A DNA stretch of 64,000 nucleotides, taken from assembly GCF_040362915.1 (NCBI RefSeq), contig NZ_AP029612.1, positions 1,302,001 through 1,366,000 on the forward strand, read 5' to 3'. Each line of letters opens with the position of its first letter. The first letter of the stretch is position 1. Made by a program: the position numbers and the translations under genes. Source of the stretch: Sediminibacterium sp. KACHI17 (GTDB lineage: Bacteria; Bacteroidota; Bacteroidia; Chitinophagales; Chitinophagaceae). This document shows, piece by piece, positions 1 through 64,000 of the stretch. Under the pieces are notes generated by a model. It was not told the origin of the DNA and made no database searches. It worked only from the letters and a program-made list of their open reading frames with translations.

Positions 1-584
1 CATCGAACTACTGAAGAGGGCTTATAATAGTTATCGTCTGCCTGTCTGTAACGAACCACATAATCGACACCTTCTTTGATCAATGGATCAATGTCTTGAA
101 AGGATCTGGGCGCCGGGTATCCGGAAAGATTGGCTGAAGTACTGACAATTGGCTTCCTGAAACGTTTGATCAGGTGTTTACAAAATGAATCTGTTGTAAT
201 GCGTATAGCAACCGATCTGTCTTCTGCTAATAGTTGATCAGCAAGCCCAACACCCCCTTCATAAACGACTGTAATCGGCTTACTCACCCCTTTGATATAG
301 TCAAATACCTGTAGATCGGGCTGTGTTACATATTGAAGGATCTCTCTTTCATCTGCCATCAATACTACCATCGGTTTATGATCAGGACGTTGTTTCAAAC
401 GATAGATCTTTTCAACAGCCAATTCATTGGTAGCATCACATCCAATTCCCCAAATGGTATCAGTGGGATAAAGGATAAGTCCTCCTTTATCCAAAATATC
501 CAGGCAGGCATCAATATCGTTTTGAAACGGAAGCATTGTCATTGCAATGTACAAATTGTGCCCAATATGATTTTCAAGTCTCAT
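1..584 (-). CDS. tsaC: L-threonylcarbamoyladenylate synthase, Sua5/YciO/YrdC family (3' end outside window)
   Basis: Makes threonylcarbamoyl-AMP from threonine, bicarbonate and ATP for the t6A modification of ANN-decoding tRNAs in the cytoplasm. The reverse-strand translation shows the YrdC fold: a start such as GGLILYPTDTIWGIGCDATN, then the KxR-type substrate loop (YRLKQRPDHKPM) and the diagnostic STSANLSG motif, followed by PSSVV at the cut. About 194 residues are visible and the frame is open to base 1, so the C-terminus is missing. Two in-frame ATGs (584 and 542) could be the start; family alignment favours the shorter one, but the longer is kept. It is divergent from dapD with only 40 bases between them. 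Confidence 0.88.
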   Translation of the reverse strand, partial: MRLENHIGHNLYIAMTMLPFQNDIDACLDILDKGGLILYPTDTIWGIGCDATNELAVEKIYRLKQRPDHKPMVVLMADEREILQYVTQPDLQVFDYIKGVSKPITVVYEGGVGLADQLLAEDRSVAIRITTDSFCKHLIKRFRKPIVSTSANLSGYPAPRSFQDIDPLIKEGVDYVVRYRQADDNYYKPSSVVR

Positions 585-601
585 ACTTTCTTATGAACCT
601 G

Positions 602-609
602 TATGTTTG
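602..609 (+). promoter_or_regulatory. Candidate -7 box (TATGTTTG) of dapD
   Basis: TATGTTTG fits the Bacteroidota -7 consensus TAnnTTTG and ends 15 bases before the dapD ATG. No clear TTTG -33 box lies 19-20 bases upstream, so the call rests on one box and its position. Confidence 0.45.
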
Positions 610-624
610 CAAAAATTTTAGGTA

Positions 625-1437
625 ATGGAACTGAAAAAACTCATTGAAGAAGCCTGGTCAAACAGGGAGTTGTTACAAAACAATACATATAGTGATGCGG
701 TTAGAGCAGTAATTGAAGAGGTAGATAAAGGGAGATTAAGAGTAGCATCTCCTGAAGAAGATAAATGGGTCGTGAATGAATGGGTGAAGCAAGCCATCCT
801 TATGTATTTCGGTATCCAACAAATGCAAACATGGACTCTTCCTCCATTTGAGTTTTATGATAAAATGTTGCTGAAAAGCAATTATAAAGAATTAGGTGTG
901 AGAGCTGTTCCGCATGCTGTTGCACGTTATGGTGCATATGTGGCGCGTAATGTGGTATTGATGCCAAGCTATGTCAATATTGGTGCATATGTAGATGAAG
1001 GTTCAATGGTGGATACCTGGGCCACCGTTGGAAGTTGCGCACAGATCGGTAAAGGTGTACACTTAAGTGGAGGTGTGGGTATTGGTGGTGTATTGGAACC
1101 GTTACAGGCTAGCCCGGTGATCATAGAAGATGGTTGTTTTATTGGCAGCAGATGTATTGTAGTAGAAGGTGTGATCGTTGAGAAAGAAGCTGTGTTAGGC
1201 GCAAATGTTGTGCTGACTCAATCTACTAAGATCATTGATGTAAGTGGTCCGGAACCTATTGAGTACAAAGGAAGAGTACCTGCCAGAAGTGTGGTGATTC
1301 CCGGAAGTTATACCAAGAAATTCAATGCCGGAGAATATCAGGTAAGCTGCGCTCTTATCATCGGACAACGCAAAGCCAGCACAGATCTGAAAACTAGTCT
1401 GAATGATGCATTGAGAGATTTTAATGTGAGTGTTTAG
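625..1437 (+). CDS. dapD: 2,3,4,5-tetrahydropyridine-2,6-dicarboxylate N-succinyltransferase
   Basis: Succinyl-CoA-dependent step of the succinylase route to meso-diaminopimelate and lysine. The 270-residue protein has the family's usual length. It has an alpha-helical N-terminal third (about 1-100), then a left-handed beta-helix of hexapeptide repeats (about 105-240: VPHAVARYGAYVARNVVLMP, GAYVDEGSMVDTWATVGSCA, IGSRCIVVEG) and a short C-terminal tail. The MVDTWATVGSCAQIG segment is typical of DapD. The start is the first ATG, just after a -7-like box. No other lysine pathway gene is adjacent. A near-perfect hairpin begins six bases after its stop codon. Confidence 0.95.
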   Translation: MELKKLIEEAWSNRELLQNNTYSDAVRAVIEEVDKGRLRVASPEEDKWVVNEWVKQAILMYFGIQQMQTWTLPPFEFYDKMLLKSNYKELGVRAVPHAVARYGAYVARNVVLMPSYVNIGAYVDEGSMVDTWATVGSCAQIGKGVHLSGGVGIGGVLEPLQASPVIIEDGCFIGSRCIVVEGVIVEKEAVLGANVVLTQSTKIIDVSGPEPIEYKGRVPARSVVIPGSYTKKFNAGEYQVSCALIIGQRKASTDLKTSLNDALRDFNVSV

Positions 1438-1442
1438 TTCAT

Positions 1443-1475
1443 AGACCATGGTCCATGGACTATGGACCATGGTCT
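1443..1475. repeat. Inverted word-array A (CCATGG/GTCCAT words), perfect 14-bp stem
   Basis: AGACCATGGTCCAT (1443-1456) is the exact reverse complement of 1462-1475, with a 5-base loop. The arms are built from short repeated words containing CCATGG. It starts six bases after the dapD stop codon. No T-tract follows, so it is not a canonical terminator. The next gene's two possible ATGs (1448, 1469) lie inside it. One of five architecturally similar arrays in the window. Confidence 0.85.
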
Positions 1476-2419
1476 TCTTAACTACGCGAGTGAATAATCA
1501 AATTCAAAAAATAAACACCCTCGGTTTCCTCATCACCATTAGTGGTGCTATCTTCTTTTCAACCAAGGCCATTTTTGTGAAGCTGGCTTTTCAGGATACA
1601 AGAGTAGATGCCGTGACACTATTGTGTTTACGGATGTTTTTTTCTCTTCCTTTTTATATTGGCGCAGCCTGGATTGTTCATCGAAAAGAAGGCATTGTAA
1701 AACTTACCAGAAAACAATGGATATGGGTACTAACCATGGGAATATTGGGTTACTACCTAAGCAGTCTATTTGATTTCATAGGGCTGCAATATGTATCCGC
1801 TGGATTGGAACGATTGATCCTTTTTCTATATCCCACATTTGCTGTCTTGATCAATACTTTTTATTTCAAAACAAGATTAAGTCGTATACAATTATTGGCA
1901 TTGGTATTGACTTATATCGGTATTGGAACTGCGTATTGGGGCGAGATCAGATTGGCACAGTATGGCCCTCAGTTTTTCTTCGGATCATTCATGATCTTTT
2001 TATGCGCAGTTACATACTCATTGTATCTCGTGGGTACAGGCAGACTTGTAAACGCTGTTGGTGCCACCAGATATACTGCATATGCCATGCTCGCCGCTAC
2101 ACTTGGCATTTTCATCCATTTTATAGTTGTAACCCCTATCAGCAGTATTGAAATGACTTCTTCATTAGCTGGATATGGAATTGCACTAGCGATTGTTGCT
2201 ACTGTTTTACCATCATTCATGATGAGTGTCGGGATGAAAAAAATTGGTAGTAATAATGTAGCCATAATAACAAGTATCGGCCCCGTGTCTACGATCCTCC
2301 AGGCTCACTTTTTCCTGGGCGAAAACATCATACCGGAACAAATAATAGGAACTGCTCTTGTCATTATTGGAGTGATATTGATCGGATGGCAATCAAAAAT
2401 TGCTACAGAACCTAGCTGA
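1448..2419 (+). CDS. DMT-superfamily transporter, EamA family
   Basis: Inner-membrane permease of the drug/metabolite transporter superfamily; substrate unknown. About ten hydrophobic helices in two EamA repeats, the first beginning LGFLITISGAIFFSTKAIFV and the second around FFFGSFMIFLCAVTYSLYLV; the length is normal for the family. The start is uncertain: ATGs at 1448 and 1469 both sit inside the hairpin array, while a GTG at 1490 (VNNQIQKINTLGF) lies just past it and gives a cleaner N-terminus. If the GTG is used, the N-terminal residues read from the repeat are not real. Confidence 0.85.
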   Translation: MVHGLWTMVFLTTRVNNQIQKINTLGFLITISGAIFFSTKAIFVKLAFQDTRVDAVTLLCLRMFFSLPFYIGAAWIVHRKEGIVKLTRKQWIWVLTMGILGYYLSSLFDFIGLQYVSAGLERLILFLYPTFAVLINTFYFKTRLSRIQLLALVLTYIGIGTAYWGEIRLAQYGPQFFFGSFMIFLCAVTYSLYLVGTGRLVNAVGATRYTAYAMLAATLGIFIHFIVVTPISSIEMTSSLAGYGIALAIVATVLPSFMMSVGMKKIGSNNVAIITSIGPVSTILQAHFFLGENIIPEQIIGTALVIIGVILIGWQSKIATEPS

Positions 2420-2521
2420 TCTTTTTTTACCGACATTTTTCCGCCACTTACCGCCCCCTTGCTTCATATTACCTATTTCCACTTTTAACCGGATCATAAC
2501 AGCATTAGTTTCGTGCTAAAT

Positions 2522-3289
2522 ATGAATGTTATGAAAAATAATGGTTACGATATCAGAAACTATAATGACCGATTTTTTACAGGTGTTGTACTGATACTAG
2601 TAGGTGGAACCATCCTTTTAAAACGATTAGGAGTTCCAATTCCCGGTTGGTTGTATGATTGGTCAGCGATCATGATCCTGATCGGTTTGATCTCAGGTAT
2701 TAAAGTCCGATTCAAAGGTGTGTCATGGATCATTTTTACCGCTATCGGTGTATTTTTTATGCTCGACGAACTCGTAAAAGACATGAATATTCGTCCATTC
2801 ATCTGGCCTGCCCTCATCATTGGCATTGGACTTATTTTCTTATTCAGACCAAAAAGAAAAACCATCAATATTCAAGATGCAGAGGAAGGGATACCACCGG
2901 TTGTAACAGAAATAAAACCTTATGATACTGAAATAAATGTGGCGACAGATGACTATATAGACAGTACATCCGTTTTTGGTGAGGTAAAGAAAATGGTCAC
3001 TTCAAAAAGTTTCAAAGGAGGAGAGATCGTATGTTTTATGGGAGGTTCCCAGATCAATCTGTCACAGGCAGACATACATGGCCCTGTATTTTTAGAAGTG
3101 ACCATCGTATTCGGAGGAACCAAATTGGTCGTACCACCGAATTGGGAAGTGAGATCAGAATCGGTAGCTGTTTTTGCCGGTATTGAAGACAAAAGAAACT
3201 TATTACCCGGTAGCAGATTTGATCCCAATAAAGTACTGATCATAAAAGGAACCTCGGTATTTGGTGGTATTGAGATCAAAAGTTTTTAA
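2522..3289 (+). CDS. LiaF-like membrane protein (DUF5668-type N-terminus, LiaF C-terminal domain)
   Basis: A 255-residue protein with about four N-terminal membrane helices (residues 15-110: GVVLILVGGTILLKRLG, WSAIMILIGLISG, IIFTAIGVFFMLDELV, WPALIIGIGLIFLF) and a soluble beta-rich C-terminal domain with the repeated SVFGxxK / VFGGTK / SVFGGIEI pattern of LiaF-like envelope stress regulators. In Firmicutes, LiaF restrains a two-component system. Here it heads an operon with DUF4288, a LytS kinase and a LytTR regulator, so a similar sensing or restraining role is plausible (inference). ATG 2522 is chosen over the upstream GTG 2513; ATG 2531 is an alternative. Confidence 0.8.
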   Translation: MNVMKNNGYDIRNYNDRFFTGVVLILVGGTILLKRLGVPIPGWLYDWSAIMILIGLISGIKVRFKGVSWIIFTAIGVFFMLDELVKDMNIRPFIWPALIIGIGLIFLFRPKRKTINIQDAEEGIPPVVTEIKPYDTEINVATDDYIDSTSVFGEVKKMVTSKSFKGGEIVCFMGGSQINLSQADIHGPVFLEVTIVFGGTKLVVPPNWEVRSESVAVFAGIEDKRNLLPGSRFDPNKVLIIKGTSVFGGIEIKSF

Positions 3290-3306
3290 TCTAACCTGCT
3301 TTCATC

Positions 3307-3666
3307 ATGGAATGGTATCTAGCCAAACTTGTCTATCGCTTTCAACCCAACACAATCAATGGCACTGTTCATTTTGAGGAACAGATCAGACTTGTTGAGG
3401 CGGAAGATGATTTACATGCTTTTCATAAAGCCCAACAAATAGGTACGCAGGAAGAATGCCATTTAGAAGATGACTCCACCGGCAATATTCATTGGCACTT
3501 TATTGATGTAACAGAACTCTTAAAACTCCAACAAATGATGGATGGCGCTGAAGTACTTTCACAATCTTACAAAACAACTGAGCCGGAAGTATATCAGAAA
3601 AATATCAGGTTAAAAGCAGGATATTTGTTAGCAAACTGTACCGAACAATTCCTTCAATCAAGATAA
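3307..3666 (+). CDS. DUF4288 domain-containing protein
   Basis: A 119-residue cytoplasmic protein starting MEWYLAKLVYRF and containing EEQIRLVEAEDDLHAFHKA and GNIHWHFIDVTEL, matching DUF4288, a small family of unknown function frequent in Bacteroidota. It has no signal peptide or membrane segment. It lies 17 bases after the LiaF-like gene and 3 bases before the LytS gene, so it is almost certainly co-transcribed with them. Its role in that signalling operon is unknown. Confidence 0.75.
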   Translation: MEWYLAKLVYRFQPNTINGTVHFEEQIRLVEAEDDLHAFHKAQQIGTQEECHLEDDSTGNIHWHFIDVTELLKLQQMMDGAEVLSQSYKTTEPEVYQKNIRLKAGYLLANCTEQFLQSR

Positions 3667-3669
3667 TCC

Positions 3670-4731
3670 ATGGTCACATCCATCACAAAAGGACGAAGTT
3701 TTTATCTGGCTTTTACTTCCTGGTGGGTTGTATGGACCATCATTCATATATGGGTTTTGGATGAATACCAGATCCCTTTATTATCGGCGTTTACTGATGC
3801 ATTCATTTCGAATTTTCTATTGGCTTCGTTCTGTTTGTTGGTCGTAAACAATATGCAATACTATCTCCCACGAAAAGAAAGGTATTGGTATATCCTGATC
3901 GTGAGCCTTGTATTGAGCAGCATGTATCTTTTCATCAGCAGACTGATCCTTCGATTCATTTTCAAGGAAGATGAAGTGTATTTGCTCTTACTGAAACAAT
4001 CCTTTTATATCAGGTATATCACCGGATTTCTGATGATCGGTTGTATGTCAATGATCAGCTTGTTATGGTATACGCTGAAAGAACAACAGGAAAATGAACA
4101 AAGAAAAGAAGAAGCAGAAAAAATTGCAAAAGATGCTGAGTTATTGAAACTCAGACAACAACTACAACCGCATTTTTTATTCAACAGTTTAAACTCAATC
4201 AGTGCACTTGCAGGTTCACAACCGGAAAAAGCAAGACATATGATTCAGCAATTATCAGATTTTTTAAGGGGCACATTAAAAAAAGAAGAGCATCAGCTGG
4301 TAAGTCTGCACGAAGAAATCCATCATTTACAGCTGTACCTCGATATTGAAAAAGTACGTTTCGGTCATCGCTTGCAAACGATCCTAGAAGTAGATGAAAA
4401 AGCATCAAACATGCTGATACCGGTTTTGTTATTACAGCCGGTTGTAGAAAATGCCATCAAATTCGGATTGTATGATACTACAGAAGAAGTATTGATACGG
4501 ATCAAAGCAGACGCAAGCAATGATCAGTTATTAGAGATCTTGATTCAGAATCCATTTGACCCGTTAACAACGGTTCATACGCATGGAACCGGTTTTGGAC
4601 TGGCATCTATTGCACGAAGGCTTTACCTGATGTATGCGCGACAAGATCTGATCCGAACTGAGAAACAAGACCAATTATTTTCAACCTATATTTCTATCCC
4701 ACAATTCCACCATGAAAGTAATCATCATTGA
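3670..4731 (+). CDS. LytS/YehU-type sensor histidine kinase
   Basis: A 353-residue inner-membrane kinase. Four hydrophobic helices lie in residues 15-135, followed by a short coiled coil (about 138-162, KEQQENEQRKEEAEKIAKDA). The His_kinase domain (PF06580 type) has the phospho-acceptor in LRQQLQPHFLFNSLN (His168), and the ATPase part shows PVVENAIKFG and GTGFGLASIARRL. It has no periplasmic sensor domain, as is usual for this family. Its last 20 bases overlap the LytTR regulator gene, implying translational coupling and a cognate pair. Confidence 0.92.
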   Translation: MVTSITKGRSFYLAFTSWWVVWTIIHIWVLDEYQIPLLSAFTDAFISNFLLASFCLLVVNNMQYYLPRKERYWYILIVSLVLSSMYLFISRLILRFIFKEDEVYLLLLKQSFYIRYITGFLMIGCMSMISLLWYTLKEQQENEQRKEEAEKIAKDAELLKLRQQLQPHFLFNSLNSISALAGSQPEKARHMIQQLSDFLRGTLKKEEHQLVSLHEEIHHLQLYLDIEKVRFGHRLQTILEVDEKASNMLIPVLLLQPVVENAIKFGLYDTTEEVLIRIKADASNDQLLEILIQNPFDPLTTVHTHGTGFGLASIARRLYLMYARQDLIRTEKQDQLFSTYISIPQFHHESNHH

Positions 4732-5449
4732 CGACGAGCCACTCGCAAGAGGCATTGTTAAAGAATACTTACAAACATATCCTGACCTAGAGGTGGTGCA
4801 GGAATGTGGTGATGGTTTTGAAGGTGTAAAAGCCATTCAGCAACATCAACCTGACCTTGTGATATTGGATATTCAGATGCCAAAGATCAATGGCTTTGAG
4901 ATGTTGGAATTAATTGAAAATCCACCTGCTATTATTTTTGCTACAGCCTTTGAAGAGTTTGCCATCAAAGCATTTGAAACACATGCTGTGGATTATCTGT
5001 TAAAGCCATTTAGCAAGGAAAGATTTCAGAAAGCAATTGAAAAATGGAAACAGGCTGAAAATGGACATCAGCAAAGTCAAACCAATGAATTGATCGATGC
5101 TGCCGCTATATCACCTCAACAACAAAATCGTATTGTCTTGAAGGATAATGGTAAGATTAAAATTATTCCAACCCAACAAGTACAATATTTTGAAGCAGCA
5201 GATGACTATGTAAAGATTCATACTGCAGAAGGCATATTTCTGAAAAATAAAACGATGCAATTTTTCGAGCAAAAAATGGATGCTGGCAATTTTGTGAGGA
5301 TTCATCGTTCTTATCTGGTCAACATCCACCTGATAAGCAGAATAGAGCCTTATGAAAAAGATGGCCATCTGGCTATTCTTAGCATCGGTATTCGATTACC
5401 GGTAAGCAAAAGTGGTTATAGCAAACTAAAAACGGTACTAGGTATCTAA
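4712..5449 (+). CDS. LytTR-family response regulator
   Basis: A 245-residue DNA-binding regulator and partner of the overlapping LytS kinase. The receiver domain (1-120) has acidic residues IIDDEP, phospho-acceptor Asp53 in LVILDIQMP, a conserved Thr (FATAF) and Lys (LLKPF). The LytTR DNA-binding domain fills about 140-243 (VQYFEAADDYVKIHT, FVRIHRSYLVNI). It likely controls an envelope or cell-surface regulon given its LiaF-like neighbour (inference). The next gene is convergent, 8 bases away, without an obvious terminator between them. Confidence 0.93.
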   Translation: MKVIIIDDEPLARGIVKEYLQTYPDLEVVQECGDGFEGVKAIQQHQPDLVILDIQMPKINGFEMLELIENPPAIIFATAFEEFAIKAFETHAVDYLLKPFSKERFQKAIEKWKQAENGHQQSQTNELIDAAAISPQQQNRIVLKDNGKIKIIPTQQVQYFEAADDYVKIHTAEGIFLKNKTMQFFEQKMDAGNFVRIHRSYLVNIHLISRIEPYEKDGHLAILSIGIRLPVSKSGYSKLKTVLGI

Positions 5450-5457
5450 TCGGGTAC

Positions 5458-5850
5458 TCAATTAGACCTGTTCTTGAAAGAGTATTTCTCCGCTGTTTCA
5501 ATGATGATATCAGGGATGCTGGCGAAATCTTTGGCTTTATCTAGAAAGTAGTCAGCGCCGGCTTGCATGCACTCATTTCTGTAGCCTGATAAAGTATTAT
5601 TGGTGAGTATGACTATGACAGGATCTATGGCTTTGTTTGTACGGATATCTTTCAACATCTGTAAACCATTTTTACCGGGCAGATTGATATCCAGAAAAAT
5701 TAAGTCGGGATTATATGCTTCAATCCAACCATCTGCTTCTTCAGCACTGGTAGCAGTTCTTACTTCTTGAACCTGCCCCATGCCGGATAACAAATGCTGA
5801 ACACGCTGCAGAATAAATTCTGAGTCGTCCACCAGTAATATTTTCAGCAT
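5458..5850 (-). CDS. Single-domain response regulator (REC only)
   Basis: A 130-residue stand-alone receiver: LLVDDSEF acidic pocket, phospho-acceptor in LIFLDINLPG, Thr in VILTNN, and the conserved Lys in FLDKAKDF. There is no output domain, so it probably relays phosphate or binds a partner protein. The start MLKILLVDD at 5850 matches the family better than the upstream ATG at 5877. A strong minus-strand hairpin plus T-run (5882-5926) sits immediately upstream, which is unusual for a leader. It may be only distantly related to the kinases nearby; the partner is unknown. Confidence 0.88.
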   Translation of the reverse strand: MLKILLVDDSEFILQRVQHLLSGMGQVQEVRTATSAEEADGWIEAYNPDLIFLDINLPGKNGLQMLKDIRTNKAIDPVIVILTNNTLSGYRNECMQAGADYFLDKAKDFASIPDIIIETAEKYSFKNRSN

Positions 5851-5881
5851 TTTCCCTATCATAACGGATACAGACATCTTT

Positions 5882-5926
5882 CAAAAAAATTTTAAAGAGC
5901 TTTGCAGGAAAATACCTGCAAAGCTC
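5882..5926 (-). terminator. Rho-independent terminator or attenuator hairpin
   Basis: GAGCTTTGCAGG (5897-5908) pairs perfectly with 5915-5926 around a 6-base loop. Read on the minus strand the stem is followed by TTTAAAATTTTTTT. It lies downstream of the LuxR-type regulator and directly upstream of the REC-only gene, so it either ends the former's transcript or attenuates the latter. A second small palindrome (5928-5944) follows to the right. Confidence 0.75.
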
Positions 5927-6152
5927 ATATAGCCTAAGGCTATAAGGTTTTTCCAGGACAATAAGTTAATATCAACCTTTACAGGCGACAGTTTTGGATT
6001 TTGATAAGGATAGAGGAATTTTAAAAAGATAATCGGCTACTGGTGGGGGAAAGCTCGATCATACAAAGGACTGGTAATAAATGGTAAGGTCCTATACCAT
6101 GAATCGTGAAATCTGCGTAGTGATATCACTACAAATCATGCATGGGTTCAGG

Positions 6153-6779
6153 TTAGACAATATTGTTTTGGATCGCATATTTAACCAGTTCTGCATTGTT
6201 ATGCAATTTCATTTTGTCCATGATCCTGGCCCGATAAGTACTAATTGTATTTACATTCAGAGACAGTATTTCACCTATCTCGGAAATACTCTTTCCCATT
6301 ACGATCATTTTAAACACTTCAAATTCGCGGTCAGATAGCTGCTCATGTGGAGCACGCTGGTCTTTTTGTTCCAGAGATCCTGCCAGTACTTCTGCAACTT
6401 CACTAGTAATGTATTTACGACCACTGATAATTTGCTGAACAGCTTTAACCAACTCGTAAGGAGCACTTTCTTTTGTAAGATATCCGGATGCACCGGCTTT
6501 AATAGCCCTTACTGCATATTGTTCCGGAGTATGCATGCTTAACATCAGCACGGGTGTATTAGGAGCATGCTCTTTGATCTGCTTGAGAATTTCAATACCG
6601 GAATATCCCGGCATGCTGATATCAGAAATGATAATATCCCATTTCTCACTAATTGCTTTTTTAAAAAGATCAGCAGAATCAGCAACATCTTGCACTTCAG
6701 CTAAAGGCATGGCTTCCATCAGTATCTTTCGCAAACCTTCTCTGATTAAACTATGATCATCTGCAATCAAAATTCTCAT
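6153..6779 (-). CDS. NarL/FixJ-family response regulator (REC-LuxR HTH)
   Basis: A 208-residue transcription factor. The receiver (1-120) has IADDHS, Asp53 in IIISDISMPG, Ser81 (LMLSMH) and Lys103 (YLTKES). The C-terminal LuxR-type HTH (about 143-203) begins LSDREFEVFKMIVMGKS and includes NVNTISTYRARIMDKM. Close to the family's standard length. No histidine kinase is adjacent in the same operon, so it is an orphan regulator or is served by a kinase elsewhere. The 595-base upstream gap may carry its promoter. Confidence 0.93.
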   Translation of the reverse strand: MRILIADDHSLIREGLRKILMEAMPLAEVQDVADSADLFKKAISEKWDIIISDISMPGYSGIEILKQIKEHAPNTPVLMLSMHTPEQYAVRAIKAGASGYLTKESAPYELVKAVQQIISGRKYITSEVAEVLAGSLEQKDQRAPHEQLSDREFEVFKMIVMGKSISEIGEILSLNVNTISTYRARIMDKMKLHNNAELVKYAIQNNIV

Positions 6780-7013
6780 TGATATTTCCTTTTCAGTAAG
6801 TAATGGTTAAACTATGCATTCAAAAATACACATCTATTCTATCTATACACGGATTATTAAATGGGATTATTGTTTTAACGGACATAATTATTTTAACAAC
6901 AGCTAATCATATCCGATCAAAAGCGAAAATCAAATGATCCTTCATTCAATATCCGTGAACAGTAATAGTAAATTACTTCTTTTTTAAGAAGAAAAGAAAT
7001 TTGAAGATGAATG

Positions 7014-7050
7014 AAAAAAAGAGAGTGGGGCAACTGATTGCCCCACTCTC
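7014..7050 (-). terminator. Strong rho-independent terminator (minus strand)
   Basis: GAGAGTGGGGCAA (7021-7033) pairs with 7038-7050 around a CTGA loop, 13 perfect pairs. On the minus strand it is followed by seven T residues. It is the strongest hairpin in this gap. Confidence 0.85.
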
Positions 7051-7104
7051 TGGTCTTTACAACGAGGTATAGGATTAATATGCTAAAGGAAATTGGATCG
7101 AAGG

Positions 7105-7134
7105 AAAAATGTAATAAGAGATTATTACATTTTT
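7105..7134 (+). terminator. AT-rich hairpin with T-run, probably bidirectional
   Basis: AATGTAATAA (7108-7117) pairs with 7122-7131 around GAGA, flanked by A- and T-runs that extend the stem. It is followed by TTTTGG on the plus strand. No plus-strand gene ends here, so either an unannotated RNA ends here or the signal acts on the minus strand. Confidence 0.5.
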
Positions 7135-7374
7135 TTGGTTTTTTGGATATCGGCGAAACAACTCTTTCGAATCATTTACTATATGCAAGATACATTCGTC
7201 TGAGGCGTAGTCATGTGTTTATTTCACTGATTTATCCCGTTAAAAACACCGAATTTTAATCCAAAAATAAATCCGAGATATGGTAAAAATGAACACAAAT
7301 CATTAATTATTAATTATTTATAAAAAGAATAATGATTATATTCAATAAATAGAGAATTTGAAAATCGAAGAGGA

Positions 7375-7779
7375 TCATTCACAACAGGCAATAATTGCTT
7401 TGATCTTGCCTTCATCCAGAGGTTTCGAGAAAATGTCTTTTACGATGCTATAGGTTCTGGCCCGGTCGATATCCTCATAATATACCGAGGAAGTGAACAT
7501 AATGATATGGATCTTTTCAAATCCGGGTCTTTTGAGTTTCTCAAACTCTGCCAGAAACTCCCAGCCGTCCATGACAGGCATATTAATGTCCAGTAGAATA
7601 ATATCCGGCAATTCTTCAGGCTGATCAGCCCTGGAACTCAAGAAATTGATGGCTTCTTGTCCGTTCAAGGCCGTATCGATTTTAGGGGAAGGCATGTAGA
7701 TCCGCAACATTTCCCTGCTCAGAAAGTTGGTTACATCATCATCATCCACCAGCAAAATATGATGAGCAGGTTTACTCAT
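7375..7779 (-). CDS. Response regulator, REC only, paired with the NMT1-domain kinase
   Basis: A 134-residue receiver protein: LLVDDDDVTNFL acidic residues, phospho-acceptor Asp64 in ILLDINMPVMDGW, Thr in IIMFTSS, Lys in FSKPL. It is of the CheY-like type that often follows a hybrid or membrane kinase in Bacteroidota. Its ATG lies inside the last codons of the upstream kinase gene (8-base overlap), so it is co-translated and is very likely that kinase's target. There is no output domain, so signalling goes on through protein contact. Confidence 0.92.
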   Translation of the reverse strand: MSKPAHHILLVDDDDVTNFLSREMLRIYMPSPKIDTALNGQEAINFLSSRADQPEELPDIILLDINMPVMDGWEFLAEFEKLKRPGFEKIHIIMFTSSVYYEDIDRARTYSIVKDIFSKPLDEGKIKAIIACCE

Positions 7780-10015
7780 AGGATAACTTTTTTTTCTTCA
7801 GGAACACATGAAACATGCTACCCTTATTCACAATACTTTCAACGGCGATCTTACCTTCTAATGCTTCGATCTGATTTTTAATGATATACAATCCCAGACC
7901 TTTTCCGTCTTTATTGTCATGAAAACGCTGATATAGTCCAAATATTTTGTTGCCATATTTTTCTAAATCGATTCCCATACCATTATCCTTTACATAAAGT
8001 ATGACATATTCACCGTCTTCTTCAGTGCTGACAGTAATTTCAGGAGGAACATCAGGTTTACGATACTTGATGGCATTCGTCAATAAATTCAATAAAATAC
8101 TGTGCAAAACCTTTCGTGAAAACAAAATGGCCGGCGCTTTGGAAAAATCAACATGAATCACAGCTTCCTTCAATCGTATTTCCTCTGAAATCAATTCTAC
8201 CACTTTTTTCAACTCTTGATCGAAATACAAAACCTCATCTTTTTCTGTCATATTCGCTCGTGAAGACAAGATTTCATTCAGATCATTCAGTGTTGAATGT
8301 AATCTTTCTACGCTCATTTCCATTTTTTCAAGAAAGACATGGTTTCGTTCTGATAAATGTTCTTTATCAAACAAACTCAATAAACTAATCAGATTGGCTA
8401 CAGGTGCTCTTAAATTATGAGAAGTGATGTATGCAAATTGTTGCAACTCTCTGTTACTATGCATCAATTCCTGTGACAACTGCCTTAATTCAATTTCTTT
8501 TTGTTTGATATCATCCACATCTAAATGTATCCCCGACAAACGAATGGGCTTACCAGCTTCATCCCGCATACTTGCTTTACTCATGGTAAGTATCCATTTC
8601 CATCTCCTATCCTTTGTACGCATTCGAATCATTGCCTGATACACTTCACTCTTGCCTTCCAAATGGTCATTGAGCAGTTTCATCAGGCCTGATTTCTCAT
8701 TGGGATGTAATAACTGTTCAAAAGTGGAGAATCGATTTGCCAATTCGTTCGGCTGATATCCCAACATCAATTTCCATTGATCATTAAAATAGACATCATC
8801 ATTTTTGATATTCCAATCCCATATACCAAGTCCGGCAGCTACGGTAGCCATTTCCAATCGTTGTTCACTCATGCGCAATAGTTGTTGTGCATGTGCTCTT
8901 TCGGCGATTTCTGCTTCTAGTTGTTGTGTTCTTTTCTTAACCGCTTTGCGAAGAGAAAAACCATACAACACTGATATCAATAATAAAGAAAGAACGATGA
9001 TCGAGATATAAACTGCATTCCTGAAAAATTTGGAGCTCACTTTCTGGGTACCATCATACAGAAAACCGGTGAGATCAGGCACTTCTTTAATAAGTCCTAA
9101 CTGTCTGTGAACCTCAATAATATGTCTCCACCTACCATCATTCATATGACCGATCTCAACAAGATCAGGCAATATCAGTTTACGCATGGCTTCTGCTTCA
9201 ACCAATAAATCATCTTTGGTAACACCTCTTTCCTTGACACCCGGTAATGTGAGAATATAATCGGCTATCTCTCCGGTATGGCTCATGGCATATTCCCATC
9301 CTTTGAAACTCGCCTCCGTGAATTTTTTGACGAGTAAGGGTTCTGATTCGGCCAGGTTTTTTTTGGTGAACAACACATCCCCATAAAAATCGATACCATA
9401 ATTGATCGGAAGTATATAAGAAGGCTCAACACCTAGTTTTCGAAGTTGATTCACCTCTACAGTTGTGTAAGCCGTGATCGCATCTGCTTTATTCTCTATC
9501 AGATCTGTATTTTTCCAGCTATGCGATAAGAGCTTTAAAGAATCAGTAGCAATGCCTTCACGAAGAAATACAGCTTTTAATTCGGTCCAACCCTGATCAG
9601 GTGATGCCATCAAACGCTTACCGATCAAATCCGAGGGCACATGGATGTCTTTCTCTTTAAGCGATAAAATGGTGTAGGGAGAATGTTGAAAGATCGCACC
9701 GAGAGCTACCAATGGTTTTCCGTTTGTATACTCAACCACCAGATCCGAACCTGTGATTCCAAAATCAGCCTTGTTGTTTAATACTTGTGGCACAGGCGCA
9801 TGGGATGGGTCTCCCGATATCAGTTTTACATTGAGTCCTTGCTCTTTATAAAACCCTTTTTTTTCTGCCGCATAATATCCTGCAAATTGAAACTGATGCC
9901 ACCACTTTAACTGTACACGAACAGTATCATCTGCTGCGAATAACGGTGAAGCGCTGATCAAAACCAGCAAAAAACCAATAAGACATTTATGATTGTAAAG
10001 ACGTCCTTCAAACAC
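7772..10015 (-). CDS. Membrane histidine kinase with NMT1/THI5-like periplasmic sensor and PAS domain
   Basis: A 747-residue kinase. Signal peptide (about 1-27), then a complete NMT1/THI5-like solute-binding domain (about 32-300; VQLKWWHQFQFAGYYAA is the diagnostic start), a membrane helix (335-355), a coiled coil, a PAS domain (385-500), a dimerisation helix with phospho-acceptor His533 (TSHNLRAP), and an ATPase domain (N647, DNGMGI at 677-682, GKGLGL at 704-709). NMT1 proteins bind pyrimidine or thiamine precursors and related small molecules, so it probably senses such a ligand (inference). The start is GTG at 10015, with no upstream ATG before a stop. Overlaps the REC gene. Confidence 0.9.
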   Translation of the reverse strand: MFEGRLYNHKCLIGFLLVLISASPLFAADDTVRVQLKWWHQFQFAGYYAAEKKGFYKEQGLNVKLISGDPSHAPVPQVLNNKADFGITGSDLVVEYTNGKPLVALGAIFQHSPYTILSLKEKDIHVPSDLIGKRLMASPDQGWTELKAVFLREGIATDSLKLLSHSWKNTDLIENKADAITAYTTVEVNQLRKLGVEPSYILPINYGIDFYGDVLFTKKNLAESEPLLVKKFTEASFKGWEYAMSHTGEIADYILTLPGVKERGVTKDDLLVEAEAMRKLILPDLVEIGHMNDGRWRHIIEVHRQLGLIKEVPDLTGFLYDGTQKVSSKFFRNAVYISIIVLSLLLISVLYGFSLRKAVKKRTQQLEAEIAERAHAQQLLRMSEQRLEMATVAAGLGIWDWNIKNDDVYFNDQWKLMLGYQPNELANRFSTFEQLLHPNEKSGLMKLLNDHLEGKSEVYQAMIRMRTKDRRWKWILTMSKASMRDEAGKPIRLSGIHLDVDDIKQKEIELRQLSQELMHSNRELQQFAYITSHNLRAPVANLISLLSLFDKEHLSERNHVFLEKMEMSVERLHSTLNDLNEILSSRANMTEKDEVLYFDQELKKVVELISEEIRLKEAVIHVDFSKAPAILFSRKVLHSILLNLLTNAIKYRKPDVPPEITVSTEEDGEYVILYVKDNGMGIDLEKYGNKIFGLYQRFHDNKDGKGLGLYIIKNQIEALEGKIAVESIVNKGSMFHVFLKKKKLSYE

Positions 10016-10262
10016 GTTTATCGAATTACTTACTCAATATACTTTTTTTGTTCCACTTATTTTTATATCCGAAAATAATTTCAATTGTCTGCTTGTGTCC
10101 TCAAAATCAGGAATTGAAATTGCAAATTTTGATGCTATGACATCCTGTATCAAGATAGTTTTTAAATAGCACCGTAGGCCTCGTGTATCAAAACAGTTTT
10201 AGATTACAGATAAAAGGTACAAGACAATCGCGTCGAACATCAGTGCGGTTGAGCCTAAAATA
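10016..10262. other. Intergenic leader of the NMT1 kinase gene with a 17-base direct repeat
   Basis: No gene seen. Contains two near-identical 17-mers (10146-10162 and 10184-10200, 15/17 identical, TGTATCAArAyAGTTTT) 38 bases apart, the first with an internal TATC-AA-GATA palindrome. CAAGACAATCG (10219-10229) also occurs at 17950-17960. Confidence 0.5.
10146..10200. repeat. Pair of 17-base direct repeats (TGTATCAArAyAGTTTT)
   Basis: Copies at 10146-10162 and 10184-10200 differ at two positions. They lie 130-185 bases upstream of the kinase start. They could be regulator sites or a degenerate member of the word-array class described elsewhere in the window. Confidence 0.55.
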
Positions 10263-10296
10263 AAAATGGCTGCTAATTATTTTTAGCGGCCATTTT
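10263..10296 (-). terminator. Terminator of tRNA-Leu
   Basis: AAAATGGCTGCT (10263-10274) pairs with 10285-10296 (one G-U) around a 10-base loop. On the minus strand the stem ends in a T-rich run. It lies immediately downstream of the tRNA. Confidence 0.75.
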
Positions 10297-10300
10297 AAAG

Positions 10301-10384
10301 TGCCCAGGACTGGATTCGAACCAGCACACCCGTGAAGGCGCTGCGACCTGAACACAGTGCGTCTACCAATTTCGCCACCTGGGC
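10301..10384 (-). tRNA. tRNA-Leu (anticodon CAG)
   Basis: An 84-base class II tRNA on the minus strand. Acceptor GCCCAGG pairs with CCTGGGC, D-arm GCG...CGC with loop AAATTGGTAGA, anticodon stem CTGTG/CGCAG with loop TTCAGGT giving anticodon CAG, a long variable arm (GCCTTCACGGGTGT), and a T-arm GCTGG-TTCGAAT-CCAGT. The discriminator is A; CCA is not encoded, which is usual in this phylum. It decodes CUG leucine codons. Confidence 0.95.
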
Positions 10385-10471
10385 AGGTGTTTATAGCCAT
10401 CAGGCTATCGTTTCAGGGCTGCAAATATAATAGCAAAGCAGCCTTTCCGCCAAAGTAAATTTTAGAATTAT

Positions 10472-11455
10472 CTAAAGTACCATCAGACTACAACCTCTGA
10501 TATCACTGTGATCCAATCGTCCCCAAACTTCAAATCGCCCGTCTTCAAATACCCGCCCCACATCTTCGGTTGCAATAAATGAACAACTATACACATTAGC
10601 CAAATCGATCAACTGTATCACACCCCTCCCCATTTGTCCTGTTCCCAAAGGATCTTCTTCATCTCTTACCATCACTCTCAACCAAGGCGGACATTCAAAA
10701 ATGCCCTCTCCTGCTGAATAAGCCTGACTCAGCAATTCAGTCATCCCATATTCAGAATGTATCTGTGCAACCCCTAGCTGTTGGGTAAGAAAAGCATGTA
10801 CTTCAACCCTCGTCATCTCTTTTCGTCTTCCTTTCATTCCACCCGTTTCCATCACAATGGTATGTTTCAACTGTTGAGGAAATGCAGTTGCGAAATCCAG
10901 CAGTGCAAAGGTCACGCCTAGCAAAAGGGTCTTTTGGCCTGCAGCTTCCAGTTCTTTCAATGTATGATCAAGTTCCTCGTGATTGTAGAGATAAAATCCG
11001 CTTTTGGGATGTCCGGTCATCCGGATCAATTCTTCCGCCATCATTACCAATGATGAATGTTGTCTTTCAAGATAGGCAGGTAAAAGTGCGAGTATGCACC
11101 ATTCATCCGGATTTCCATAAAATCTTTCAAAACCTGCGATGAAGCTTTGTCTGTAAAGACTCATATCACGTACCCAATGTCGGCTGTTTTGGGTATTGGT
11201 GGTACCACTGCTTTCAAAGAATTGAATGGCATCCCCACCGGTTAATACTTTTTTCTGTTTAAAGAAAGACACAGGCAACGAGGGTATTTGTTCGGGTGTC
11301 TTAACGACAGACGGATCTTTACCGATCAATTGACACCACTGATGATATACCGGATTGTGTTGGTACTGAAAACGGAAAATATCCATGCACACTTCATCAA
11401 AATGGTCAACAGAAAGAGAGAAAATATTGTTAACATCGAATGGTAATCCGGTCAT
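10472..11455 (-). CDS. LuxE-like acyl-protein synthetase/ligase
   Basis: A 327-residue member of the LuxE/acyl-protein synthetase family (adenylating-enzyme relatives). Seen: the N-terminal NPVYHQWCQLIG region, the Ser/Thr-rich loop FFESSGTTNTQ that corresponds to the ATP-binding P-loop of adenylating enzymes, METGGMKGRRKEM and HSEYGMTELLSQAYS. In Vibrio, LuxE activates fatty acids for reduction to aldehyde, but no luxC/luxD or luciferase genes are present here, so its substrate is unknown. It may activate an acyl acid for another pathway. Divergent from the lipoprotein gene, with 43 bases between them. Confidence 0.8.
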   Translation of the reverse strand: MTGLPFDVNNIFSLSVDHFDEVCMDIFRFQYQHNPVYHQWCQLIGKDPSVVKTPEQIPSLPVSFFKQKKVLTGGDAIQFFESSGTTNTQNSRHWVRDMSLYRQSFIAGFERFYGNPDEWCILALLPAYLERQHSSLVMMAEELIRMTGHPKSGFYLYNHEELDHTLKELEAAGQKTLLLGVTFALLDFATAFPQQLKHTIVMETGGMKGRRKEMTRVEVHAFLTQQLGVAQIHSEYGMTELLSQAYSAGEGIFECPPWLRVMVRDEEDPLGTGQMGRGVIQLIDLANVYSCSFIATEDVGRVFEDGRFEVWGRLDHSDIRGCSLMVL

Positions 11456-11473
11456 CTATTGTGATGTTTTAAC

Positions 11474-11481
11474 TAAATTTG
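11474..11481 (+). promoter_or_regulatory. Candidate -7 box (TAAATTTG)
   Basis: Exact match to TAnnTTTG in the very short divergent gap. It ends two bases before ATG 11484, so transcription would begin past that codon. This favours ATG 11499 as the real start of the lipoprotein gene. Confidence 0.45.
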
Positions 11482-11498
11482 ATATGAAAGCAGTACGA

Positions 11499-11942
11499 AT
11501 GAAGGCAAAATTATTGATAATAAGTACAATTATGCTGGCATTGGCTGCCTGCAAGAAAGATACCTATACCACCAAACCTCAGTTGACCTTTAAAAGTGTG
11601 AATGGTACCAGTTTTGGCCCTAACTCGGCCATTATTTTTTCCATTGAATTTACAGACAAGGAAGGGGATATTCAGGACAGCATCTGGGTTCAGAAAGTAA
11701 CAAGAGTAAGCGGATGTAACAATTTCAGTGACCGTGTAAAAATTCCGTCCTTCACAGCTACCAATAATCTAAAAGGTACTTTCGAGATCGGGTATAGTAC
11801 CGGCAATGTACCTGGAAGCAATTTTACCGTTATCCCAACCTGCAGCAAGACTGACACTTGTTTTTTCCGTTTTTGGGCCAGTGATATCGCAAAAAATAAA
11901 AGTGATACAGTTGTTTCGCCCAATATTATCATCAGAAGATGA
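11499..11942 (+). CDS. Small lipoprotein of unknown function
   Basis: A 147-residue protein exported and lipidated at Cys18 of MKAKLLIISTIMLALAAC (lipobox LAAC). The mature part has an Ig-like flavour (AIIFSIEFTDKEGDIQDSIWVQKV, CFFRFWASDIAKNKSDTVVSPNI), as in many Bacteroidota periplasmic or surface lipoproteins. Family not recognised. ATG 11484 would add five residues. It lies 35 bases before the UbiA-like gene and may be co-transcribed with it. Confidence 0.78.
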   Translation: MKAKLLIISTIMLALAACKKDTYTTKPQLTFKSVNGTSFGPNSAIIFSIEFTDKEGDIQDSIWVQKVTRVSGCNNFSDRVKIPSFTATNNLKGTFEIGYSTGNVPGSNFTVIPTCSKTDTCFFRFWASDIAKNKSDTVVSPNIIIRR

Positions 11943-11977
11943 TCTTGCAGTGATCAACTGCATGGGCTCAATAGATT

Positions 11978-12898
11978 ATGTTGAAAGCGTCTGAAAGATT
12001 ATTCAATACTTTTTTTTTCGGTAATTATTTCTATGGCATTTGTGCCGTAGCATTATCGATAGAAGCTTCTCTGCAACAAAATCATCCACTCAATCATCCA
12101 TTATGGTATGTACTGCTATTTGCAGGCACTGTCGTCTATTACACTGTTGCTTATCTACATGAGAAAAAAACTACCAGCATCAATCCAAGAACGATTTGGT
12201 ATAAACAACATCAGCAATGGATCAAGACATCTCAGCAGATCCTCATTCTTATAGGCTTGTCGGCTGGGATTTATTTACTGATTCAAAATAGATCAGGTCT
12301 TCAGTTCATTAATGGATGGCAGCTAATATCCATCTTCTTATTTCCCTTGTTGGCGCTTTGGTATTATAGTGATGCGATTCCTTGGTTTCGCAGATCAAGT
12401 TTACGATCCAAAGGATGGATCAAACCTTTTGTGATTGGTTTTATCTGGGCAGGCACGGTTAATACTTATCCGTCCATTCTTTCTGCAATGGAAACCCATA
12501 GCAGTTATGAGCCTGACATCTTTCATTTTTTACTATTTCTAAAGAATGGAATGTTCATTGCCATGTTATGTATTCTTTTTGATATAAAAGACTACGCAAC
12601 GGACTACAATGAGGAACTAAAGACATTTGTGGTACGATTTGGTCTTCGTAAAACACTTTTTTTTATCATTATACCCTTGACCACCATTGGCTTAGGTACA
12701 TTTCTAACCTATGGTTTCTCACATCATTTTCCGGCGTCTAGGATGATCATCAACACTATCCCATTTATTTTGTTGATAATTGTGACCTACCAGATGCACC
12801 GTCGTAAAAGCATTCTCTATTATCTTGCAATCATTGACGGGTTAATGCTGGTGAAAGCTCTTTGTGGTATTTGCGGAAGTTTTATCCACCACTCCTGA
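11978..12898 (+). CDS. UbiA-like integral membrane protein
   Basis: A 306-residue protein with about eight hydrophobic helices. The segment LFDIKDYATDYNEELKTFVVRFG (Asp202, Asp205, Asp209) resembles the second Asp-rich motif of UbiA prenyltransferases (DxxDxxxD followed by KTxxVRxG). The first NDxxDxxxD motif is not seen at the expected place (NPRTIWYKQHQQW instead), so either it is a divergent UbiA relative with altered chemistry or the resemblance is only structural. No quinone or isoprenoid gene is adjacent. The call is therefore family-level only. Confidence 0.6.
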   Translation: MLKASERLFNTFFFGNYFYGICAVALSIEASLQQNHPLNHPLWYVLLFAGTVVYYTVAYLHEKKTTSINPRTIWYKQHQQWIKTSQQILILIGLSAGIYLLIQNRSGLQFINGWQLISIFLFPLLALWYYSDAIPWFRRSSLRSKGWIKPFVIGFIWAGTVNTYPSILSAMETHSSYEPDIFHFLLFLKNGMFIAMLCILFDIKDYATDYNEELKTFVVRFGLRKTLFFIIIPLTTIGLGTFLTYGFSHHFPASRMIINTIPFILLIIVTYQMHRRKSILYYLAIIDGLMLVKALCGICGSFIHHS

Positions 12899-12929
12899 AC
12901 AGAACCAATCATTTTTTAATTGAAGAATT

Positions 12930-14051
12930 ATGGCAAAAGTAAAAACAGTCGCTAAGACAAAGCCCAAATCTATCTTAACAGATAAATCCCTTGATTTTCT
13001 GAAAAAATATATCAATACGCCCTCCCCTGTTGGCTTTGAAAGCAGCGGGCAACGCGTTTGGCTCGATTATGTAAAACCTTATACAGACAGTTTCTTTACG
13101 GACCCATACGGAACAGCAGTGGGTGTTATCAATCCGACAGCTCCATTCAAAGTTGTGATCGAAGCTCATGCCGATGAGATCAGTTGGTTTGTAAATTATA
13201 TCAATGACCAGGGTTTGATCTATTTGAAAAGAAATGGTGGCGTAGACCATCAGATCGCACCTGCGATGCGTGTATTCATTCACGGTAAAAAAGGACCGGT
13301 AAAAGCCGTTTTCGGATGGCCTGCTATTCACACTCGTTTAAGTAACCCAGATGCCAAAGAACCTCAACCTAAAGTAGATAATCTTTGTCTCGATTGTGGT
13401 GCACGCAGTAAAAAAGAAGTAGAAGAACTCGGCATCCATATTGGCGCAGTTGTTACCTATCAGGAAGGATTTGATGAACTCGCGAATGATTTCTTTATCG
13501 GACGCGCATTTGATAATCGTATCGGTGGATTTATGATCGCAGAAGTTGCTCGCTTATTACATGAAAACAAAAAGAAACTACCTTTTGGTTTGTATGTAGT
13601 GAATGCGGTTCAGGAAGAGATCGGGCTAAGAGGCGCTGAGATGATCGCCAGAAGAATCAAACCGGATATTGCTATTGTAACAGATGTTACACATGATACC
13701 AGTACACCTATGATCAGTAAGATCATTGAAGGAGATATTCAATGTGGTAAAGGACCATCATTGGCCTATGCACCTGCGATCCATAACAAACTATTGAAAA
13801 TCGTGGAGGATGTTGCAGAAAAAAACAAGATACCTGTTCAACTTAGAACACTGAGCAGAAGTACCGGAACAGATACCGATAGCTTTGCCTATGCAAATGA
13901 TGGCTGTCCATCAGTATTGATCTCAATTCCGTTAAGGTATATGCATACAACAGTTGAGATGTTGCATAAAAATGATATTGAAGAAACGATCAAACTGATG
14001 TATCATACCCTTTTAACATTGACACCGAAAACAAACCTGAGTTATCTTTGA
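12930..14051 (+). CDS. M42-family metallopeptidase (glutamyl aminopeptidase/cellulase M-like)
   Basis: A 373-residue di-metal aminopeptidase. Visible ligands and catalytic residues: His80 (EAHADEISW), Asp195 (GRAFDNRIGG), Glu229/Glu230 (VQEEIGLRGA), Asp252 (VTDVTHDT) and a C-terminal His in RYMHTTVEML. The Lys-rich N-terminal tail (AKVKTVAKTKPK) is an addition. M42 enzymes are cytoplasmic, self-compartmentalised aminopeptidases. It precedes a glutamine amidotransferase and an ATP-grasp gene on the same strand; the stop codon lies inside a repeat array. Confidence 0.9.
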   Translation: MAKVKTVAKTKPKSILTDKSLDFLKKYINTPSPVGFESSGQRVWLDYVKPYTDSFFTDPYGTAVGVINPTAPFKVVIEAHADEISWFVNYINDQGLIYLKRNGGVDHQIAPAMRVFIHGKKGPVKAVFGWPAIHTRLSNPDAKEPQPKVDNLCLDCGARSKKEVEELGIHIGAVVTYQEGFDELANDFFIGRAFDNRIGGFMIAEVARLLHENKKKLPFGLYVVNAVQEEIGLRGAEMIARRIKPDIAIVTDVTHDTSTPMISKIIEGDIQCGKGPSLAYAPAIHNKLLKIVEDVAEKNKIPVQLRTLSRSTGTDTDSFAYANDGCPSVLISIPLRYMHTTVEMLHKNDIEETIKLMYHTLLTLTPKTNLSYL

Positions 14052-14120
14052 TCGATGATTTGATGGTCTTTGATTTTTTGATTCAAAACAAATCAAGCAA
14101 TCAAAGATCAAAAATCAAAC
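14047..14120. repeat. Inverted word-array B (TTTGAT words)
   Basis: TTTGAT-type words occur at about five places between 14047 and 14082. After a CAAAAC spacer the complementary words (ATCAAA) follow to 14120, giving an imperfect hairpin. The M42 stop codon TGA (14049-14051) is the start of the first word. The upstream in-frame ATGs of the next gene are also inside it. Confidence 0.7.
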
Positions 14121-14131
14121 TTCCTCCCCCC

Positions 14132-14977
14132 ATGTGGTCTGAAAAAAAACAAATAAGAATAGCGGTACTGGATCTGTATGAAGGCCAGGCCAATCAGGGT
14201 ATGCGTTGTATCAAAGAAATTGTACATGCCTGGGCTTCAGATAAAGGATTTGAACTTGTCTATCAAGAATTCGATGTCAGACAAAATCTCTCCGTACCCG
14301 ATACCTCATTCGATATTTATATTTCGAGTGGTGGTCCCGGTTCTCCATTGGAAACAGAAGGCTCTGCATGGGAATCAGCTTATTTCGGTTGGCTGAGTAA
14401 TGTAGAAGGCTTTAATAAAACGGCTTCGGAAGCTGATAAGAAAAACGTATTCTTTATCTGTCATAGTTTTCAATTGGTATGCAGACATTATGGAATAGGG
14501 AATGTTTGTAAAAGAAGATCTACTGCATTCGGTGTATTTCCTGTACACATGCTAGACCCAGGCACAACAGAGCCCGTATTCGATGGATTGAGAGATCCAT
14601 TTTACTGTGTAGACAGCAGAGATTACCAGGTGATAGAGCCGGATATCAGCAAGCTTACTGCAATGGGAGCCTCCATATTGGCGATCGAAAAGAACAGACC
14701 CCATGTACCTTATGAACGTGCTGTGATGGCCATCCGATTCAATGACCATTTTATTGGTACACAGTTTCATCCTGAAGCAGATGCAGTGGGTATGCACATG
14801 TATTTAATGCGTGAGGATAAAAAGAAAACTGTTATCGATAACCATGGTGAAGCCAAATGGCAAAGTATGGTTGAACAACTACAAGACCCGGAAAAAATAC
14901 TTTTTACCTATCATACCATTCTTCCCAACTTTCTGAATTTGTCTGTTCAGGAATCAATCTTATCACAACAAGGTTAA
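14132..14977 (+). CDS. Class-I glutamine amidotransferase-like protein
   Basis: A 281-residue GATase1 domain protein. The nucleophile elbow is FFICHSFQLVC (Cys110), the catalytic His/Glu pair is in GTQFHPEAD, and the N-terminal strand runs RIAVLDLYEGQANQGM with the glycine loop SSGGPGSP. These are the features of GMP-synthase-type amidotransferase domains, but no synthetase domain is attached. It would supply ammonia to, or hydrolyse gamma-glutamyl bonds for, a partner; the following ATP-grasp gene is an obvious candidate (inference). The start at 14132 is chosen because upstream in-frame ATGs lie in the repeat array. Confidence 0.85.
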   Translation: MWSEKKQIRIAVLDLYEGQANQGMRCIKEIVHAWASDKGFELVYQEFDVRQNLSVPDTSFDIYISSGGPGSPLETEGSAWESAYFGWLSNVEGFNKTASEADKKNVFFICHSFQLVCRHYGIGNVCKRRSTAFGVFPVHMLDPGTTEPVFDGLRDPFYCVDSRDYQVIEPDISKLTAMGASILAIEKNRPHVPYERAVMAIRFNDHFIGTQFHPEADAVGMHMYLMREDKKKTVIDNHGEAKWQSMVEQLQDPEKILFTYHTILPNFLNLSVQESILSQQG

Positions 14978-15052
14978 ATTAACGTTTATCCCGTTGATTC
15001 TCTTTCAGGTATCAAAAGGTTTTTTTACTTTCAAATACCTAATTTCATATGT

Positions 15053-16252
15053 ATGGTATCTACTATCAGACAGGCATTCAATCAACAGTTCACTACCGAT
15101 AAATACAAAGCTTATCTGGAAGAATTGAATAGCAAGTTTCCTGATGCAATCGAGTTTCGTGTTGCAGAAACACCGGTATTCATTGATCGTGATTTCAAAG
15201 ACAAAATATTATCTGCCTGTGAACATATTGTAGATGTGATCACTCAATATAATTTTAAAACATTAAGCTATCATGCCATTCCTGCAGATTTAAATGTTCC
15301 GAATGAAAACGATCATACTCATTTTATCGCTTTTGATTTTGGTGTTTGCATCAATGAAGCAGGAGAATATGAACCCCAGCTGATTGAAATGCAAGGTTTC
15401 CCTACTTTGTTTGGCTACCAGGTCTGGCAGGATGATGTAACCAGAAATCACTTTGCCGTACCCGAAGGATACAGTACTTATCTCAATGGATTTGATCGCA
15501 CCAGCTATCTATCATTATTGAAAGAGATCATTCTTGGCAACCATAAAGCTGAAAATGTAATATTACTGGAACTACTGCCACATCAGCAAAAAACAAAAAT
15601 AGATTTTTACTGTACGAGTGAATATACAGGTATACCTGTTGTATGCTTGACTGAGTTACAAAAAGAAGGCAGGCAATTATTCTATCATGATGCAGCAGGT
15701 AAAAAGATCAAAGTTCACAGAATCTATAACCGCATCATTTTTGATGATCTGCAACAACAAACTGAAGAACTGCGCAACAAAGGAAAATTGATGCTGGAAG
15801 ATCTCGATGTAGAATGGGTTCCACATCCGAATTGGTTTTATCGCATCAGTAAATACACACTCCCCTTTATTGACCATCCTTATGTTCCCAAAACAGTGTT
15901 CTTGAGTGAACTTAAAGATATCCCGCAGGATCTTGATCAGTATGTATTGAAACCTTTATTCTCCTTTGCGGGTCAGGGAGTAGTGATCGATGTGACGAAA
16001 GCCGATATTGATAAGATCACAGATCCGGAAAACTGGATATTACAAAAGAAGGTACAATATGCCGAGGTGATCGAAACACCTGATTCACCGGCTAAAGTAG
16101 AGATCCGCATTTTTTATTTTTGGAAAGATGGTGAAAGCAGACCAATTGCTACCAACAATCTGGCTCGTTTAAGTAAAGGCAAGATGATTGGCGTTCGTTA
16201 CAACAAGGATAAAGAATGGGTCGGTGGAAGTCTGGCTTACTTTCAGCAATAA
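15053..16252 (+). CDS. ATP-grasp-like protein of unknown substrate
   Basis: A 399-residue protein. The C-terminal half has ATP-grasp features: YVLKPLFSFAGQGVVI (nucleotide-binding Lys and Gly loop), NWILQKKVQYAEVI, the metal-ligand type VEIRIFYFW, and TNNLARLSKGKMIGVRYN. The N-terminal half (HFIAFDFGVCINEAGEYEPQ, LIEMQGFPTLFGYQVWQ) recalls glutathionylspermidine-synthase-like or circularly permuted ATP-grasp ligases. These make carboxylate-amine or peptide bonds. With the adjacent amidotransferase and M42 peptidase it suggests a small amide or peptide pathway (inference). It ends two bases from the convergent next gene. Confidence 0.65.
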   Translation: MVSTIRQAFNQQFTTDKYKAYLEELNSKFPDAIEFRVAETPVFIDRDFKDKILSACEHIVDVITQYNFKTLSYHAIPADLNVPNENDHTHFIAFDFGVCINEAGEYEPQLIEMQGFPTLFGYQVWQDDVTRNHFAVPEGYSTYLNGFDRTSYLSLLKEIILGNHKAENVILLELLPHQQKTKIDFYCTSEYTGIPVVCLTELQKEGRQLFYHDAAGKKIKVHRIYNRIIFDDLQQQTEELRNKGKLMLEDLDVEWVPHPNWFYRISKYTLPFIDHPYVPKTVFLSELKDIPQDLDQYVLKPLFSFAGQGVVIDVTKADIDKITDPENWILQKKVQYAEVIETPDSPAKVEIRIFYFWKDGESRPIATNNLARLSKGKMIGVRYNKDKEWVGGSLAYFQQ

Positions 16253-16254
16253 AA

Positions 16255-17823
16255 CTATCGATGTTTACTCGATAAGTATTTGTCGTGTATGACCTTACTC
16301 ATGGTCTTTCCATAGACTTTACTTTCAACCCATGAGATCACATCCAAATAAGCAAAGGATCTGGTCTCAAATCGACTCTTTTCATACTGTTTGATCTTTT
16401 CCAGAAAAGATCGTAACTCAGTTTTTACCTGTTTGGCAGGTATTTGAAAAGAGTGTCTTAGGAAACGGAACATCTCTTCTTCTACGATGGTTAGATTATC
16501 CATCTTTGCCATGAATCGATAAACAGATTTGATCAATGAAGTTTCGATCAACTCTGCATTACCCAACTCATAATGTGCGATCAAATGTAGAAGACGTGCA
16601 TAACATTGTAAGTCGTTACGTAAATCAACATGATCATTAATGATCCTTCTTAAATAATCAATACAGGTATTATAATCTCCACTACCGAAATAAAGCGAAG
16701 CAATCTTATAATTGAACACCAATATGCGATGCTGATCAATATACAATGCATTTGCTGATAGTTGTTTTTCCAGATCAGCTACTAAGGTCAGCCCCTCCTG
16801 AAATGTTCCCTGCATCAAATGCTGATTCAGTTTAGCACTATTGATATAGATAAAACTATGGACTCGAAAAATATCATGCTTATTTGCCGTTTCACTTGCT
16901 GCAAACAGTTCAAACTTTTTTAGAACAGTACTAAATTCTTTAAAGTTTCTTAGATCAAAATGCGCATTCAGTAAGTTGTGCAACCCTTTAATGTAATGAC
17001 CTGTTTCAACTTCAATCATAAATGCCTCTTTCTCAAAAAGACTCAGCCATTTTTGACTATACCGATAGTACATCAAAAAATCTTGTCGAATAAAGGCATA
17101 CCAGCAATAGCTTTGATAGAGATACAATCTTTCATAAAAACCGACAAGCTTATCCGCATGAAGAGGTAATTGATGCTTGAAAAAAGCTTTAATATCTTTT
17201 TCATCAGCTTCATTTCTTGCGTGACCATTTTTAACATACCAGCTGTACAATTGCAATGCAAGATTTGATAATTGAGTGATCACTCTCCTTTTCTCGTTCA
17301 CTACATTGGCTTCGGCTGTTAATTGTTCAGCCCTGTCTTGCATACTTCTGGTAATATGGAGGGTCTCAATCTTTTTTTCGAGAGATATGATCTGAATCAA
17401 AAAACTATCCTGATGATATTGATGTGCGAGTTCTTTGGCCCGGTCCAGTATTTTGAGACTTTGATGATACAACCCCTTATTATAAAGAATACGGGCATAA
17501 TCGATCTGCTCATGCAATTGCATATCAATACTGTCATTACTCTTCAATAGTCTTAAACTGGAAAGTAGTTCACGGTATAAATGATTCTTTAAATTGGCGA
17601 GTTGTGGCTTTTCAATACCCGGTATCTTTTTGAGTAGATTTTTTTCATCAAAATCAGATAGCTTTTCTAACGCATCAAACAATTGTATAACCTTAAGATC
17701 ATCTTTTGCAGAATTACGTTTGATATAAAGTTTAAAATGCCTTTTTTCCGCTTTTTGAAGCGACTTGATCAATTGAAATAAGGGGTCTTGCGAACGGTTG
17801 GGCATCATATCATTTTTTACCAA
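16255..17823 (-). CDS. Conserved hypothetical helical-repeat protein
   Basis: A 522-residue, almost entirely alpha-helical, soluble protein without a signal peptide. Helix pairs such as ILYNKGLYHQSLKILDRAKE and NYKIASLYFGSGDYNTCIDY look like TPR repeats in the middle. The N-terminus (QDPLFQLIKSLQKAEKRHFK) and DDLKVIQLFDALEKL are charged helices. It appears to be a Bacteroidota-specific hypothetical; no enzymatic motif is seen. The start could also be ATG 17808 (MPNRSQDPL, with MM at 17808/17805). Confidence 0.7.
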   Translation of the reverse strand: MVKNDMMPNRSQDPLFQLIKSLQKAEKRHFKLYIKRNSAKDDLKVIQLFDALEKLSDFDEKNLLKKIPGIEKPQLANLKNHLYRELLSSLRLLKSNDSIDMQLHEQIDYARILYNKGLYHQSLKILDRAKELAHQYHQDSFLIQIISLEKKIETLHITRSMQDRAEQLTAEANVVNEKRRVITQLSNLALQLYSWYVKNGHARNEADEKDIKAFFKHQLPLHADKLVGFYERLYLYQSYCWYAFIRQDFLMYYRYSQKWLSLFEKEAFMIEVETGHYIKGLHNLLNAHFDLRNFKEFSTVLKKFELFAASETANKHDIFRVHSFIYINSAKLNQHLMQGTFQEGLTLVADLEKQLSANALYIDQHRILVFNYKIASLYFGSGDYNTCIDYLRRIINDHVDLRNDLQCYARLLHLIAHYELGNAELIETSLIKSVYRFMAKMDNLTIVEEEMFRFLRHSFQIPAKQVKTELRSFLEKIKQYEKSRFETRSFAYLDVISWVESKVYGKTMSKVIHDKYLSSKHR

Positions 17824-18114
17824 AAAACCAATAAAATCAGGTATTTCAGACCGCCTATATCCTTTTTAAGATAAAAAAGAAACTAAAAACTTGTCTTCAT
17901 ACCACCATAATGGTATTGTACCTTCGGTTAGAAGATTTCTTTCATATAGCAAGACAATCGAAGAGTAACAAACAATCGTAATTAACGCAGTTGCGTTCAA
18001 AATATCGGGACTTTCATCCCAAAAGAATTTTCGTATGGCAAGCAATCGTAGAGGTCGTTCCGTTTCCACGGAGGGACCCTTTTTTTGCAATATACTGAAA
18101 TCAGCCAATATTAT
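17824..18114. other. 291-base intergenic region with several small palindromes
   Basis: No convincing gene; an 80-codon open frame on the minus strand has no family resemblance. Contains palindromes AACGCA-GT-TGCGTT (17984-17997), GGGA...TCCC (18008-18020) and GGTC...GACC (18053-18077) followed by a T-run, and three CAATCG copies (17955, 17974, 18043). It could be a structured leader or a repeat element. Confidence 0.45.
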
Positions 18115-18795
18115 TTAAGCATTGATCCTTTCTTTTGCCCAGGCCAATGCTACTTGCAATTGTTCTTCCCTTGTCAGATTACTATTATCCAGAATTACAG
18201 CATCGGGGGCCTGTCTGAGTGGACTAAACTCACGGTTGCTATCCATGTAATCCCTCATTTCCAGATTACGCTTTACTTCTTCGATGGTAATGGATGGATT
18301 TTTTTCAAAAAGCTCCTTAAACCTTCTCTCGACTCTCACAGCAGGGTCGGCAGTAACGAATATTTTAAGTTCCGCATCCGGAAAAACGGTAGTACCAATA
18401 TCTCTGCCGTCCATTACAATACCCTTTTTCTTTCCCATTAGTTGCTGTTGTGTAACACCAAACTCTCGCACTTCTTTTAAAGCAGCGACTTCACTAACAT
18501 GTTCACTTACGACCATTTCACGGATCAGAGACTCCACATTCTCATCATTCAGGTACATATCACTCTGACCTGTTACAGGATTGTATTCAAAGGATAGCGC
18601 TATTTCTGAAAGTGCTTTGATCACTTTTTCGGTATCTGCACAATCAATATGCGCTCTGAGGAAATAGAGGGTTATCGCACGATACATCGCACCACTATCT
18701 ATAAATACATAATTCAGCTCCCTTGCCAATTGTCTGGCCAGTGTACTCTTGCCACAAGATGAATACCCGTCTAATGTTATGATGATTTTCCTCAT
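18115..18795 (-). CDS. cmk: Cytidylate kinase
   Basis: Phosphorylates CMP and dCMP with ATP. The 226-residue protein has the P-loop DGYSSCGKSTLARQLA near the N-terminus, the DSGAMYRAIT motif, GIVMDGRDIGTTVFPDA and a LID with RVERRF. ATG 18795 (MRKIIITLDGY) is chosen because the ten upstream in-frame residues do not fit the family. Followed by a palindrome-rich gap. Single-copy essential gene in most bacteria. Confidence 0.95.
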   Translation of the reverse strand: MRKIIITLDGYSSCGKSTLARQLARELNYVFIDSGAMYRAITLYFLRAHIDCADTEKVIKALSEIALSFEYNPVTGQSDMYLNDENVESLIREMVVSEHVSEVAALKEVREFGVTQQQLMGKKKGIVMDGRDIGTTVFPDAELKIFVTADPAVRVERRFKELFEKNPSITIEEVKRNLEMRDYMDSNREFSPLRQAPDAVILDNSNLTREEQLQVALAWAKERINA

Positions 18796-18842
18796 GAATA
18801 TGTGTATGCCGCAAAATTGCACCAAAAAACCGATTATTAATA

Positions 18843-18872
18843 AAAAAGGTCGGCAGTACTGCCGACCTTTTT
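18843..18872 (-). terminator. Terminator of the first fasciclin gene (bidirectional palindrome)
   Basis: AAAAAGGTCGGCAGT pairs with its exact complement ACTGCCGACCTTTTT with no loop spacer: a perfect 30-base palindrome with A/T ends, lying 18 bases after the fasciclin stop codon. Confidence 0.85.
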
Positions 18873-18890
18873 ATTATTAAGCTGCTTCTA

Positions 18891-19436
18891 TTATCCTGGA
18901 AGAACAACACTGTCAATTACGTGTATCACTCCATTGCTTTGGTACACATTACTAATGGTTACTTCAGCACTAGATCCTTTTTCATCAGTCAATATCAGCT
19001 TTTTACCCTTCATGGAAGCTTTCAATGATCCACCGGAAACCGTTTTCAATACCGCTGTACCCTTTCCTTCTTTGATCAACTGAGCAATTGCTGCAGCATC
19101 ATACTTACCTGATACCACATGGTATGTCAATATTTTTGTAAGGGTAGATTTATTTTCTGGTTTGATCAACGTCTCAACCGTTCCGGCTGGTAATTTTCCA
19201 AAAGCTGCATTGGTAGGTGCAAATACTGTGAATGGTCCCGCACTTTGAAGTGTTTCAACTAATCCTGCGGCTTTTACCGCTGCAACCAATGTGGTATGCT
19301 CTTTTGAGTTTACTGCATTTTCAACAATATTTTTGGAAGGATACATAGGTGCACCTCCTACTTCTACTGTTTTTTCCTGAGCCATTACGAACTGCGTACC
19401 CAATACGGTACAAAGAATAAAAAGAATTTTTTTCAT
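18891..19436 (-). CDS. Secreted fasciclin (FAS1) domain protein
   Basis: A 181-residue protein with signal peptide MKKILFILCTVLGTQFVMAQ and one FAS1 domain (about 45-180): TLVAAVKAAGLVETLQ, GPFTVFAPTNAAFGKLP (FAS1 H1 box), LTYHVVSGKY and SNGVIHVIDSVVLP (H2 box). FAS1 proteins act in adhesion or surface attachment; the precise partner is unknown. It is a paralogue of the gene 129 bases upstream, and each has its own terminator, so they are probably separate transcripts. Confidence 0.92.
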   Translation of the reverse strand: MKKILFILCTVLGTQFVMAQEKTVEVGGAPMYPSKNIVENAVNSKEHTTLVAAVKAAGLVETLQSAGPFTVFAPTNAAFGKLPAGTVETLIKPENKSTLTKILTYHVVSGKYDAAAIAQLIKEGKGTAVLKTVSGGSLKASMKGKKLILTDEKGSSAEVTISNVYQSNGVIHVIDSVVLPG

Positions 19437-19491
19437 GATCTGTTGATTTTATTTCTTGATTGATATGTACAGTCTACATACGATGTACGTT

Positions 19492-19501
19492 ACCGATCGG
19501 T
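19492..19501. promoter_or_regulatory. Palindrome ACCGATCGGT, candidate operator
   Basis: Perfect 10-base palindrome 56 bases upstream of the fasciclin start, next to an imperfect TACAT...ATGTA palindrome. Its form resembles TetR-family operators, but no TetR gene is in the window. Confidence 0.35.
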
Positions 19502-19517
19502 TTTACAAATCATAAAA

Positions 19518-19541
19518 AAAGCCTCATTATCTTGAGGCTTT
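19518..19541 (-). terminator. Terminator of the second fasciclin gene
   Basis: AAAGCCTCA (19518-19526) pairs with 19533-19541; on the minus strand it is followed by TTTTTTT-like sequence (complement of 19514-19520). It lies 24 bases after the stop codon. Confidence 0.85.
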
Positions 19542-19564
19542 GAGTATTCAGTAAGATGAATATA

Positions 19565-20134
19565 TTATTGAGTAAGTACTTTATCTATGATATGGATAAC
19601 ACCATTGCTCTGTTCCAAATTGGATGTAACTACTGTAGATTGTTTCCCTTTCGCATCGGTCACAATAATTTTTTTCCCTTTTTTAGTTACTTGCAAAACC
19701 TCTCCTGATAAGGATGTTAGAGAAACCGGCCCATCAGCTTCTTTGATCATTTTTGTTAATGCGTCCACATCAAATTTGCCGGAGACGATATGACTTTTGA
19801 TCAAATAACTCAATTTTTTCTTGTCATCATCTGTAGAACCGATATCAGCTTGCATAAACTTCGTAAAAGATTCATTGGATGGCGCAAAAAAAGTATAGGG
19901 GCCCTCTTTTTGTAACAGTTCAATCAAATCTGCCGATTGAATTGCCATAACAAGACTTGTATACCCGCCCGAAGAACCCAGATTTTCAATTATATTTTTT
20001 TGAGATGACATGTTTAACGCAGCGGAGTTTGCACTATTTCCACCTGCCATGGACATTTCGCGCATGACCACCATTTGCGCATGCACGGTAACTAGACTGA
20101 AAAAGGTTAACAGGAAAAAAATTAATTTCTTCAT
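19565..20134 (-). CDS. Secreted fasciclin (FAS1) domain protein, paralogue
   Basis: A 189-residue protein with signal peptide MKKLIFFLLTFFSLVTVHAQ and a single FAS1 domain (about 50-188): SLVMAIQSADLIELLQ, GPYTFFAPSNESFTKF, IKSHIVSGKFDVDALTKM, SNGVIHIIDKVLTQ. It shares the same boxes as the downstream gene and clearly comes from a duplication, though the copies have diverged. The N-terminal extra (VVMREMSMAGGNSANSAALN) is absent from the paralogue. Probably surface-exposed or periplasmic. Confidence 0.92.
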   Translation of the reverse strand: MKKLIFFLLTFFSLVTVHAQMVVMREMSMAGGNSANSAALNMSSQKNIIENLGSSGGYTSLVMAIQSADLIELLQKEGPYTFFAPSNESFTKFMQADIGSTDDDKKKLSYLIKSHIVSGKFDVDALTKMIKEADGPVSLTSLSGEVLQVTKKGKKIIVTDAKGKQSTVVTSNLEQSNGVIHIIDKVLTQ

Positions 20135-20189
20135 GGCACATTATTTAACATCTAACTTAGGGAGAATTTTACAAAGAGCTGTTGTCTCT

Positions 20190-21080
20190 TTAAAAAAGAT
20201 CCGGAAAATCTGAAATAATGCCATCAACACCCAGGTTTCGAAGCTCCTGAATCTTTGTTTTGTCATTGACTGTCCAAGGAATCAACTTAACACCCATATC
20301 CTTGCATTGCTTTATGAGCAATGGGGTTACCAGCGAAAAATATGGGCTATAAATTGTAGGCACAAAACCCAGCTCTTTCAATTGGAGTGCAAATGTTTGA
20401 GGGTGATTCTCTTCGATCAATAAAGCAGTTTGAATGGATGGATACTTTTGATGTAAGTATTGAAGTGTGCGAATATCAAATGACTGGATCGTGACTTTGT
20501 TTTGTATTTGCTTTCGCTCGATCACTTCCATGATAAGGTCTACAAATAATGCCGGTGCTGGATGATATATGCCATCAGTTGCTCGTTGAGACTTTGTTTC
20601 AATATTAAATGCGGGTATTGGCTTACCCACTTTTTCGCAATAAGCAGTCACAGAATCGATCATCTCCGCTAATAGTGGTTTGTAAGCAGCTACTTTTTGT
20701 TGTTTGGGAAAACGTGAGAAGGGCTTTAATCCAACATCATACTTACGAACAGTTGCATAATCCATCCGATAAATATTCAGCTGTTTTTCTTCTGCAGCAG
20801 TCACATAGCTTCCATCAGGTTTAGTAGTAATATCATGACTGAAGAAAGGCTCGTGACTCAATACGACTTGATTATCAGCTGTGATCACCACATCAGTCTC
20901 TAGGGTCGTAACACCCAAATCGATCGCTTTCCGCATTGCAGGTATTGTATTTTCAGGCATTAACCCTCTGCATCCGCGATGTCCTTGCTTATCGAATAAT
21001 TGTGATATGGTTTGACTTTTTTTAGAGGAAAAACAAGAAGTGAACAGAGACAACGATATCAGCAACCAAGCTTTATTCAT
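20190..21080 (-). CDS. Glycerophosphodiester phosphodiesterase, lipoprotein
   Basis: Hydrolyses glycerophosphodiesters to sn-glycerol-3-phosphate and an alcohol. The 296-residue protein starts at ATG 21080 with lipoprotein signal MNKAWLLISLSLFTSC, so it acts in the periplasm or on the outer membrane. The GDPD fold shows KQGHRGCRGLMPENT, TLETDVVITADNQVVLSHEP (Glu, Asp and His ligands), FNIETKSQ, VTIQSFDIRTL and IPWTVNDKTKI. The start overlaps the stop of the upstream gene by four bases (ATGA), so the two are translationally coupled. Confidence 0.93.
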   Translation of the reverse strand: MNKAWLLISLSLFTSCFSSKKSQTISQLFDKQGHRGCRGLMPENTIPAMRKAIDLGVTTLETDVVITADNQVVLSHEPFFSHDITTKPDGSYVTAAEEKQLNIYRMDYATVRKYDVGLKPFSRFPKQQKVAAYKPLLAEMIDSVTAYCEKVGKPIPAFNIETKSQRATDGIYHPAPALFVDLIMEVIERKQIQNKVTIQSFDIRTLQYLHQKYPSIQTALLIEENHPQTFALQLKELGFVPTIYSPYFSLVTPLLIKQCKDMGVKLIPWTVNDKTKIQELRNLGVDGIISDFPDLF

Positions 21081-21709
21081 GATGTAAAGAATTGTTGTTT
21101 GCGTTTGCTCATTTCTTCTGCAACTGCTTTCTCTTCCCAATTACCGGAACTGAGTTTCGATACAATATTATCAAAACTTTTTTCATCCCTGTTCTGGCTT
21201 AACTTAAAAACAGCATCTGTTTGCAATAATTTAATCTCAAATGCAACGATCGCTTTTGATAGACGACTGATATACTCTTCAGGAAGTTCTTTATACTGTG
21301 AAGGCGAAGATGGATTCTGTTCAAAGTGTGCTGTTAGTTCTTCCAGCATTTCAGGCAATGCTTCATCGCCAAGTAAATGCATTTTTCCACGGGCATGAAC
21401 AGTCATATAATTCCAGGTAGAAGCCTGCTTTGTATTTTCATACCAGCTGGCACTTACATAAGCATGTGGACCAGAAAACAAAACCAATACATGGTCATTT
21501 TGCAAAAATGCATGATGATGATCTGTTTGCTTCATAAAATGACCTTGCAAGAAAAAAACACCTGCTCTCTCTTTCACTAAAACCGGAATTTGTGTAGCAA
21601 CAGGCTCATTAGTTGCCGATACTCCGATCAGAGTAGCAAATGGATGCGCTTTGATGAATGCAATGATTTCATCTTGATTTTTTTCCTGAAAACTGGGAAG
21701 ATGGTACAT
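21077..21709 (-). CDS. PaiB-type FMN-binding negative regulator family protein
   Basis: A 210-residue member of the PaiB family (split-barrel flavin-binding fold). Starts MYHLPSFQEKNQDEIIAFI (ATG 21709; 22 further in-frame residues upstream do not fit). Typical features: HPFATLIGVSATNEPVATQIP, FLQGHFMKQTDHHHAFLQ, and ASWYENTKQASTWNYMTVHA (the W-Y...P/Q-V-x-T-W-N-Y box). Named after the B. subtilis negative regulator, but many members may be flavin enzymes. Overlaps the GDPD gene by four bases. Confidence 0.88.
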   Translation of the reverse strand: MYHLPSFQEKNQDEIIAFIKAHPFATLIGVSATNEPVATQIPVLVKERAGVFFLQGHFMKQTDHHHAFLQNDHVLVLFSGPHAYVSASWYENTKQASTWNYMTVHARGKMHLLGDEALPEMLEELTAHFEQNPSSPSQYKELPEEYISRLSKAIVAFEIKLLQTDAVFKLSQNRDEKSFDNIVSKLSSGNWEEKAVAEEMSKRKQQFFTS

Positions 21710-21799
21710 ACAACAGATCTGATTTAGGTTTCGAACAAAATTATTGCACCTAGATCGTTCAGATGTACCATTCATACCATTATGAACGATTGAGCATCA

Positions 21800-22897
21800 T
21801 TATTCTGTCACCTGAACAGTTTGCGTTTTAGGGGTGCTCGCATTTCTGATTGCAATATTTCGAACTGCATTGCCTGCAAACTGACGAAGTGCATTTTTAC
21901 TTACTTCTTCATTTCCGGCCATGGCAGGTATTCCCAAATCACCGCCTTCTCTTATTTCCTGTACCAACGGAATTTGTCCCAGGAATGGCAGGTCGTACTC
22001 TTCAGCCAGGTTCTTACCACCATCTTTTCCAAAAAGGAAATACTTGTTTTGGGGTAATTCTGCAGGAGTGAAATAAGCCATATTCTCAACTAATCCAATG
22101 ATCGGTACATTGATCTGAGCCTGTCCGAACATCGCGATCCCTTTTTTCGCATCTGCTAATGCCACATTTTGTGGGGTTGTTACAATGATCACTCCAGTAA
22201 CAGGTACTGTTTGCATCAATGTCAGGTGAATATCACCCGTTCCCGGTGGCATATCGATCACCAGATAATCCAACTCACCCCAATCAACATCTGTCACAAA
22301 CTGACGTATAGCACTGCTGGCCATCGGACCACGCCAAACAACTGCATTCTTTTCATCCACCAGTAATCCAATACTCATCAGTTTGATTCCATATTTCTCC
22401 AATGGAATGATCATTCCTTTTCCATTCACATCTTTCATCATAGGACGCTCCCCTCGAACGCCGAACATGATGGGAACACTAGGTCCATATATATCTGCAT
22501 CCATTAATCCAACTGATGCCCCTCCTTCTGCTAAAGCAAGTGCCAGATTAGCAGATACGGTACTCTTACCAACGCCACCCTTACCACTCACTACTGCGAT
22601 AATATTCTTTACCCCGGATAATACCTGTTGATTGTCTTTGCGAGTAGAAGACGTATTAGAAGTAAAGTTCACAGTAACCTTTGCTTCTTTATCTACTAAT
22701 AATTTAACTGCGTTTTCACTGGCCGTTCTCATCATATCCTTCATTGGACAAGCCGGGGTTGTGAGTACAATCGTAAAGCTCACTTCTTTATCCTTGATCT
22801 GAATATCTTTTACCATATTCAATGTCACCAGATCTTTTCCTAGATCAGGTTCTTGTACATTACTCAGTGCACTCAGTATAGCAGCTTCTGTCATCAC
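21800..22897 (-). CDS. Mrp/NBP35-family ATP-binding protein (ApbC)
   Basis: Carrier or assembly factor for iron-sulphur clusters. The 365-residue protein has an N-terminal MIP18/DUF59 domain (1-80, with TTPACPMKDM) and a deviant-Walker ParA-like ATPase (VVSGKGGVGKSTVSANLA, motif at 105-112; MDADIYGPSVP; DMPPGTGDIHL). The usual CxxC cluster-binding pair found near the NM...FG region is absent; that stretch reads NMAYFTPAELPQNKYFLFG. Either the cluster is held differently in this lineage or the protein has another role. Confidence 0.9.
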   Translation of the reverse strand: MMTEAAILSALSNVQEPDLGKDLVTLNMVKDIQIKDKEVSFTIVLTTPACPMKDMMRTASENAVKLLVDKEAKVTVNFTSNTSSTRKDNQQVLSGVKNIIAVVSGKGGVGKSTVSANLALALAEGGASVGLMDADIYGPSVPIMFGVRGERPMMKDVNGKGMIIPLEKYGIKLMSIGLLVDEKNAVVWRGPMASSAIRQFVTDVDWGELDYLVIDMPPGTGDIHLTLMQTVPVTGVIIVTTPQNVALADAKKGIAMFGQAQINVPIIGLVENMAYFTPAELPQNKYFLFGKDGGKNLAEEYDLPFLGQIPLVQEIREGGDLGIPAMAGNEEVSKNALRQFAGNAVRNIAIRNASTPKTQTVQVTE

Positions 22898-23037
22898 GCA
22901 AGTTTTTGTTAAAAAATCAATTTGGCTGCAAAGTTAACCGCTCGCAACCTTACTTTGTCAGAATTCAGGTTAGTTTTCAACAATCTGTACCGTTGGTTGT
23001 TGTCGATTTTGGGAAAACCATTTGTATTTTTACCGAG

Positions 23038-23685
23038 ATGAAAATATTTCTACGATTATCTGTTATTACCGCGTTCTTTTTGCTCATTGCTGGTAAAGCC
23101 ATGTCTCAGCGAAATGAATACCGTGACTCAGTTGTACAACTGTATGGTGTGGTTATGACAGCAGATAGTCTGATGGCTATTCCTTCAGCCAGTATCATCG
23201 TTGAAGGAAAAGGCAGAGGTACCATTACCAATCCTGACGGGGTATTTTCTATAGCAGTATTAAAGGGGGATCGTATTACATTTTCCTGTGTTGGATTCAA
23301 AAATAGAAGTATTGAGATTCCGCGAGATCTTGCTGATAATCAATACAGCGTGATCCAATTATTGGTGAGTGATACTGCTTATTTACCTGCTACCATCCTA
23401 AAACCCCGACCTACACGAGAGCAATTCGAGCGGGACTTTGTGAATATGAAGATCGCTGATGATGCTTATGAGATCGCCAGAAAGAATACCGATGAGGCTC
23501 AGAGACGTATTCTGATCAATAGTTTACCTGCAGACGGCAGAGAAGCCATCAATTATCAATTAAGGCAACAAGCCAATAAATATTACTATTCAGGACAACT
23601 GCCTCCGATGAATATCCTGAATCCTGCAGCATGGGCTGATTTTATCAAAGCCTGGAAAAGAGGTGATTTCAAACGTAAGGACTGA
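23038..23685 (+). CDS. Secreted protein with carboxypeptidase-regulatory-like (CarboxypepD_reg) domain
   Basis: A 215-residue protein with signal peptide MKIFLRLSVITAFFLLIAGKAMSQ. The domain (about 38-115) has YGVVMTADSLMAIPSASIIV, GTITNPDGVFSIAV and ITFSCVGFKNRSIEIP, as in the N-terminal extension of SusC receptors, followed by an unrelated charged C-terminal helix region (TREQFERDFVNMKI, LRQQANKYYY). Probably periplasmic or surface-located; exact role unknown. ATG 23038 gives a good signal peptide, while the 44 upstream residues do not. Confidence 0.82.
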   Translation: MKIFLRLSVITAFFLLIAGKAMSQRNEYRDSVVQLYGVVMTADSLMAIPSASIIVEGKGRGTITNPDGVFSIAVLKGDRITFSCVGFKNRSIEIPRDLADNQYSVIQLLVSDTAYLPATILKPRPTREQFERDFVNMKIADDAYEIARKNTDEAQRRILINSLPADGREAINYQLRQQANKYYYSGQLPPMNILNPAAWADFIKAWKRGDFKRKD

Positions 23686-23744
23686 TATTCCGGTTTTATT
23701 TATTGTTTTTTCTACAGATTTTCTTTCGTTACGGGTAGCGGCTT

Positions 23745-23752
23745 TACTTTTG
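23745..23752 (+). promoter_or_regulatory. Candidate -7 box (TACTTTTG) of the 3-hydroxyacyl-CoA dehydrogenase gene
   Basis: Exact TAnnTTTG. A T-rich stretch with TTTC lies about 17-21 bases upstream. The start codon is 22 bases downstream, a normal leader length. Confidence 0.5.
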
Positions 23753-23774
23753 CGCATACTTAAAACGATTGAAT

Positions 23775-24671
23775 ATGCCAGTTACAAATGTTAGTGTGAT
23801 CGGTGCCGGAACCATGGGTAATGGAATTGCACATGTATTTGCTCAAAATGGATTTTCTGTTCAGCTCATTGATGTGAATGCTGCTCAACTGGAAAAAGCT
23901 TTACAAACCATCTCTAAAAACCTCGATCGCCAGATCTCAAAAGGGACACTGACCGAGGAACAAAAGAAGACCACTCTTTCTAACCTTCAAACTGAGACCG
24001 ACCTAAAAAAAGGAGTTTCACAAGCAGATCTGGTGGTGGAAGCGGCCACTGAGAATGTAGAATTGAAACTCTCCATTTTTAAAATCATAGATGAAGCAGC
24101 TCCTGCAAATGCGATTCTTGCATCCAATACTTCATCCATTTCGATCACCAAAATAGCTTCTGTAACAAAAAGACCGGCAAAAGTGATCGGTATGCATTTT
24201 ATGAATCCGGTTCCTGTGATGAAACTAGTAGAGATCATCAACGGGTATGCGACTACAAAAGAGGTAACAAATACCATTGTAACACTTAGCAAAACATTGG
24301 GCAAAGTGCCTTGTGTGGTGAATGATTATCCGGGCTTTATTGCGAACAAGATCTTAATGCCTATGATCAATGAAGCCATCTGCAGCTTATATGAAGGTAT
24401 CGCAGATGTTGAAGCCATTGACACCATCATGAAGTTGGGAATGGCGCATCCGATGGGACCTTTACAGTTAGCTGATTTCATCGGATTGGATGTTTGCTTA
24501 AGTATTCTTCAGGTATTACATGAAGGATTTGGCAATCCGAAATATGCACCTTGCCCATTGCTGGTAAATATGGTCACAGCAGGAAAATTAGGTGTAAAAT
24601 CAGGAGAAGGATTTTACAAATACACACCGGGAAGTAAGGAACTAGTGGTTAGTGATCGCTTTACAAAATAA
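23775..24671 (+). CDS. hbd: 3-hydroxybutyryl-CoA dehydrogenase
   Basis: NAD(P)-dependent oxidation/reduction of 3-hydroxyacyl-CoA (butyrate/PHB or fatty-acid cycle). The 298-residue protein has the Rossmann loop VIGAGTMGNGIAHVFAQNG at the N-terminus and the signature GMHFMNPVPVMKLVEII, where His is catalytic; VNDYPGFIANKILMPMINEA and MAHPMGPLQLADFIGLDVCL lie further on. ATG 23775 is used, since the upstream TTG is less likely. No other beta-oxidation genes are adjacent. A strong terminator follows. Confidence 0.93.
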   Translation: MPVTNVSVIGAGTMGNGIAHVFAQNGFSVQLIDVNAAQLEKALQTISKNLDRQISKGTLTEEQKKTTLSNLQTETDLKKGVSQADLVVEAATENVELKLSIFKIIDEAAPANAILASNTSSISITKIASVTKRPAKVIGMHFMNPVPVMKLVEIINGYATTKEVTNTIVTLSKTLGKVPCVVNDYPGFIANKILMPMINEAICSLYEGIADVEAIDTIMKLGMAHPMGPLQLADFIGLDVCLSILQVLHEGFGNPKYAPCPLLVNMVTAGKLGVKSGEGFYKYTPGSKELVVSDRFTK

Positions 24672-24678
24672 ATAAACC

Positions 24679-24712
24679 AAAGACCGATTGACGTTTCTCA
24701 ATCGGTCTTTTT
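24679..24712 (+). terminator. Terminator of hbd
   Basis: AAAGACCGATTGA (24679-24691) pairs with 24698-24710 around a 6-base loop, then TTTT. It starts seven bases after the hbd stop codon. Confidence 0.9.
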
Positions 24713-24722
24713 AATATTGTGC

Positions 24723-25481
24723 ATGTTTTTCATCTTCTCGAAACTGCTTTATTTTCTTTTAATACCATTCAATTGGATCATCATCTTATTGATTAGTATT
24801 TATTGCATTAAATCGGCTAAACAAAAAAGAAGGTTAGCAATTATTACAGTTCTAATAACATTACTGTTTACCAATCCATGGCTGTACAAAACAGCTAATA
24901 AATATTGGCAAGCTGACTTTAAAGAATTATCAGCAATAAAAAACTATGAGCTAGGTATTTTGCTTACCGGCATGGTTCAATTCGATACCAAGGATCGGGG
25001 TTTCTTTGGTTCTGCTGCGGATCGATTCATTCAAACCGCTACACTTTATCATACCGGAAAAATCAAAAAGATTCTCGTTACAGGAGGTAGTGGATCATTG
25101 CTGCATACCTACAAATCCGAAGCTGTATTCCTCAAGGAAATGTTGGTCAATAATAAAATCCCCGAAAAAGATATCATTGTTGAACCAGATGCCAGAAACA
25201 CTTACGAAAATGCCGTTTTTAGTAAACGCTTAATAGACTCCCTTAAAATAAATACCCCTTCTTTACTCATCACATCTGCATTACACATGAGAAGGTCGAC
25301 AGCTGTTTTTACTAAAGCAGGCATTCAGTTTGACTATTATGCCGCCGACTTTAAAGAAGTAGACGACTATTTTTCAATGGATAATACTTTGGTACCCGAT
25401 GCAAAACTCTTAAAAGACTGGAGCCATTTGATAAAGGAGATAGTTGGACTTTGGGTATATAAACTAACCGGAAAAGCTTAG
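24723..25481 (+). CDS. YdcF/ElyC-family (DUF218) membrane-anchored protein
   Basis: A 252-residue protein with two or three N-terminal hydrophobic helices (to about residue 60) and a DUF218 domain: GILLTGMVQFDTKDRG, KKILVTGGSGSLL, EPDARNTYENAVFSKRL and LLITSALHMRRSTAVFTKAG. ElyC and SanA of this family act in envelope or lipid-carrier homeostasis in E. coli; here only the family level is certain. It ends directly next to the stop of the convergent yigZ-like gene. Confidence 0.85.
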   Translation: MFFIFSKLLYFLLIPFNWIIILLISIYCIKSAKQKRRLAIITVLITLLFTNPWLYKTANKYWQADFKELSAIKNYELGILLTGMVQFDTKDRGFFGSAADRFIQTATLYHTGKIKKILVTGGSGSLLHTYKSEAVFLKEMLVNNKIPEKDIIVEPDARNTYENAVFSKRLIDSLKINTPSLLITSALHMRRSTAVFTKAGIQFDYYAADFKEVDDYFSMDNTLVPDAKLLKDWSHLIKEIVGLWVYKLTGKA

Positions 25482-26093
25482 CTATTTAGACTTTTGAATG
25501 GTTACGGTATGCAACTCCTTAAATCTGTACAATACTTCATCCAGTCTGCTTTTTGGTATACCGATCTTCAATAAGCAGAAAAGTTGCATTTCTTGATGAA
25601 GAACGCTGCAATTGAATTGTTTTACAACCATCATGACTTCATTCATCGTAGTATAATCAAAATTCACATCATAAATGATCTCTACAGGCTTTTGTATGAC
25701 CGGGATCATTTGTAATGCCATTGCCGCCGATGATTTATATGCATTGATCAATCCCGGCACACCTAATAAAGTACCGCCAAAATATCGCACAACAATTACA
25801 CCGGTATCTGTCAACCCTTTACTATCAATTTGCCCTAAAATAGGTTTACCTGCAGAACCAGATGGTTCACCATCATCACTGACTCTGAATTGATGTCCAT
25901 CTAGCCCCAATCGATAAGCAAAGCAATGATGTACTGCTTTGGGATGCTCTTTTTTAAGCAGCTGCAATTGCTGTTTAAAATCATCAGGTGTGATCATCGG
26001 AAAAGCATGCGCCATAAAGCGGCTTCCCCGATCTTTAAATTCAGCAAATCCATGCCTATCAATGGTTTGGTAATATTCGTTTTCCGTCATCAT
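25482..26093 (-). CDS. YigZ/IMPACT family protein
   Basis: A 203-residue cytoplasmic protein of the IMPACT/UPF0029 family. The N-terminal domain has SRFMAHAFPMIT, HPKAVHHCFAYRLG, FRVSDDGEPSGSAGKPILG and GVIVVRYFGGTLLGVPGLI, all signature motifs, followed by the DUF1949 C-terminal domain. IMPACT proteins influence translation in eukaryotes; the bacterial role is unclear. The start overlaps the stop of the upstream transporter (ATGA), so it is in an operon ribD-DMT-yigZ. Confidence 0.93.
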   Translation of the reverse strand: MMTENEYYQTIDRHGFAEFKDRGSRFMAHAFPMITPDDFKQQLQLLKKEHPKAVHHCFAYRLGLDGHQFRVSDDGEPSGSAGKPILGQIDSKGLTDTGVIVVRYFGGTLLGVPGLINAYKSSAAMALQMIPVIQKPVEIIYDVNFDYTTMNEVMMVVKQFNCSVLHQEMQLFCLLKIGIPKSRLDEVLYRFKELHTVTIQKSK

Positions 26094-26977
26094 GCTAACT
26101 GATCTCCAAAAGCGATTAAATAAATAGCTACCAGTGACAATAAAATCCCCAACCAATTGATGATTGTAAGACGTTCTTTGAACAAAAGCCATGCTACCAC
26201 AGCACTAAACAATACTATACCCATATTGTTAACGGGAATACTTGCACTTGTTTGCCATGGACTTGCCTGTAAGAAATGAACCAAACACCAGATGGAGAAA
26301 TAATTGGGTATACCAATCAATACACCTGCAAATAAATTTTTCCAAACAAAGTGTTGCTTTCTTCTAATGAGTTGTATCAACAAGATCAAAGATCCAATCG
26401 TAGCCGCAGAGAAAAATGAACTCACCAAATAATCATTACTGTTTTCGGTTGTAACATATGTTAATTGTACGTGATTGATCAAGGCATCCAATAGACCACT
26501 ACTCACGAATAACACAAACGGAAGCAAATAGATCCATCCATTTCTTTTTGTTGTAGTCTCGTTTTTAGCCTTTGTATAACAGGTTAATACCACAGCCAAT
26601 AAAGCCAGCACTACTCCTACTGCTTTCCATCCCGCTACTGTTTCCCGATAGAGATACACAGATAACACAACAGGAATGATAAGCGATAGCTTGTTAGCAA
26701 CTGAAGCAACAGCTACTCCATTTTTTTGTGCTGTGATAGCCACAATATTAAAAATGCTGACAAACATCACACCCATGATCATGGCCCATCCAAACCAGGG
26801 AGTTTGCATATTTTCCGCATGTATCGGGAAAGCTCCATTCACAATACTACCTGTAATAACACAAGTGATATAATTGAATACAATAGCCTGAAAGACATTC
26901 ACACCATATTTTTCACAAGCCTTAAAGGAAAGTGTGAGATAACTTGTAAGCACTATACTGCCGATCAAATATATCAT
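26090..26977 (-). CDS. DMT-superfamily transporter (EamA-like)
   Basis: A 295-residue permease with about ten membrane helices, starting MIYLIGSIVLTSYLTLSFKA. The charged loops between helices and the two-repeat layout are those of the DMT superfamily. It sits between ribD and yigZ with four-base overlaps at both ends, so it belongs to a translationally coupled operon. A flavin or precursor substrate is possible from context only, and unproven. Confidence 0.82.
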   Translation of the reverse strand: MIYLIGSIVLTSYLTLSFKACEKYGVNVFQAIVFNYITCVITGSIVNGAFPIHAENMQTPWFGWAMIMGVMFVSIFNIVAITAQKNGVAVASVANKLSLIIPVVLSVYLYRETVAGWKAVGVVLALLAVVLTCYTKAKNETTTKRNGWIYLLPFVLFVSSGLLDALINHVQLTYVTTENSNDYLVSSFFSAATIGSLILLIQLIRRKQHFVWKNLFAGVLIGIPNYFSIWCLVHFLQASPWQTSASIPVNNMGIVLFSAVVAWLLFKERLTIINWLGILLSLVAIYLIAFGDQLA

Positions 26978-28035
26978 ACTGTGATCTTGATTTTTTGAGA
27001 GAGGTATATCTTTATCTGATCTGTCGCTGAATTGAGCGAATCAAGAAAATGAGGTTCGTGAATACGCGGGGCTGCTAATCCGGACCCAATTCGTAAAGAA
27101 GTATTAGTGATAACACGAGCTTCATCCCATCGTTCTTCATCAATAAAAGATTGCAATAATTTAACTCCGCCTTCTACCAGAATACTTTGAATTCCTTGTT
27201 GGTAACAATATGCAAAAAGCTGATCGATGAAGGACCGATCACTACTGATCTTTACAAATCTAAGATGCCCTTGAACTTCGTCTTTCTGTAGATTGAAAAT
27301 TACCACCGGCTCATCATCATTGAACATGGTTAAATGGCCCGGTATTCGTAAATGTTTGTCAACAACCAATCGTAAAGGGGATTTACCAAACCAATATCTA
27401 TTTGTCAGCGAAGGGTTATCCTTGATCGCTGTATCTGTACCGATCAAGATAGCAGCTTCTTCACTACGCCATCGATGAACGATTCGATTTGTTTGTTCCC
27501 GGGTGATCAATAATCGATCATTCGAATTCCCGGCCATAAAACCATCATCAGTTTGCGCCCATTTCAAAATCACATAAGGCTGCTGTTGTTGGTGGAATTT
27601 AAAAAATCGTCTATTCAGTTCAACCGCTTCACGTTCCAATACACCGGTGATCACTTCAATTCCTGCTTTTTGTAACTGTTCTATTCCTTTTCCATTGACT
27701 GCCGCAAAAGGATCTCTACAGGCTATGATTACTTTAGGGATCTTTTTATCAATGATCAGTTGACTACAGGGCGGCGTTTTACCAAAATGCGCACAAGGTT
27801 CTAATGATACATAGAGTGTTGAATCCGGTATTAAATGTTCATCTGATGGATCAACAGCATGAATACAATTGACCTCGGCGTGTGGACCTCCATATTTTTT
27901 ATGCCAGCCTTCTCCTATGATCCTGTTCTGATATACCAATACTGCTCCGACCATTGGATTGGGTGATACAAAGCCGGCACCCAGGCGGGCCAGCTCCAGA
28001 CAACGAAACATATATTGTTGATGAAGATCAGACAT
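26974..28035 (-). CDS. ribD: Bifunctional riboflavin deaminase/reductase RibD
   Basis: Second and third steps of riboflavin synthesis from GTP: deaminates, then NADPH-reduces, the pyrimidine intermediate. The 353-residue protein has an N-terminal deaminase with zinc motif HAEVNCI and EPCAHFGKTPPC, the VSPNPMVGAVLVY start, and a C-terminal reductase (VILKWAQTDDGFMAG, IGTDTAIKDNPSLTNR, ILVEGGVKLLQSF). No FMN riboswitch is visible in the 43 bases upstream. First gene of the operon with the DMT and yigZ genes; divergent from prmC. Confidence 0.96.
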   Translation of the reverse strand: MSDLHQQYMFRCLELARLGAGFVSPNPMVGAVLVYQNRIIGEGWHKKYGGPHAEVNCIHAVDPSDEHLIPDSTLYVSLEPCAHFGKTPPCSQLIIDKKIPKVIIACRDPFAAVNGKGIEQLQKAGIEVITGVLEREAVELNRRFFKFHQQQQPYVILKWAQTDDGFMAGNSNDRLLITREQTNRIVHRWRSEEAAILIGTDTAIKDNPSLTNRYWFGKSPLRLVVDKHLRIPGHLTMFNDDEPVVIFNLQKDEVQGHLRFVKISSDRSFIDQLFAYCYQQGIQSILVEGGVKLLQSFIDEERWDEARVITNTSLRIGSGLAAPRIHEPHFLDSLNSATDQIKIYLSQKIKITV

Positions 28036-28078
28036 AAGGAATGGACAAAAATAGCCAAATGGTGCTTAACATTGCAGC

Positions 28079-28930
28079 ATGACCATTGAATCGGCCAAAG
28101 ATCAACTTATTCAACAACTGTCTTCGCTTTATGAAGCGAGGGAGGCTGCCAGCATTACGCATTTAGTGCTGGAGCATCTTACGGGTATGAATAAGACCGA
28201 CAGAATGATGCATAAGCATCAAAATCTTTCTGCTACGCAAGAAGATCAACTGATCGAGATCATTGCAGCGCTAATGAATCACAGACCCATTCAATATGTA
28301 TTGGGAGAAGCATGGTTTAGCGGGATGAAGTTCCTTGTCAATGAACATACTTTGATACCCAGACCTGAAACTGAGGAACTCATTGAATGGATCAAAGCTA
28401 CCGCAAACCCTGAGCCTCAAAAGATCCTGGACATTGGAACGGGTAGCGGGTGTATTCCCATCGCTTTGAAAAAGGAATTTCCACTTTGGCAGCTCTCGGC
28501 CCTGGATGTAAGTGATGATACCCTACAAGTAGCACAACAAAATGCAGCTTCGAATAATGTATGGGTTGATTTCATTTGTATGGATTTTTTGAATGAAACA
28601 TTATGGTCTGGTCTACCTGATTATAACATAATCGTCAGTAATCCACCCTATATCAAAAAATCAGAGAAAGAGAGCATGTCGGCGCATGTGGTAGATCATG
28701 AGCCACATATTGCATTGTTTGTTCCTGATGAAGATGCATTGATCTTCTATAAAAAAATAGCAAACTTTGGACTTTCACATCTTAAAAAGCAAGGGAAATT
28801 ATTTTTAGAGATCAATCAACTGTTGGGAAAAGAAGTATGTGAACTATTGGAAAAGCAAGGCTATCATACAATCCTGAGAAAAGACCTGCATGGCAATGAT
28901 CGTATGATCATGGCCACCATTGTTCATTAG
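28079..28930 (+). CDS. prmC: Peptide chain release factor N5-glutamine methyltransferase
   Basis: Methylates the GGQ glutamine of release factors RF1 and RF2 using S-adenosylmethionine. The 283-residue protein is of normal size. Motifs: IPRPETEELIEWI, KILDIGTGSGCIPIAL (SAM-binding) and IIVSNPPYIKKSE, with the catalytic NPPY. An N-terminal helical substrate-binding domain covers residues 1-90 and contains RPIQYVLGEAWF. Starts 43 bases from the divergent ribD. Confidence 0.95.
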   Translation: MTIESAKDQLIQQLSSLYEAREAASITHLVLEHLTGMNKTDRMMHKHQNLSATQEDQLIEIIAALMNHRPIQYVLGEAWFSGMKFLVNEHTLIPRPETEELIEWIKATANPEPQKILDIGTGSGCIPIALKKEFPLWQLSALDVSDDTLQVAQQNAASNNVWVDFICMDFLNETLWSGLPDYNIIVSNPPYIKKSEKESMSAHVVDHEPHIALFVPDEDALIFYKKIANFGLSHLKKQGKLFLEINQLLGKEVCELLEKQGYHTILRKDLHGNDRMIMATIVH

Positions 28931-28931
28931 A

Positions 28932-29333
28932 TCATTGACCCGAGTTATCCACTGCCATTACAGGTGTTGCTCCCAATTTCTTGATGACTTGCATTACTTT
29001 GATCGCTGTGCCCAAATGCGAAGTACTATCGCCATTGATCACTACTGAAGGCTTTTCTGTTTCCTTAGAAAGAAATGCTTTCAGTTCAGGTTCCAGTTGA
29101 TCTAAAGTGGTTCTTTGTGAACCGATATAGAGATTTTGATCTTTATCTACCGTGATCACAACCGTTTGTTTCGATTTAGTATCACTCTTAGCTTTTGGAT
29201 TAGAGACTTTGATCACATTCGGATTAGCGAGGGTTGAAACGATCAGAAAGAACAGTAACAGAATGAACAAGATATCATTCAGTGCGCCTGTATGCATTTC
29301 GGGATGTGTTCTTAATCTTTTTCTGATGTTCAT
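28932..29333 (-). CDS. exbD: ExbD/TolR-family biopolymer transport protein
   Basis: A 133-residue subunit of the proton-driven motor that energises TonB-dependent outer-membrane transport. A short cytoplasmic N-terminus is followed by one membrane helix (about 18-38, LNDILFILLLFFLIVSTLA, with the conserved Asp) and a periplasmic domain that ends VIKKLGATPVMAVDN. Only one ExbD is present, although Bacteroidota clusters often have two and a tonB. It lies 23 bases after exbB on the same strand. Confidence 0.93.
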   Translation of the reverse strand: MNIRKRLRTHPEMHTGALNDILFILLLFFLIVSTLANPNVIKVSNPKAKSDTKSKQTVVITVDKDQNLYIGSQRTTLDQLEPELKAFLSKETEKPSVVINGDSTSHLGTAIKVMQVIKKLGATPVMAVDNSGQ

Positions 29334-29356
29334 ATACTGACTTTACCGATGTTCAA

Positions 29357-30040
29357 TTAACGTGTAGGTTCCTGTAGGATATCGATGAATTCTGCACTGG
29401 CAGCTTCCATTTTATTGGCTGTCTTATCGATCTGTGTACTCAGAAAATTATGGCCTACATAGGCGATCAATCCAATGATCAAACCGGTTGCTGAAGTGAT
29501 CATTTTGGTATAGATACCGCCTGCAATGGTATTCAATGTATATTCTCCTGTAGATGCGATCCCATAAAACAATTGCACCATTCCCACGATCGTTCCGAGA
29601 AATCCAAACATAGGTGCAATACCTGCGATCAATGATAGAATATTCAGGTTACGTTCCATGCTATACATTTCCAGCTTACCTACATTCTCCATGCTCTTCT
29701 CGATCGCATCCAAAGGTTTACCAATACGCTGAATGCCTTTATCAATGATTCTTGCTACTGGGTTATTCGTATTTTTAGCGATGTTGCGCGCAGCTTGTAC
29801 ATTACCTGACATGATATTATCACGAATAATATTCATGAAGTTCGGTTCAATACGTGAAGCTTTGCGAATAGCCATGAGTCTTTCAACAAATACAAAAATG
29901 GCTACTATCAGTAAGCCATATAATGGATACATGATCCAACCACCTTTCTGTAACAAACTCCACATGGATATTTTTTCCGCTGCTGCTGCTACTGTATTGG
30001 TTGCCTGTTGTAAACTATCGATCTGCAGAAAATAGAACAT
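29357..30040 (-). CDS. exbB: ExbB/MotA/TolQ-family proton channel protein
   Basis: A 227-residue membrane protein with three membrane segments: GGWIMYPLYGLLIVAIFVFV, and the pair around ILSLIAGIAPMFGFLGTIVG and ITSATGLIIGLIAYVG. The GTIVGM motif and following helix are typical of ExbB. It forms the proton channel with ExbD for TonB energisation, probably serving the SusC-like receptor encoded further along among others (inference). First gene of the pair; no tonB is adjacent. Confidence 0.93.
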   Translation of the reverse strand: MFYFLQIDSLQQATNTVAAAAEKISMWSLLQKGGWIMYPLYGLLIVAIFVFVERLMAIRKASRIEPNFMNIIRDNIMSGNVQAARNIAKNTNNPVARIIDKGIQRIGKPLDAIEKSMENVGKLEMYSMERNLNILSLIAGIAPMFGFLGTIVGMVQLFYGIASTGEYTLNTIAGGIYTKMITSATGLIIGLIAYVGHNFLSTQIDKTANKMEAASAEFIDILQEPTR

Positions 30041-30192
30041 ACCTGTTGATTTGTGTTAGGCTAAAATTAGACCCTAACACAAAAGAAAGGTCTGCATGTG
30101 AATAAAATTAACGGTCAAGGGCTTTTTAGGAAAGCTTTTGCACATAAGTGATGTGGGGAGGGTCGATTTCACGAGGTCTTAACAGTTTGGAG

Positions 30193-30270
30193 AGTTGACA
30201 GATGATAGTTGACAGTTGACAGTAAAGAACTTTGCTCCTGTCAACTGTCAACCACAAACTGTCAACTATT
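30193..30270. repeat. Inverted word-array C (AGTTGACAG words), contains the stop codon of the Band-7 gene
   Basis: AGTTGACAG at 30193-30201 and AGTTGACAGTTGACAG at 30207-30222; the complementary CTGTCAACTGTCAAC at 30238-30252 and ACTGTCAACTAT at 30258-30269. The segment folds into a long hairpin. The stop TGA of the Band-7 gene (30264-30262 on the minus strand) is part of a word. The same 12-mer ACTGTCAACTAT occurs at 44512-44523 in gcvP. Confidence 0.85.
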
Positions 30271-31194
30271 ATTCCCCTCTTTCATCTTCATCATCGCCAT
30301 GATCTGTTGCATGGTTCTGTCCATACCGCTGGCACTACCATCGAGGAAGATCACGTTGCCTTTACCGTATTCGGCAAAATTTTTCACCGCTTCTGTCCAC
30401 ATACTGAAGAGGATCACATTGGTATCTAAATTGGCTTGTTTCATTTGTTCTGCGGCCTGACTCATACCTCTGGCTACTTCTTGTCTGAATAAAGCCACAC
30501 CTTGACCACGAAGACGGGCTGCTTCTCTTTCCGCTTCTGCTGCAATTTTAATGGCATTACCTTCTGCCTCTGCAGCTTTTGTTTTGGTGATCAACAAAGC
30601 CTGACCTTCATTTTCTGCTGCAGCTTTGAGGTTATTACTGGCAACCACTTTACTCATGCTTTCCATGATACGGGCATCGAAAGTGATATCATTGATCTGT
30701 AAGTCCTGTAAATGGTAACCCCAGTCTTCCAGTGAAATATCGATCTGTTCCTTCACGAACTCGACGATCTCTCTGCGAAGCAATAATATCTCAGCCTGAC
30801 GCTTCGTTGCTACATAAGAACGAATGCTACCTTCTACAGTTCTGATCAGTGCCTGCATCAGGTCTTTATCACTAATGAATTTGAATGCTACATTCTTGAT
30901 GGTTTCTTCATCCTGATTCAATACTGAATACAGCAGCATGCTCTTAAAATTCACATTTGCCTGATCGATGGTTACTGCCTGAAACTCTAATTCCACAGAG
31001 CGGTTTTGAATACTGACTGTTTTAAATACCTGTTCCAGTAACGGAATTTTTACATTCAAACCGGGTCTGAGTATTCTTCTGTATTTACCAAACATAGTAA
31101 GCACCGCAATGGTACCCTGATTGACGGTTACCAATGATAAAAAAGCAAGCAGGATCAGAACAATGATCCATCCGAAGTTGGTTAGAAATTCCAT
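30262..31194 (-). CDS. SPFH/Band-7 domain membrane protein (stomatin/paraslipin-like)
   Basis: A 310-residue protein with an N-terminal membrane anchor (FGWIIVLILLAFLSLVTV), then an SPFH domain (TIAVLTMFGKYRRILRPGLN, VELEFQAVTIDQANV), and a coiled-coil Ala/Glu-rich region (ENEGQALLITKTKAAEAEGN, AAEAEREAARLRGQG). Paraslipin-type proteins organise membrane microdomains; often linked with NfeD, but no nfeD gene is adjacent here. The last codons and the stop codon come from the repeat array. Confidence 0.9.
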   Translation of the reverse strand: MEFLTNFGWIIVLILLAFLSLVTVNQGTIAVLTMFGKYRRILRPGLNVKIPLLEQVFKTVSIQNRSVELEFQAVTIDQANVNFKSMLLYSVLNQDEETIKNVAFKFISDKDLMQALIRTVEGSIRSYVATKRQAEILLLRREIVEFVKEQIDISLEDWGYHLQDLQINDITFDARIMESMSKVVASNNLKAAAENEGQALLITKTKAAEAEGNAIKIAAEAEREAARLRGQGVALFRQEVARGMSQAAEQMKQANLDTNVILFSMWTEAVKNFAEYGKGNVIFLDGSASGMDRTMQQIMAMMKMKEGNNS

Positions 31195-31274
31195 GATTCA
31201 GCAGTTTTGATTTCACAACTAATGTAATCAATTAGTAGTGGGTCTGAATGCTTTCTTACAGGGAAATGATGGAT

Positions 31275-32126
31275 TTATTTTCGCCACTGTATTTCAGCCA
31301 ATACAGGGAAATGATCGGAAGGAAATTTACCGGAATAAGAATCTGTCAATACACCCCATTTTTTCACTGAAAAATGAGCTGAAATAAAAATGTGATCGAT
31401 GATATCAGCAGTATTGAAGTTTCTTCCAAAATTTTGAAAACTACCGTTGTTGACGTATGGGTATTCGACTTCCCGGAAACTATCTTTCAATATGCCTGAA
31501 TGGGCGATGGACTGGTACCATTCCGTATTGTGATCGCCATTGAAATCACCTGTTAAGATAACAGGGTCATTCCCACTGATGGATCGGATCTTTGCTAACA
31601 ATAATTTACTACTCTCCTTTCTGGCCACCATACCTTGATGATCATAATGTACATTAAAGCAGTAAAAGATTTTACCGGTTGATTTATCTTTCAACTGAAC
31701 CCATGAGCAAATACGATTGATCCGCGCATCCCATCCAAAACCAGGCTTATCAGGTGTTTCAGACAGCCAGAAATCACCACTTTTCAAGAGCGTGAATTTT
31801 TCTTTTTTATAAAAGATCGCGGAGTACTCGCCTTTTGTTTGACCATTATCTCTCCCGATACCGTATCGTTCATATTGGGGCAGCTGTTGTTGGATATCAT
31901 CTAATTGATGTTTTAATCCTTCCTGTGTACCAAATACATCAAAATCATGAAAGCGGATAAGAGCAGCGACATAGGCTTTTCTATCGGTCCATAAGTTGCC
32001 GGAATCACGAGGGTTATCATAGCGAATATTGAAGGTTCCGGTAATGATGGATTGAGCCGATATACTTGAATATAGCACAACTGAAACGCAAGCAGTGACA
32101 ATATAATTTTTGAACAATTGTTTCAT
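31275..32126 (-). CDS. Secreted endonuclease/exonuclease/phosphatase-family protein
   Basis: A 283-residue hydrolase with signal peptide MKQLFKNYIVTACVSVVLYS...ISAQ. EEP-fold motifs: FDVFGTQEGLKHQLDDIQ, FNVHYDHQG, ILTGDFNGDH, ADIIDHIFIS and PSDHFPVLAEI, which include the metal and catalytic residues. In Bacteroidota these act on phosphodiesters or sphingomyelin-like or nucleic acid substrates; the substrate is unknown. Periplasmic or secreted. Start ATG 32126 rather than the upstream TTG 32132. Confidence 0.88.
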   Translation of the reverse strand: MKQLFKNYIVTACVSVVLYSSISAQSIITGTFNIRYDNPRDSGNLWTDRKAYVAALIRFHDFDVFGTQEGLKHQLDDIQQQLPQYERYGIGRDNGQTKGEYSAIFYKKEKFTLLKSGDFWLSETPDKPGFGWDARINRICSWVQLKDKSTGKIFYCFNVHYDHQGMVARKESSKLLLAKIRSISGNDPVILTGDFNGDHNTEWYQSIAHSGILKDSFREVEYPYVNNGSFQNFGRNFNTADIIDHIFISAHFSVKKWGVLTDSYSGKFPSDHFPVLAEIQWRK

Positions 32127-32200
32127 GTACAATGAAAATAGTGATTTTAAAATTCATTTTAAGTCATTATCTTTTATGTCTCAACCTTAAAACAACTGTT

Positions 32201-32851
32201 ATGTTTATTGGACATTTTGGACTTGCGTTTGCTGCAAAAAAATTAAGTCCATCCAACAATCTCGGTGCTTCGATCATGTCAGCTCAATTGCTAGATCTCA
32301 TCTGGCCTATTTTAACGTTGGCGGGGATCGAAAACTTTTCCATAGAACCAGGTATAACAAAGCTGACTCCTTTGAATTTTCAATACTATCCATACTCACA
32401 TAGTTTAATAGCGAGTATATTTCTAGGAGTTATAGTTGGTGTTATCTATTATATGATCAGAAAAGATCGTACCAATGCAATTATTTATGGTGTTTTAGTA
32501 GTGAGCCATTGGGTGCTTGATTTTCTCACACATAGGCCTGATCTTCCTATTTCTTTTTCTGATGAACAGAAATATGGAATGGGGTTATGGAATTATCCGG
32601 CTATTTCTATCATTGTAGAAATTCTCATTTTCATAACAGGTATTTATTTGTACTTCAATCAATCCGTTGAAGAAAATCAAAAAGGTAAATGGCTGCCCTG
32701 GACGATTGTTATTCTATTGGCTATCTTTTTTGTGATGAATATCATAGGTCCACCACCCCCATCAACAAATGCGGTATCGTATTCAGCATTATTGTTATGG
32801 CTATTTGTGGGCTTAGGGTATTGGGCTGAGAAGAACAGGCGACGTATTTAA
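32201..32851 (+). CDS. YdjM-like (DUF457) inner-membrane metal-dependent hydrolase-like protein
   Basis: A 216-residue membrane protein. It begins MFIGHFGLAFAAKKLSP, with QLLDLIWPILTLAG, YPYSHSLIASIFLG and LVVSHWVLDFLTHRPD. The His and Asp residues within these segments are the putative metal ligands of the LexA-binding, inner-membrane associated hydrolase family. About six membrane helices. The shorter start (ATG 32201) fits the family; 23 extra residues upstream do not. Its function is unknown. Confidence 0.72.
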   Translation: MFIGHFGLAFAAKKLSPSNNLGASIMSAQLLDLIWPILTLAGIENFSIEPGITKLTPLNFQYYPYSHSLIASIFLGVIVGVIYYMIRKDRTNAIIYGVLVVSHWVLDFLTHRPDLPISFSDEQKYGMGLWNYPAISIIVEILIFITGIYLYFNQSVEENQKGKWLPWTIVILLAIFFVMNIIGPPPPSTNAVSYSALLLWLFVGLGYWAEKNRRRI

Positions 32852-32875
32852 ATTCAATAGTAGTATATGGATATA

Positions 32876-32903
32876 AAAAGAGGCTACTGTTGTAGCCTCT
32901 TTT
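32876..32903. terminator. Bidirectional terminator between the YdjM-like gene and tRNA-Ala
   Basis: AAAAGAGGCTAC (32876-32887) pairs with 32892-32903 around TGTT; T-rich runs on both sides. Serves the plus-strand gene and the minus-strand tRNA. Confidence 0.85.
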
Positions 32904-32906
32904 CGG

Positions 32907-32980
<74 letters not shown>

Positions 32981-33032
32981 TATCAGGGATTGCAAATGTA
33001 TGTGCTGACTAGTTTTCCGCAAAATTTTTAAT

Positions 33033-33533
33033 CTATATCCATCCCCTCTCCTTATACATCGCATACCCAATCTTCAACGACTCCTTGATCTGTGTAATAA
33101 TCACCGGATCTTGTTTTTTGATATGAAAACAACTTTTCCCTTTCAGACATTTCAATAACTCAGGTTTGAACACTTTTTTCATATCAGGAGCTGCATAAAC
33201 AGGCATATAATAAAAGCCTACATATCCTTTTTGCACCAATATTGCCGCAAACCAAAGCTCATCTTTTTTTCTTCCGTCAATCACCACAGGTTTCTGACTT
33301 ACCAAACATAACATGCCTCCTGTACCTCCAATCATTTTTAGATTCCCTTTTTCATAAGGCAACATCATCTTTTTGATCGCTTCAAAGATGGCCGCCATCT
33401 CCGGCTGTCCGGCAGACTTATCCGCATATTTGATCGTAGGTTCTTTCTTGACCTTTTCAGGTTTCGCTTTCTTTACCGGCGCTACCTTTTTAGTTGCCTT
33501 CTTGACCGCTTTTTTTGCTACCGCTTTTGCCAT
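33033..33533 (-). CDS. DUF1801-like protein with a lysine/alanine-rich N-terminal tail
   Basis: A 166-residue protein. The first 38 residues are histone-H1-like, KAVAKKAVKKATKKVAPVKK, and highly basic. The following domain (about 45-165) resembles DUF1801/YdhG: PEMAAIFEAIKKMMLPYEKG, DGRKKDELWFAAILVQKG, VGFYYMPVYAAPDM and LLKCLKGKSCFHIKK. The tail could bind DNA or RNA (inference). No signal peptide. Downstream is the terminator of the citrate synthase region. Confidence 0.7.
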   Translation of the reverse strand: MAKAVAKKAVKKATKKVAPVKKAKPEKVKKEPTIKYADKSAGQPEMAAIFEAIKKMMLPYEKGNLKMIGGTGGMLCLVSQKPVVIDGRKKDELWFAAILVQKGYVGFYYMPVYAAPDMKKVFKPELLKCLKGKSCFHIKKQDPVIITQIKESLKIGYAMYKERGWI

Positions 33534-33595
33534 AATAGAGATCGTTATTGTTACAAATTAACTCACCCCACTTGCATTTGCAATAACCCCATAAA

Positions 33596-33624
33596 AAAAG
33601 TCCGAAGAACTTCTCCGGACTTTT
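33596..33624 (-). terminator. Terminator of the citrate synthase gene
   Basis: AAAAGTCCGAAGAA (33596-33609) pairs with 33611-33624, one mismatch; on the minus strand it is followed by T-rich sequence. It lies 25 bases after the citrate synthase stop codon. Confidence 0.8.
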
Positions 33625-33648
33625 GACTTTTTACTGTTGATCTTTCAC

Positions 33649-34971
33649 TTACTCCCAAATCTCACCTTTACCTTCCAACCACTCTTTCACTGCTTCTGTG
33701 GTCACAGATTTTGGTCTTTCAATGGGCAGACCCAATGCTCTGTCCCAACATAAGCTAGCCAATACACCTAAAGCTCTGCTCACTGCGAATAATACAGTGT
33801 AGAATTCATATTCCACCAATCCATAATGAACCAATAGTGCACCACTGTGTGCATCTACATTCGGCCATGGATTTTTTACTTTCCCTAATGACTCAAGAAT
33901 TGGAGGTACTGTTTCATATACTTTCCATACTGTATTCACCAGTTTATCATCCGGCATGTGTTTTTTGCCGAACTCCATTTGTGCAGTGAATCGAGGATCT
34001 GTTTTACGCAATACCGCGTGACCATAACCCGGAACTACTTTACCTCCAGCCAATGTTTTCTGCACATAATCAGCGATCTGCTCTTTGGTAGGATCATCTG
34101 TTCCCAGTTGTTCCTGCATTTCAAAGATCCATTTGATCACTTCCTGATTGGCCAAACCATGCAAAGGACCTGCTAGTCCATTCATACCTGCTGCATAACT
34201 CAAATAAGGATCACTGAGTGCTGAACCTACCAGGTGAGTTGTGTGTGCGGATACGTTACCACCTTCATGATCTGCATGGATGGTCATGTACAAACGCATC
34301 AATTCCTTGAAACTTTCATTCTCATAACCCATCATGTGCGCAAGGTTACCCGCCCAATCCAATAATCCATTTGGATGGATATGATCATTGTTCTTGTATT
34401 TGCGACGATAGATATAAGCTGCGATTCGAGGTAAACGAGCGATCAGATCCATGGCATCATCATAGATCGGATTCCAGTATTCTTTTTTATTGATGCCCTT
34501 TGCATACTCTTTAGCAAAATTACTTTCAGTTTGCAGTGCCATCACTCCCGTTACGAACATGGTCATCGGATGTGTATTGATGGGCAATGCATCAATGGTC
34601 TGAAATACGTGATTCGGAACATGACTTCTTCTTTGCCATACACTGGTAATGTGATTGGCATCTTCTTCTGTTGGCAATTCTCCCACCAACATCAGGTAAA
34701 ACAATCCTTCCGGTAAAGGCTCTCCACCTCCCGGTGCTTTTGGAAGTTTTTCCTGTAATTCAGGGATAGAATAACCCCTGAAGCGGATACCTTCCTGAGC
34801 ATCCAGTAAACTTGTTTCAGTTACTAAGCCGGTAATACCTCTCATTCCCTGATAAGCCTGTGCAAGGGTTACTTCACCGATCTTTTTATTTCCGTGTGTT
34901 TTGAGGATGTCTTTTATCTCAGCATTTGCAGCATCTGCTTTTGCCTTGAAACGATCTTTAATAATTCCCAT
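33649..34971 (-). CDS. gltA: Citrate (Si)-synthase, eukaryote-type
   Basis: Condenses oxaloacetate and acetyl-CoA to citrate. The 440-residue protein strongly resembles mitochondrial citrate synthase rather than the usual Gram-negative hexameric type: GLVTETSLLDAQEGIRFRG, HADHEGGNVSAHTTHLVGSA, MNGLAGPLHGLANQEV (catalytic His), VPGYGHAVLRKTDPR (catalytic His) and PNVDAHSGALL (catalytic Asp). No NADH-binding N-terminal domain is seen. A promoter-like pair of boxes lies about 70 bases upstream. Confidence 0.93.
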   Translation of the reverse strand: MGIIKDRFKAKADAANAEIKDILKTHGNKKIGEVTLAQAYQGMRGITGLVTETSLLDAQEGIRFRGYSIPELQEKLPKAPGGGEPLPEGLFYLMLVGELPTEEDANHITSVWQRRSHVPNHVFQTIDALPINTHPMTMFVTGVMALQTESNFAKEYAKGINKKEYWNPIYDDAMDLIARLPRIAAYIYRRKYKNNDHIHPNGLLDWAGNLAHMMGYENESFKELMRLYMTIHADHEGGNVSAHTTHLVGSALSDPYLSYAAGMNGLAGPLHGLANQEVIKWIFEMQEQLGTDDPTKEQIADYVQKTLAGGKVVPGYGHAVLRKTDPRFTAQMEFGKKHMPDDKLVNTVWKVYETVPPILESLGKVKNPWPNVDAHSGALLVHYGLVEYEFYTVLFAVSRALGVLASLCWDRALGLPIERPKSVTTEAVKEWLEGKGEIWE

Positions 34972-35043
34972 TTCGTAAAATTTTAGCTATGGCAAACGTT
35001 ATAAAAATGATTAAATGTCTTGTTAGATTGCGTCTGGGAGCGC

Positions 35044-35076
35044 TAAAGGTAAAACAAGTTGCTATGCTCAACAAAA
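35044..35076 (-). promoter_or_regulatory. Promoter of the citrate synthase gene
   Basis: On the minus strand TTTTG (complement of 35072-35076) is followed after about 20 bases by TACCTTTA (complement of 35044-35051), close to the Bacteroidota TTTG-N19-TAnnTTTG pattern. The start codon is about 73 bases downstream. Confidence 0.5.
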
Positions 35077-35111
35077 CTTATGCCGTGAAGGTTGTGTAAA
35101 CTCCGTTAAAA

Positions 35112-36203
35112 TCATTTCGGCGCCTTACGGTAAAGGAATATTACCACAAAAATGAAGATCAGATTGGGGATCCATGCTGCCAATAAAGGGGGAAGATCCC
35201 CTTTGGTAGAAAAAATGGTGGAGAACCTGTCTGTCAGGATGAATAATGCCGCTGTTACAAAGCCAACCGCCAAGTGCACCCCACTACCTCCCCTTACTTT
35301 TCTTCCGGCTACAATGGCACCGATCAGGGTTAGTAATAAAACAGTGATACAAGTGGCATCTCTTCTGTAACGCTCTACTTTTAATCCGTTCAACCCTTCT
35401 GAACCACGCAATTCTTCCAGTTCAATGAATCTGTCGAGCTCAGGTGTGGTCAATTTATCTTTTGTATACTTATCCCTGCTTAGATCCAAAGGTTTGAAAT
35501 TGAAGTCCATGATCTTTTCCGGAATCATTGAGATATCCTCTTTCAGGTCATACACTTTCCTGAACAATACAGATTCCAATTTCCATTTACGGGTAGCCGT
35601 ATCCCAAATGATCTGATCTGCCCGCGTATTCTCAGTCACTTTATTGTTCTTCATCCGAAAGGAAAAGAATGGTCCTCCTCTTTTCGTTAGTGTGTCATAA
35701 GCATAAATACCTGCATATGTAAAGGAATCAATCCGTAAATAGATATGACTACTGGTACTTACCAACGCATTATACGTATTGTTCTTATCGATATAATTCG
35801 CTTCAAAACTACCCCTGATCTGATTGGCCTTGGGAACCACGTATTGATTGGCAAACCACAAAACACCTGCGAGAAGGAGACCGCCAACCCAATAAGGTCT
35901 TAACCATCTGCTATAACTGGTACCACTGGCCAGAATAGCAATGATCTCACTTCTGTTCGCCATCTTGGAAGTGAAAAAAATCACGGCAATAAAAACAAAC
36001 AATGGTAATAGTAAGGCAATGATATGCGGAATGAACCCGTAATAATATTCGGTGATGATCTGCTGAACACTTAAACCAGAACGTACGAAATCATCGGTCT
36101 TTTCACTCACATCTACCACTACGGCTATGACCGCGAACAGAAAGATGGAAAAAAAGAAAGTGGTCAAGAACTTCCGTAATATGTACCAGTCGAGTTTCTT
36201 CAT
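35112..36203 (-). CDS. LptF/LptG-family lipopolysaccharide export permease
   Basis: A 363-residue inner-membrane permease of the YjgP/YjgQ family, which moves lipopolysaccharide out of the inner membrane with LptBC. Start ATG 36203 (MKKLDWYILRKFL). Membrane helices around LTTFFFSIFLFAVIAVVVDV, IIALLLPLFVFIAVIFFTS, LRPYWVGGLLLAGVLWF and three at the C-terminus; a periplasmic beta-jellyroll in the middle. Which of F or G cannot be told from the sequence alone. The minus-strand neighbour is tgt. Confidence 0.9.
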   Translation of the reverse strand: MKKLDWYILRKFLTTFFFSIFLFAVIAVVVDVSEKTDDFVRSGLSVQQIITEYYYGFIPHIIALLLPLFVFIAVIFFTSKMANRSEIIAILASGTSYSRWLRPYWVGGLLLAGVLWFANQYVVPKANQIRGSFEANYIDKNNTYNALVSTSSHIYLRIDSFTYAGIYAYDTLTKRGGPFFSFRMKNNKVTENTRADQIIWDTATRKWKLESVLFRKVYDLKEDISMIPEKIMDFNFKPLDLSRDKYTKDKLTTPELDRFIELEELRGSEGLNGLKVERYRRDATCITVLLLTLIGAIVAGRKVRGGSGVHLAVGFVTAALFILTDRFSTIFSTKGDLPPLLAAWIPNLIFIFVVIFLYRKAPK

Positions 36204-36277
36204 ATAGATCAAACAAAGATAACGACTCGATAGAAGCAGCAATCGTTACATGAGGTTATCAGATCATTTATACCCGA

Positions 36278-37417
36278 TTACAGTCTTTTTTTAACTTTTT
36301 CCACCATCTCTTTTTTCCAAGAGCTGAAATCACCGGCTACTATATGTTTCCGTGCCTCACCTACCAGCCAGAGATAAAAAGAAAGGTTTTGAATACTCGC
36401 CAGTTGCATGCCTAAGATCTCTTCTGCAACAAATAAATGCCTGAGATAAGCCTTACTATAAAACTGACTCATTTCATTCGGCAGCCCGGGATCGATCGCT
36501 GAAAAATCACTGGCCCATTTTTTATTTTTGATATTGATCACCCCTTCTGTTGTAAAGATCATCCCATTTCTTCCATTACGTGTGGGCATCACACAATCAA
36601 ACATATCAATACCCCTGTCTATCCCTTCCAGAATATTCCAGGGTGTTCCTACTCCCATTAGATAACGAGGTTTATCGATGGGCAGGTACTCCGTGCAGAG
36701 CTCTGTAAATTCATACATCATTTCTTCGGGCTCACCAACACTCAGACCACCAATGGCATTGCCTACAGCATTTTTTGATGCAATATATTCACACGATGCT
36801 TTCCTGAGATCTTTATAAGTGCTTCCCTGTACAATTGGAAACAGGTTCTGCGTATACCCATATTTATCAGGTGTTTCAGCCAATCTGGCAAAACAACGAT
36901 CTAACCAGCGATGCGTTAGTTCCATGCTTTTTAATGCATAGCCATATTCACTGGGATAAGGTGGACATTCATCAAATGCCATGATGATATCTGCACCGAT
37001 GCTGCGCTGAATATCCATGACTGATTCAGGCGTAAATAAATGCCTGCTGCCATCAATATGAGATTGAAACATCACACCTTCCTCTTTGATCTTACGGTTT
37101 GCGGCCAAAGAGAAAACCTGATAACCACCACTATCGGTAAGAATAGGTCTATCCCAACCATTGAAACGATGCAATCCGCCCGCCGCTTCCAGGACCTCGG
37201 TACCCGGACGCAGATAAAGATGATAGGTATTTCCTAAGATGATCTGTGCAGAAACATCTTGTTTCAGTTGCTGCTGGGTAACTGCTTTCACCGTTCCCAC
37301 AGTACCAACCGGCATAAAAATAGGCGTCATGATCTCCCCATGATCGGTGGTGATCTTACCCGCACGAGCCCTGCTGTTCTCTGCCGTAACCTGTAAATCA
37401 AATGTCAGTGCAGCCAT
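36278..37417 (-). CDS. tgt: Queuine/preQ1 tRNA-guanine ribosyltransferase
   Basis: Exchanges guanine-34 of GUN-anticodon tRNAs for preQ1. The 379-residue protein starts at ATG 37417 (MAALTFDLQ). Active-site motifs: LTDSGGYQVFSL, IIMAFDECPPYP, GGLSVGEPEEMM, MFDCVMPTRNGRNG. The zinc site normally reads CxCxxC before YLHHL; here the three cysteines are replaced (IDPGLPNEMSQFYSKAYLRHL, with only His kept). Either the lineage manages without the zinc or a replacement ligand is used. Divergent from the glycosyltransferase, with a repeat array between. Confidence 0.93.
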   Translation of the reverse strand: MAALTFDLQVTAENSRARAGKITTDHGEIMTPIFMPVGTVGTVKAVTQQQLKQDVSAQIILGNTYHLYLRPGTEVLEAAGGLHRFNGWDRPILTDSGGYQVFSLAANRKIKEEGVMFQSHIDGSRHLFTPESVMDIQRSIGADIIMAFDECPPYPSEYGYALKSMELTHRWLDRCFARLAETPDKYGYTQNLFPIVQGSTYKDLRKASCEYIASKNAVGNAIGGLSVGEPEEMMYEFTELCTEYLPIDKPRYLMGVGTPWNILEGIDRGIDMFDCVMPTRNGRNGMIFTTEGVINIKNKKWASDFSAIDPGLPNEMSQFYSKAYLRHLFVAEEILGMQLASIQNLSFYLWLVGEARKHIVAGDFSSWKKEMVEKVKKRL

Positions 37418-37450
37418 TCGGCAAAAATACAGAAACAATGTCTGATGTTT

Positions 37451-37516
37451 GATGTCAGATCTCAGATGGCAGATATAAAAACAATCATACAAATCTGACA
37501 TCTGCCATCTGAGATC
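37451..37516. repeat. Inverted word-array D (TCAGAT words), two alternative stems
   Basis: GATCTCAGATGGCAGAT (37458-37474) is an exact reverse complement of 37500-37516 (17 pairs). GATGTCAGAT (37451-37460) can instead pair with 37493-37502 (10 pairs). The words CAGAT/ATCTG repeat about three times on each side. It sits in the divergent gap between tgt and the glycosyltransferase, 35 bases from the tgt start. Confidence 0.85.
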
Positions 37517-37579
37517 CGATATCCTGAACATTGTTTTCCACATCTTCACAAGCCCATCAAACATAGACAGTTGAAGCAT

Positions 37580-37587
37580 TATTTTTG
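37580..37587 (+). promoter_or_regulatory. Candidate -7 box (TATTTTTG) almost at the start codon
   Basis: Exact TAnnTTTG. It ends only four bases before the glycosyltransferase ATG, which would mean a leaderless transcript if used. No clear -33 TTTG is seen. Confidence 0.35.
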
Positions 37588-37591
37588 CGGA

Positions 37592-38716
37592 ATGACGATA
37601 CCAACTCTGCTCTGGGATATATGTTTCTATGCATTCTGTGGCATTATTGCCATTCAGTTGTTTTATTATCTCTATTTTTTTCAGCGACTGGCTTTTTTTA
37701 AAGCACCTGACAGAACAACTATTATGGAGCATCCGGTATCAGTAGTGATCTGTGCAAGAGATGAGGCGCATAATCTGGTAAAAACATTGCCGGGTGTTTT
37801 GGTTCAACAATACCGCACCACGCATGAAGTTGTATTGGTGAACGACAATTCTACTGATGACACCAAGTATTTGGTAGATGAGTTTAAAAAGATGTTTAAA
37901 AACATCAACTACATTGAGCTGAGACAAGAAGCTAAAATGATCAGTGGCAAAAAGTTCCCCTTATCCATGGGGATCAAGAGTGCCAAACACGAAATTCTTT
38001 TATTGACAGATGCAGATTGTGTTCCGGCTTCTGAACATTGGATCCAGCGAATGCAGGAATGTTATAGCGAAAACACAGAGATCGTTTTGGGTTATGGTGC
38101 TTATCATAAAAAACCCGGACTACTCAATAAACTGATCCGATTCGAAACATTTCATACTGCTATTCAGTATCTCTCTTATGCACTTGCCGGCATTCCTTAT
38201 ATGGGTGTGGGAAGAAATTTAAGTTATAAGAAAGAAGTGTTCTTAAGAAACAAAGGATTCTCTTCTATCAATCAAATACCCAGCGGGGATGATGATCTGT
38301 TCATTAATCAGGTAGCCAGAAAAGACAATACATCGATCTGTGTTGACCAGGAAGCACATACACTGAGTGAACCGAAGACACGCTGGAGCGATTGGATGAC
38401 GCAGAAATATCGCCACTATACAACGAGTAACTATTACAAACCGAATCATAAGTTCTTACTGGCTTTATATTCTTTCTCTTTATTCTGGATCTATCCACTA
38501 CTAGCAGTATCGATCATCTTCTATAACTGGTGGATAGCATTGGCTGTATTCGGTGTTCGTTTTCTGATACAGGCCATTGTATTCTATAAGTCTATGAAGA
38601 AATTGAATGAAAAAGACCTTTGGCCCTGGTTCTTATTTTTTGATATCTGGATGTTCTTTTATTTCATCTTTACAGTTCCCGCTATATGGAAAGCACCCCG
38701 CAAAAACTGGGATTGA
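37592..38716 (+). CDS. Membrane-bound family 2 glycosyltransferase
   Basis: A 374-residue protein with one N-terminal membrane helix (WDICFYAFCGIIAIQLFYYL), a GT2 catalytic domain (PVSVVICARDEAHNLVKTL, VVLVNDNSTDDTKYL, LLLTDADCVPASEHW with the DxD-type Asp residues) and two or three C-terminal membrane helices. Substrate unknown; such enzymes act in surface polysaccharide or lipid glycosylation. Start ATG 37592. Its end overlaps rsmG by 31 bases in another frame, so the two are translationally coupled. Confidence 0.9.
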   Translation: MTIPTLLWDICFYAFCGIIAIQLFYYLYFFQRLAFFKAPDRTTIMEHPVSVVICARDEAHNLVKTLPGVLVQQYRTTHEVVLVNDNSTDDTKYLVDEFKKMFKNINYIELRQEAKMISGKKFPLSMGIKSAKHEILLLTDADCVPASEHWIQRMQECYSENTEIVLGYGAYHKKPGLLNKLIRFETFHTAIQYLSYALAGIPYMGVGRNLSYKKEVFLRNKGFSSINQIPSGDDDLFINQVARKDNTSICVDQEAHTLSEPKTRWSDWMTQKYRHYTTSNYYKPNHKFLLALYSFSLFWIYPLLAVSIIFYNWWIALAVFGVRFLIQAIVFYKSMKKLNEKDLWPWFLFFDIWMFFYFIFTVPAIWKAPRKNWD

Positions 38717-39330
38717 TCCTGAAATACTTCGACGATTTCACACCGCATCAAATCAAACAGTTTGAAGCGCTGGAAGAATTGTATAAAGAATGGAATGCCA
38801 AGATCAATGTCATCTCACGAAAAGATATTGATAGTATTTATTTACACCATGTACTGCATTCCTTAAGTATAGCTGCTATTGCAGATTTTCAGCCGGGTAC
38901 TGAAGTCATTGATATCGGCTGTGGCGGCGGTTTTCCGGGTGTTCCATTGGCTATCTTTTTTCCTGAAGTACAATTTCATTTGGTAGATAGTATCGCTAAA
39001 AAACTAAAAGTAGTAGAAGCCGTTGCTGAAGGCGCAGGCATCAAAAATATTACTACCCAACATACACGTGCAGAAGAGATCAAAAACAGAAAATTTGATT
39101 TTGCTGTTTCTCGTGCGGTTGCTCCATTGAAAGATCTCTGGCAATGGGCAGGACCTTTATTGAGAAAAGGCCATAAACAAGAAATGGCCAATGGATTGAT
39201 CTGCTTAAAAGGCGGAGATCTGGCACAAGAAATTTTTGAAAGCGGATTGAGACCTAAAATGATGCCGGTAGATAAGATCTTCCCGGAGGAATACTTTGAC
39301 GAGAAGTATATTTTGCATGTAGCTAAATAA
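38686..39330 (+). CDS. rsmG: 16S rRNA (guanine527-N7)-methyltransferase
   Basis: Methylates G527 of 16S rRNA using SAM. The 214-residue protein has the family's length. LYKEWNAKINVISRKD and LHHVLHSLSIAA mark the N-terminus, then VIDIGCGGGFPGVPLAI (SAM motif), LVDSIAKKLKVVEAV, DFAVSRAVAPLKDL and ICLKGGDLAQEI. It begins inside the glycosyltransferase gene. A small hairpin-like repeat follows the stop codon. Confidence 0.94.
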   Translation: MESTPQKLGLILKYFDDFTPHQIKQFEALEELYKEWNAKINVISRKDIDSIYLHHVLHSLSIAAIADFQPGTEVIDIGCGGGFPGVPLAIFFPEVQFHLVDSIAKKLKVVEAVAEGAGIKNITTQHTRAEEIKNRKFDFAVSRAVAPLKDLWQWAGPLLRKGHKQEMANGLICLKGGDLAQEIFESGLRPKMMPVDKIFPEEYFDEKYILHVAK

Positions 39331-39376
39331 AAGTTGCTACACAGTCATATTTCACCGCTAAAATATCAGGACGCAG

Positions 39377-39397
39377 AGATTTCGCTGAGAGAAATCT
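39377..39397. repeat. Short hairpin overlapping the antiporter stop codon
   Basis: AGATTTC (39377-39383) pairs with 39391-39397 around GCTGAGA. It lies between two convergent genes and covers the antiporter's stop codon. The surrounding CGCAGAGATTTCGCTGAGAGA looks word-like, so it may be a degenerate member of the array class; otherwise a weak terminator. Confidence 0.45.
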
Positions 39398-41621
39398 AAG
39401 GATGATACAATTGCTGTATCTTCTTTCTATTCCCTACGATCCAAACAATATCATCCCATTCCAATTGTGTGAATGATGAAGGATTCAGGATACGTTCTCC
39501 TTTTCTTTCAATACCTACTACCAATCCATTGGTTTTTTCACGGATACCTGATTCACGGATGGTCAATCCTTTCAAGCGTGTATGTTCATCTACAACGATC
39601 TTCTCCAATTCCACCAATTCTTTTTCACTATCGACTTCTTCCACATAAGGCACCATGATCTTTCCAAACTCCAGCATTTGCTGATCGGTTCCAATGACGC
39701 CAATATTATCAAAAGGAAATATTTTCTCTGTACGGGCAGGTGCAAACATCACTTTGTTTCCGCGTTCAATAAATGCCACATTGATTCCATAGCTCTCCCG
39801 CCACTGTAGTTCTTCCAGGGTTTTTCCGATAAAAGCTGCGTGTGGACTGATCTTGTAATGGGTCAAGTGGGCATCCCAGGGGGAAAGATGACTTTGTGTT
39901 TTATTTTGCTCCAATAATTCTCGTTCATGCAGATTTTGTAAGAAACGATCTTCCAGTCGCTGATAAAATTTCTGTAAGCGCTGGCGAAATACAACACCGA
40001 TCACCAACATAGCCACCAATGTGCCACCCACAGCAATCCAAAAGCTAAAGAGTTGACGAAGCATAAAACCAACCAATAATACAGCAATGGCATTTCTAGC
40101 GATCTCTAACATCACCAATGGACCATGACTATATTTTCTGTCTAACCATAAAGCTGCATAAGCACTCTTGTTCATTTTCTTCACTGTCAACGCCCAAATA
40201 AAAGGAGCCATCACAATTAATCCGATAGAAGCCGCTATGATCTTGGCTGTTAGCGCATCTGTAATAGACTTTTGTAAAAAGGGCTCAACAAAATAGGCTA
40301 CCAATAAACTCAGCGCGATCATAATGACCCCATTGAGAATAATGATCTGAATATAAAAATGCAATAATCTTTTCCAGTTGCTTTCACTTTCGATGATCTG
40401 GGAACTACTACTGTATTTTTCAAGACCTGTGATCCATTTTTGAGGCAATACTTTTAAAAGAAACTGATAAAGCGGTTCTGCCAGTTTGATCATGTAAGGA
40501 GTAGTAAATGTAGTGATCACAGAAACCCCAACAGCGATGGGATACAAATAAGAACTGGTCACTTCCAAAGACACTCCTAAAGTTGCAATAATAAAAGAGA
40601 ATTCGCCGATCTGTGACATACTGGTACCGGCTTGTACTGCTTGCTTTAAAGGTCTGCCTGCTAACAGTGCTCCACTGGCTACAAAAATGGTCTTTCCTAA
40701 AATAACAGAAAGGGTAAGGATCAAAACCGGAATTGCATACGTTACTAATATCTGCGGATCGATCAACATCCCTACGGATACAAAAAAGATCGCACCAAAA
40801 AGATCTTTTACTGAAGTGATGAGGTGTTCAATTTTATGTGCCTGTGTTGTTTCAGCCAAAATAGATCCCATGATAAAAGCTCCAAGTGCAGCGGAGAAAC
40901 CCACCTGATCGGCCAACACCACCATTCCTAAACACAATGCAAGCGATAACACCAATAAAGTTTCACTATTTAAAAAGCGACTAACTTTTTTAAAGAAAGT
41001 TGGCAATAAAAAAATACCCATCACAAACCATAAACAGAGGAAGAAAAAAAGTTTACCGATCGATAAGAACATTTGCGTTCCTTCAAATTGCTGGCTCACA
41101 GCAACTGTAGACAATAACACCATCAATAAGATGGCTACAAGATCTTCAATGACCAGTACGCCGATCACCAGTCCACTGAACTGTTTTGTTTTCAAACCCA
41201 ATTCATCAAATGCCCTGAAGATGATCGTTGTAGAAGATATGGCGATGATGCCTCCTAAGAACATACTATCCATATTTGACCAGCCCAGTAACTGTCCCAT
41301 ACCATAACCCAGCATCATCATGAAGGATAATTCCGTGATACCCGTGATGGCTGCAGAGCCTCCCACTTTGACCAGCTTTTTAAAACTGAATTCGAGTCCT
41401 AATGCGAACAATAAAAAAACTACACCAATCTCAGCCCATATCTTAATGCCTTCAACATCACCGATAGTAGGAAACAATTTGAAGTTGGGACCAACGAGTA
41501 ATCCTGCAATGATGTATCCCAGTACTACAGGTTGCTTGAGCTTTTTAAAGAAAATGGTAATAATGCCTGCAGCACCAAGTATCAGTGCCAAGTCTTTGAT
41601 CAAAACTGGTAAGTGCGCCAT
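39396..41621 (-). CDS. CPA2-family monovalent cation:proton antiporter with TrkA-C domains
   Basis: A 741-residue inner-membrane protein. About twelve membrane helices carry the Na/H exchanger fold (PVVLGYIIAGLLVGPNF, VVFLLFALGLEFSF, LVIGVLVIEDLVAILL, ALGAFIMGSILAET), followed by a second hydrophobic block and two regulatory TrkA-C (RCK-C) domains (KISPHAAFIGKTLEELQWRE; IVVDEHTRLKGLTIRESG). KefC/YbaL relatives exchange K or Na for protons. Start ATG 41621 (MAHLPVLIKDLALIL); 39 upstream residues do not match. There is no TrkA-N nucleotide-binding domain. Confidence 0.92.
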   Translation of the reverse strand: MAHLPVLIKDLALILGAAGIITIFFKKLKQPVVLGYIIAGLLVGPNFKLFPTIGDVEGIKIWAEIGVVFLLFALGLEFSFKKLVKVGGSAAITGITELSFMMMLGYGMGQLLGWSNMDSMFLGGIIAISSTTIIFRAFDELGLKTKQFSGLVIGVLVIEDLVAILLMVLLSTVAVSQQFEGTQMFLSIGKLFFFLCLWFVMGIFLLPTFFKKVSRFLNSETLLVLSLALCLGMVVLADQVGFSAALGAFIMGSILAETTQAHKIEHLITSVKDLFGAIFFVSVGMLIDPQILVTYAIPVLILTLSVILGKTIFVASGALLAGRPLKQAVQAGTSMSQIGEFSFIIATLGVSLEVTSSYLYPIAVGVSVITTFTTPYMIKLAEPLYQFLLKVLPQKWITGLEKYSSSSQIIESESNWKRLLHFYIQIIILNGVIMIALSLLVAYFVEPFLQKSITDALTAKIIAASIGLIVMAPFIWALTVKKMNKSAYAALWLDRKYSHGPLVMLEIARNAIAVLLVGFMLRQLFSFWIAVGGTLVAMLVIGVVFRQRLQKFYQRLEDRFLQNLHERELLEQNKTQSHLSPWDAHLTHYKISPHAAFIGKTLEELQWRESYGINVAFIERGNKVMFAPARTEKIFPFDNIGVIGTDQQMLEFGKIMVPYVEEVDSEKELVELEKIVVDEHTRLKGLTIRESGIREKTNGLVVGIERKGERILNPSSFTQLEWDDIVWIVGNRKKIQQLYHP

Positions 41622-41692
41622 AATCCTCTCTTTTTGTTGAACAATCTTGCTGCTATCGAATGGCGAGAATATACAAAAAAATCGGCAACTAT

Positions 41693-42157
41693 TTATGAAT
41701 TGAGTAAACGTTCCAATACATAATGTACAGCCGGACAAAAAGTGGAATTTTTTAGGGTAATAGCAGGACGTTTGATCAATACATCTTCATCCGTATAAGG
41801 AAATCTTTTGCAATCAGAGGGGCGGTCTTCATAGATGCTACAATAGTTATCAGCACCTAAAAAAGGACAAGGTTTTGTTTTTGTGACATAGTCACCATCG
41901 GTATCCAGGTCTAAATAAGTATCAATGAATACACTTTCTTTTAACCGAAGTGTTTTGCTGATGCGTTTGATATCAGGAGTTTTGAAACGCGGGGAATAAT
42001 TTTTACAGCAATTCGCACAAGTCAGGCAATCGATCTTTTCAAAAGCTTCTTCATGTAAATCGGGAAGTACTTTCAACACTTTATTCTTATCAGCTCGCTG
42101 TAAGAACTGTTTGTATTGTTTTTGATGATCCGCACTTAATTTTTCCCAAGGTTCCAT
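41693..42157 (-). CDS. YkgJ-family cysteine-cluster protein
   Basis: A 154-residue cytoplasmic protein of the Fe-S/Zn-binding CxxCxxCC family. The cysteines are C44, C47, C50 and C51 (CLTCANCCKNY), followed by KPCPFLGADNYCSIYEDRPSDC, which supplies the remaining four. The function of the family is unknown; it may hold a metal cluster. It lies 71 bases upstream of the antiporter gene on the same strand. Confidence 0.88.
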   Translation of the reverse strand: MEPWEKLSADHQKQYKQFLQRADKNKVLKVLPDLHEEAFEKIDCLTCANCCKNYSPRFKTPDIKRISKTLRLKESVFIDTYLDLDTDGDYVTKTKPCPFLGADNYCSIYEDRPSDCKRFPYTDEDVLIKRPAITLKNSTFCPAVHYVLERLLNS

Positions 42158-42193
42158 GTAATGATTTGATCAAAGTTAATCAGATCTATGTGT

Positions 42194-42988
42194 TTATAAG
42201 AAGATGATGAAAACCAACATGGCTATCATTAAAACAGTAAACCAAAAGATCATTCCCAAAATATTGGCAACAACAACCATGAACATATCTCCAAAACCTT
42301 TCAATTTCAAAAAGCCTTTGTATGCATAACAGGTATAGACCATTTGAATGAGGATATTCGCGAGGGATATCCATAGCATATTTTCAGGGGGCAAAATAGC
42401 CATCAGTGGCAACAAACAAATGCTGCTGACCAAAGATAAAAGACAGGTCAGCATGAGATAGGCCACCAAATGTTCTGCGTAATTCTGTCCTTTCCCTTTA
42501 AATACCAACCAAAAAGCCAGGGCCATCAAGGGTGCAGTGATAAAAACAACGACATTCATTTTTTTCTCTACCAGCTGACTTAGCCTTTCTTGCTTTTCAG
42601 CCATAGAGATCATCAGTGCTTTTTTCTTTTGTGTATTGGCGGAGGCGATCTGTTCTTTATAAATGGACTCTGCGCCTCTCATCGGATGAAAAACAGAGCT
42701 CATGAACACTGTAACACCTAATACCAGTAGTAAAAGGGTAAATGGATTGAAGTATTTCTTTCTTTTTCCTTCGATGATATATTCCCTCAAGACGGTCGAC
42801 GGTCTTATTGCCAGGTCTCTTAATAAAACCAGGGCTCCTTTATCAGTATGCGTAAATGCATGCAAAAATTCATGTATCAGGTGTTTTACATTGAATCTAT
42901 GGATGGCAGTGGACTGACCGCAATTCGGGCAATGTTTAAAAGCCGGGTCTAATGGGGACGCACAGTTGGAACAATTCGAGGCGCTCAT
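42194..42988 (-). CDS. DUF3667 zinc-ribbon membrane protein
   Basis: A 264-residue protein. The N-terminal zinc ribbon CSNCASPLDPAFKHCPNCG is followed by IHRFNVKHLIHEFLHAFTHT and five or so hydrophobic helices (PFTLLLLVLGVTVFMSS, VVFITAPLMALAFWLVF, LTCLLSLVSSICLL). DUF3667 is a Bacteroidota family of unknown function. Lies upstream of the YkgJ gene and divergent from gcvP. Confidence 0.85.
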   Translation of the reverse strand: MSASNCSNCASPLDPAFKHCPNCGQSTAIHRFNVKHLIHEFLHAFTHTDKGALVLLRDLAIRPSTVLREYIIEGKRKKYFNPFTLLLLVLGVTVFMSSVFHPMRGAESIYKEQIASANTQKKKALMISMAEKQERLSQLVEKKMNVVVFITAPLMALAFWLVFKGKGQNYAEHLVAYLMLTCLLSLVSSICLLPLMAILPPENMLWISLANILIQMVYTCYAYKGFLKLKGFGDMFMVVVANILGMIFWFTVLMIAMLVFIIFL

Positions 42989-43081
42989 GTGTTACATTAT
43001 AAAATTAAATATATTTAATTTATTGGATTCACAGCTTATCAACCGGATAAACAAAAGATCAATTTTCACGTTTGGTAGACT

Positions 43082-43114
43082 TACCTTTGCCGCGTTTAAA
43101 ATGACGGTCATTTT
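43082..43114 (+). promoter_or_regulatory. Candidate -7 box and adjacent palindrome upstream of gcvP
   Basis: TACCTTTG (43082-43089) fits TAnnTTTG. Directly downstream lies AAAATGAC-G-GTCATTTT (43098-43114), an 8-bp inverted repeat that could be an operator. No glycine riboswitch was seen in this gap. Confidence 0.45.
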
Positions 43115-43143
43115 CAGTCTAACACTTTAAGCTTATCAATATT

Positions 43144-46014
43144 ATGAATCTTTTTGAACAGCAGTCAGCCGAATTTCAAACAAGACATATCGGACCCAAT
43201 CAAGCCGATACCGAGTCAATGCTCAAAACCATTGGTCTTTCTTCGATGGAGGAATTGATCAGTAAGACCATCCCGGACAGCATTCGTATAAAAAAGCCAT
43301 TGGGCATACCTGCTGCTGTAAGTGAGTTCGCGTATTTGACAGAGCTGAAAAAAGTGGCTGCGAAAAATAAACTTTACAAGAATTATATCGGTCAGGGTTA
43401 TTATGGCACGATTACTCCGAGTGTGATCCTGCGTAATATTTTTGAGAACCCGGGTTGGTATACACAATACACACCTTACCAGGCTGAGATCTCTCAAGGA
43501 CGTTTGGAAAGCTTACTGAACTACCAAACCATGGTAGCAGACCTCACAGGTTTACCCATTTCCAATGCATCATTGTTGGATGAAGCAACAGCTGCTGCTG
43601 AAGCAATGGCCATGATCTTCCATCACATCAATAAAACAGATGTGATCAGCAGACCTAAATTATTTGTAGACCAACATACCTTCCAACAAACGATAGATGT
43701 ATTGATCACCCGTGCGGAACCGATCGGTATTGAAGTAGTAGTGGGTGATTATCAAACTGCTTCGATCGATGATACATATTTCGGAGCGTTGATCCAATAT
43801 CCGAACAGTAAAGGTTCTGTAAATGATTATAAAACTTTCATTGATAAAGTACATGCTGCTGAAGGACTGGTGATCATGGCTACAGATCTGTTGGCGCTCA
43901 CTGTATTGACTACACCGGGTGAACTGGGTGCAGATGTTGCAGTAGGTAGTGCACAACGTTTTGGTGTTCCGATGGGTTTTGGTGGACCACATGCTGCTTT
44001 CTTTGCTACCAAAGATGATTTCAAAAGAGGGATTCCCGGCAGATTGATCGGTGTGAGTATCGATGCACAAGGCAACCGCGCATTACGCATGGCTTTGCAA
44101 ACAAGAGAGCAACACATTAAAAGAGAAAAAGCAACTTCCAATATCTGTACCGCACAAGCATTGTTAGCCAATATGGCTGCAATGTATGCTGTGTATCATG
44201 GTGCAAGTGGATTGAAGAATATTGCCACTCGTGTACATCAGTTAACACAGGCATTGGCGGATGGCTTAAAGTCAATGGGCGTTATCCTCCACAATGAAAG
44301 TTACTTTGACACATTGCATGTTTCAGGAATCAATATTGACAATCTGAAGAAAAATGCAGAAGCTGCAGAAACAAATTTCTTCTATACAGCAGATGCTGTG
44401 GTGATCAGCTTAGATGAAACCACAACAGCAGATGATGTGAATCATATCTTGAACATTTTTGCACAAACAACCGGCAAAAAAGCAGCAACAGTAACTCCTG
44501 CAAATCTGTCCACTGTCAACTATCAACTACCCACATCACTTCAGCGCACATCTGCTTACCTCACACATCCTGTTTTCAATACACACAGAAGTGAGAGTCA
44601 GATGATGCGTTATATCAAACAATTGGAGAACAAAGATCTTTCACTGAATACAAGCATGATCAGTTTGGGTAGTTGTACCATGAAGCTGAATGCAGCAACG
44701 GAAATGATTCCGGTAAGCTGGCCTGAATTTGGTGGTTTGCATCCTTTTGTTCCTGCTTCTCAAACAGCGGGTTACCAGCAGATCATCAGTGAATTGAATG
44801 ATTATCTCTGTAAAGTAACCGGATTCACTGCTTGTAGTTTACAGCCCAACAGTGGCGCACAAGGTGAATATGCCGGCTTGTTGACCATTCGTGCTTATCA
44901 TGTTGCCAGAAAAGAATCACACAGAAATATTGTACTGATCCCGATCAGTGCACACGGTACCAATCCTGCCAGCGCTGTAATGGCTGGTTTCAAGGTAGTA
45001 GTAGTGAAATGTGATGATGCCGGGAATATCGATGTAGCAGATCTGAAAGCAAAAGCTGAACAATACAAAGACAGTTTAGGTGCATTGATGGTAACCTATC
45101 CATCAACACATGGTGTGTTTGAAGAAACGATCAGAGATATCTGTCAGACCATTCATGAGAATGGTGGATTGGTATATATGGATGGTGCGAATATGAATGC
45201 ACAGGTTGGATTAACAAGTCCGGGTATGATCGGTGCAGATGTATGTCACTTGAATTTGCATAAAACATTTTCTATTCCACACGGTGGTGGTGGACCTGGT
45301 ATGGGACCTATCTGTGTGAATGATAAACTGGCGCCTTACTTACCGGGCCATACTGTTTTAGGTAATCCGAATTTGGCAGTGAGTGCGGCACAATATGGTT
45401 CAGCAAGTATTTTGCTGATCAGTTATGCATACATCAAAATGTTGGGTGAAGAAGGTATTCGTCAATCGACAGTATATGCCATCCTGAATGCGAATTATAT
45501 GAAAGCGCGTCTGGAGAAATATTATAAGATCCTGTATACCGGAAAGAATGGTACATGTGCGCATGAATTCATTGTAGACTTACGTCCATTCAAACAAAGT
45601 GTAGGTATCGAAGCAGAAGATGTAGCGAAGCGTTTGATCGATTATGGTTTCCATGCGCCAACCATGAGTTTCCCGGTTCCAGGCACTATCATGATCGAGC
45701 CAACGGAAAGTGAGGACAAAGCAGAGCTGGATCGTTTCTGTGATGCATTGATCTCTATCTATCAGGAAATAAAAGCCATTGAAGATGGCAAAGCAGATAA
45801 GACTGATAATCCACTGAAGAATGCGCCGCATACACAAGCAGTGGTTTGTGCTGATACATGGAATCATGCTTATACACGTCAGGAAGCTGCATTCCCATTG
45901 TATTATGTAACACAGAATAAATTCTGGCCGAGTGTGGCGAGGGTGAATAATACCCATGGCGACAGAAACCTGATCTGCACCTGTGAGCCGGTATCGTCTT
46001 ACATGTCTGAATAA
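43144..46014 (+). CDS. gcvP: Glycine dehydrogenase (decarboxylating), P-protein of the glycine cleavage system
   Basis: PLP enzyme that decarboxylates glycine and passes the methylamine to the H-protein. The 956-residue protein is the fused form. N-terminal half from [17 protein letters not shown] to about 450, a linker about 445-465, then a C-terminal half with [16 protein letters not shown] and the PLP lysine at residue 707 in [19 protein letters not shown]. The linker residues [11 protein letters not shown] are encoded by words identical to those of repeat array C. The H- and T-protein genes are not in the window. A good terminator follows. Confidence 0.97.
44506..44529 (+). repeat. Array-C words inside gcvP
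   Basis: CTGTCCACTGTCAACTATCAACTA, in frame, encodes part of the linker between the two halves of GcvP. The 12-mer ACTGTCAACTAT (44512-44523) is identical to 30258-30269. Confidence 0.7.
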
Positions 46015-46037
46015 AAATGCTTAGATCATTTTAGTAT

Positions 46038-46069
46038 AAAAGCTACGGTAATGACCGTAGCTTTTTTTA
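46038..46069 (+). terminator. Terminator of gcvP
   Basis: AAAAGCTACGGT (46038-46049) pairs with 46054-46065 around AATG, followed by TTTT. It also covers the end of the convergent gene at 46067. Confidence 0.9.
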
Positions 46070-46468
46070 TGCTTCCATGGCAACTAACTGTTTCTCTAGA
46101 ATGAGAATCAGTTTTTGTTTGTCGGATAAAGCAGATTCCATCTGCTCAATTTGTCTTCGTAATAAACTGATGATCTCTTGTTGTGCGGAGCCATAGAATG
46201 CGGACTCCTCCTCTACTGTATCAATACTGAGTGATCTCACTTCGCGGTATTTTGTATTTAACATATCACCATCACCGGAGAGTAACCAGGTCATATTTAG
46301 TTCAGGAAATTTTTGCTCGATCTTACGAAGGATATTTCCGCCGAAAGAGCCTTTATTCTTTCGCTGTTTTCCTAAATAGCCATTTGATAAACCACATTCG
46401 ATCTCAACCGTTCGAGGCTTAAGTTGCTTGAAATGCATGAACTCATAAAATCTTTCAGGTACTGTCAT
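46067..46468 (-). CDS. Small helix-turn-helix regulator (phage-repressor-like)
   Basis: A 133-residue protein. The N-terminal 65 residues (FYEFMHFKQLKPRTVEIECG, LSNGYLGKQRKNKGSFGGNI, FPELNMTWLLSGDGDMLN) match Bacteroidota XRE-like HTH domains often found before S24 peptidases in phage repressors. The remainder is a coiled coil (EIISLLRRQIEQMESALSDK) with no peptidase, so it probably multimerises. Divergent from a small unknown gene, with palindromes between that could be its operator. Confidence 0.78.
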   Translation of the reverse strand: MTVPERFYEFMHFKQLKPRTVEIECGLSNGYLGKQRKNKGSFGGNILRKIEQKFPELNMTWLLSGDGDMLNTKYREVRSLSIDTVEEESAFYGSAQQEIISLLRRQIEQMESALSDKQKLILILEKQLVAMEA

Positions 46469-46570
46469 TGTGTATAATTGTTTAGAAAGAAAACGATGCT
46501 TCCATAGAAATCATAGAAAAGCTTCGATAGCTTTGTTTTCATTGAAGCTGAACGAAGAAACCGATAAAAC

Positions 46571-46644
46571 ATAAATACCGCAATAGGTATTTATACCTGA
46601 TTTACCTTGAGTCATTCCGCAGGAATCAATCCCCATAAGGTAAA
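46571..46644. promoter_or_regulatory. Cluster of overlapping palindromes, candidate operator or structured element
   Basis: ATAAATACC...GGTATTTAT (46571-46594, 9-bp arms), AGGTAT-TT-ATACCT (46585-46598), TTTACCTT...AAGGTAAA (46601-46608 with 46637-46644) enclosing ATTCC...GGAAT (46614-46626). All lie in the divergent gap between the HTH gene and the next gene. Confidence 0.55.
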
Positions 46645-46729
46645 TATGCAAACACTCCCATTTCGTCAGTAAGCCCTGCCGCAACACTTCGCGAGAGAAG
46701 TCATGATTCATCATTTCAACATCATCGGT

Positions 46730-47044
46730 ATGAAAAAAACAGACTATCCTACATGGGAAATGTATTCCAGATCGCTTACAAATGAAGAATATGCAGACCC
46801 TACCCTCGTTTTAGATGAGTTATTCGATTTTGCACACCTGCCCGAATGGAGAACATTGCTTTGGGATTGGTTGAAGATTACTGTGAGTGGCTCATACAAT
46901 ACCGAAACCACTGCCGCAGAACGAGCTTCGATTTTATGTGTTTACGAAAAGTTACAAAAACTGATCGAAGCTTCGCACCTACTTTATATTCAACAAAAGA
47001 CGTCAAAAGAAAATACAAAAGAAAAAGAAAGACATATCTTCTGA
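46730..47044 (+). CDS. Small protein of unknown function, divergent from the HTH regulator
   Basis: A 104-residue cytoplasmic protein starting MKKTDYPTWEMYSRSLTNEE. It contains LDELFDFAHLPEWRTLLWDW and a charged helical C-terminus (LYIQQKTSKENTKEKERHIF). Not recognised. Its position opposite an XRE-like regulator, with palindromes between, suggests joint regulation (inference). An ATG at 46703 in frame would add nine residues. Confidence 0.6.
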   Translation: MKKTDYPTWEMYSRSLTNEEYADPTLVLDELFDFAHLPEWRTLLWDWLKITVSGSYNTETTAAERASILCVYEKLQKLIEASHLLYIQQKTSKENTKEKERHIF

Positions 47045-47146
47045 ATCAACAGCATCGCTATCACATATTTATGTGAGCATTCTAATAAGTGATTGTTTAT
47101 CAGTACTCATTGAAAATACAATCGGTATTATGGCATCATGAATGGC

Positions 47147-47177
47147 TTGTATTCGGCTTGTTACGACTGTAGCTTTG
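47147..47177 (+). promoter_or_regulatory. Promoter with both Bacteroidota boxes
   Basis: TTGT (47147-47150) and TAGCTTTG (47170-47177) are separated by 19 bases, matching TTTG-N19-TAnnTTTG. The start codon at 47196 is 18 bases after the -7 box. The clearest promoter in the window. Confidence 0.65.
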
Positions 47178-47195
47178 CGATCCGAAAACAACAAC

Positions 47196-48005
47196 ATGAA
47201 ACATAAAATTTGGTTATCCATTCTTTTGATCAGTGGAATCACACTGCAACAAGATCTTCAGGCACAAGGATTTCTCAAGAAATTAAAAGATAAGGTTGAG
47301 AAAAAAGCAGAGGATATTTTAGACAAAAAAACGTCAGATAAAACCGGCAACTCAATTCCATCTACCGGTAATACGCAAGTAGGTAATGGTCCGTCTGCAG
47401 GAAGTTCAAAAAATGGCAGACCCATCAATAAAACTGGAGAAGGTTTAAAAAATTCAACTGTACCTGATGTGTTGCAACAAATACAAGAAGCGGATGCAGC
47501 TTATGACAAGCAACAGTTTGGTGAGGCCAGATTTTCTATTCAACAAGCATTATTAGGTGTTGAATTACAGATCGGCAAATCGCTCCTGCAATCTTTACCC
47601 AATGAAATCAAGGGCTTACCGAAAGATTCTACGGAAGATCGCGTAATGAGTACCCGTTACGGTTGGGCAAATCTCTCGATTCAACGCATCTATCAAAAAG
47701 AGGACCAGCAGCTGAGTATGCTGATGGGTAACAATGCTATGTACAGCGGTATGTTAGATATGTATTTCGGATTTGCTGCTACACAGTCGAATGGTGAAAC
47801 ACAAAACACCAAACAAATTCGTATCAAAGGAAATAAAGCGATCATTCAATTTGAGGAAAGAGAAGGTTACACCGTATTGATGCAACTGGGACAATCAGGT
47901 ATGATCACATGGAAAGCCATCAACTTCCAAACAGAAAAAGAAGTAATGGATGCGATCCATCAATTTGATATCGATCATATTAAAAAAACAATGGGTGAAA
48001 ACTGA
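47196..48005 (+). CDS. Secreted protein of unknown function, paralogue of the next gene
   Basis: A 269-residue protein with signal peptide MKHKIWLSILLISGITLQQDLQA. A Lys/Asp-rich linker (FLKKLKDKVEKKAEDILDKK) and a Ser/Gly/Asn-rich stretch precede a domain (about 95-265) with FGEARFSIQQALLGVELQIG and ISKSLLQSLPNEIKGLP-type patterns. The domain is similar to the whole mature part of the following protein. Function unknown; probably periplasmic. Start chosen 18 bases after a clear promoter. Confidence 0.75.
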   Translation: MKHKIWLSILLISGITLQQDLQAQGFLKKLKDKVEKKAEDILDKKTSDKTGNSIPSTGNTQVGNGPSAGSSKNGRPINKTGEGLKNSTVPDVLQQIQEADAAYDKQQFGEARFSIQQALLGVELQIGKSLLQSLPNEIKGLPKDSTEDRVMSTRYGWANLSIQRIYQKEDQQLSMLMGNNAMYSGMLDMYFGFAATQSNGETQNTKQIRIKGNKAIIQFEEREGYTVLMQLGQSGMITWKAINFQTEKEVMDAIHQFDIDHIKKTMGEN

Positions 48006-48019
48006 TCAAAAAAGAAAAC

Positions 48020-48607
48020 ATGAAAAAGATTATTTGTTACATAGCATTGACCTGCATCATTACATCCCTATCAGCGCAGGATTTCAAAAAAAATATTAGT
48101 CAGGTACAAAGTCATTATACCAGAGGGAAATTACAAGACGCTCATTTCGCATTACAGCAAATGATGCAAGACCTGGATATCACCATTGGAAGAGAAGTTT
48201 TAAAACTATTCCCGCTGCGATTGGATACTTTATCCGCCATTCCCAAACAAGAAGAAGTATTTGGTAATACTCAGTTTACAGGAGTAACCATTGAAAAAAA
48301 TTATGGCATCACGAATAAGAAAGCAACCTTATCCGTGGTCATCAATTCTCCTTTACTCAATAGTCTGAATGCCTATATCACTTCGCCTTTAATGGCAGGT
48401 TTGGGAAGTGATCCGAACACACGCATTGTGAAAGTAGGTCATTACAAAGCTCGTCTCACGAAAGAGGCAGAAGAGGATCAGTATAAACTGGAAATTCCGA
48501 TGACCAATGCTTTACTGACCCTCACGGTTTTGAAATCCAATGAATCAGAGATATTGGCTTGGGCAGGAACTTTGCCATTGGAAAAAATGGCTTCTTTGAT
48601 ACAATAG
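48020..48607 (+). CDS. Secreted protein of unknown function, paralogue of the preceding gene
   Basis: A 195-residue protein with signal peptide MKKIICYIALTCIITSLSAQ. DAHFALQQMMQDLDITIGRE and LKLFPLRLDTLSAIP parallel the preceding protein's FGEARFSIQQALLGVELQIG / LLQSLPNEIKGLP. The paralogues follow with a 14-base gap, so they are an operon that arose by duplication. No known domain is recognised; a periplasmic partner pair is plausible. Confidence 0.75.
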   Translation: MKKIICYIALTCIITSLSAQDFKKNISQVQSHYTRGKLQDAHFALQQMMQDLDITIGREVLKLFPLRLDTLSAIPKQEEVFGNTQFTGVTIEKNYGITNKKATLSVVINSPLLNSLNAYITSPLMAGLGSDPNTRIVKVGHYKARLTKEAEEDQYKLEIPMTNALLTLTVLKSNESEILAWAGTLPLEKMASLIQ

Positions 48608-48714
48608 TTGATGAATCAGGTCTTTTGAAACGGTAAATACAAAGATCCTATCGGTCAAACCATTTGCGGTACCTGCTGTTAAGTGTTATATTTAGAGACT
48701 AAAATATAACCAAC

Positions 48715-49572
48715 ATGGATCAGCAAATCATCAACCTCTACGACGAGTATACCCATAAACCACTTCCAAGAGAAGTCTTTTTGAAGCGCTTGGCTGTATT
48801 GGCAGGAAGCACTGCTGCTGCCATGGCCATACTTCCAATGCTGGAAAATAATTATGCTGTTGCAGCCACCATTCCGGAGCAGGATATAGAATTACATACC
48901 GAAGACATTACCTATCCTGCCGGTGATGTAACAATGAAAGCCTATCTCGCCAAACCCAAAAAAGAAGGCAAGTATGGGGCCGTGATCATCATCCATGAAA
49001 ATCGTGGATTGAATGATCATATTCGTGATGTTGCCAGACGTGCCGCCAAAGCTGGTTATATTGCCATTGCACCTGATGCACTATCTGCAGCCGGTGGTAC
49101 ACCAATAGATCAGGATCAGGCCAGACAATTATTCAGCCAGATCGATGCCAAACAAAATCTTATCAACTTCAGTAAAGGTTTTGATTACCTGAAAAGCAGA
49201 AAAGACTGTAACGGTTTTACCGGTTGCGTCGGATTTTGCTGGGGTGGAGCATTGGTGAATCAATTGGCCGTGAATGTTCCTGACCTCAATGCTGCTGTCG
49301 CATTTTATGGCAGACAGGCTGATGCAGCAGATGTTCCGAAAATAAAAGCTGCTTTACAACTTCATTATGCCGGTCTGGATGAACGTATCAATGCAGGAAT
49401 ACCTGCTTATGAAGAGGCATTGAAGAAAAACAATGTCAAATATGAACTCTATCTCTATGAAGGGGTGAATCATGCTTTTCATAATGATACTTCCGGAGCA
49501 CGCTATAATGAAGCTGCTGCAAAACTTGCATGGAAAAGAACCCTCGACTTTTGGGCTGCTAACATGAAGTAG
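48715..49572 (+). CDS. Dienelactone hydrolase family protein
   Basis: A 285-residue alpha/beta hydrolase. After an N-terminal segment with a hydrophobic helix (LAVLAGSTAAAMAILPML; it lacks the RR motif of a Tat signal, so it is an anchor or Sec signal) come VIIIHENRGLNDHIRDV (Glu95), GCVGFCWGGALV (nucleophile Cys175) and the Asp/His pair in LHYAGLDERIN and VNHAFHN. Cys as nucleophile is the mark of dienelactone hydrolase. The substrate is probably a small lactone or ester. Upstream of an alcohol dehydrogenase, 71 bases away. Confidence 0.88.
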   Translation: MDQQIINLYDEYTHKPLPREVFLKRLAVLAGSTAAAMAILPMLENNYAVAATIPEQDIELHTEDITYPAGDVTMKAYLAKPKKEGKYGAVIIIHENRGLNDHIRDVARRAAKAGYIAIAPDALSAAGGTPIDQDQARQLFSQIDAKQNLINFSKGFDYLKSRKDCNGFTGCVGFCWGGALVNQLAVNVPDLNAAVAFYGRQADAADVPKIKAALQLHYAGLDERINAGIPAYEEALKKNNVKYELYLYEGVNHAFHNDTSGARYNEAAAKLAWKRTLDFWAANMK

Positions 49573-49643
49573 TTTTGTGTTTTATTTTTTGATCAACAAA
49601 CCCAATTGGTTTTGTTTTGTTAATGCATGTAAATAAGAATCGT

Positions 49644-50690
49644 ATGATAGCAACCAAAGCTTATGCAGCACAGGATCCCAAATCACCTTTGGGTCCGTTT
49701 TCACTGGAAAGAAGAAATCCCGGTCCAAAAGATGTTCAAATAGAGATCTTATACTGTGGCGTTTGTCATTCAGATATTCATCAGGTGCGTGATGAATGGG
49801 GTGGATCTATTTTCCCAATGGTACCCGGACATGAGATCGTTGGAAGGGTAACCAATGTGGGTACTGAAGTAACAAAGTTCAAAGTAGGTGATCTTGCCGG
49901 CGTAGGCTGCTTTGTGGATTCCTGTCGCACTTGCGAGAATTGCAAATCAGGCATTGAGCAATATTGCGAGGAAGGAATGGTAGGTACTTACAATGGACGT
50001 GAAAGAGGTACCAATGCTCCTACCTATGGCGGTTACTCTACTCAGATTGTAGTAGATGAACAATACACATTGCGTATTTCTGATAAACTGCCATTGGCAG
50101 GCGTAGCACCTTTGTTATGCGCGGGTATCACTACCTATTCACCACTCAGACATGTAGGTGTTACCAAAGGACATAGAGTTGCCGTATTAGGTTTAGGTGG
50201 TTTGGGTCACATGGCAGTAAAATTTGCAGCCTCATTTGGTGCAGAAGTAACGATGCTGAGCTCCTCTCCTTCCAAAGAGGCAGATGCCAAAAAGTTAGGT
50301 GCGCATCACTTCGCATTGACATCAGATGCTAATACCATGAAAAAATTGCAGAATCATTTTGACTTTATCCTCAACACCGTTTCTGCACCACATGATTACA
50401 GCACATATCTGAACCTGTTACGCACCAATGGTACCATGATCGTTGTGGGCGTACCTCCTAGTCCATCAGAAGTACCTGCATTCAACCTGATCATGAAAAG
50501 AAGAAGCATCATTGGGTCGCTGATCGGTGGCATAAAAGAAACCCAGGAAATGTTAGACTATTGTGCTGAACACAATATCGTTTCTGACGTGGAAGTGATT
50601 CCGATGCAACAGATCAATGAAGCGTATGAAAGAATGCTAAAAGCAGACGTGCGCTACAGATTTGTGATCGATCTGGCGTCATTGAAATAA
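49644..50690 (+). CDS. Zinc-dependent alcohol dehydrogenase (YahK/AdhA-like)
   Basis: A 348-residue MDR-family enzyme. Catalytic zinc ligands are in ILYCGVCHSDIHQ and VPGHEIVG, with the structural zinc cysteines in DSCRTCENCKSGIEQYC. The Rossmann loop is VLGLGGLGHMAVKFAASFGA with SSSPSK after it, typical of NADP-preferring aldehyde reductases. ATG 49644 (MIATKAYAAQ) fits the family; ATG 49623 would add seven residues. It ends at a shared terminator. Confidence 0.92.
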   Translation: MIATKAYAAQDPKSPLGPFSLERRNPGPKDVQIEILYCGVCHSDIHQVRDEWGGSIFPMVPGHEIVGRVTNVGTEVTKFKVGDLAGVGCFVDSCRTCENCKSGIEQYCEEGMVGTYNGRERGTNAPTYGGYSTQIVVDEQYTLRISDKLPLAGVAPLLCAGITTYSPLRHVGVTKGHRVAVLGLGGLGHMAVKFAASFGAEVTMLSSSPSKEADAKKLGAHHFALTSDANTMKKLQNHFDFILNTVSAPHDYSTYLNLLRTNGTMIVVGVPPSPSEVPAFNLIMKRRSIIGSLIGGIKETQEMLDYCAEHNIVSDVEVIPMQQINEAYERMLKADVRYRFVIDLASLK

Positions 50691-50707
50691 GGCTATACAA
50701 TTTAATA

Positions 50708-50739
50708 AAAAAGAGTCCCGATACATTGGGACTCTTTTT
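50708..50739. terminator. Bidirectional terminator
   Basis: AAAAAGAGTCCC (50708-50719) pairs with 50728-50739 around an 8-base loop, with T-runs on both sides. Lies between convergent stops (50690 and 50759). Confidence 0.88.
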
Positions 50740-50758
50740 ATTTTACTATACAAGATGC

Positions 50759-52285
50759 TTATCTACCACTGCTTGCTTGAATCTCTCTTTCTGCTTTTGA
50801 GAAATTGATGTAGCGATATTTACCCACTTCACTAATATCCAATTTCAATTTATACATCCCCCCTGTAATAGCTGTACTGGTTTCTAAGGTAGATCTCTTT
50901 ACGAGAGGCAGTTTCCCATTATACTTGCGAAGTAATTCCACAAAAGGTCTGCCCGTCATTGTAACAGGTGCCGGTATATTATGAATATTCAATACGGTCG
51001 GTGCAATATCAACATTGGAAGTAGGTATCTCACCTTCATAAGATTGTTTGAAAGAAGGTCCGCCGGCAAGTAATGCGATGTGTACTTCATAAGGACTAAA
51101 TCCTCCATGTCCAGCCACTCCTCTTGAATAACTCGTACCGGCATAGCCTGCATTGTTCTTTGCATCACTCCAATTTTCATCAACGAGAATATCTGCTGAT
51201 CTCTCAGTATGATTCCAATGAATCGCTTCGAAAGAAAACGTACCGGGTACCCAGCCTTTCATATCCCCATTTTTTTCTGATCGTGTAAATACTGCTCCTA
51301 CCCAATCTTCTTGTTGCAAGGCTGTAACGATCTGACGTATCTTTTCCGGATCATGGTTCTTTACATACAAAGCGCCTTCAGCTGCTACTACATCATCAGA
51401 TTCTTTATCTTTTTTCAATCCTTTCTGGATCAAAAAATCTGCAACACTCATCTTTCCTACTTTGGTAACAAATCCATGATCAGTTGAAATAATGATATTG
51501 ACCTTATTGCTCCATCCTTTTTGTCCTATTGCTGCTATGATCCTTCCAAATTGTGTATCCACAGACTGAATAGAACTATTGGCAGTAGCTGAACCAATAC
51601 CATCACTATGCGCAGTTCCATCCGGATCTGAATACCAAATAGCGTTTACCAAAGGACCATCAGCTACCAACCCAAAATCGATCAAAGCATCAGTGATCCA
51701 TTTGTGTTGTGCATGATTGGGTTTACTATGTGCAGGAATAGGTCCCAGTTTAGCTTCTATAACAGTTTTGAATGATTCAGGAAGAATCATAGAAGTATTC
51801 ACGATTGCTCCATTCCCTACTTTATGATTCTGTAATAAAGCTTGTCCGCTTGAACCAGAACTAAATACCATCATACGTTGTCCTACAGACTCCAATGCCT
51901 CACCCAAAGAAGTGGCAGTGACCAATCGATCGTTGGTGGCAACGGTAATTTTATTCAACTCTTTTGCATCCCCGGTATTGAGTCCTTTGACAGGATTTAC
52001 TTGCGGAAAATAAACCGTGTTACCCATGATACCATTGGTTCCCGGATAACTACCGGTAGCATAAGAAGAAGAATTCACCCTTGTTACAGTTGGAAACACA
52101 CTGTGGTGTTGTTTACCATATACTCCTTTTTTGCTGAATGCATATACATTCGGCATTAGCTCGGGAGTGATATAATCCGGGCGTAACCCATCAAAAAAAA
52201 CAATTAAGGTTCGTATTGATGTATCAGTTTGTGCTTTAACAGTAAAACCTGAAACAAAGAGTATAAAAACAAATAAGTATTTCAT
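50759..52285 (-). CDS. Secreted alkaline-phosphatase-superfamily phosphodiesterase (NPP-like)
   Basis: A 508-residue protein with signal peptide (1-19) and the type I phosphodiesterase/nucleotide pyrophosphatase fold. Asp32 (IVFFDGLRPDYI), nucleophile Thr68 in FPTVTRVNSSSYATG, YSDPDGTAHSDG and IIISTDHGF are the metal sites. It hydrolyses phosphodiester or pyrophosphate bonds in the periplasm. It is the third gene of a susC-susD operon with 18-base gaps, so its products probably feed the SusC/D transporter (inference). Confidence 0.9.
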   Translation of the reverse strand: MKYLFVFILFVSGFTVKAQTDTSIRTLIVFFDGLRPDYITPELMPNVYAFSKKGVYGKQHHSVFPTVTRVNSSSYATGSYPGTNGIMGNTVYFPQVNPVKGLNTGDAKELNKITVATNDRLVTATSLGEALESVGQRMMVFSSGSSGQALLQNHKVGNGAIVNTSMILPESFKTVIEAKLGPIPAHSKPNHAQHKWITDALIDFGLVADGPLVNAIWYSDPDGTAHSDGIGSATANSSIQSVDTQFGRIIAAIGQKGWSNKVNIIISTDHGFVTKVGKMSVADFLIQKGLKKDKESDDVVAAEGALYVKNHDPEKIRQIVTALQQEDWVGAVFTRSEKNGDMKGWVPGTFSFEAIHWNHTERSADILVDENWSDAKNNAGYAGTSYSRGVAGHGGFSPYEVHIALLAGGPSFKQSYEGEIPTSNVDIAPTVLNIHNIPAPVTMTGRPFVELLRKYNGKLPLVKRSTLETSTAITGGMYKLKLDISEVGKYRYINFSKAEREIQASSGR

Positions 52286-52303
52286 GACTTGAATTTTGAT
52301 TGA

Positions 52304-53788
52304 TTATTTCTCCCACCATACTTTACTATCACTATTATCACCACCCATTGACGCTACTGCTTTTGCGAGATTATCAGCATTCAATGATTGTAAATAGGTT
52401 GGATAAGGTACGCGGCTGGGAAATTTATTTTCAGCTGGTATACCTGTTCCTCTTGGCAGCACAGGGTATCCGGTTCTTCTTTTTTCAAACCATGATTGAT
52501 AGTCTACAAAAAAATAAGCGTAATACTTTTGCAGCATGATCTGCTCTAACTGTTTATCGGTTGTTGCAGCATCATTGTATACAACACCTGATTGATTCAA
52601 AAAACCTGCAGGCATGGTAACACCCCATTGCACCATTGAAGCGGTGATGCCTGATTCATAATGTTGTCTGGCAGTTCGTCCTGTATTAAATCCTTTCAAT
52701 GCCAGTTCTGCTCTGATGAATTCCAGTTCAGACAAGGTCATCATGATACCCATCTGCGGAAATGTTCTCAATACGTCATTATAACTTGAGTTACGACCCA
52801 CCTGATATTCTGTACTGGCCGGATAACCACTCTCAATACCCACATAAGAAGGTGTGCCGTTCACAGTAATGGTGGTACTCCACAATACTCTTCTCGGATC
52901 ATTATCCGTATTCATTTTATCAAGAAAAAATTTTGTGAAATAAGTACCATCCCTCCATTCCAATTGTCGGGCATTATAATAAGGATTGAAATAAGGAAAA
53001 GAACCTGTGAATCTTAAAATAGCTTCATCTGCATTGGTCACGAACAGAGGATACTTCACGGGATCTGCTAACATAGCGGTGATCTGATTGTTTACATTCA
53101 TCTCATCATTGCGTTTCGAGATGCGCAACAATAAACGCAGTTTTAAGGAATTGCAAAAACGCTTCCACTTCACCATTCCTTGATTCACTGTTCCCGTTAA
53201 TGCATTGGCATTGTATACGATATCACCCCCATAGGTCAATGCCTTACTGGTATTGATCAATCCATTCGCAGTTTCAAGATCCGACAGTATTTTGGTATAG
53301 ATATCTTTTTGTTTATCAAATGCAGGTTGAAATTTTCCTTCTGTTGCTTTGGAAGCTTCTGAAAAAGGCACATCGCCATATAAGTCTGTAAGGATAGAAT
53401 ATGCCCACGCTTTATAGATCAACGCAATGGCTTTATAGTTTGGTTCATTCAATTTATCAGCTATCGCATAGATATCTTCCACATCGATCAAATAATTATA
53501 AAAATTGGTCCAGATACCGGATCCGGGATTGACTACATACCTGTGTAATCCAACACCACCCGGACTAGAACGCGGTGCATCCACCTGCATCAATTCATGG
53601 GTGAAATTTCTGGCAGCAGTGATGGAGCTTGTTACAAAACGATATTGTAACTGACCCAACATCACACCCGGATTCACTTCTTTCGGACGATTGGGATCTG
53701 TATTCAGTGATTCAAAATCTTTAGCACAGCTATTCAGTAATAACATTATAATGAATAGAGTGATATATTGCTTCAATGACTTTATCAT
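52304..53788 (-). CDS. SusD/RagB-family outer-membrane lipoprotein
   Basis: A 494-residue surface lipoprotein; lipid attachment at Cys21 (FIIMLLLNSC). The SusD-like_2 fold (PF12771 type) with FESLNTDPNRPKEVNPGVML, YKAIALIYKAWAYSILTDLYGDVPFSEA and GLHRYVV. It covers the SusC channel and captures the substrate. The partner SusC is directly upstream (18-base gap). Confidence 0.93.
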   Translation of the reverse strand: MIKSLKQYITLFIIMLLLNSCAKDFESLNTDPNRPKEVNPGVMLGQLQYRFVTSSITAARNFTHELMQVDAPRSSPGGVGLHRYVVNPGSGIWTNFYNYLIDVEDIYAIADKLNEPNYKAIALIYKAWAYSILTDLYGDVPFSEASKATEGKFQPAFDKQKDIYTKILSDLETANGLINTSKALTYGGDIVYNANALTGTVNQGMVKWKRFCNSLKLRLLLRISKRNDEMNVNNQITAMLADPVKYPLFVTNADEAILRFTGSFPYFNPYYNARQLEWRDGTYFTKFFLDKMNTDNDPRRVLWSTTITVNGTPSYVGIESGYPASTEYQVGRNSSYNDVLRTFPQMGIMMTLSELEFIRAELALKGFNTGRTARQHYESGITASMVQWGVTMPAGFLNQSGVVYNDAATTDKQLEQIMLQKYYAYFFVDYQSWFEKRRTGYPVLPRGTGIPAENKFPSRVPYPTYLQSLNADNLAKAVASMGGDNSDSKVWWEK

Positions 53789-53806
53789 GGTAAATGATTT
53801 TAGGAA

Positions 53807-56800
53807 TTAAAATTTGAAAGTGAGGTTTACTCCCATGTTTCTGGTAGACGGGAACTGTGTTAATTCAACACCGGGTGTTAGTGTACCACTGTTCAGGTTA
53901 CCTCCTTCCGGATCAAAGCCCGGGAAGCTGGTAATATTGAAGAGATCACGCCCATACACAGCAACACTGGTTTGGCGAATACCAATTTTTGACAATAATG
54001 TTTTGGGGAGATTGAATTCAACTCTAGCCTCTCTTAATTTGAGAAACGATGCATCAAAAATGTTCATCTCTGCATTACTGATTCCATAAATATTGTCATA
54101 ATAAGAACTTGCCGGAACTGAACGTGTATTCGGTTCATATTTCCCGGTACCGGCATTGAATACGACGCCCTCACCGACGATACCATTTTCTCTACCCGGC
54201 AATGTCACTTTGGTTTTACCCAGGGTATTGTTCTTGTGATTCGTTTGAGAATAGATATCACCGCCCTTTTGTCCATCCAATAAAATATTGATACGGAAAT
54301 TGCCAATATTGAATTCATTCATCAAACCTGCTTTCCAATCCGCGAAAGCATTTCCCCATTTTTTAGCAACAGGATCCAAAGGAGCAGGTAATCCATTGGA
54401 AGAGTAAATGATCTGCCCTTCCGGTGTACGCTGAAAACCTCTGCCATAGAGATCTCCCATACGTCCACCTACTCTTGCTTCAATACTTACATTGCTACCA
54501 TGACTATAAATGATCTGATTGGTAATACCATCTGCCAATTCACGTACATAACTTCTGTTACGACTCCAGGTAAGCGTGGTGGTCCAGGTAAATTTTCTGT
54601 TCACGATCGGCTTACCTGTTACCATCAATTCCACGCCCTTACTATTGATCAAACCTGCATTCACCAGCGCACTTGAATAACCGGAAACAGGATCTAATGG
54701 GATAGCCAGAATCTGATTGCGGCTTTTGTTATCATAGAGTGCTACATCAATACCCAATCTTCCTTTGAAGAAACGGATATCTAATCCTGCTTCATAACTA
54801 GAAGTGATCTCAGGCTTTAGATTCGGATTGAATAGTGTAGATGGATTCGTAAAACTGTTTCCATAAATACGATCATAATACTTATCGGTTTGATAAGGAC
54901 GAGTATCATTACCCACTTGCGCCCATGATGCCCTGAATTTTGCAAAAGAGATCTGAGAAGGCAAAGTGAATAGATCACTCAGTAAAAAACTAGTACTTAC
55001 AGATGGATAGAAGAAAGAATTATTTTTAAATGGCAATGTGCTTGACCAGTCATTTCTTCCAGTAACATCTAAAAATATCTTCTCACGATAAGCGAACTGT
55101 GCAGAACCATATACACTGTTGATCGCTTTCTTAGTTTTGATCGCATCGATCACCGCAGGATCCAAACTATTAGAGATTTGATAAATACCGGGCTGTGAAA
55201 GCTGATCAGCATAAGCACCCGTAAAATCAGATGTTTGACGCATCGCATTGGCACCCCCGGATACAGTATAATTGATATCATCATTCAACTTATCCTTGTA
55301 AGTCAATAATACATCAGAGTTGATCTCATAATTGAATACATTTTGCTCACGATACATACCACGTGGGTATTTGGTCATACTAAAAGGCCTTTGCTGTGAA
55401 CGGAACTCATAAGACAGATCTGTTCCCGTACGCAACATCAGCTCCAGTTTCTTATTGATAGTATAGGTTGCTGAGATATTTCCGATCACTCCATGTTTAT
55501 TCATCTTATTCAACATCTCATACAGATCCAGATAAGGATTATCCGGACCCGGATTGAATGGATTTCTTTGCTGCACACCTACCAATCCCGGCTGCCAATA
55601 AGGTTTGAACCATTCTGGCCTGATATTGGGTGCAGTACCAATGATCAGGAAATACATGATGGTTTGGTTGTTATAACCTGCTGTAGGAAGATTATCGCTT
55701 TGCTTGTTGGTATAATTCACCTTACCGGTGATCTTCAATTTATCAGAAACTTTTTGAGATACTGATAAAGCAGCATTATAACGTTCAAATCCGGTATTGG
55801 GAAGGATCCAATCATTTTTCAAATGTGTCAGTGATAACCTGGCAGAACCTTTATCATTACCACCCTCAATAGAAATACTATTTGAGATCGTTACACCTGT
55901 TTTGAAAAATCCGGAGATATAATCTTTATGCGCCACCCATGGTGTTCTCTCTGTTGGTCTACCATCAGGAGCATTGGGATTAAACTGATAATAGAGTTGA
56001 CCGTTGAATCTTGGGCCCCATGCACGTCCGGCTGCAACACCTGTACTGGTGTTCGGACCGTCAGGACTATCGAGATAAGAATAGTAAGCATTGGTTCTTC
56101 CCTCGCCGTATTCAAATTGATAATCCGGCCAACGGTTCACTTGATCGATGCTGACATTTGAATTGAAAGTCACACCGATGCCTTTGTCTGTTCTTTGTCC
56201 GGATTTAGTCGTGATGATGATAGCTCCACCTGCAGCACGACTACCATACAATGCAGTAGCACCCGGACCTTTCAACACGGTGATTTTATCAATGTCATCT
56301 GGATTGATATCAGATAATCCTGATCCAAAGTCAACCGGACCATCTGCAGAAAGATGCGAAGTAAAGCCGGTTCCAGTAATTCTGCTATTCACCGGTACAC
56401 CATCAATAATGATCAATGCCTGGTTATTATCTAAATTCAAAGAGTTCTCACCTCGTAAGGTAACGCGTGAAGAACCCATCGGACCGGCGCCTGTACCTTG
56501 AATATTCAATCCTGCAACTTTACCCGATAAAGTATTCACCCAGTTATTGGTCTTGGCATCTTTCACTGCACTCTCGCGCACTGTTTGGGCAGCATAACCC
56601 AAAGATTTTTCTTCCCGTCTGATACCCAATGCTGTTACAACTACCTCCTGTAATAACTCCTTTTTTTCTGATAACAGAATATTGAGTGAACTCGCTCCAT
56701 TCAGTTTGATTTCCTTATCCTGAAATCCGGTATAACTGATCAGCAATACCGCATTGGAAGAAGAAGCACCTTGTAAATTCAAAGAGAAAGAACCATCATT

Positions 56801-56977
56801 GATGGTAGCTGTTTTCAGTGGCGATCCTTTTAATTGAATGGTAGCGCCTACCAGTGGATTGGATGTACTGTCTTTCACAACACCTTTGATGAGCTGTGCT
56901 TGCACAGACAAAGAAACAACGATGCAACACAGTACTGCCCATAGTTTGGGGGAAATAAAATTCGATACAGATTTCAT
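53807..56977 (-). CDS. SusC/RagA-family TonB-dependent outer-membrane receptor
   Basis: A 1056-residue receptor. Signal peptide to about 27, carboxypeptidase-like domain (29-110: IKGVVKDSTSNPLVGATI), TonB box region and plug (LLQEVVVTALGIRREEKSLG; MGSSRVTLRGENSL; IIIDGVPVNSRI; NPDDIDKITVLKGPGATALY), and a 22-strand barrel ending MGVNLTFKF. No STN domain, so no anti-sigma-linked signalling is seen. It imports an unknown substrate with SusD using ExbB/D-TonB energy. First gene of the operon. Confidence 0.95.
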   Translation of the reverse strand: MKSVSNFISPKLWAVLCCIVVSLSVQAQLIKGVVKDSTSNPLVGATIQLKGSPLKTATINDGSFSLNLQGASSSNAVLLISYTGFQDKEIKLNGASSLNILLSEKKELLQEVVVTALGIRREEKSLGYAAQTVRESAVKDAKTNNWVNTLSGKVAGLNIQGTGAGPMGSSRVTLRGENSLNLDNNQALIIIDGVPVNSRITGTGFTSHLSADGPVDFGSGLSDINPDDIDKITVLKGPGATALYGSRAAGGAIIITTKSGQRTDKGIGVTFNSNVSIDQVNRWPDYQFEYGEGRTNAYYSYLDSPDGPNTSTGVAAGRAWGPRFNGQLYYQFNPNAPDGRPTERTPWVAHKDYISGFFKTGVTISNSISIEGGNDKGSARLSLTHLKNDWILPNTGFERYNAALSVSQKVSDKLKITGKVNYTNKQSDNLPTAGYNNQTIMYFLIIGTAPNIRPEWFKPYWQPGLVGVQQRNPFNPGPDNPYLDLYEMLNKMNKHGVIGNISATYTINKKLELMLRTGTDLSYEFRSQQRPFSMTKYPRGMYREQNVFNYEINSDVLLTYKDKLNDDINYTVSGGANAMRQTSDFTGAYADQLSQPGIYQISNSLDPAVIDAIKTKKAINSVYGSAQFAYREKIFLDVTGRNDWSSTLPFKNNSFFYPSVSTSFLLSDLFTLPSQISFAKFRASWAQVGNDTRPYQTDKYYDRIYGNSFTNPSTLFNPNLKPEITSSYEAGLDIRFFKGRLGIDVALYDNKSRNQILAIPLDPVSGYSSALVNAGLINSKGVELMVTGKPIVNRKFTWTTTLTWSRNRSYVRELADGITNQIIYSHGSNVSIEARVGGRMGDLYGRGFQRTPEGQIIYSSNGLPAPLDPVAKKWGNAFADWKAGLMNEFNIGNFRINILLDGQKGGDIYSQTNHKNNTLGKTKVTLPGRENGIVGEGVVFNAGTGKYEPNTRSVPASSYYDNIYGISNAEMNIFDASFLKLREARVEFNLPKTLLSKIGIRQTSVAVYGRDLFNITSFPGFDPEGGNLNSGTLTPGVELTQFPSTRNMGVNLTFKF

Positions 56978-57141
56978 AAGCAGTTTTTAAGACTGCAAAT
57001 GTTTCATTTAATCAATCAGGAAATAGGGGTGCGAAGGAAACTTAACCATTAGATGAAGATTGCTTCACAGGAAGATAAGATTGTGTTGATGATTTGTTAA
57101 TGTATGAATTTTTTCTTCAAGCAAATCCCTGTACTATTCAT

Positions 57142-57564
57142 CTACATGTCTACACGCGGCCATTTCCATGCGTAACAAATAATAAGACCTAATAAAATGA
57201 CTTCCACAACAGCACCAACTATCATATGTATCCATGCCTCTCCTGCCAGATTATACAGCGTATAGGGAATATATATTGCCGCAACGACCATATTCAACCC
57301 ACGATTGATCTTAGCCGGTAAAACAACTGAAAGAAAAATCATTAGTGCAGAAATCGTCAATGATACGAGTGCTATCGAAAGAAATGCGGGTGTGATATCA
57401 AATACATATACCCTTCCATTTTGAATATCTGTCAGCTTACCCGGCATGTATAAATGAAAATAATCGACATAGATATAGAGGAACATCAAACTCGTCCATA
57501 AGGATGCCAGTTTCAGCTGTGTGCTTACTTTTATTTCCTTTAATTCACTTTGTTGTGTATGCAT
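57142..57564 (-). CDS. DUF6326 family membrane protein
   Basis: A 140-residue protein with four membrane helices (LASLWTSLMFLYIYVDYFHL, AFLSIALVSLTISALMIFLS, LNMVVAAIYIPYTLYNLAGE, MIVGAVVEVILLGLIICYAW). The length and pattern fit DUF6326. Function unknown. It follows the barrel protein with only 10 bases between, so it is co-transcribed with it, in the Crp/Fnr-linked cluster. Confidence 0.75.
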   Translation of the reverse strand: MHTQQSELKEIKVSTQLKLASLWTSLMFLYIYVDYFHLYMPGKLTDIQNGRVYVFDITPAFLSIALVSLTISALMIFLSVVLPAKINRGLNMVVAAIYIPYTLYNLAGEAWIHMIVGAVVEVILLGLIICYAWKWPRVDM

Positions 57565-57574
57565 AACATTGCTA

Positions 57575-58204
57575 TTAAAAATTAAAGCCTACATGTAATC
57601 CAGGTTCTCCAAACACAAACTTGGACCATTTATCATCCAACTGTTTGAATCCATTGGGCAATGTAGTATGATAAGCACGGTGGGTGATGGCGAGAGATGG
57701 CTGAATAAAAAAACGATCCTTAAATAATTTCACATGATACCCTACCCGATAGGTGTTGAAGATCTGAAAACCATTATCGATCTTTTTATCTTGACGATCT
57801 TTAAAAGTTTGCCAGGTGGGCATCACATTCAATTCTGCATACCAATTGTGGGTAAAGAATCGCTGGTAAGATAGAGATACTCCATACTCACGAACATAGC
57901 CCGGGAACTCTTCTTCCTTCTTTCCATATGCTTTGTTCAAAAATGGATGGATACCATTGGGCCAGGCATATTTCCAGGTTTTGGGTTCAATGGTAATGAC
58001 ATCTTTACCGGTGATGCGATAACCAAAATTGAGTTGAACAAACTCCGGACTATTGGTCGTAGCCAGATTACCAAACAGCACAAACATAGAACTTCCCACA
58101 AACCATTTCTTATGCATAGTATCTGTTGCAGCATACTGTGCTTTGAGTTGGAGGGCGCTTACCATCATGAAGAGAATACCCATAATTAAAACTTTCTTTT
58201 TCAT
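57575..58204 (-). CDS. Outer-membrane barrel-like secreted protein (paralogue A)
   Basis: A 209-residue protein with signal peptide MKKKVLIMGILFMMVSALQLKA and an alternating beta pattern (VGSSMFVLFGNLAT, QLNFGYRITGKDVITIEPK, YAWPNGIHPF, HVGFNF at the C-terminus). The aromatic C-terminal residue is typical of outer-membrane barrels. Family unrecognised. Shares layout and motifs with the next gene (tandem duplicates). Start ATG 58204; 19 extra upstream residues do not look like a signal peptide. Confidence 0.75.
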   Translation of the reverse strand: MKKKVLIMGILFMMVSALQLKAQYAATDTMHKKWFVGSSMFVLFGNLATTNSPEFVQLNFGYRITGKDVITIEPKTWKYAWPNGIHPFLNKAYGKKEEEFPGYVREYGVSLSYQRFFTHNWYAELNVMPTWQTFKDRQDKKIDNGFQIFNTYRVGYHVKLFKDRFFIQPSLAITHRAYHTTLPNGFKQLDDKWSKFVFGEPGLHVGFNF

Positions 58205-58233
58205 TTCCTTGCTTTTTATGTTGAAGAATACTG

Positions 58234-58278
58234 CAAAAGTCGATGGACGATCCACAACCACTCATTCACTTAAGTTAA
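58234..58278 (-). promoter_or_regulatory. Candidate activator-dependent promoter of barrel gene A
   Basis: Motif CCACTCaTTCACTTAAGTTAA (58258-58278) lies 54 bases upstream of the start codon. Its palindromic core is ACTTAAGT. The degenerate -7 box GACTTTTG (complement of 58234-58241) is 34 bp from the core's centre. The copy upstream of the other barrel gene has the same spacing. Confidence 0.6.
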
Positions 58279-58311
58279 GAAATGTGTGTCGCGACTTTTT
58301 TTGACAAGTTT

Positions 58312-58923
58312 TTAGAAATTGAATCCGAAATGAAGTCCGGGTTGGATGAAATAGTTATTCCACTTGCTTTCCACAGCTTTGAAAGATGCGGGAACATTGG
58401 TTCGGATGGGCCAATAACTACATCCCAATGCCGGTTCGAAGAAGAAACGGTTTTTGAAAAATTGGAATTGGTAGCCTAAATGAAAATTCAGGTATAAAGT
58501 ATATCCATTACCAATCTTCTTTTTGTTCTCATCCATGTATTTTTCAAAAGCATTCAATGCATACACAGAAGTATATACACCCTTCCACCAGAAACGTTGG
58601 TAACCTACCGTGGGTGCGAGTATGCGTGCATGACCGGGATAACCTTCTCCCGGCTTATCAAAGTTGGGACCGAATGGAATACCGATGGGCCAGGCATAAA
58701 TGGATCTTTTGAATTCAAAGGAAACCACATCTTTTGGTGTGATTCGATAACCGACATTCAATTGTATGTACTCGGGGTTGTTGACTTTGGAGAAATTACC
58801 CAACATCAGTAATGAGCTACCGATATACCATCTTTTAAACGTGCTGTCTTTGGGTGTGTCTTGTGCTTGTAAACTACTTACCCAACCGATCGCCAATGCC
58901 AACCATAGAACTTTCTTTTGCAT
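58312..58923 (-). CDS. Outer-membrane barrel-like secreted protein (paralogue B)
   Basis: A 203-residue protein with signal peptide MQKKVLWLALAIGWVSSLQA. Motifs parallel to paralogue A: RWYIGSSLLMLGNFS / YIQLNVGYRITPKDVVSFEF / IYAWPIGIPFGPNF / FIQPGLHFGFNF at the C-terminus. Probably a small outer-membrane barrel; function unknown. It follows the Crp/Fnr gene on the same strand. Confidence 0.75.
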   Translation of the reverse strand: MQKKVLWLALAIGWVSSLQAQDTPKDSTFKRWYIGSSLLMLGNFSKVNNPEYIQLNVGYRITPKDVVSFEFKRSIYAWPIGIPFGPNFDKPGEGYPGHARILAPTVGYQRFWWKGVYTSVYALNAFEKYMDENKKKIGNGYTLYLNFHLGYQFQFFKNRFFFEPALGCSYWPIRTNVPASFKAVESKWNNYFIQPGLHFGFNF

Positions 58924-58952
58924 ATCTTTTTAATTGCTGTTAAATGATATGA

Positions 58953-58997
58953 CAAAGAAAGAGAGGTGGAAAGATTCCACTCGTTCACTTAAGTTAA
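58953..58997 (-). promoter_or_regulatory. Candidate activator-dependent promoter of barrel gene B
   Basis: CCACTCgTTCACTTAAGTTAA (58977-58997), one mismatch to the copy at 58258-58278, also 54 bases upstream of the start codon. The -7-like box TTTCTTTG (complement of 58953-58960) is 34 bp from the core centre, as in the other copy. Confidence 0.6.
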
Positions 58998-59013
58998 ATA
59001 ATGAACGCGTCTT

Positions 59014-59589
59014 TTATTTTTTCTCTGAAATTCTGGCCCTTAGTCGGCTTAAGGATTGTGGCTGTATACCCAAGTAACTCGCTAACTGGTGTTGAGGAAC
59101 ACGCTGAATGAGGTCGGGTCTTTTATCCAATAAATTCAAATAGCGTTGTTCAGGAGAAGAGGTTTTGAACTCATCAAAATCCATTCGTTCTTTGGCCAAG
59201 AGTTCTTCGGATAACTTCTTACACAGGGACTCAAACTTAGGAAATTTAGCATTAACCTCCGCTTCCATATCTGAGTTGGAAATGAGCAGTATGCAGTCTT
59301 CTGTACAACTCACATAATATTCAGAAGGTGTTTGGCTGATGACGCAAGGAGGAGTCAAAGCTTCCATTTCAGTGTAGAAAGCGGTGGTTTTTTCTTCCGC
59401 ATCTATTTCATAGTAAGTACGAATACAACCTTTGAGTACAAAATAGCTTTCTTTTGATTTTTGCCCTTCTTTCAGTAAGATCGTTCCTTTCTTTACGGAA
59501 TGAAAAATATCTAAAGAAACGATAGCGTTCTTTTCTTCTTCTGTTAGAGTGACATATTTGGAGAGGAAATTGAAGAGTAGGGTTTGCAT
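59014..59589 (-). CDS. Crp/Fnr-family transcriptional regulator
   Basis: A 191-residue protein with an N-terminal cyclic-nucleotide-binding-type beta-barrel (VKKGTILLKEGQKSKESYFV, LKGCIRTYYEIDAEEKTTAF) and a C-terminal HTH (about 155-188: VPQHQLASYLGIQPQSLSRL), typical of Bacteroidota Crp/Fnr proteins that lack the cysteines of Fnr. It probably acts through sites in the two barrel-gene promoters directly downstream (inference). The gene itself starts at 59589. Confidence 0.92.
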   Translation of the reverse strand: MQTLLFNFLSKYVTLTEEEKNAIVSLDIFHSVKKGTILLKEGQKSKESYFVLKGCIRTYYEIDAEEKTTAFYTEMEALTPPCVISQTPSEYYVSCTEDCILLISNSDMEAEVNAKFPKFESLCKKLSEELLAKERMDFDEFKTSSPEQRYLNLLDKRPDLIQRVPQHQLASYLGIQPQSLSRLRARISEKK

Positions 59590-59890
59590 GGGGTGTTTAA
59601 CTAATTTCTCTCACTATGGTAAGAGTGTTGAAAATGATGATGTTTTGCAAAACTACTTCTTTTAGGTCTTTGAAGAGTCTTCGAGGTACGAGGGGCTCTT
59701 CGTTTCACACAACCAAGATATTACTATTACTTTTAGCCCCCTTTTCTGTCAGAGGTATTGGCCATTCCCACAAGAGATTTACCCGCTTCTGTGTAACCTA
59801 CGCAACGTGCCCTACTGCGTCGGGAGACGATGCGTGAAACCTCTTTTTATTCGAACACGCTGCGAAGAAGAAAAAAACACTAATATTATG
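59590..59890. other. 301-base intergenic segment with different composition
   Basis: No convincing gene; open frames here have no recognisable family. Richer in GC than the flanking AT-rich genes and full of small palindromes (GAAGAG...CTCTTC type 59672-59701, ACGCA...TGCGT about 59799-59820). Looks like an RNA structure, a junction, or a degenerate repeat. Confidence 0.5.
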
Positions 59891-60985
59891 TTATATGCTG
59901 TTTTGCTTTTTCTTTTTCCCTCCCGTTAAAAAATGTTTATGATTACCCCAAATCTCATCAATATTGAGATTCGGTAGTGATTTATATAAGAAATCCAATG
60001 CAAGACTGCTATACCTTTTGAACACAACCGATCCAATCTTAAACTCTTTATAGTAATCATTTACCGATTGAACATTCAACTCTCTTATTATGGCTATTGT
60101 TTTCGAAGTAGTCAACCCTATTTTTTCCGATAATTTATCTAGGTTTAATGAATAAAAATCCAGATCATTTATTTTTTTTATAGCGATAGCAGTTGCGCCA
60201 GGTGTCCCTTCTGGAACTATATATACAGGATTACCTTCTTTTTTTGTCAAACGTAAAGAAATTATAAACCCCTTTCCTTCTGGACTAATGTTAAGTTTTT
60301 TGATTGCTGGAAATATTTCTTCCCAATTTTTTCCTGCTTTTATTTTTTTTGAAATTTCATCTAACTCCTTTTCACTTGGCTGAGTATGAGTACCATTAAG
60401 CGAAGATTCTATTATAGCAAATGGAAGTAACTTTGATTTTGCATCTAAAGTTTTTCGATTTCCATTTCTTACCATTTGTTTTATATCATCAAATTCTACA
60501 TCTATTAAACTTGAAAATTCCATTGGCAGATTAGAGGTAACTGGTAAAACTCGTTCCGGTAGATGATCTGTTATTTTTTGATTGAATACTTTCTCAAGTA
60601 TTCTGTTATAAAGTGTTATTGCCGATTGGGTATATATGTACAATTGCTGCTCGGACATTTCTAAGATATGGTGTTGAGCTGCATCTCGTAAGCTGTTGAT
60701 TATTTGAATAGTTAAAGCATCATTTTCAGATAGGCATTTTAAATTATCATCACTGACACATTTTCGAACACATTGATTGAACCCAATTGTTAGCTTCTCA
60801 TTTTTTTCTCTGATATTACCATTTTTGTGAAGAATAATAGATTTCAATAGTAGTTCGAAGCTCCTATCAAGAAAAATTAAGACTGCTTCATGTCTACCTA
60901 TGTTTAAATGACGATTGAAATGTTCAACTGCAAGTAGTATTGAATCTATTGATTTTGTAAGAAGGGTTTTGGCTTCTTTTTTCAT
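59891..60985 (-). CDS. DUF3644 domain-containing protein
   Basis: A 364-residue soluble protein. The N-terminal 150 residues match DUF3644: FNRHLNIGRHEAVLIFLDRS, FELLLKSIILHKNG, LTIGFNQCVRKCVSDDNL, INSLRDAAQHHILEMSEQQL, an Abi/HEPN-like helical pattern. The remainder is a mixed domain (GKGFIISLRLTKKEGNPVYI) ending in a Lys-rich tail. DUF3644 is frequent in mobile and defence islands. It lies in an AT-rich stretch next to a putative AbiC gene. Start ATG 60985. Confidence 0.75.
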   Translation of the reverse strand: MKKEAKTLLTKSIDSILLAVEHFNRHLNIGRHEAVLIFLDRSFELLLKSIILHKNGNIREKNEKLTIGFNQCVRKCVSDDNLKCLSENDALTIQIINSLRDAAQHHILEMSEQQLYIYTQSAITLYNRILEKVFNQKITDHLPERVLPVTSNLPMEFSSLIDVEFDDIKQMVRNGNRKTLDAKSKLLPFAIIESSLNGTHTQPSEKELDEISKKIKAGKNWEEIFPAIKKLNISPEGKGFIISLRLTKKEGNPVYIVPEGTPGATAIAIKKINDLDFYSLNLDKLSEKIGLTTSKTIAIIRELNVQSVNDYYKEFKIGSVVFKRYSSLALDFLYKSLPNLNIDEIWGNHKHFLTGGKKKKQNSI

Positions 60986-61122
60986 AGACAAGCTAATTAA
61001 GGTTGCAAGTAAAGTTTTAAGGGGTTGTATTCAGGCAGATTTGAGCACTACACTTGAATAAAAGAATAGATTCAAGTCTGCACTTCTCCCCGGTTTACTC
61101 TAAGCCATTGTTAACTACAGGG

Positions 61123-62019
61123 CTATTGTTCATCAGGAATGAATGCACGTTTTTCATATAAATTAACATGGATTTTGTCTGCAATTAAATTTACTGGAAT
61201 GTTCTTGAAGAACGAATAACGCTCAATAAAAGGTTTAAATTTATCGATGCCGTTTTCACTTAAACAATTATAGAATATCCATAGTAATTCATAGTCAGAG
61301 ATTTGCGATCTAATTATACTTGTGTAACGATATTTAATTTTAAAAATTTCCTCTTTTGTAACTTTTTCGCTATTATAAAAGAAATCTGTTTGGTCAACCA
61401 ACTTAATCATTCTGTAAAGATTTCTGAAATAGTGTCCAAAATCAGTTTGAGCTTGTTCATAATGTTCAAGATATATTTCTTCGTAACTGTCAGACTGTTC
61501 TTTAAGTTTTGGGAGCATCAAATTATATCTATGTCGAAATACATCTCGTCCTGTTATGGTTACAGCTTCCTTTTCCTCTGGTTTAGTTGTCATAAAACTT
61601 CCTGTACCCCACCCCCTTTCTTTTTCTTTGCTCTTATAATATCTGTAATCAATAGCAGATACTATTTGGTGATGAAGGTTTAAAAGATTAAAAAAGGTAT
61701 TTTCAAAACGTTGAAGTTTCAAAGTTTCGTTTTGAATTTCAAATTCAGCTCTGGTGTCTCTTAACTCTTCTCTTTGTAACTTTAGTTCCTTACGTTGAAG
61801 CAAAATTGTAAGGATAATACCAGCTAATGCAAGTCCTGAAAATAATGCGTTTACAGAACCAAACATATCACCAAATGTTCCTCTTTTTAATTCATTTAAA
61901 TCTTTTAATAAGAAATAAGTTGTAGTCCAAAGTCCAATAATCACAACTGTAACAATAACAGCTGTAATTATGAAACCGTTGTCGCCCTCGTGATCATTTG
62001 AAGCATTTAGTTTTCTCAT
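61123..62019 (-). CDS. Putative phage abortive infection protein (AbiC-like)
   Basis: A 298-residue protein of the putAbiC family. Two membrane helices (IITAVIVTVVIIGLWTTTYF; LFSGLALAGIILTILL), a coiled coil (RKELKLQREELRDTRAEFEI), then FENTFFNLLNLHHQIVSAI, GHYFRNLYRMIKLVDQTDFF, RYTSIIRSQISDYELLWIFY and FKPFIERYSFFKNIP. Family members are reported in abortive infection; the mechanism is unknown. It probably acts at the inner membrane. A small palindrome lies at its start. Start ATG 62019. Confidence 0.8.
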   Translation of the reverse strand: MRKLNASNDHEGDNGFIITAVIVTVVIIGLWTTTYFLLKDLNELKRGTFGDMFGSVNALFSGLALAGIILTILLQRKELKLQREELRDTRAEFEIQNETLKLQRFENTFFNLLNLHHQIVSAIDYRYYKSKEKERGWGTGSFMTTKPEEKEAVTITGRDVFRHRYNLMLPKLKEQSDSYEEIYLEHYEQAQTDFGHYFRNLYRMIKLVDQTDFFYNSEKVTKEEIFKIKYRYTSIIRSQISDYELLWIFYNCLSENGIDKFKPFIERYSFFKNIPVNLIADKIHVNLYEKRAFIPDEQ

Positions 62020-62036
62020 TCTCAATTTTGTCTATA

Positions 62037-62053
62037 ACATGATTATATCATGT
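62037..62053. promoter_or_regulatory. Palindrome ACATGAT-TAT-ATCATGT, candidate operator
   Basis: Perfect 7-bp arms with a 3-base centre, 18 bases upstream of the AbiC-like start codon; a place where a repressor would block transcription. Confidence 0.45.
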
Positions 62054-62230
62054 CGCTTTGATTGTATTTGCTTTATAGTCAAATCCTTGCAACTGAATTT
62101 ATAAATATACAAATTTTTTAACATAAGCTCTATGCCGCAATATTTTTCAACTAACTAAATATTAATCAGCCAATACAAAAGGTATCACTACTCAAAAAAA
62201 TTGTAAAGCAAACCTCCAAAATCAAAAACC

Positions 62231-62602
62231 CTAAACCGCCACCGCAGCACTCTCATGATAATGCAGAAAAGAAGCAAACTCATCCCCAGACCAATGATTT
62301 TTTTCTTCAATCCAGGTGCAGAGATGATTTTTGACGCCGGTTAATTTTTGCCAGGCTTGTTGTAGAATGAGGGGCTCATTGGAAGGTCTGAGCGGACTGG
62401 TGGTGGTTGCCAGTTCAGCAACGATCTCACCACGCATATTGCGAAAAGTATCTTTGAAAAATTTTCCTACCGGAGAATCAGTGGCACCAAATACACAATT
62501 ACCCAATACCAATCCCAACACACGATCTTGTTCTGTATTCAAAATAATATTGAGGTGCAAATACGCAACGGTTAAACCGTGTTGATCAAGTATAGGTGTC
62601 AT
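62231..62602 (-). CDS. Small protein resembling 4-fold beta-flower proteins
   Basis: A 123-residue cytoplasmic protein. MTPILDQHGLTVAYLHLNII / LGLVLGNCVFGATDSPVGKF / TFRNMRGEIVAEL resembles the repeated blades of 4-fold beta-flower proteins (D-x-G-x-x-x-A-Y-L pattern). The C-terminal helix half is unlike that family. Function unknown. Divergent from the FKBP gene with about 140 bases between. Confidence 0.55.
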   Translation of the reverse strand: MTPILDQHGLTVAYLHLNIILNTEQDRVLGLVLGNCVFGATDSPVGKFFKDTFRNMRGEIVAELATTTSPLRPSNEPLILQQAWQKLTGVKNHLCTWIEEKNHWSGDEFASFLHYHESAAVAV

Positions 62603-62742
62603 GGCTGCAGTTAATTAGGGACGCCAATGTATACTTTTCACACAGTTCCTACCTATACTCCTGCAAGACTTAATACTAAGTTTACAATAAGATAACATTA
62701 GAACCCAATGTCCCTATTTGTTATTTTCGCAAAAAATTGTAT

Positions 62743-63177
62743 ATGGGAGTAGCTGATCAATTAGCACAATTAAAAGCAGAAAAATCTGCTGCCAATTTAA
62801 AAGCCGGACAAGATTTTCTGGCCACCAACAAACAAAGAGCTGAAGTAACCGAGTTACCCAGCGGATTACAATACGAAGTACTCACAGAAGGTACAGGTGC
62901 TAAACCACAAGCGCACAATGAAGTGACTTGTCATTATCATGGTACCTTGATCGATGGAACGGTATTCGATAGTTCTGTTCAAAGAGGTAGACCTGCCGCC
63001 TTCCCACTGAACATGGTCATCAAAGGCTGGACAGAAGGCTTACAACTCATGTCAACCGGAAGCAAATGGCGTTTCTTCATCCCACCCCATCTTGCTTATG
63101 GAGATCGTCAGGTAAGCGCGCAGATCGGACCGAATTGCACATTGATTTTTGATGTAGAGTTGATCAGCTTTAGATAG
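62743..63177 (+). CDS. FKBP-type peptidyl-prolyl cis-trans isomerase
   Basis: A 144-residue foldase. A short helical N-terminus (VADQLAQLKAEKSAANLKAG) is followed by the FKBP domain (GLQYEVLTEGTGAKPQAHNE, GTLIDGTVFDSSVQRGRPA, VIKGWTEGLQLMSTGSKWRF, IPPHLAYGDRQV). No signal peptide, so it is cytoplasmic, unlike many secreted Mip-like homologues. ATG 62743 is used (the upstream TTG gives no advantage). Confidence 0.93.
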   Translation: MGVADQLAQLKAEKSAANLKAGQDFLATNKQRAEVTELPSGLQYEVLTEGTGAKPQAHNEVTCHYHGTLIDGTVFDSSVQRGRPAAFPLNMVIKGWTEGLQLMSTGSKWRFFIPPHLAYGDRQVSAQIGPNCTLIFDVELISFR

Positions 63178-63183
63178 GTTTTG

Positions 63184-63244
63184 AGCTGCAAGCTTCAAGC
63201 TACAAGCTGCAAGTAAGAATATACTTGTGGCTTGTAGCTTAAGC
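63184..63244. repeat. Inverted word-array E (AAGCT-CAAG words)
   Basis: GCTTCAAGCTACAAGCTGCAAGTA (63192-63215) pairs with 63222-63244 (one bulge, two mismatches) around a 6-base loop; the words AGCTNCAAG repeat about three times. It begins seven bases after the FKBP stop codon. It also resembles a terminator but lacks a T-tract. Confidence 0.85.
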
Positions 63245-63298
63245 ATAGAGTCTATCTTATTGTTATATAAATTATCAATAACATGAATACAAAATTAT

Positions 63299-64000
63299 TT
63301 AGAGTAACCCCTCTAGTAATTCAATCTTATACTTGATAAAAGAAATTGCTTTTTGCGCAGAAATATCACTTGCTGAAAATCCGTAAATATCTTTAAAACA
63401 ACTTGAGCAAGACGAATCAATATCATTTAATTTACCACACTCACAAGTCCACATTTCCTTTTCTTTTGAAGAAAGAAGTTGTTTTTTCATAGTACGGGTC
63501 CCTCTCTCAACAAAGAGATTGTTCATCCGATCTAGTATTCCCTTTAAATATTCAATATCAGATTTATTATAGAAAGGCTTATCATAGCATAATAATCTTG
63601 TTACCCTTTTTTGCTTATCAAAAGACTCATTATTAAGAAAATCATCAACTCTTTGCAAATCTAATATTTGTAGCTCGCCAACTATCTCAGTTAATCTTAA
63701 AGCTAATTTTTCATCATCAGTTTCTGCAATAGTTTTATGTACTAAAAGTGATCTTTCGTCATCAGGCAAGCTATCAATATAGGAGACTAATTTTTTTCTA
63801 AAATCATTATATCCATTGGGGTTTTCATTATATGCCGCAATTGATTTTTTAAATTTAAAAATCACATACTCATAAACCTCATGTATATGATTTTGAATGA
63901 TAAAATCCCAGATATTATCATCTATCTCTAACTTTTTTTGTTCTGCTTGCTCAATTACTTCATTCTTCTTAATAAGCATTTGTAACTTATCAGAACTAAC
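63299..64000 (-). CDS. Unknown protein with C-terminal zinc ribbon (start outside window)
   Basis: At least 226 residues; the frame is open beyond base 64000, so an upstream start outside the window is possible (in-frame ATG at 63979). The helical body (IDDNIWDFIIQNHIHEVYEY; FRKKLVSYIDSLPDDERSLL; LTEIVGELQILDLQ) is followed by a CxC-type zinc ribbon (WTCECGKLNDIDSSCSSCFK) and a C-terminal helix (ISAQKAISFIKYKIELLE). Not recognised. It lies in the AT-rich accessory stretch. Confidence 0.6.
   Translation of the reverse strand, partial: VSSDKLQMLIKKNEVIEQAEQKKLEIDDNIWDFIIQNHIHEVYEYVIFKFKKSIAAYNENPNGYNDFRKKLVSYIDSLPDDERSLLVHKTIAETDDEKLALRLTEIVGELQILDLQRVDDFLNNESFDKQKRVTRLLCYDKPFYNKSDIEYLKGILDRMNNLFVERGTRTMKKQLLSSKEKEMWTCECGKLNDIDSSCSSCFKDIYGFSASDISAQKAISFIKYKIELLEGLL

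Follow-up and report, generated by a model that had tools for sequence, protein, structure and literature searches.

The window analyzed here is a 64,000-nucleotide stretch of the Sediminibacterium sp. KACHI17 genome, and the genes of interest lie together on its minus strand. The first of these encodes REG, a 191-aa regulator of the Crp/Fnr family (59014 to 59589) with the recognition helix GIQPQSLSRLRARI and no canonical cNMP-binding signature. Its N-terminal cNMP-binding-like domain matched Pfam cNMP_binding (PF00027) at 1.7e-8, over the cut-off, and HTH_Crp_2 reached just 0.011, under the cut-off. The best solved relative, 3dn7 (4.8e-24), matched over the full length and through the recognition helix, and this match together with the conserved PQSLSRxR helix argues for a Crp-type winged helix. 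In an alignment of 40 relatives, 61 to 89% identical to REG, the PQSLSR helix was nearly invariant (P177, S179, L180, S181, R182, and R186 were invariant), as were cysteines C82 and C123, while C55 and C95 were invariant throughout. Inspection of the same 40 sequences by eye revealed no canonical cAMP-binding GE...RS motif. REG is not Crp proper because the cAMP-binding residues are missing, which leaves its membership in the Crp/Fnr superfamily unaffected, nor is it FNR proper, given an NCBIfam Fnr score of 13.8 bits against a cut-off of 228 and cysteines that do not follow the FNR N-terminal arrangement. The invariant C55 and C95, along with the missing residues of the cAMP pocket, speak against simple sensing of cAMP, and the two cysteines make thiol-based redox or ligand sensing a candidate worth testing. 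The AlphaFold2 model of REG was of low confidence (pLDDT 67), and its Foldseek list was left out of the evidence.

Downstream of the regulator gene lie two paralogous genes, B2 (58312 to 58923, 203 aa, with a signal peptide) and B1 (57575 to 58204, 209 aa), whose products are 40% identical (E value of 7e-48). The AlphaFold2 model of B2 (mean pLDDT 87.4, pTM 0.78) has eight strands and an N-terminal hydrophobic helix, predicting with good confidence an 8-stranded outer-membrane beta-barrel. The best Foldseek folds for B2 were OprF, NspA, OmpA, CarO, and OmpW, all weak (best E value of 1.6e-3), and none reached an E value of 0.001 or lower. Pfam families likewise scored below their cut-offs on the barrel proteins of the window (Pom, 16.1 bits versus 22.4; OMP_b-brl, 14.5 versus 28.7), a search with the barrel family over 46 relatives was weak (best E values of 0.0013 for Pom and 0.017 for PagL), and a PDB profile search of the barrels yielded nothing of note. 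The barrels were assigned to no family, as a sequence match at the family level to OmpW, OmpA, PagL, or Pom was absent. The mechanically called B1 reading frame opens at GTG 58261, within the promoter; the true start is most likely ATG 58204, since the GTG would leave the operator almost on the start codon and relatives use ATG. Ten nucleotides after B1 lies a gene for a DUF6326 membrane protein (57142 to 57564; Pfam DUF6326, 6.5e-10), which probably shares the B1 transcript and would hence belong to the same regulon. Such genes occur in 36 of 72 related loci, commonly 6 to 10 nt behind a barrel gene, and in one locus (L110) the gene has its own operator. Elsewhere, one of the two barrels has decayed: B2 is broken by stop codons beside an intact B1 at G092:C11 405990 to 406228 (L020 and L022). 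A stop codon also interrupts the B2 frame in L072, where a module typical of Bacteroidota sits on a contig labeled as an Azovibrio restrictus metagenome-assembled genome (a betaproteobacterial bin) that is probably misbinned.

Each barrel gene is preceded by a copy of the same short site. An earlier note on this DNA had described two 21-mers with one mismatch at equal offsets from the start codons, and both are present: ccactcattcacttaagttaa (58258 to 58278) and ccactcgttcacttaagttaa (58977 to 58997) differ by a single base, and counting from the first base of each 21-mer to the A of the ATG (58204 and 58923, minus strand) gives 54 for both genes, with 53 bases intervening. The geometry that it had described is equally accurate, in that the ACTTAAGT core begins 34 bases ahead of the degenerate −7 boxes GACTTTTG (58234 to 58241, B1 promoter) and TTTCTTTG (58953 to 58960, B2 promoter), each one base off TAnnTTTG, and the Crp/Fnr gene lies directly upstream, stopping 16 bp before the second operator. 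On the coding (minus) strand, the putative operators for B1 (58265 to 58278) and B2 (58984 to 58997, within a conserved block at about 58979 to 59001) share one sequence, TTAACTTAAGTGAA, an inverted repeat of 14 bp that is arranged 5-4-5 like FNR-type boxes. The functional unit is this palindrome, TTAAC-TTAA-GTKAA, with conserved non-palindromic flanks, rather than the 21-mer. In relatives, the flanks are strongly conserved yet asymmetric, with TTTC before the palindrome (about 58998 to 59001 and 58279 to 58282) and CGA after it (58981 to 58983 and 58262 to 58264), which is beyond what a symmetric dimer alone explains; in the KACHI17 genome itself, the upstream flank is TTAT-like at B2 and TTTC at B1.

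A genome scan for further copies, proposed in the earlier note, found exact TTNACTTAAGTNAA three times in the 3.14-Mb genome, two of these being the window sites. The third, at 430713, coincides in part with another gene's stop codon and lacks a matching −7 box, and it was put down to chance on both grounds. When the palindrome was combined with TTTG at the fixed distance, just the two window sites were recovered genomewide, and the reversed-pattern control returned 0. Separately, ACTTAAGT occurs more than 10 times within 14 kb of the same genome (G000:C1 123585 to 137116), mostly as CTAACTTAAGTGTA at repeating intervals; this cluster looks like a large repetitive gene with no relation to the operator.

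The arrangement recurs widely in other genomes. Using B2 as the query, we collected 72 loci, which are non-independent samples, from Chitinophagaceae, Spirosomataceae, Cyclobacteriaceae, Sphingobacteriaceae, and others, including Kapabacteria/Ignavibacteria bins. Most keep the gene order regulator, B2, B1, and the full module of Crp/Fnr gene, site, B2, site, and B1, often with DUF6326, is found in approximately 70 further Bacteroidota/Kapabacteria loci. Exact TTNACTTAAGTNAA precedes 93 of 120 barrel genes (57 of 66 B2 and 36 of 54 B1), and the logo of 105 sites comprises TTTCTTAACTTAAGTGAACGA, a variable stretch, and then TCTACTTTTGCA. With the module recurring across the phylum, the site is most probably where the regulator turns the barrel genes on. 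The earlier note had named a relic of the gene duplication as the alternative, by which the repeat would be functionless, and B1 and B2 are indeed paralogues with 40% identity. The palindrome and its spacing are retained, however, in distant genomes where the barrels are just 40 to 60% identical and the intervening DNA has diverged; the stretch between palindrome and box is much less conserved than the palindrome; and the palindrome also lies ahead of unrelated genes encoding DUF6326 (L110), an FAD monooxygenase (L118), and a CAAX-type protease (L059). This footprint across genera rules out a relic as the main explanation and leaves it a negligible probability.

The module is patchily distributed. 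A search of 149 family genomes found B2 in 9 but not in the congener sampled, and the barrel tree departs from taxonomy, with a single Runella clade rejected at an AU P value of 1.5e-14 (for a group picked after the tree was seen). Vertical inheritance with the Runella barrels as one clade was therefore rejected, and the tree leaves paralogy and transfer unseparated. The module has likely spread as a set by horizontal transfer, with paralogy as an alternative; no match to B2 was found in PLSDB that would indicate plasmid carriage. In the closest relatives, the B1 site has decayed to TTAACTAAAGTGAA and TTAACCAAAGTGAA. Together with the −7 boxes of KACHI17, each one base off, this suggests that control of B1 may be weakening in its own lineage.

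Promoter geometry adds a second constraint. TTTG occupies operator positions 42 to 45 in 98 of 105 promoters, with exact TAnnTTTG in 69 of those 98, while the distance from palindrome to ATG ranges from 50 to 67 bp; because the latter varies and the former is fixed, the spacing constraint is transcriptional and not tied to the gene start. In Flavobacterium psychrophilum, TAnnTTTG occupies positions −12 to −5 (PMC9723704), so that +1 would fall on position 50 of the operator, whose center would lie near −42.5. By this analogy, transcription is predicted to start near 58948 (B2) and 58229 (B1), each with a 25-nt leader, and the predicted center at about −42.5 would agree with the center near −41.5 of class II sites. 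The fixed box spacing combined with a weak or missing −35/−33 element likewise suggests a class II arrangement. A TTG at the −33 spacing was found in 2 of 98 promoters, compared with 6.4 in shuffles, which fits activator dependence. This is weak evidence by itself, as the lack of such an element is not exceptional in Bacteroidota; in F. johnsoniae, too, no −33 element was identified according to a statement quoted in PMC7366714.

The same geometry bears on two further explanations. REG might bind these sites as a repressor, with a dimer near −42 blocking RNA polymerase until a signal releases it; the site overlaps the region that polymerase occupies, and some Crp/Fnr proteins are known to repress from such overlapping positions. 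A repressor could do without a distance to the −7 box that is exact to the base, however, and this distance is fixed in 98 of 105 promoters despite ATG distances of 50 to 67 bp; moreover, the lack of a −33 element and the many imperfect −7 boxes suit dependence on an activator. We therefore regard repression as unlikely. The palindrome could instead act as an RNA or DNA structure, for instance to terminate the regulator transcript, being self-complementary and located shortly past the regulator stop codon. Yet it is A+T rich with no U run after it on the coding strand, it recurs ahead of B1, a long way from the regulator, and a terminator would have no need of its fixed distance to the −7 box, so that this explanation is barely credible.

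The link between operator and regulator was examined by searching for a strict pattern, TTMACTTAAGTGAA-N27-TTTG, in 395 genomes of the phylum and 296 of the family. Nine of the 395 phylum genomes carried the pattern (the reversed control was almost empty), and all nine were among the 17 that possess the regulator at an E value of 1e-50 or lower (hypergeometric P value of 4e-14). In the family sample, 13 of 14 motif genomes encoded it. In the exception, G608, the site starts at the stop codon of a Crp/Fnr gene, ahead of an FAD monooxygenase gene, and this Crp/Fnr protein is 27% identical overall to REG, yet has the same PQSLSR recognition helix (GITPQSLSRIRKR). The regulators with PQSLSR helices in L138, L166, L167, and L168 have no clear site at the 3′ ends of their genes, and distant regulators of the subfamily adjoin DUF6326 proteins and zinc-dependent NADPH dehydrogenases. 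Autoregulation finds little in its favor, with the core ahead of the regulator in merely 2 of 61 loci and the REG gene of the window itself without this site upstream. A different, unlinked regulator might bind the palindrome, the neighboring Crp/Fnr gene being coincidental; sequence by itself names no binder, and the KACHI17 genome has at least four more Crp/Fnr paralogues. Strict sites are nonetheless limited to genomes with the regulator or immediately follow a Crp/Fnr gene whose product has this helix, and the helices of the four other paralogues differ, two of them having palindromes of their own (TTGACATTTGTCAA and TTGATCTAGATCAA). An unlinked binder is thus very improbable. What the sequence comparisons show is the putative operator with its geometry, how it is conserved, and its tie to REG.

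We consider that both sites are probably operators for class II-style activation by the neighboring Crp/Fnr protein, with a probability of roughly 0.84. This reading had been advanced in the earlier note and is now strengthened by the footprint, the fixed −7 spacing, the absent −33 element, the co-occurrence with the regulator, and the helix and operator shared with a 27% identical protein. A REG dimer would bind TTAAC-TTAA-GTKAA centered near −42 and, once bound, would recruit RNA polymerase in the manner of class II activators to the two barrel promoters, whose −7 box resembles TAnnTTTG and which lack a −33 element; binding, activation, and the transcription start are what we infer here. A small local regulon of two 8-stranded outer-membrane barrels and the DUF6326 membrane protein would thereby be switched on. 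In related loci, neighbors of detoxification type (zinc-dependent NADPH dehydrogenases, SDRs, and an FAD monooxygenase) point tentatively to stress or a small molecule as the signal, and a reasonable guess would be that a small reactive molecule elicits a response of the envelope or of detoxification.

The proposed mechanism appears ordinary, Crp/Fnr class II-like activation, and unusually well backed by sequence. FNR and DNR act in class II fashion at TTGAT-N4-ATCAA centered at −41.5. The system proposed here shares with them a regulator of Crp/Fnr fold, a 14-bp TT...AA palindrome of 5-4-5 layout centered near −42, and a promoter with no recognizable upstream core element; it differs in its half-site (TTAAC/GTKAA versus TTGAT), in the unmatched Fnr equivalog, in the Bacteroidota −7 box TAnnTTTG, and in that the Fe-S cysteine set of FNR is not established in REG. 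The (de)halobox of CprK, TTAAT-N4-ATTAA (PMC2610375), is likewise a 5-4-5 palindrome that opens with TTAA and serves a local regulon beside the regulator gene, but the fifth base here is C rather than T, and no reductive dehalogenase was seen in the neighborhood. Similar in organization are HcpR and HcpR2, with the motifs TTGAC-N4-GTCAA and GTAAC-N4-GTTAC and subfamilies in which helix and motif covary (PMC1274295). There, too, the Crp/Fnr gene adjoins its target, the regulon is very small, and helix and motif covary between subfamilies; the TTAAC half-site is intermediate between both motifs, and the target is a hybrid-cluster protein in HcpR and an outer-membrane barrel here. Finally, E. coli ompW is under FNR control (PMC4886647), which parallels the predicted control of a small 8-stranded outer-membrane barrel by an FNR-type activator, except that the E. 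coli regulator is global and the one here local; OmpW is no more than a weak fold match to B2. A literature search that covered few subscription journals found no description of the regulator, operator, or barrel family, nor anything relevant on ACTTAAGT or DUF6326.

Bacteroidota genomes hold many Crp/Fnr paralogues with no known target, and one of these now has a precise predicted operator, promoter geometry, and regulon that are directly testable. Of more interest than the mechanism itself is a possible general rule, regulator gene, operator at approximately −42, target, that could be reused in assigning targets to other paralogues. We give even odds to the proposal that many orphan Bacteroidota Crp/Fnr proteins have a private FNR-type palindrome right after their gene, in class II position and with a half-site set by the recognition helix. 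If true, the operator, target, and start site of many uncharacterized regulators could be read from sequence. The survey behind it was small and mostly of one genome (23 distant Crp/Fnr genes in 81 kb, 4 from KACHI17 and 19 from G608). A TT-N10-AA palindrome followed by TTTG gave six matches at offset 36 (center −41.5), compared with 0.06 per spacing in shuffles, while other offsets were nearly empty (one match at 33 and two at 59). Of the six, five fall no more than about 50 bp from a Crp/Fnr 3′ end, ahead of YCII-like, AhpD-like, DinB-like, or SDR genes (names taken from sequence alone), and one of the six sits just before a Crp/Fnr gene itself. Within KACHI17, TTGACATTTGTCAA lies at the 3′ end of a Crp/Fnr gene before a YCII-like gene (G000:C1 2790408, L178), and TTGATCTAGATCAA, a perfect FNR box, at that of another before an AhpD-like gene (G000:C1 2407834, L179). 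Such private palindromes behind other Crp/Fnr genes, whose spacing almost equals that of the window sites, support the view that the operator in the window belongs to its neighboring regulator. Half-sites change with the helix (PQSLSR with TTAAC, QQSLSR or QPSLSR with TTACC, PEFLSK with TTAAA, DATNFSK with TTGGT, and SPETYTR with TTGAC), and these pairs constitute a testable code. Crp/Fnr relatives numbered 20 in one genome and 5 in that of the window.
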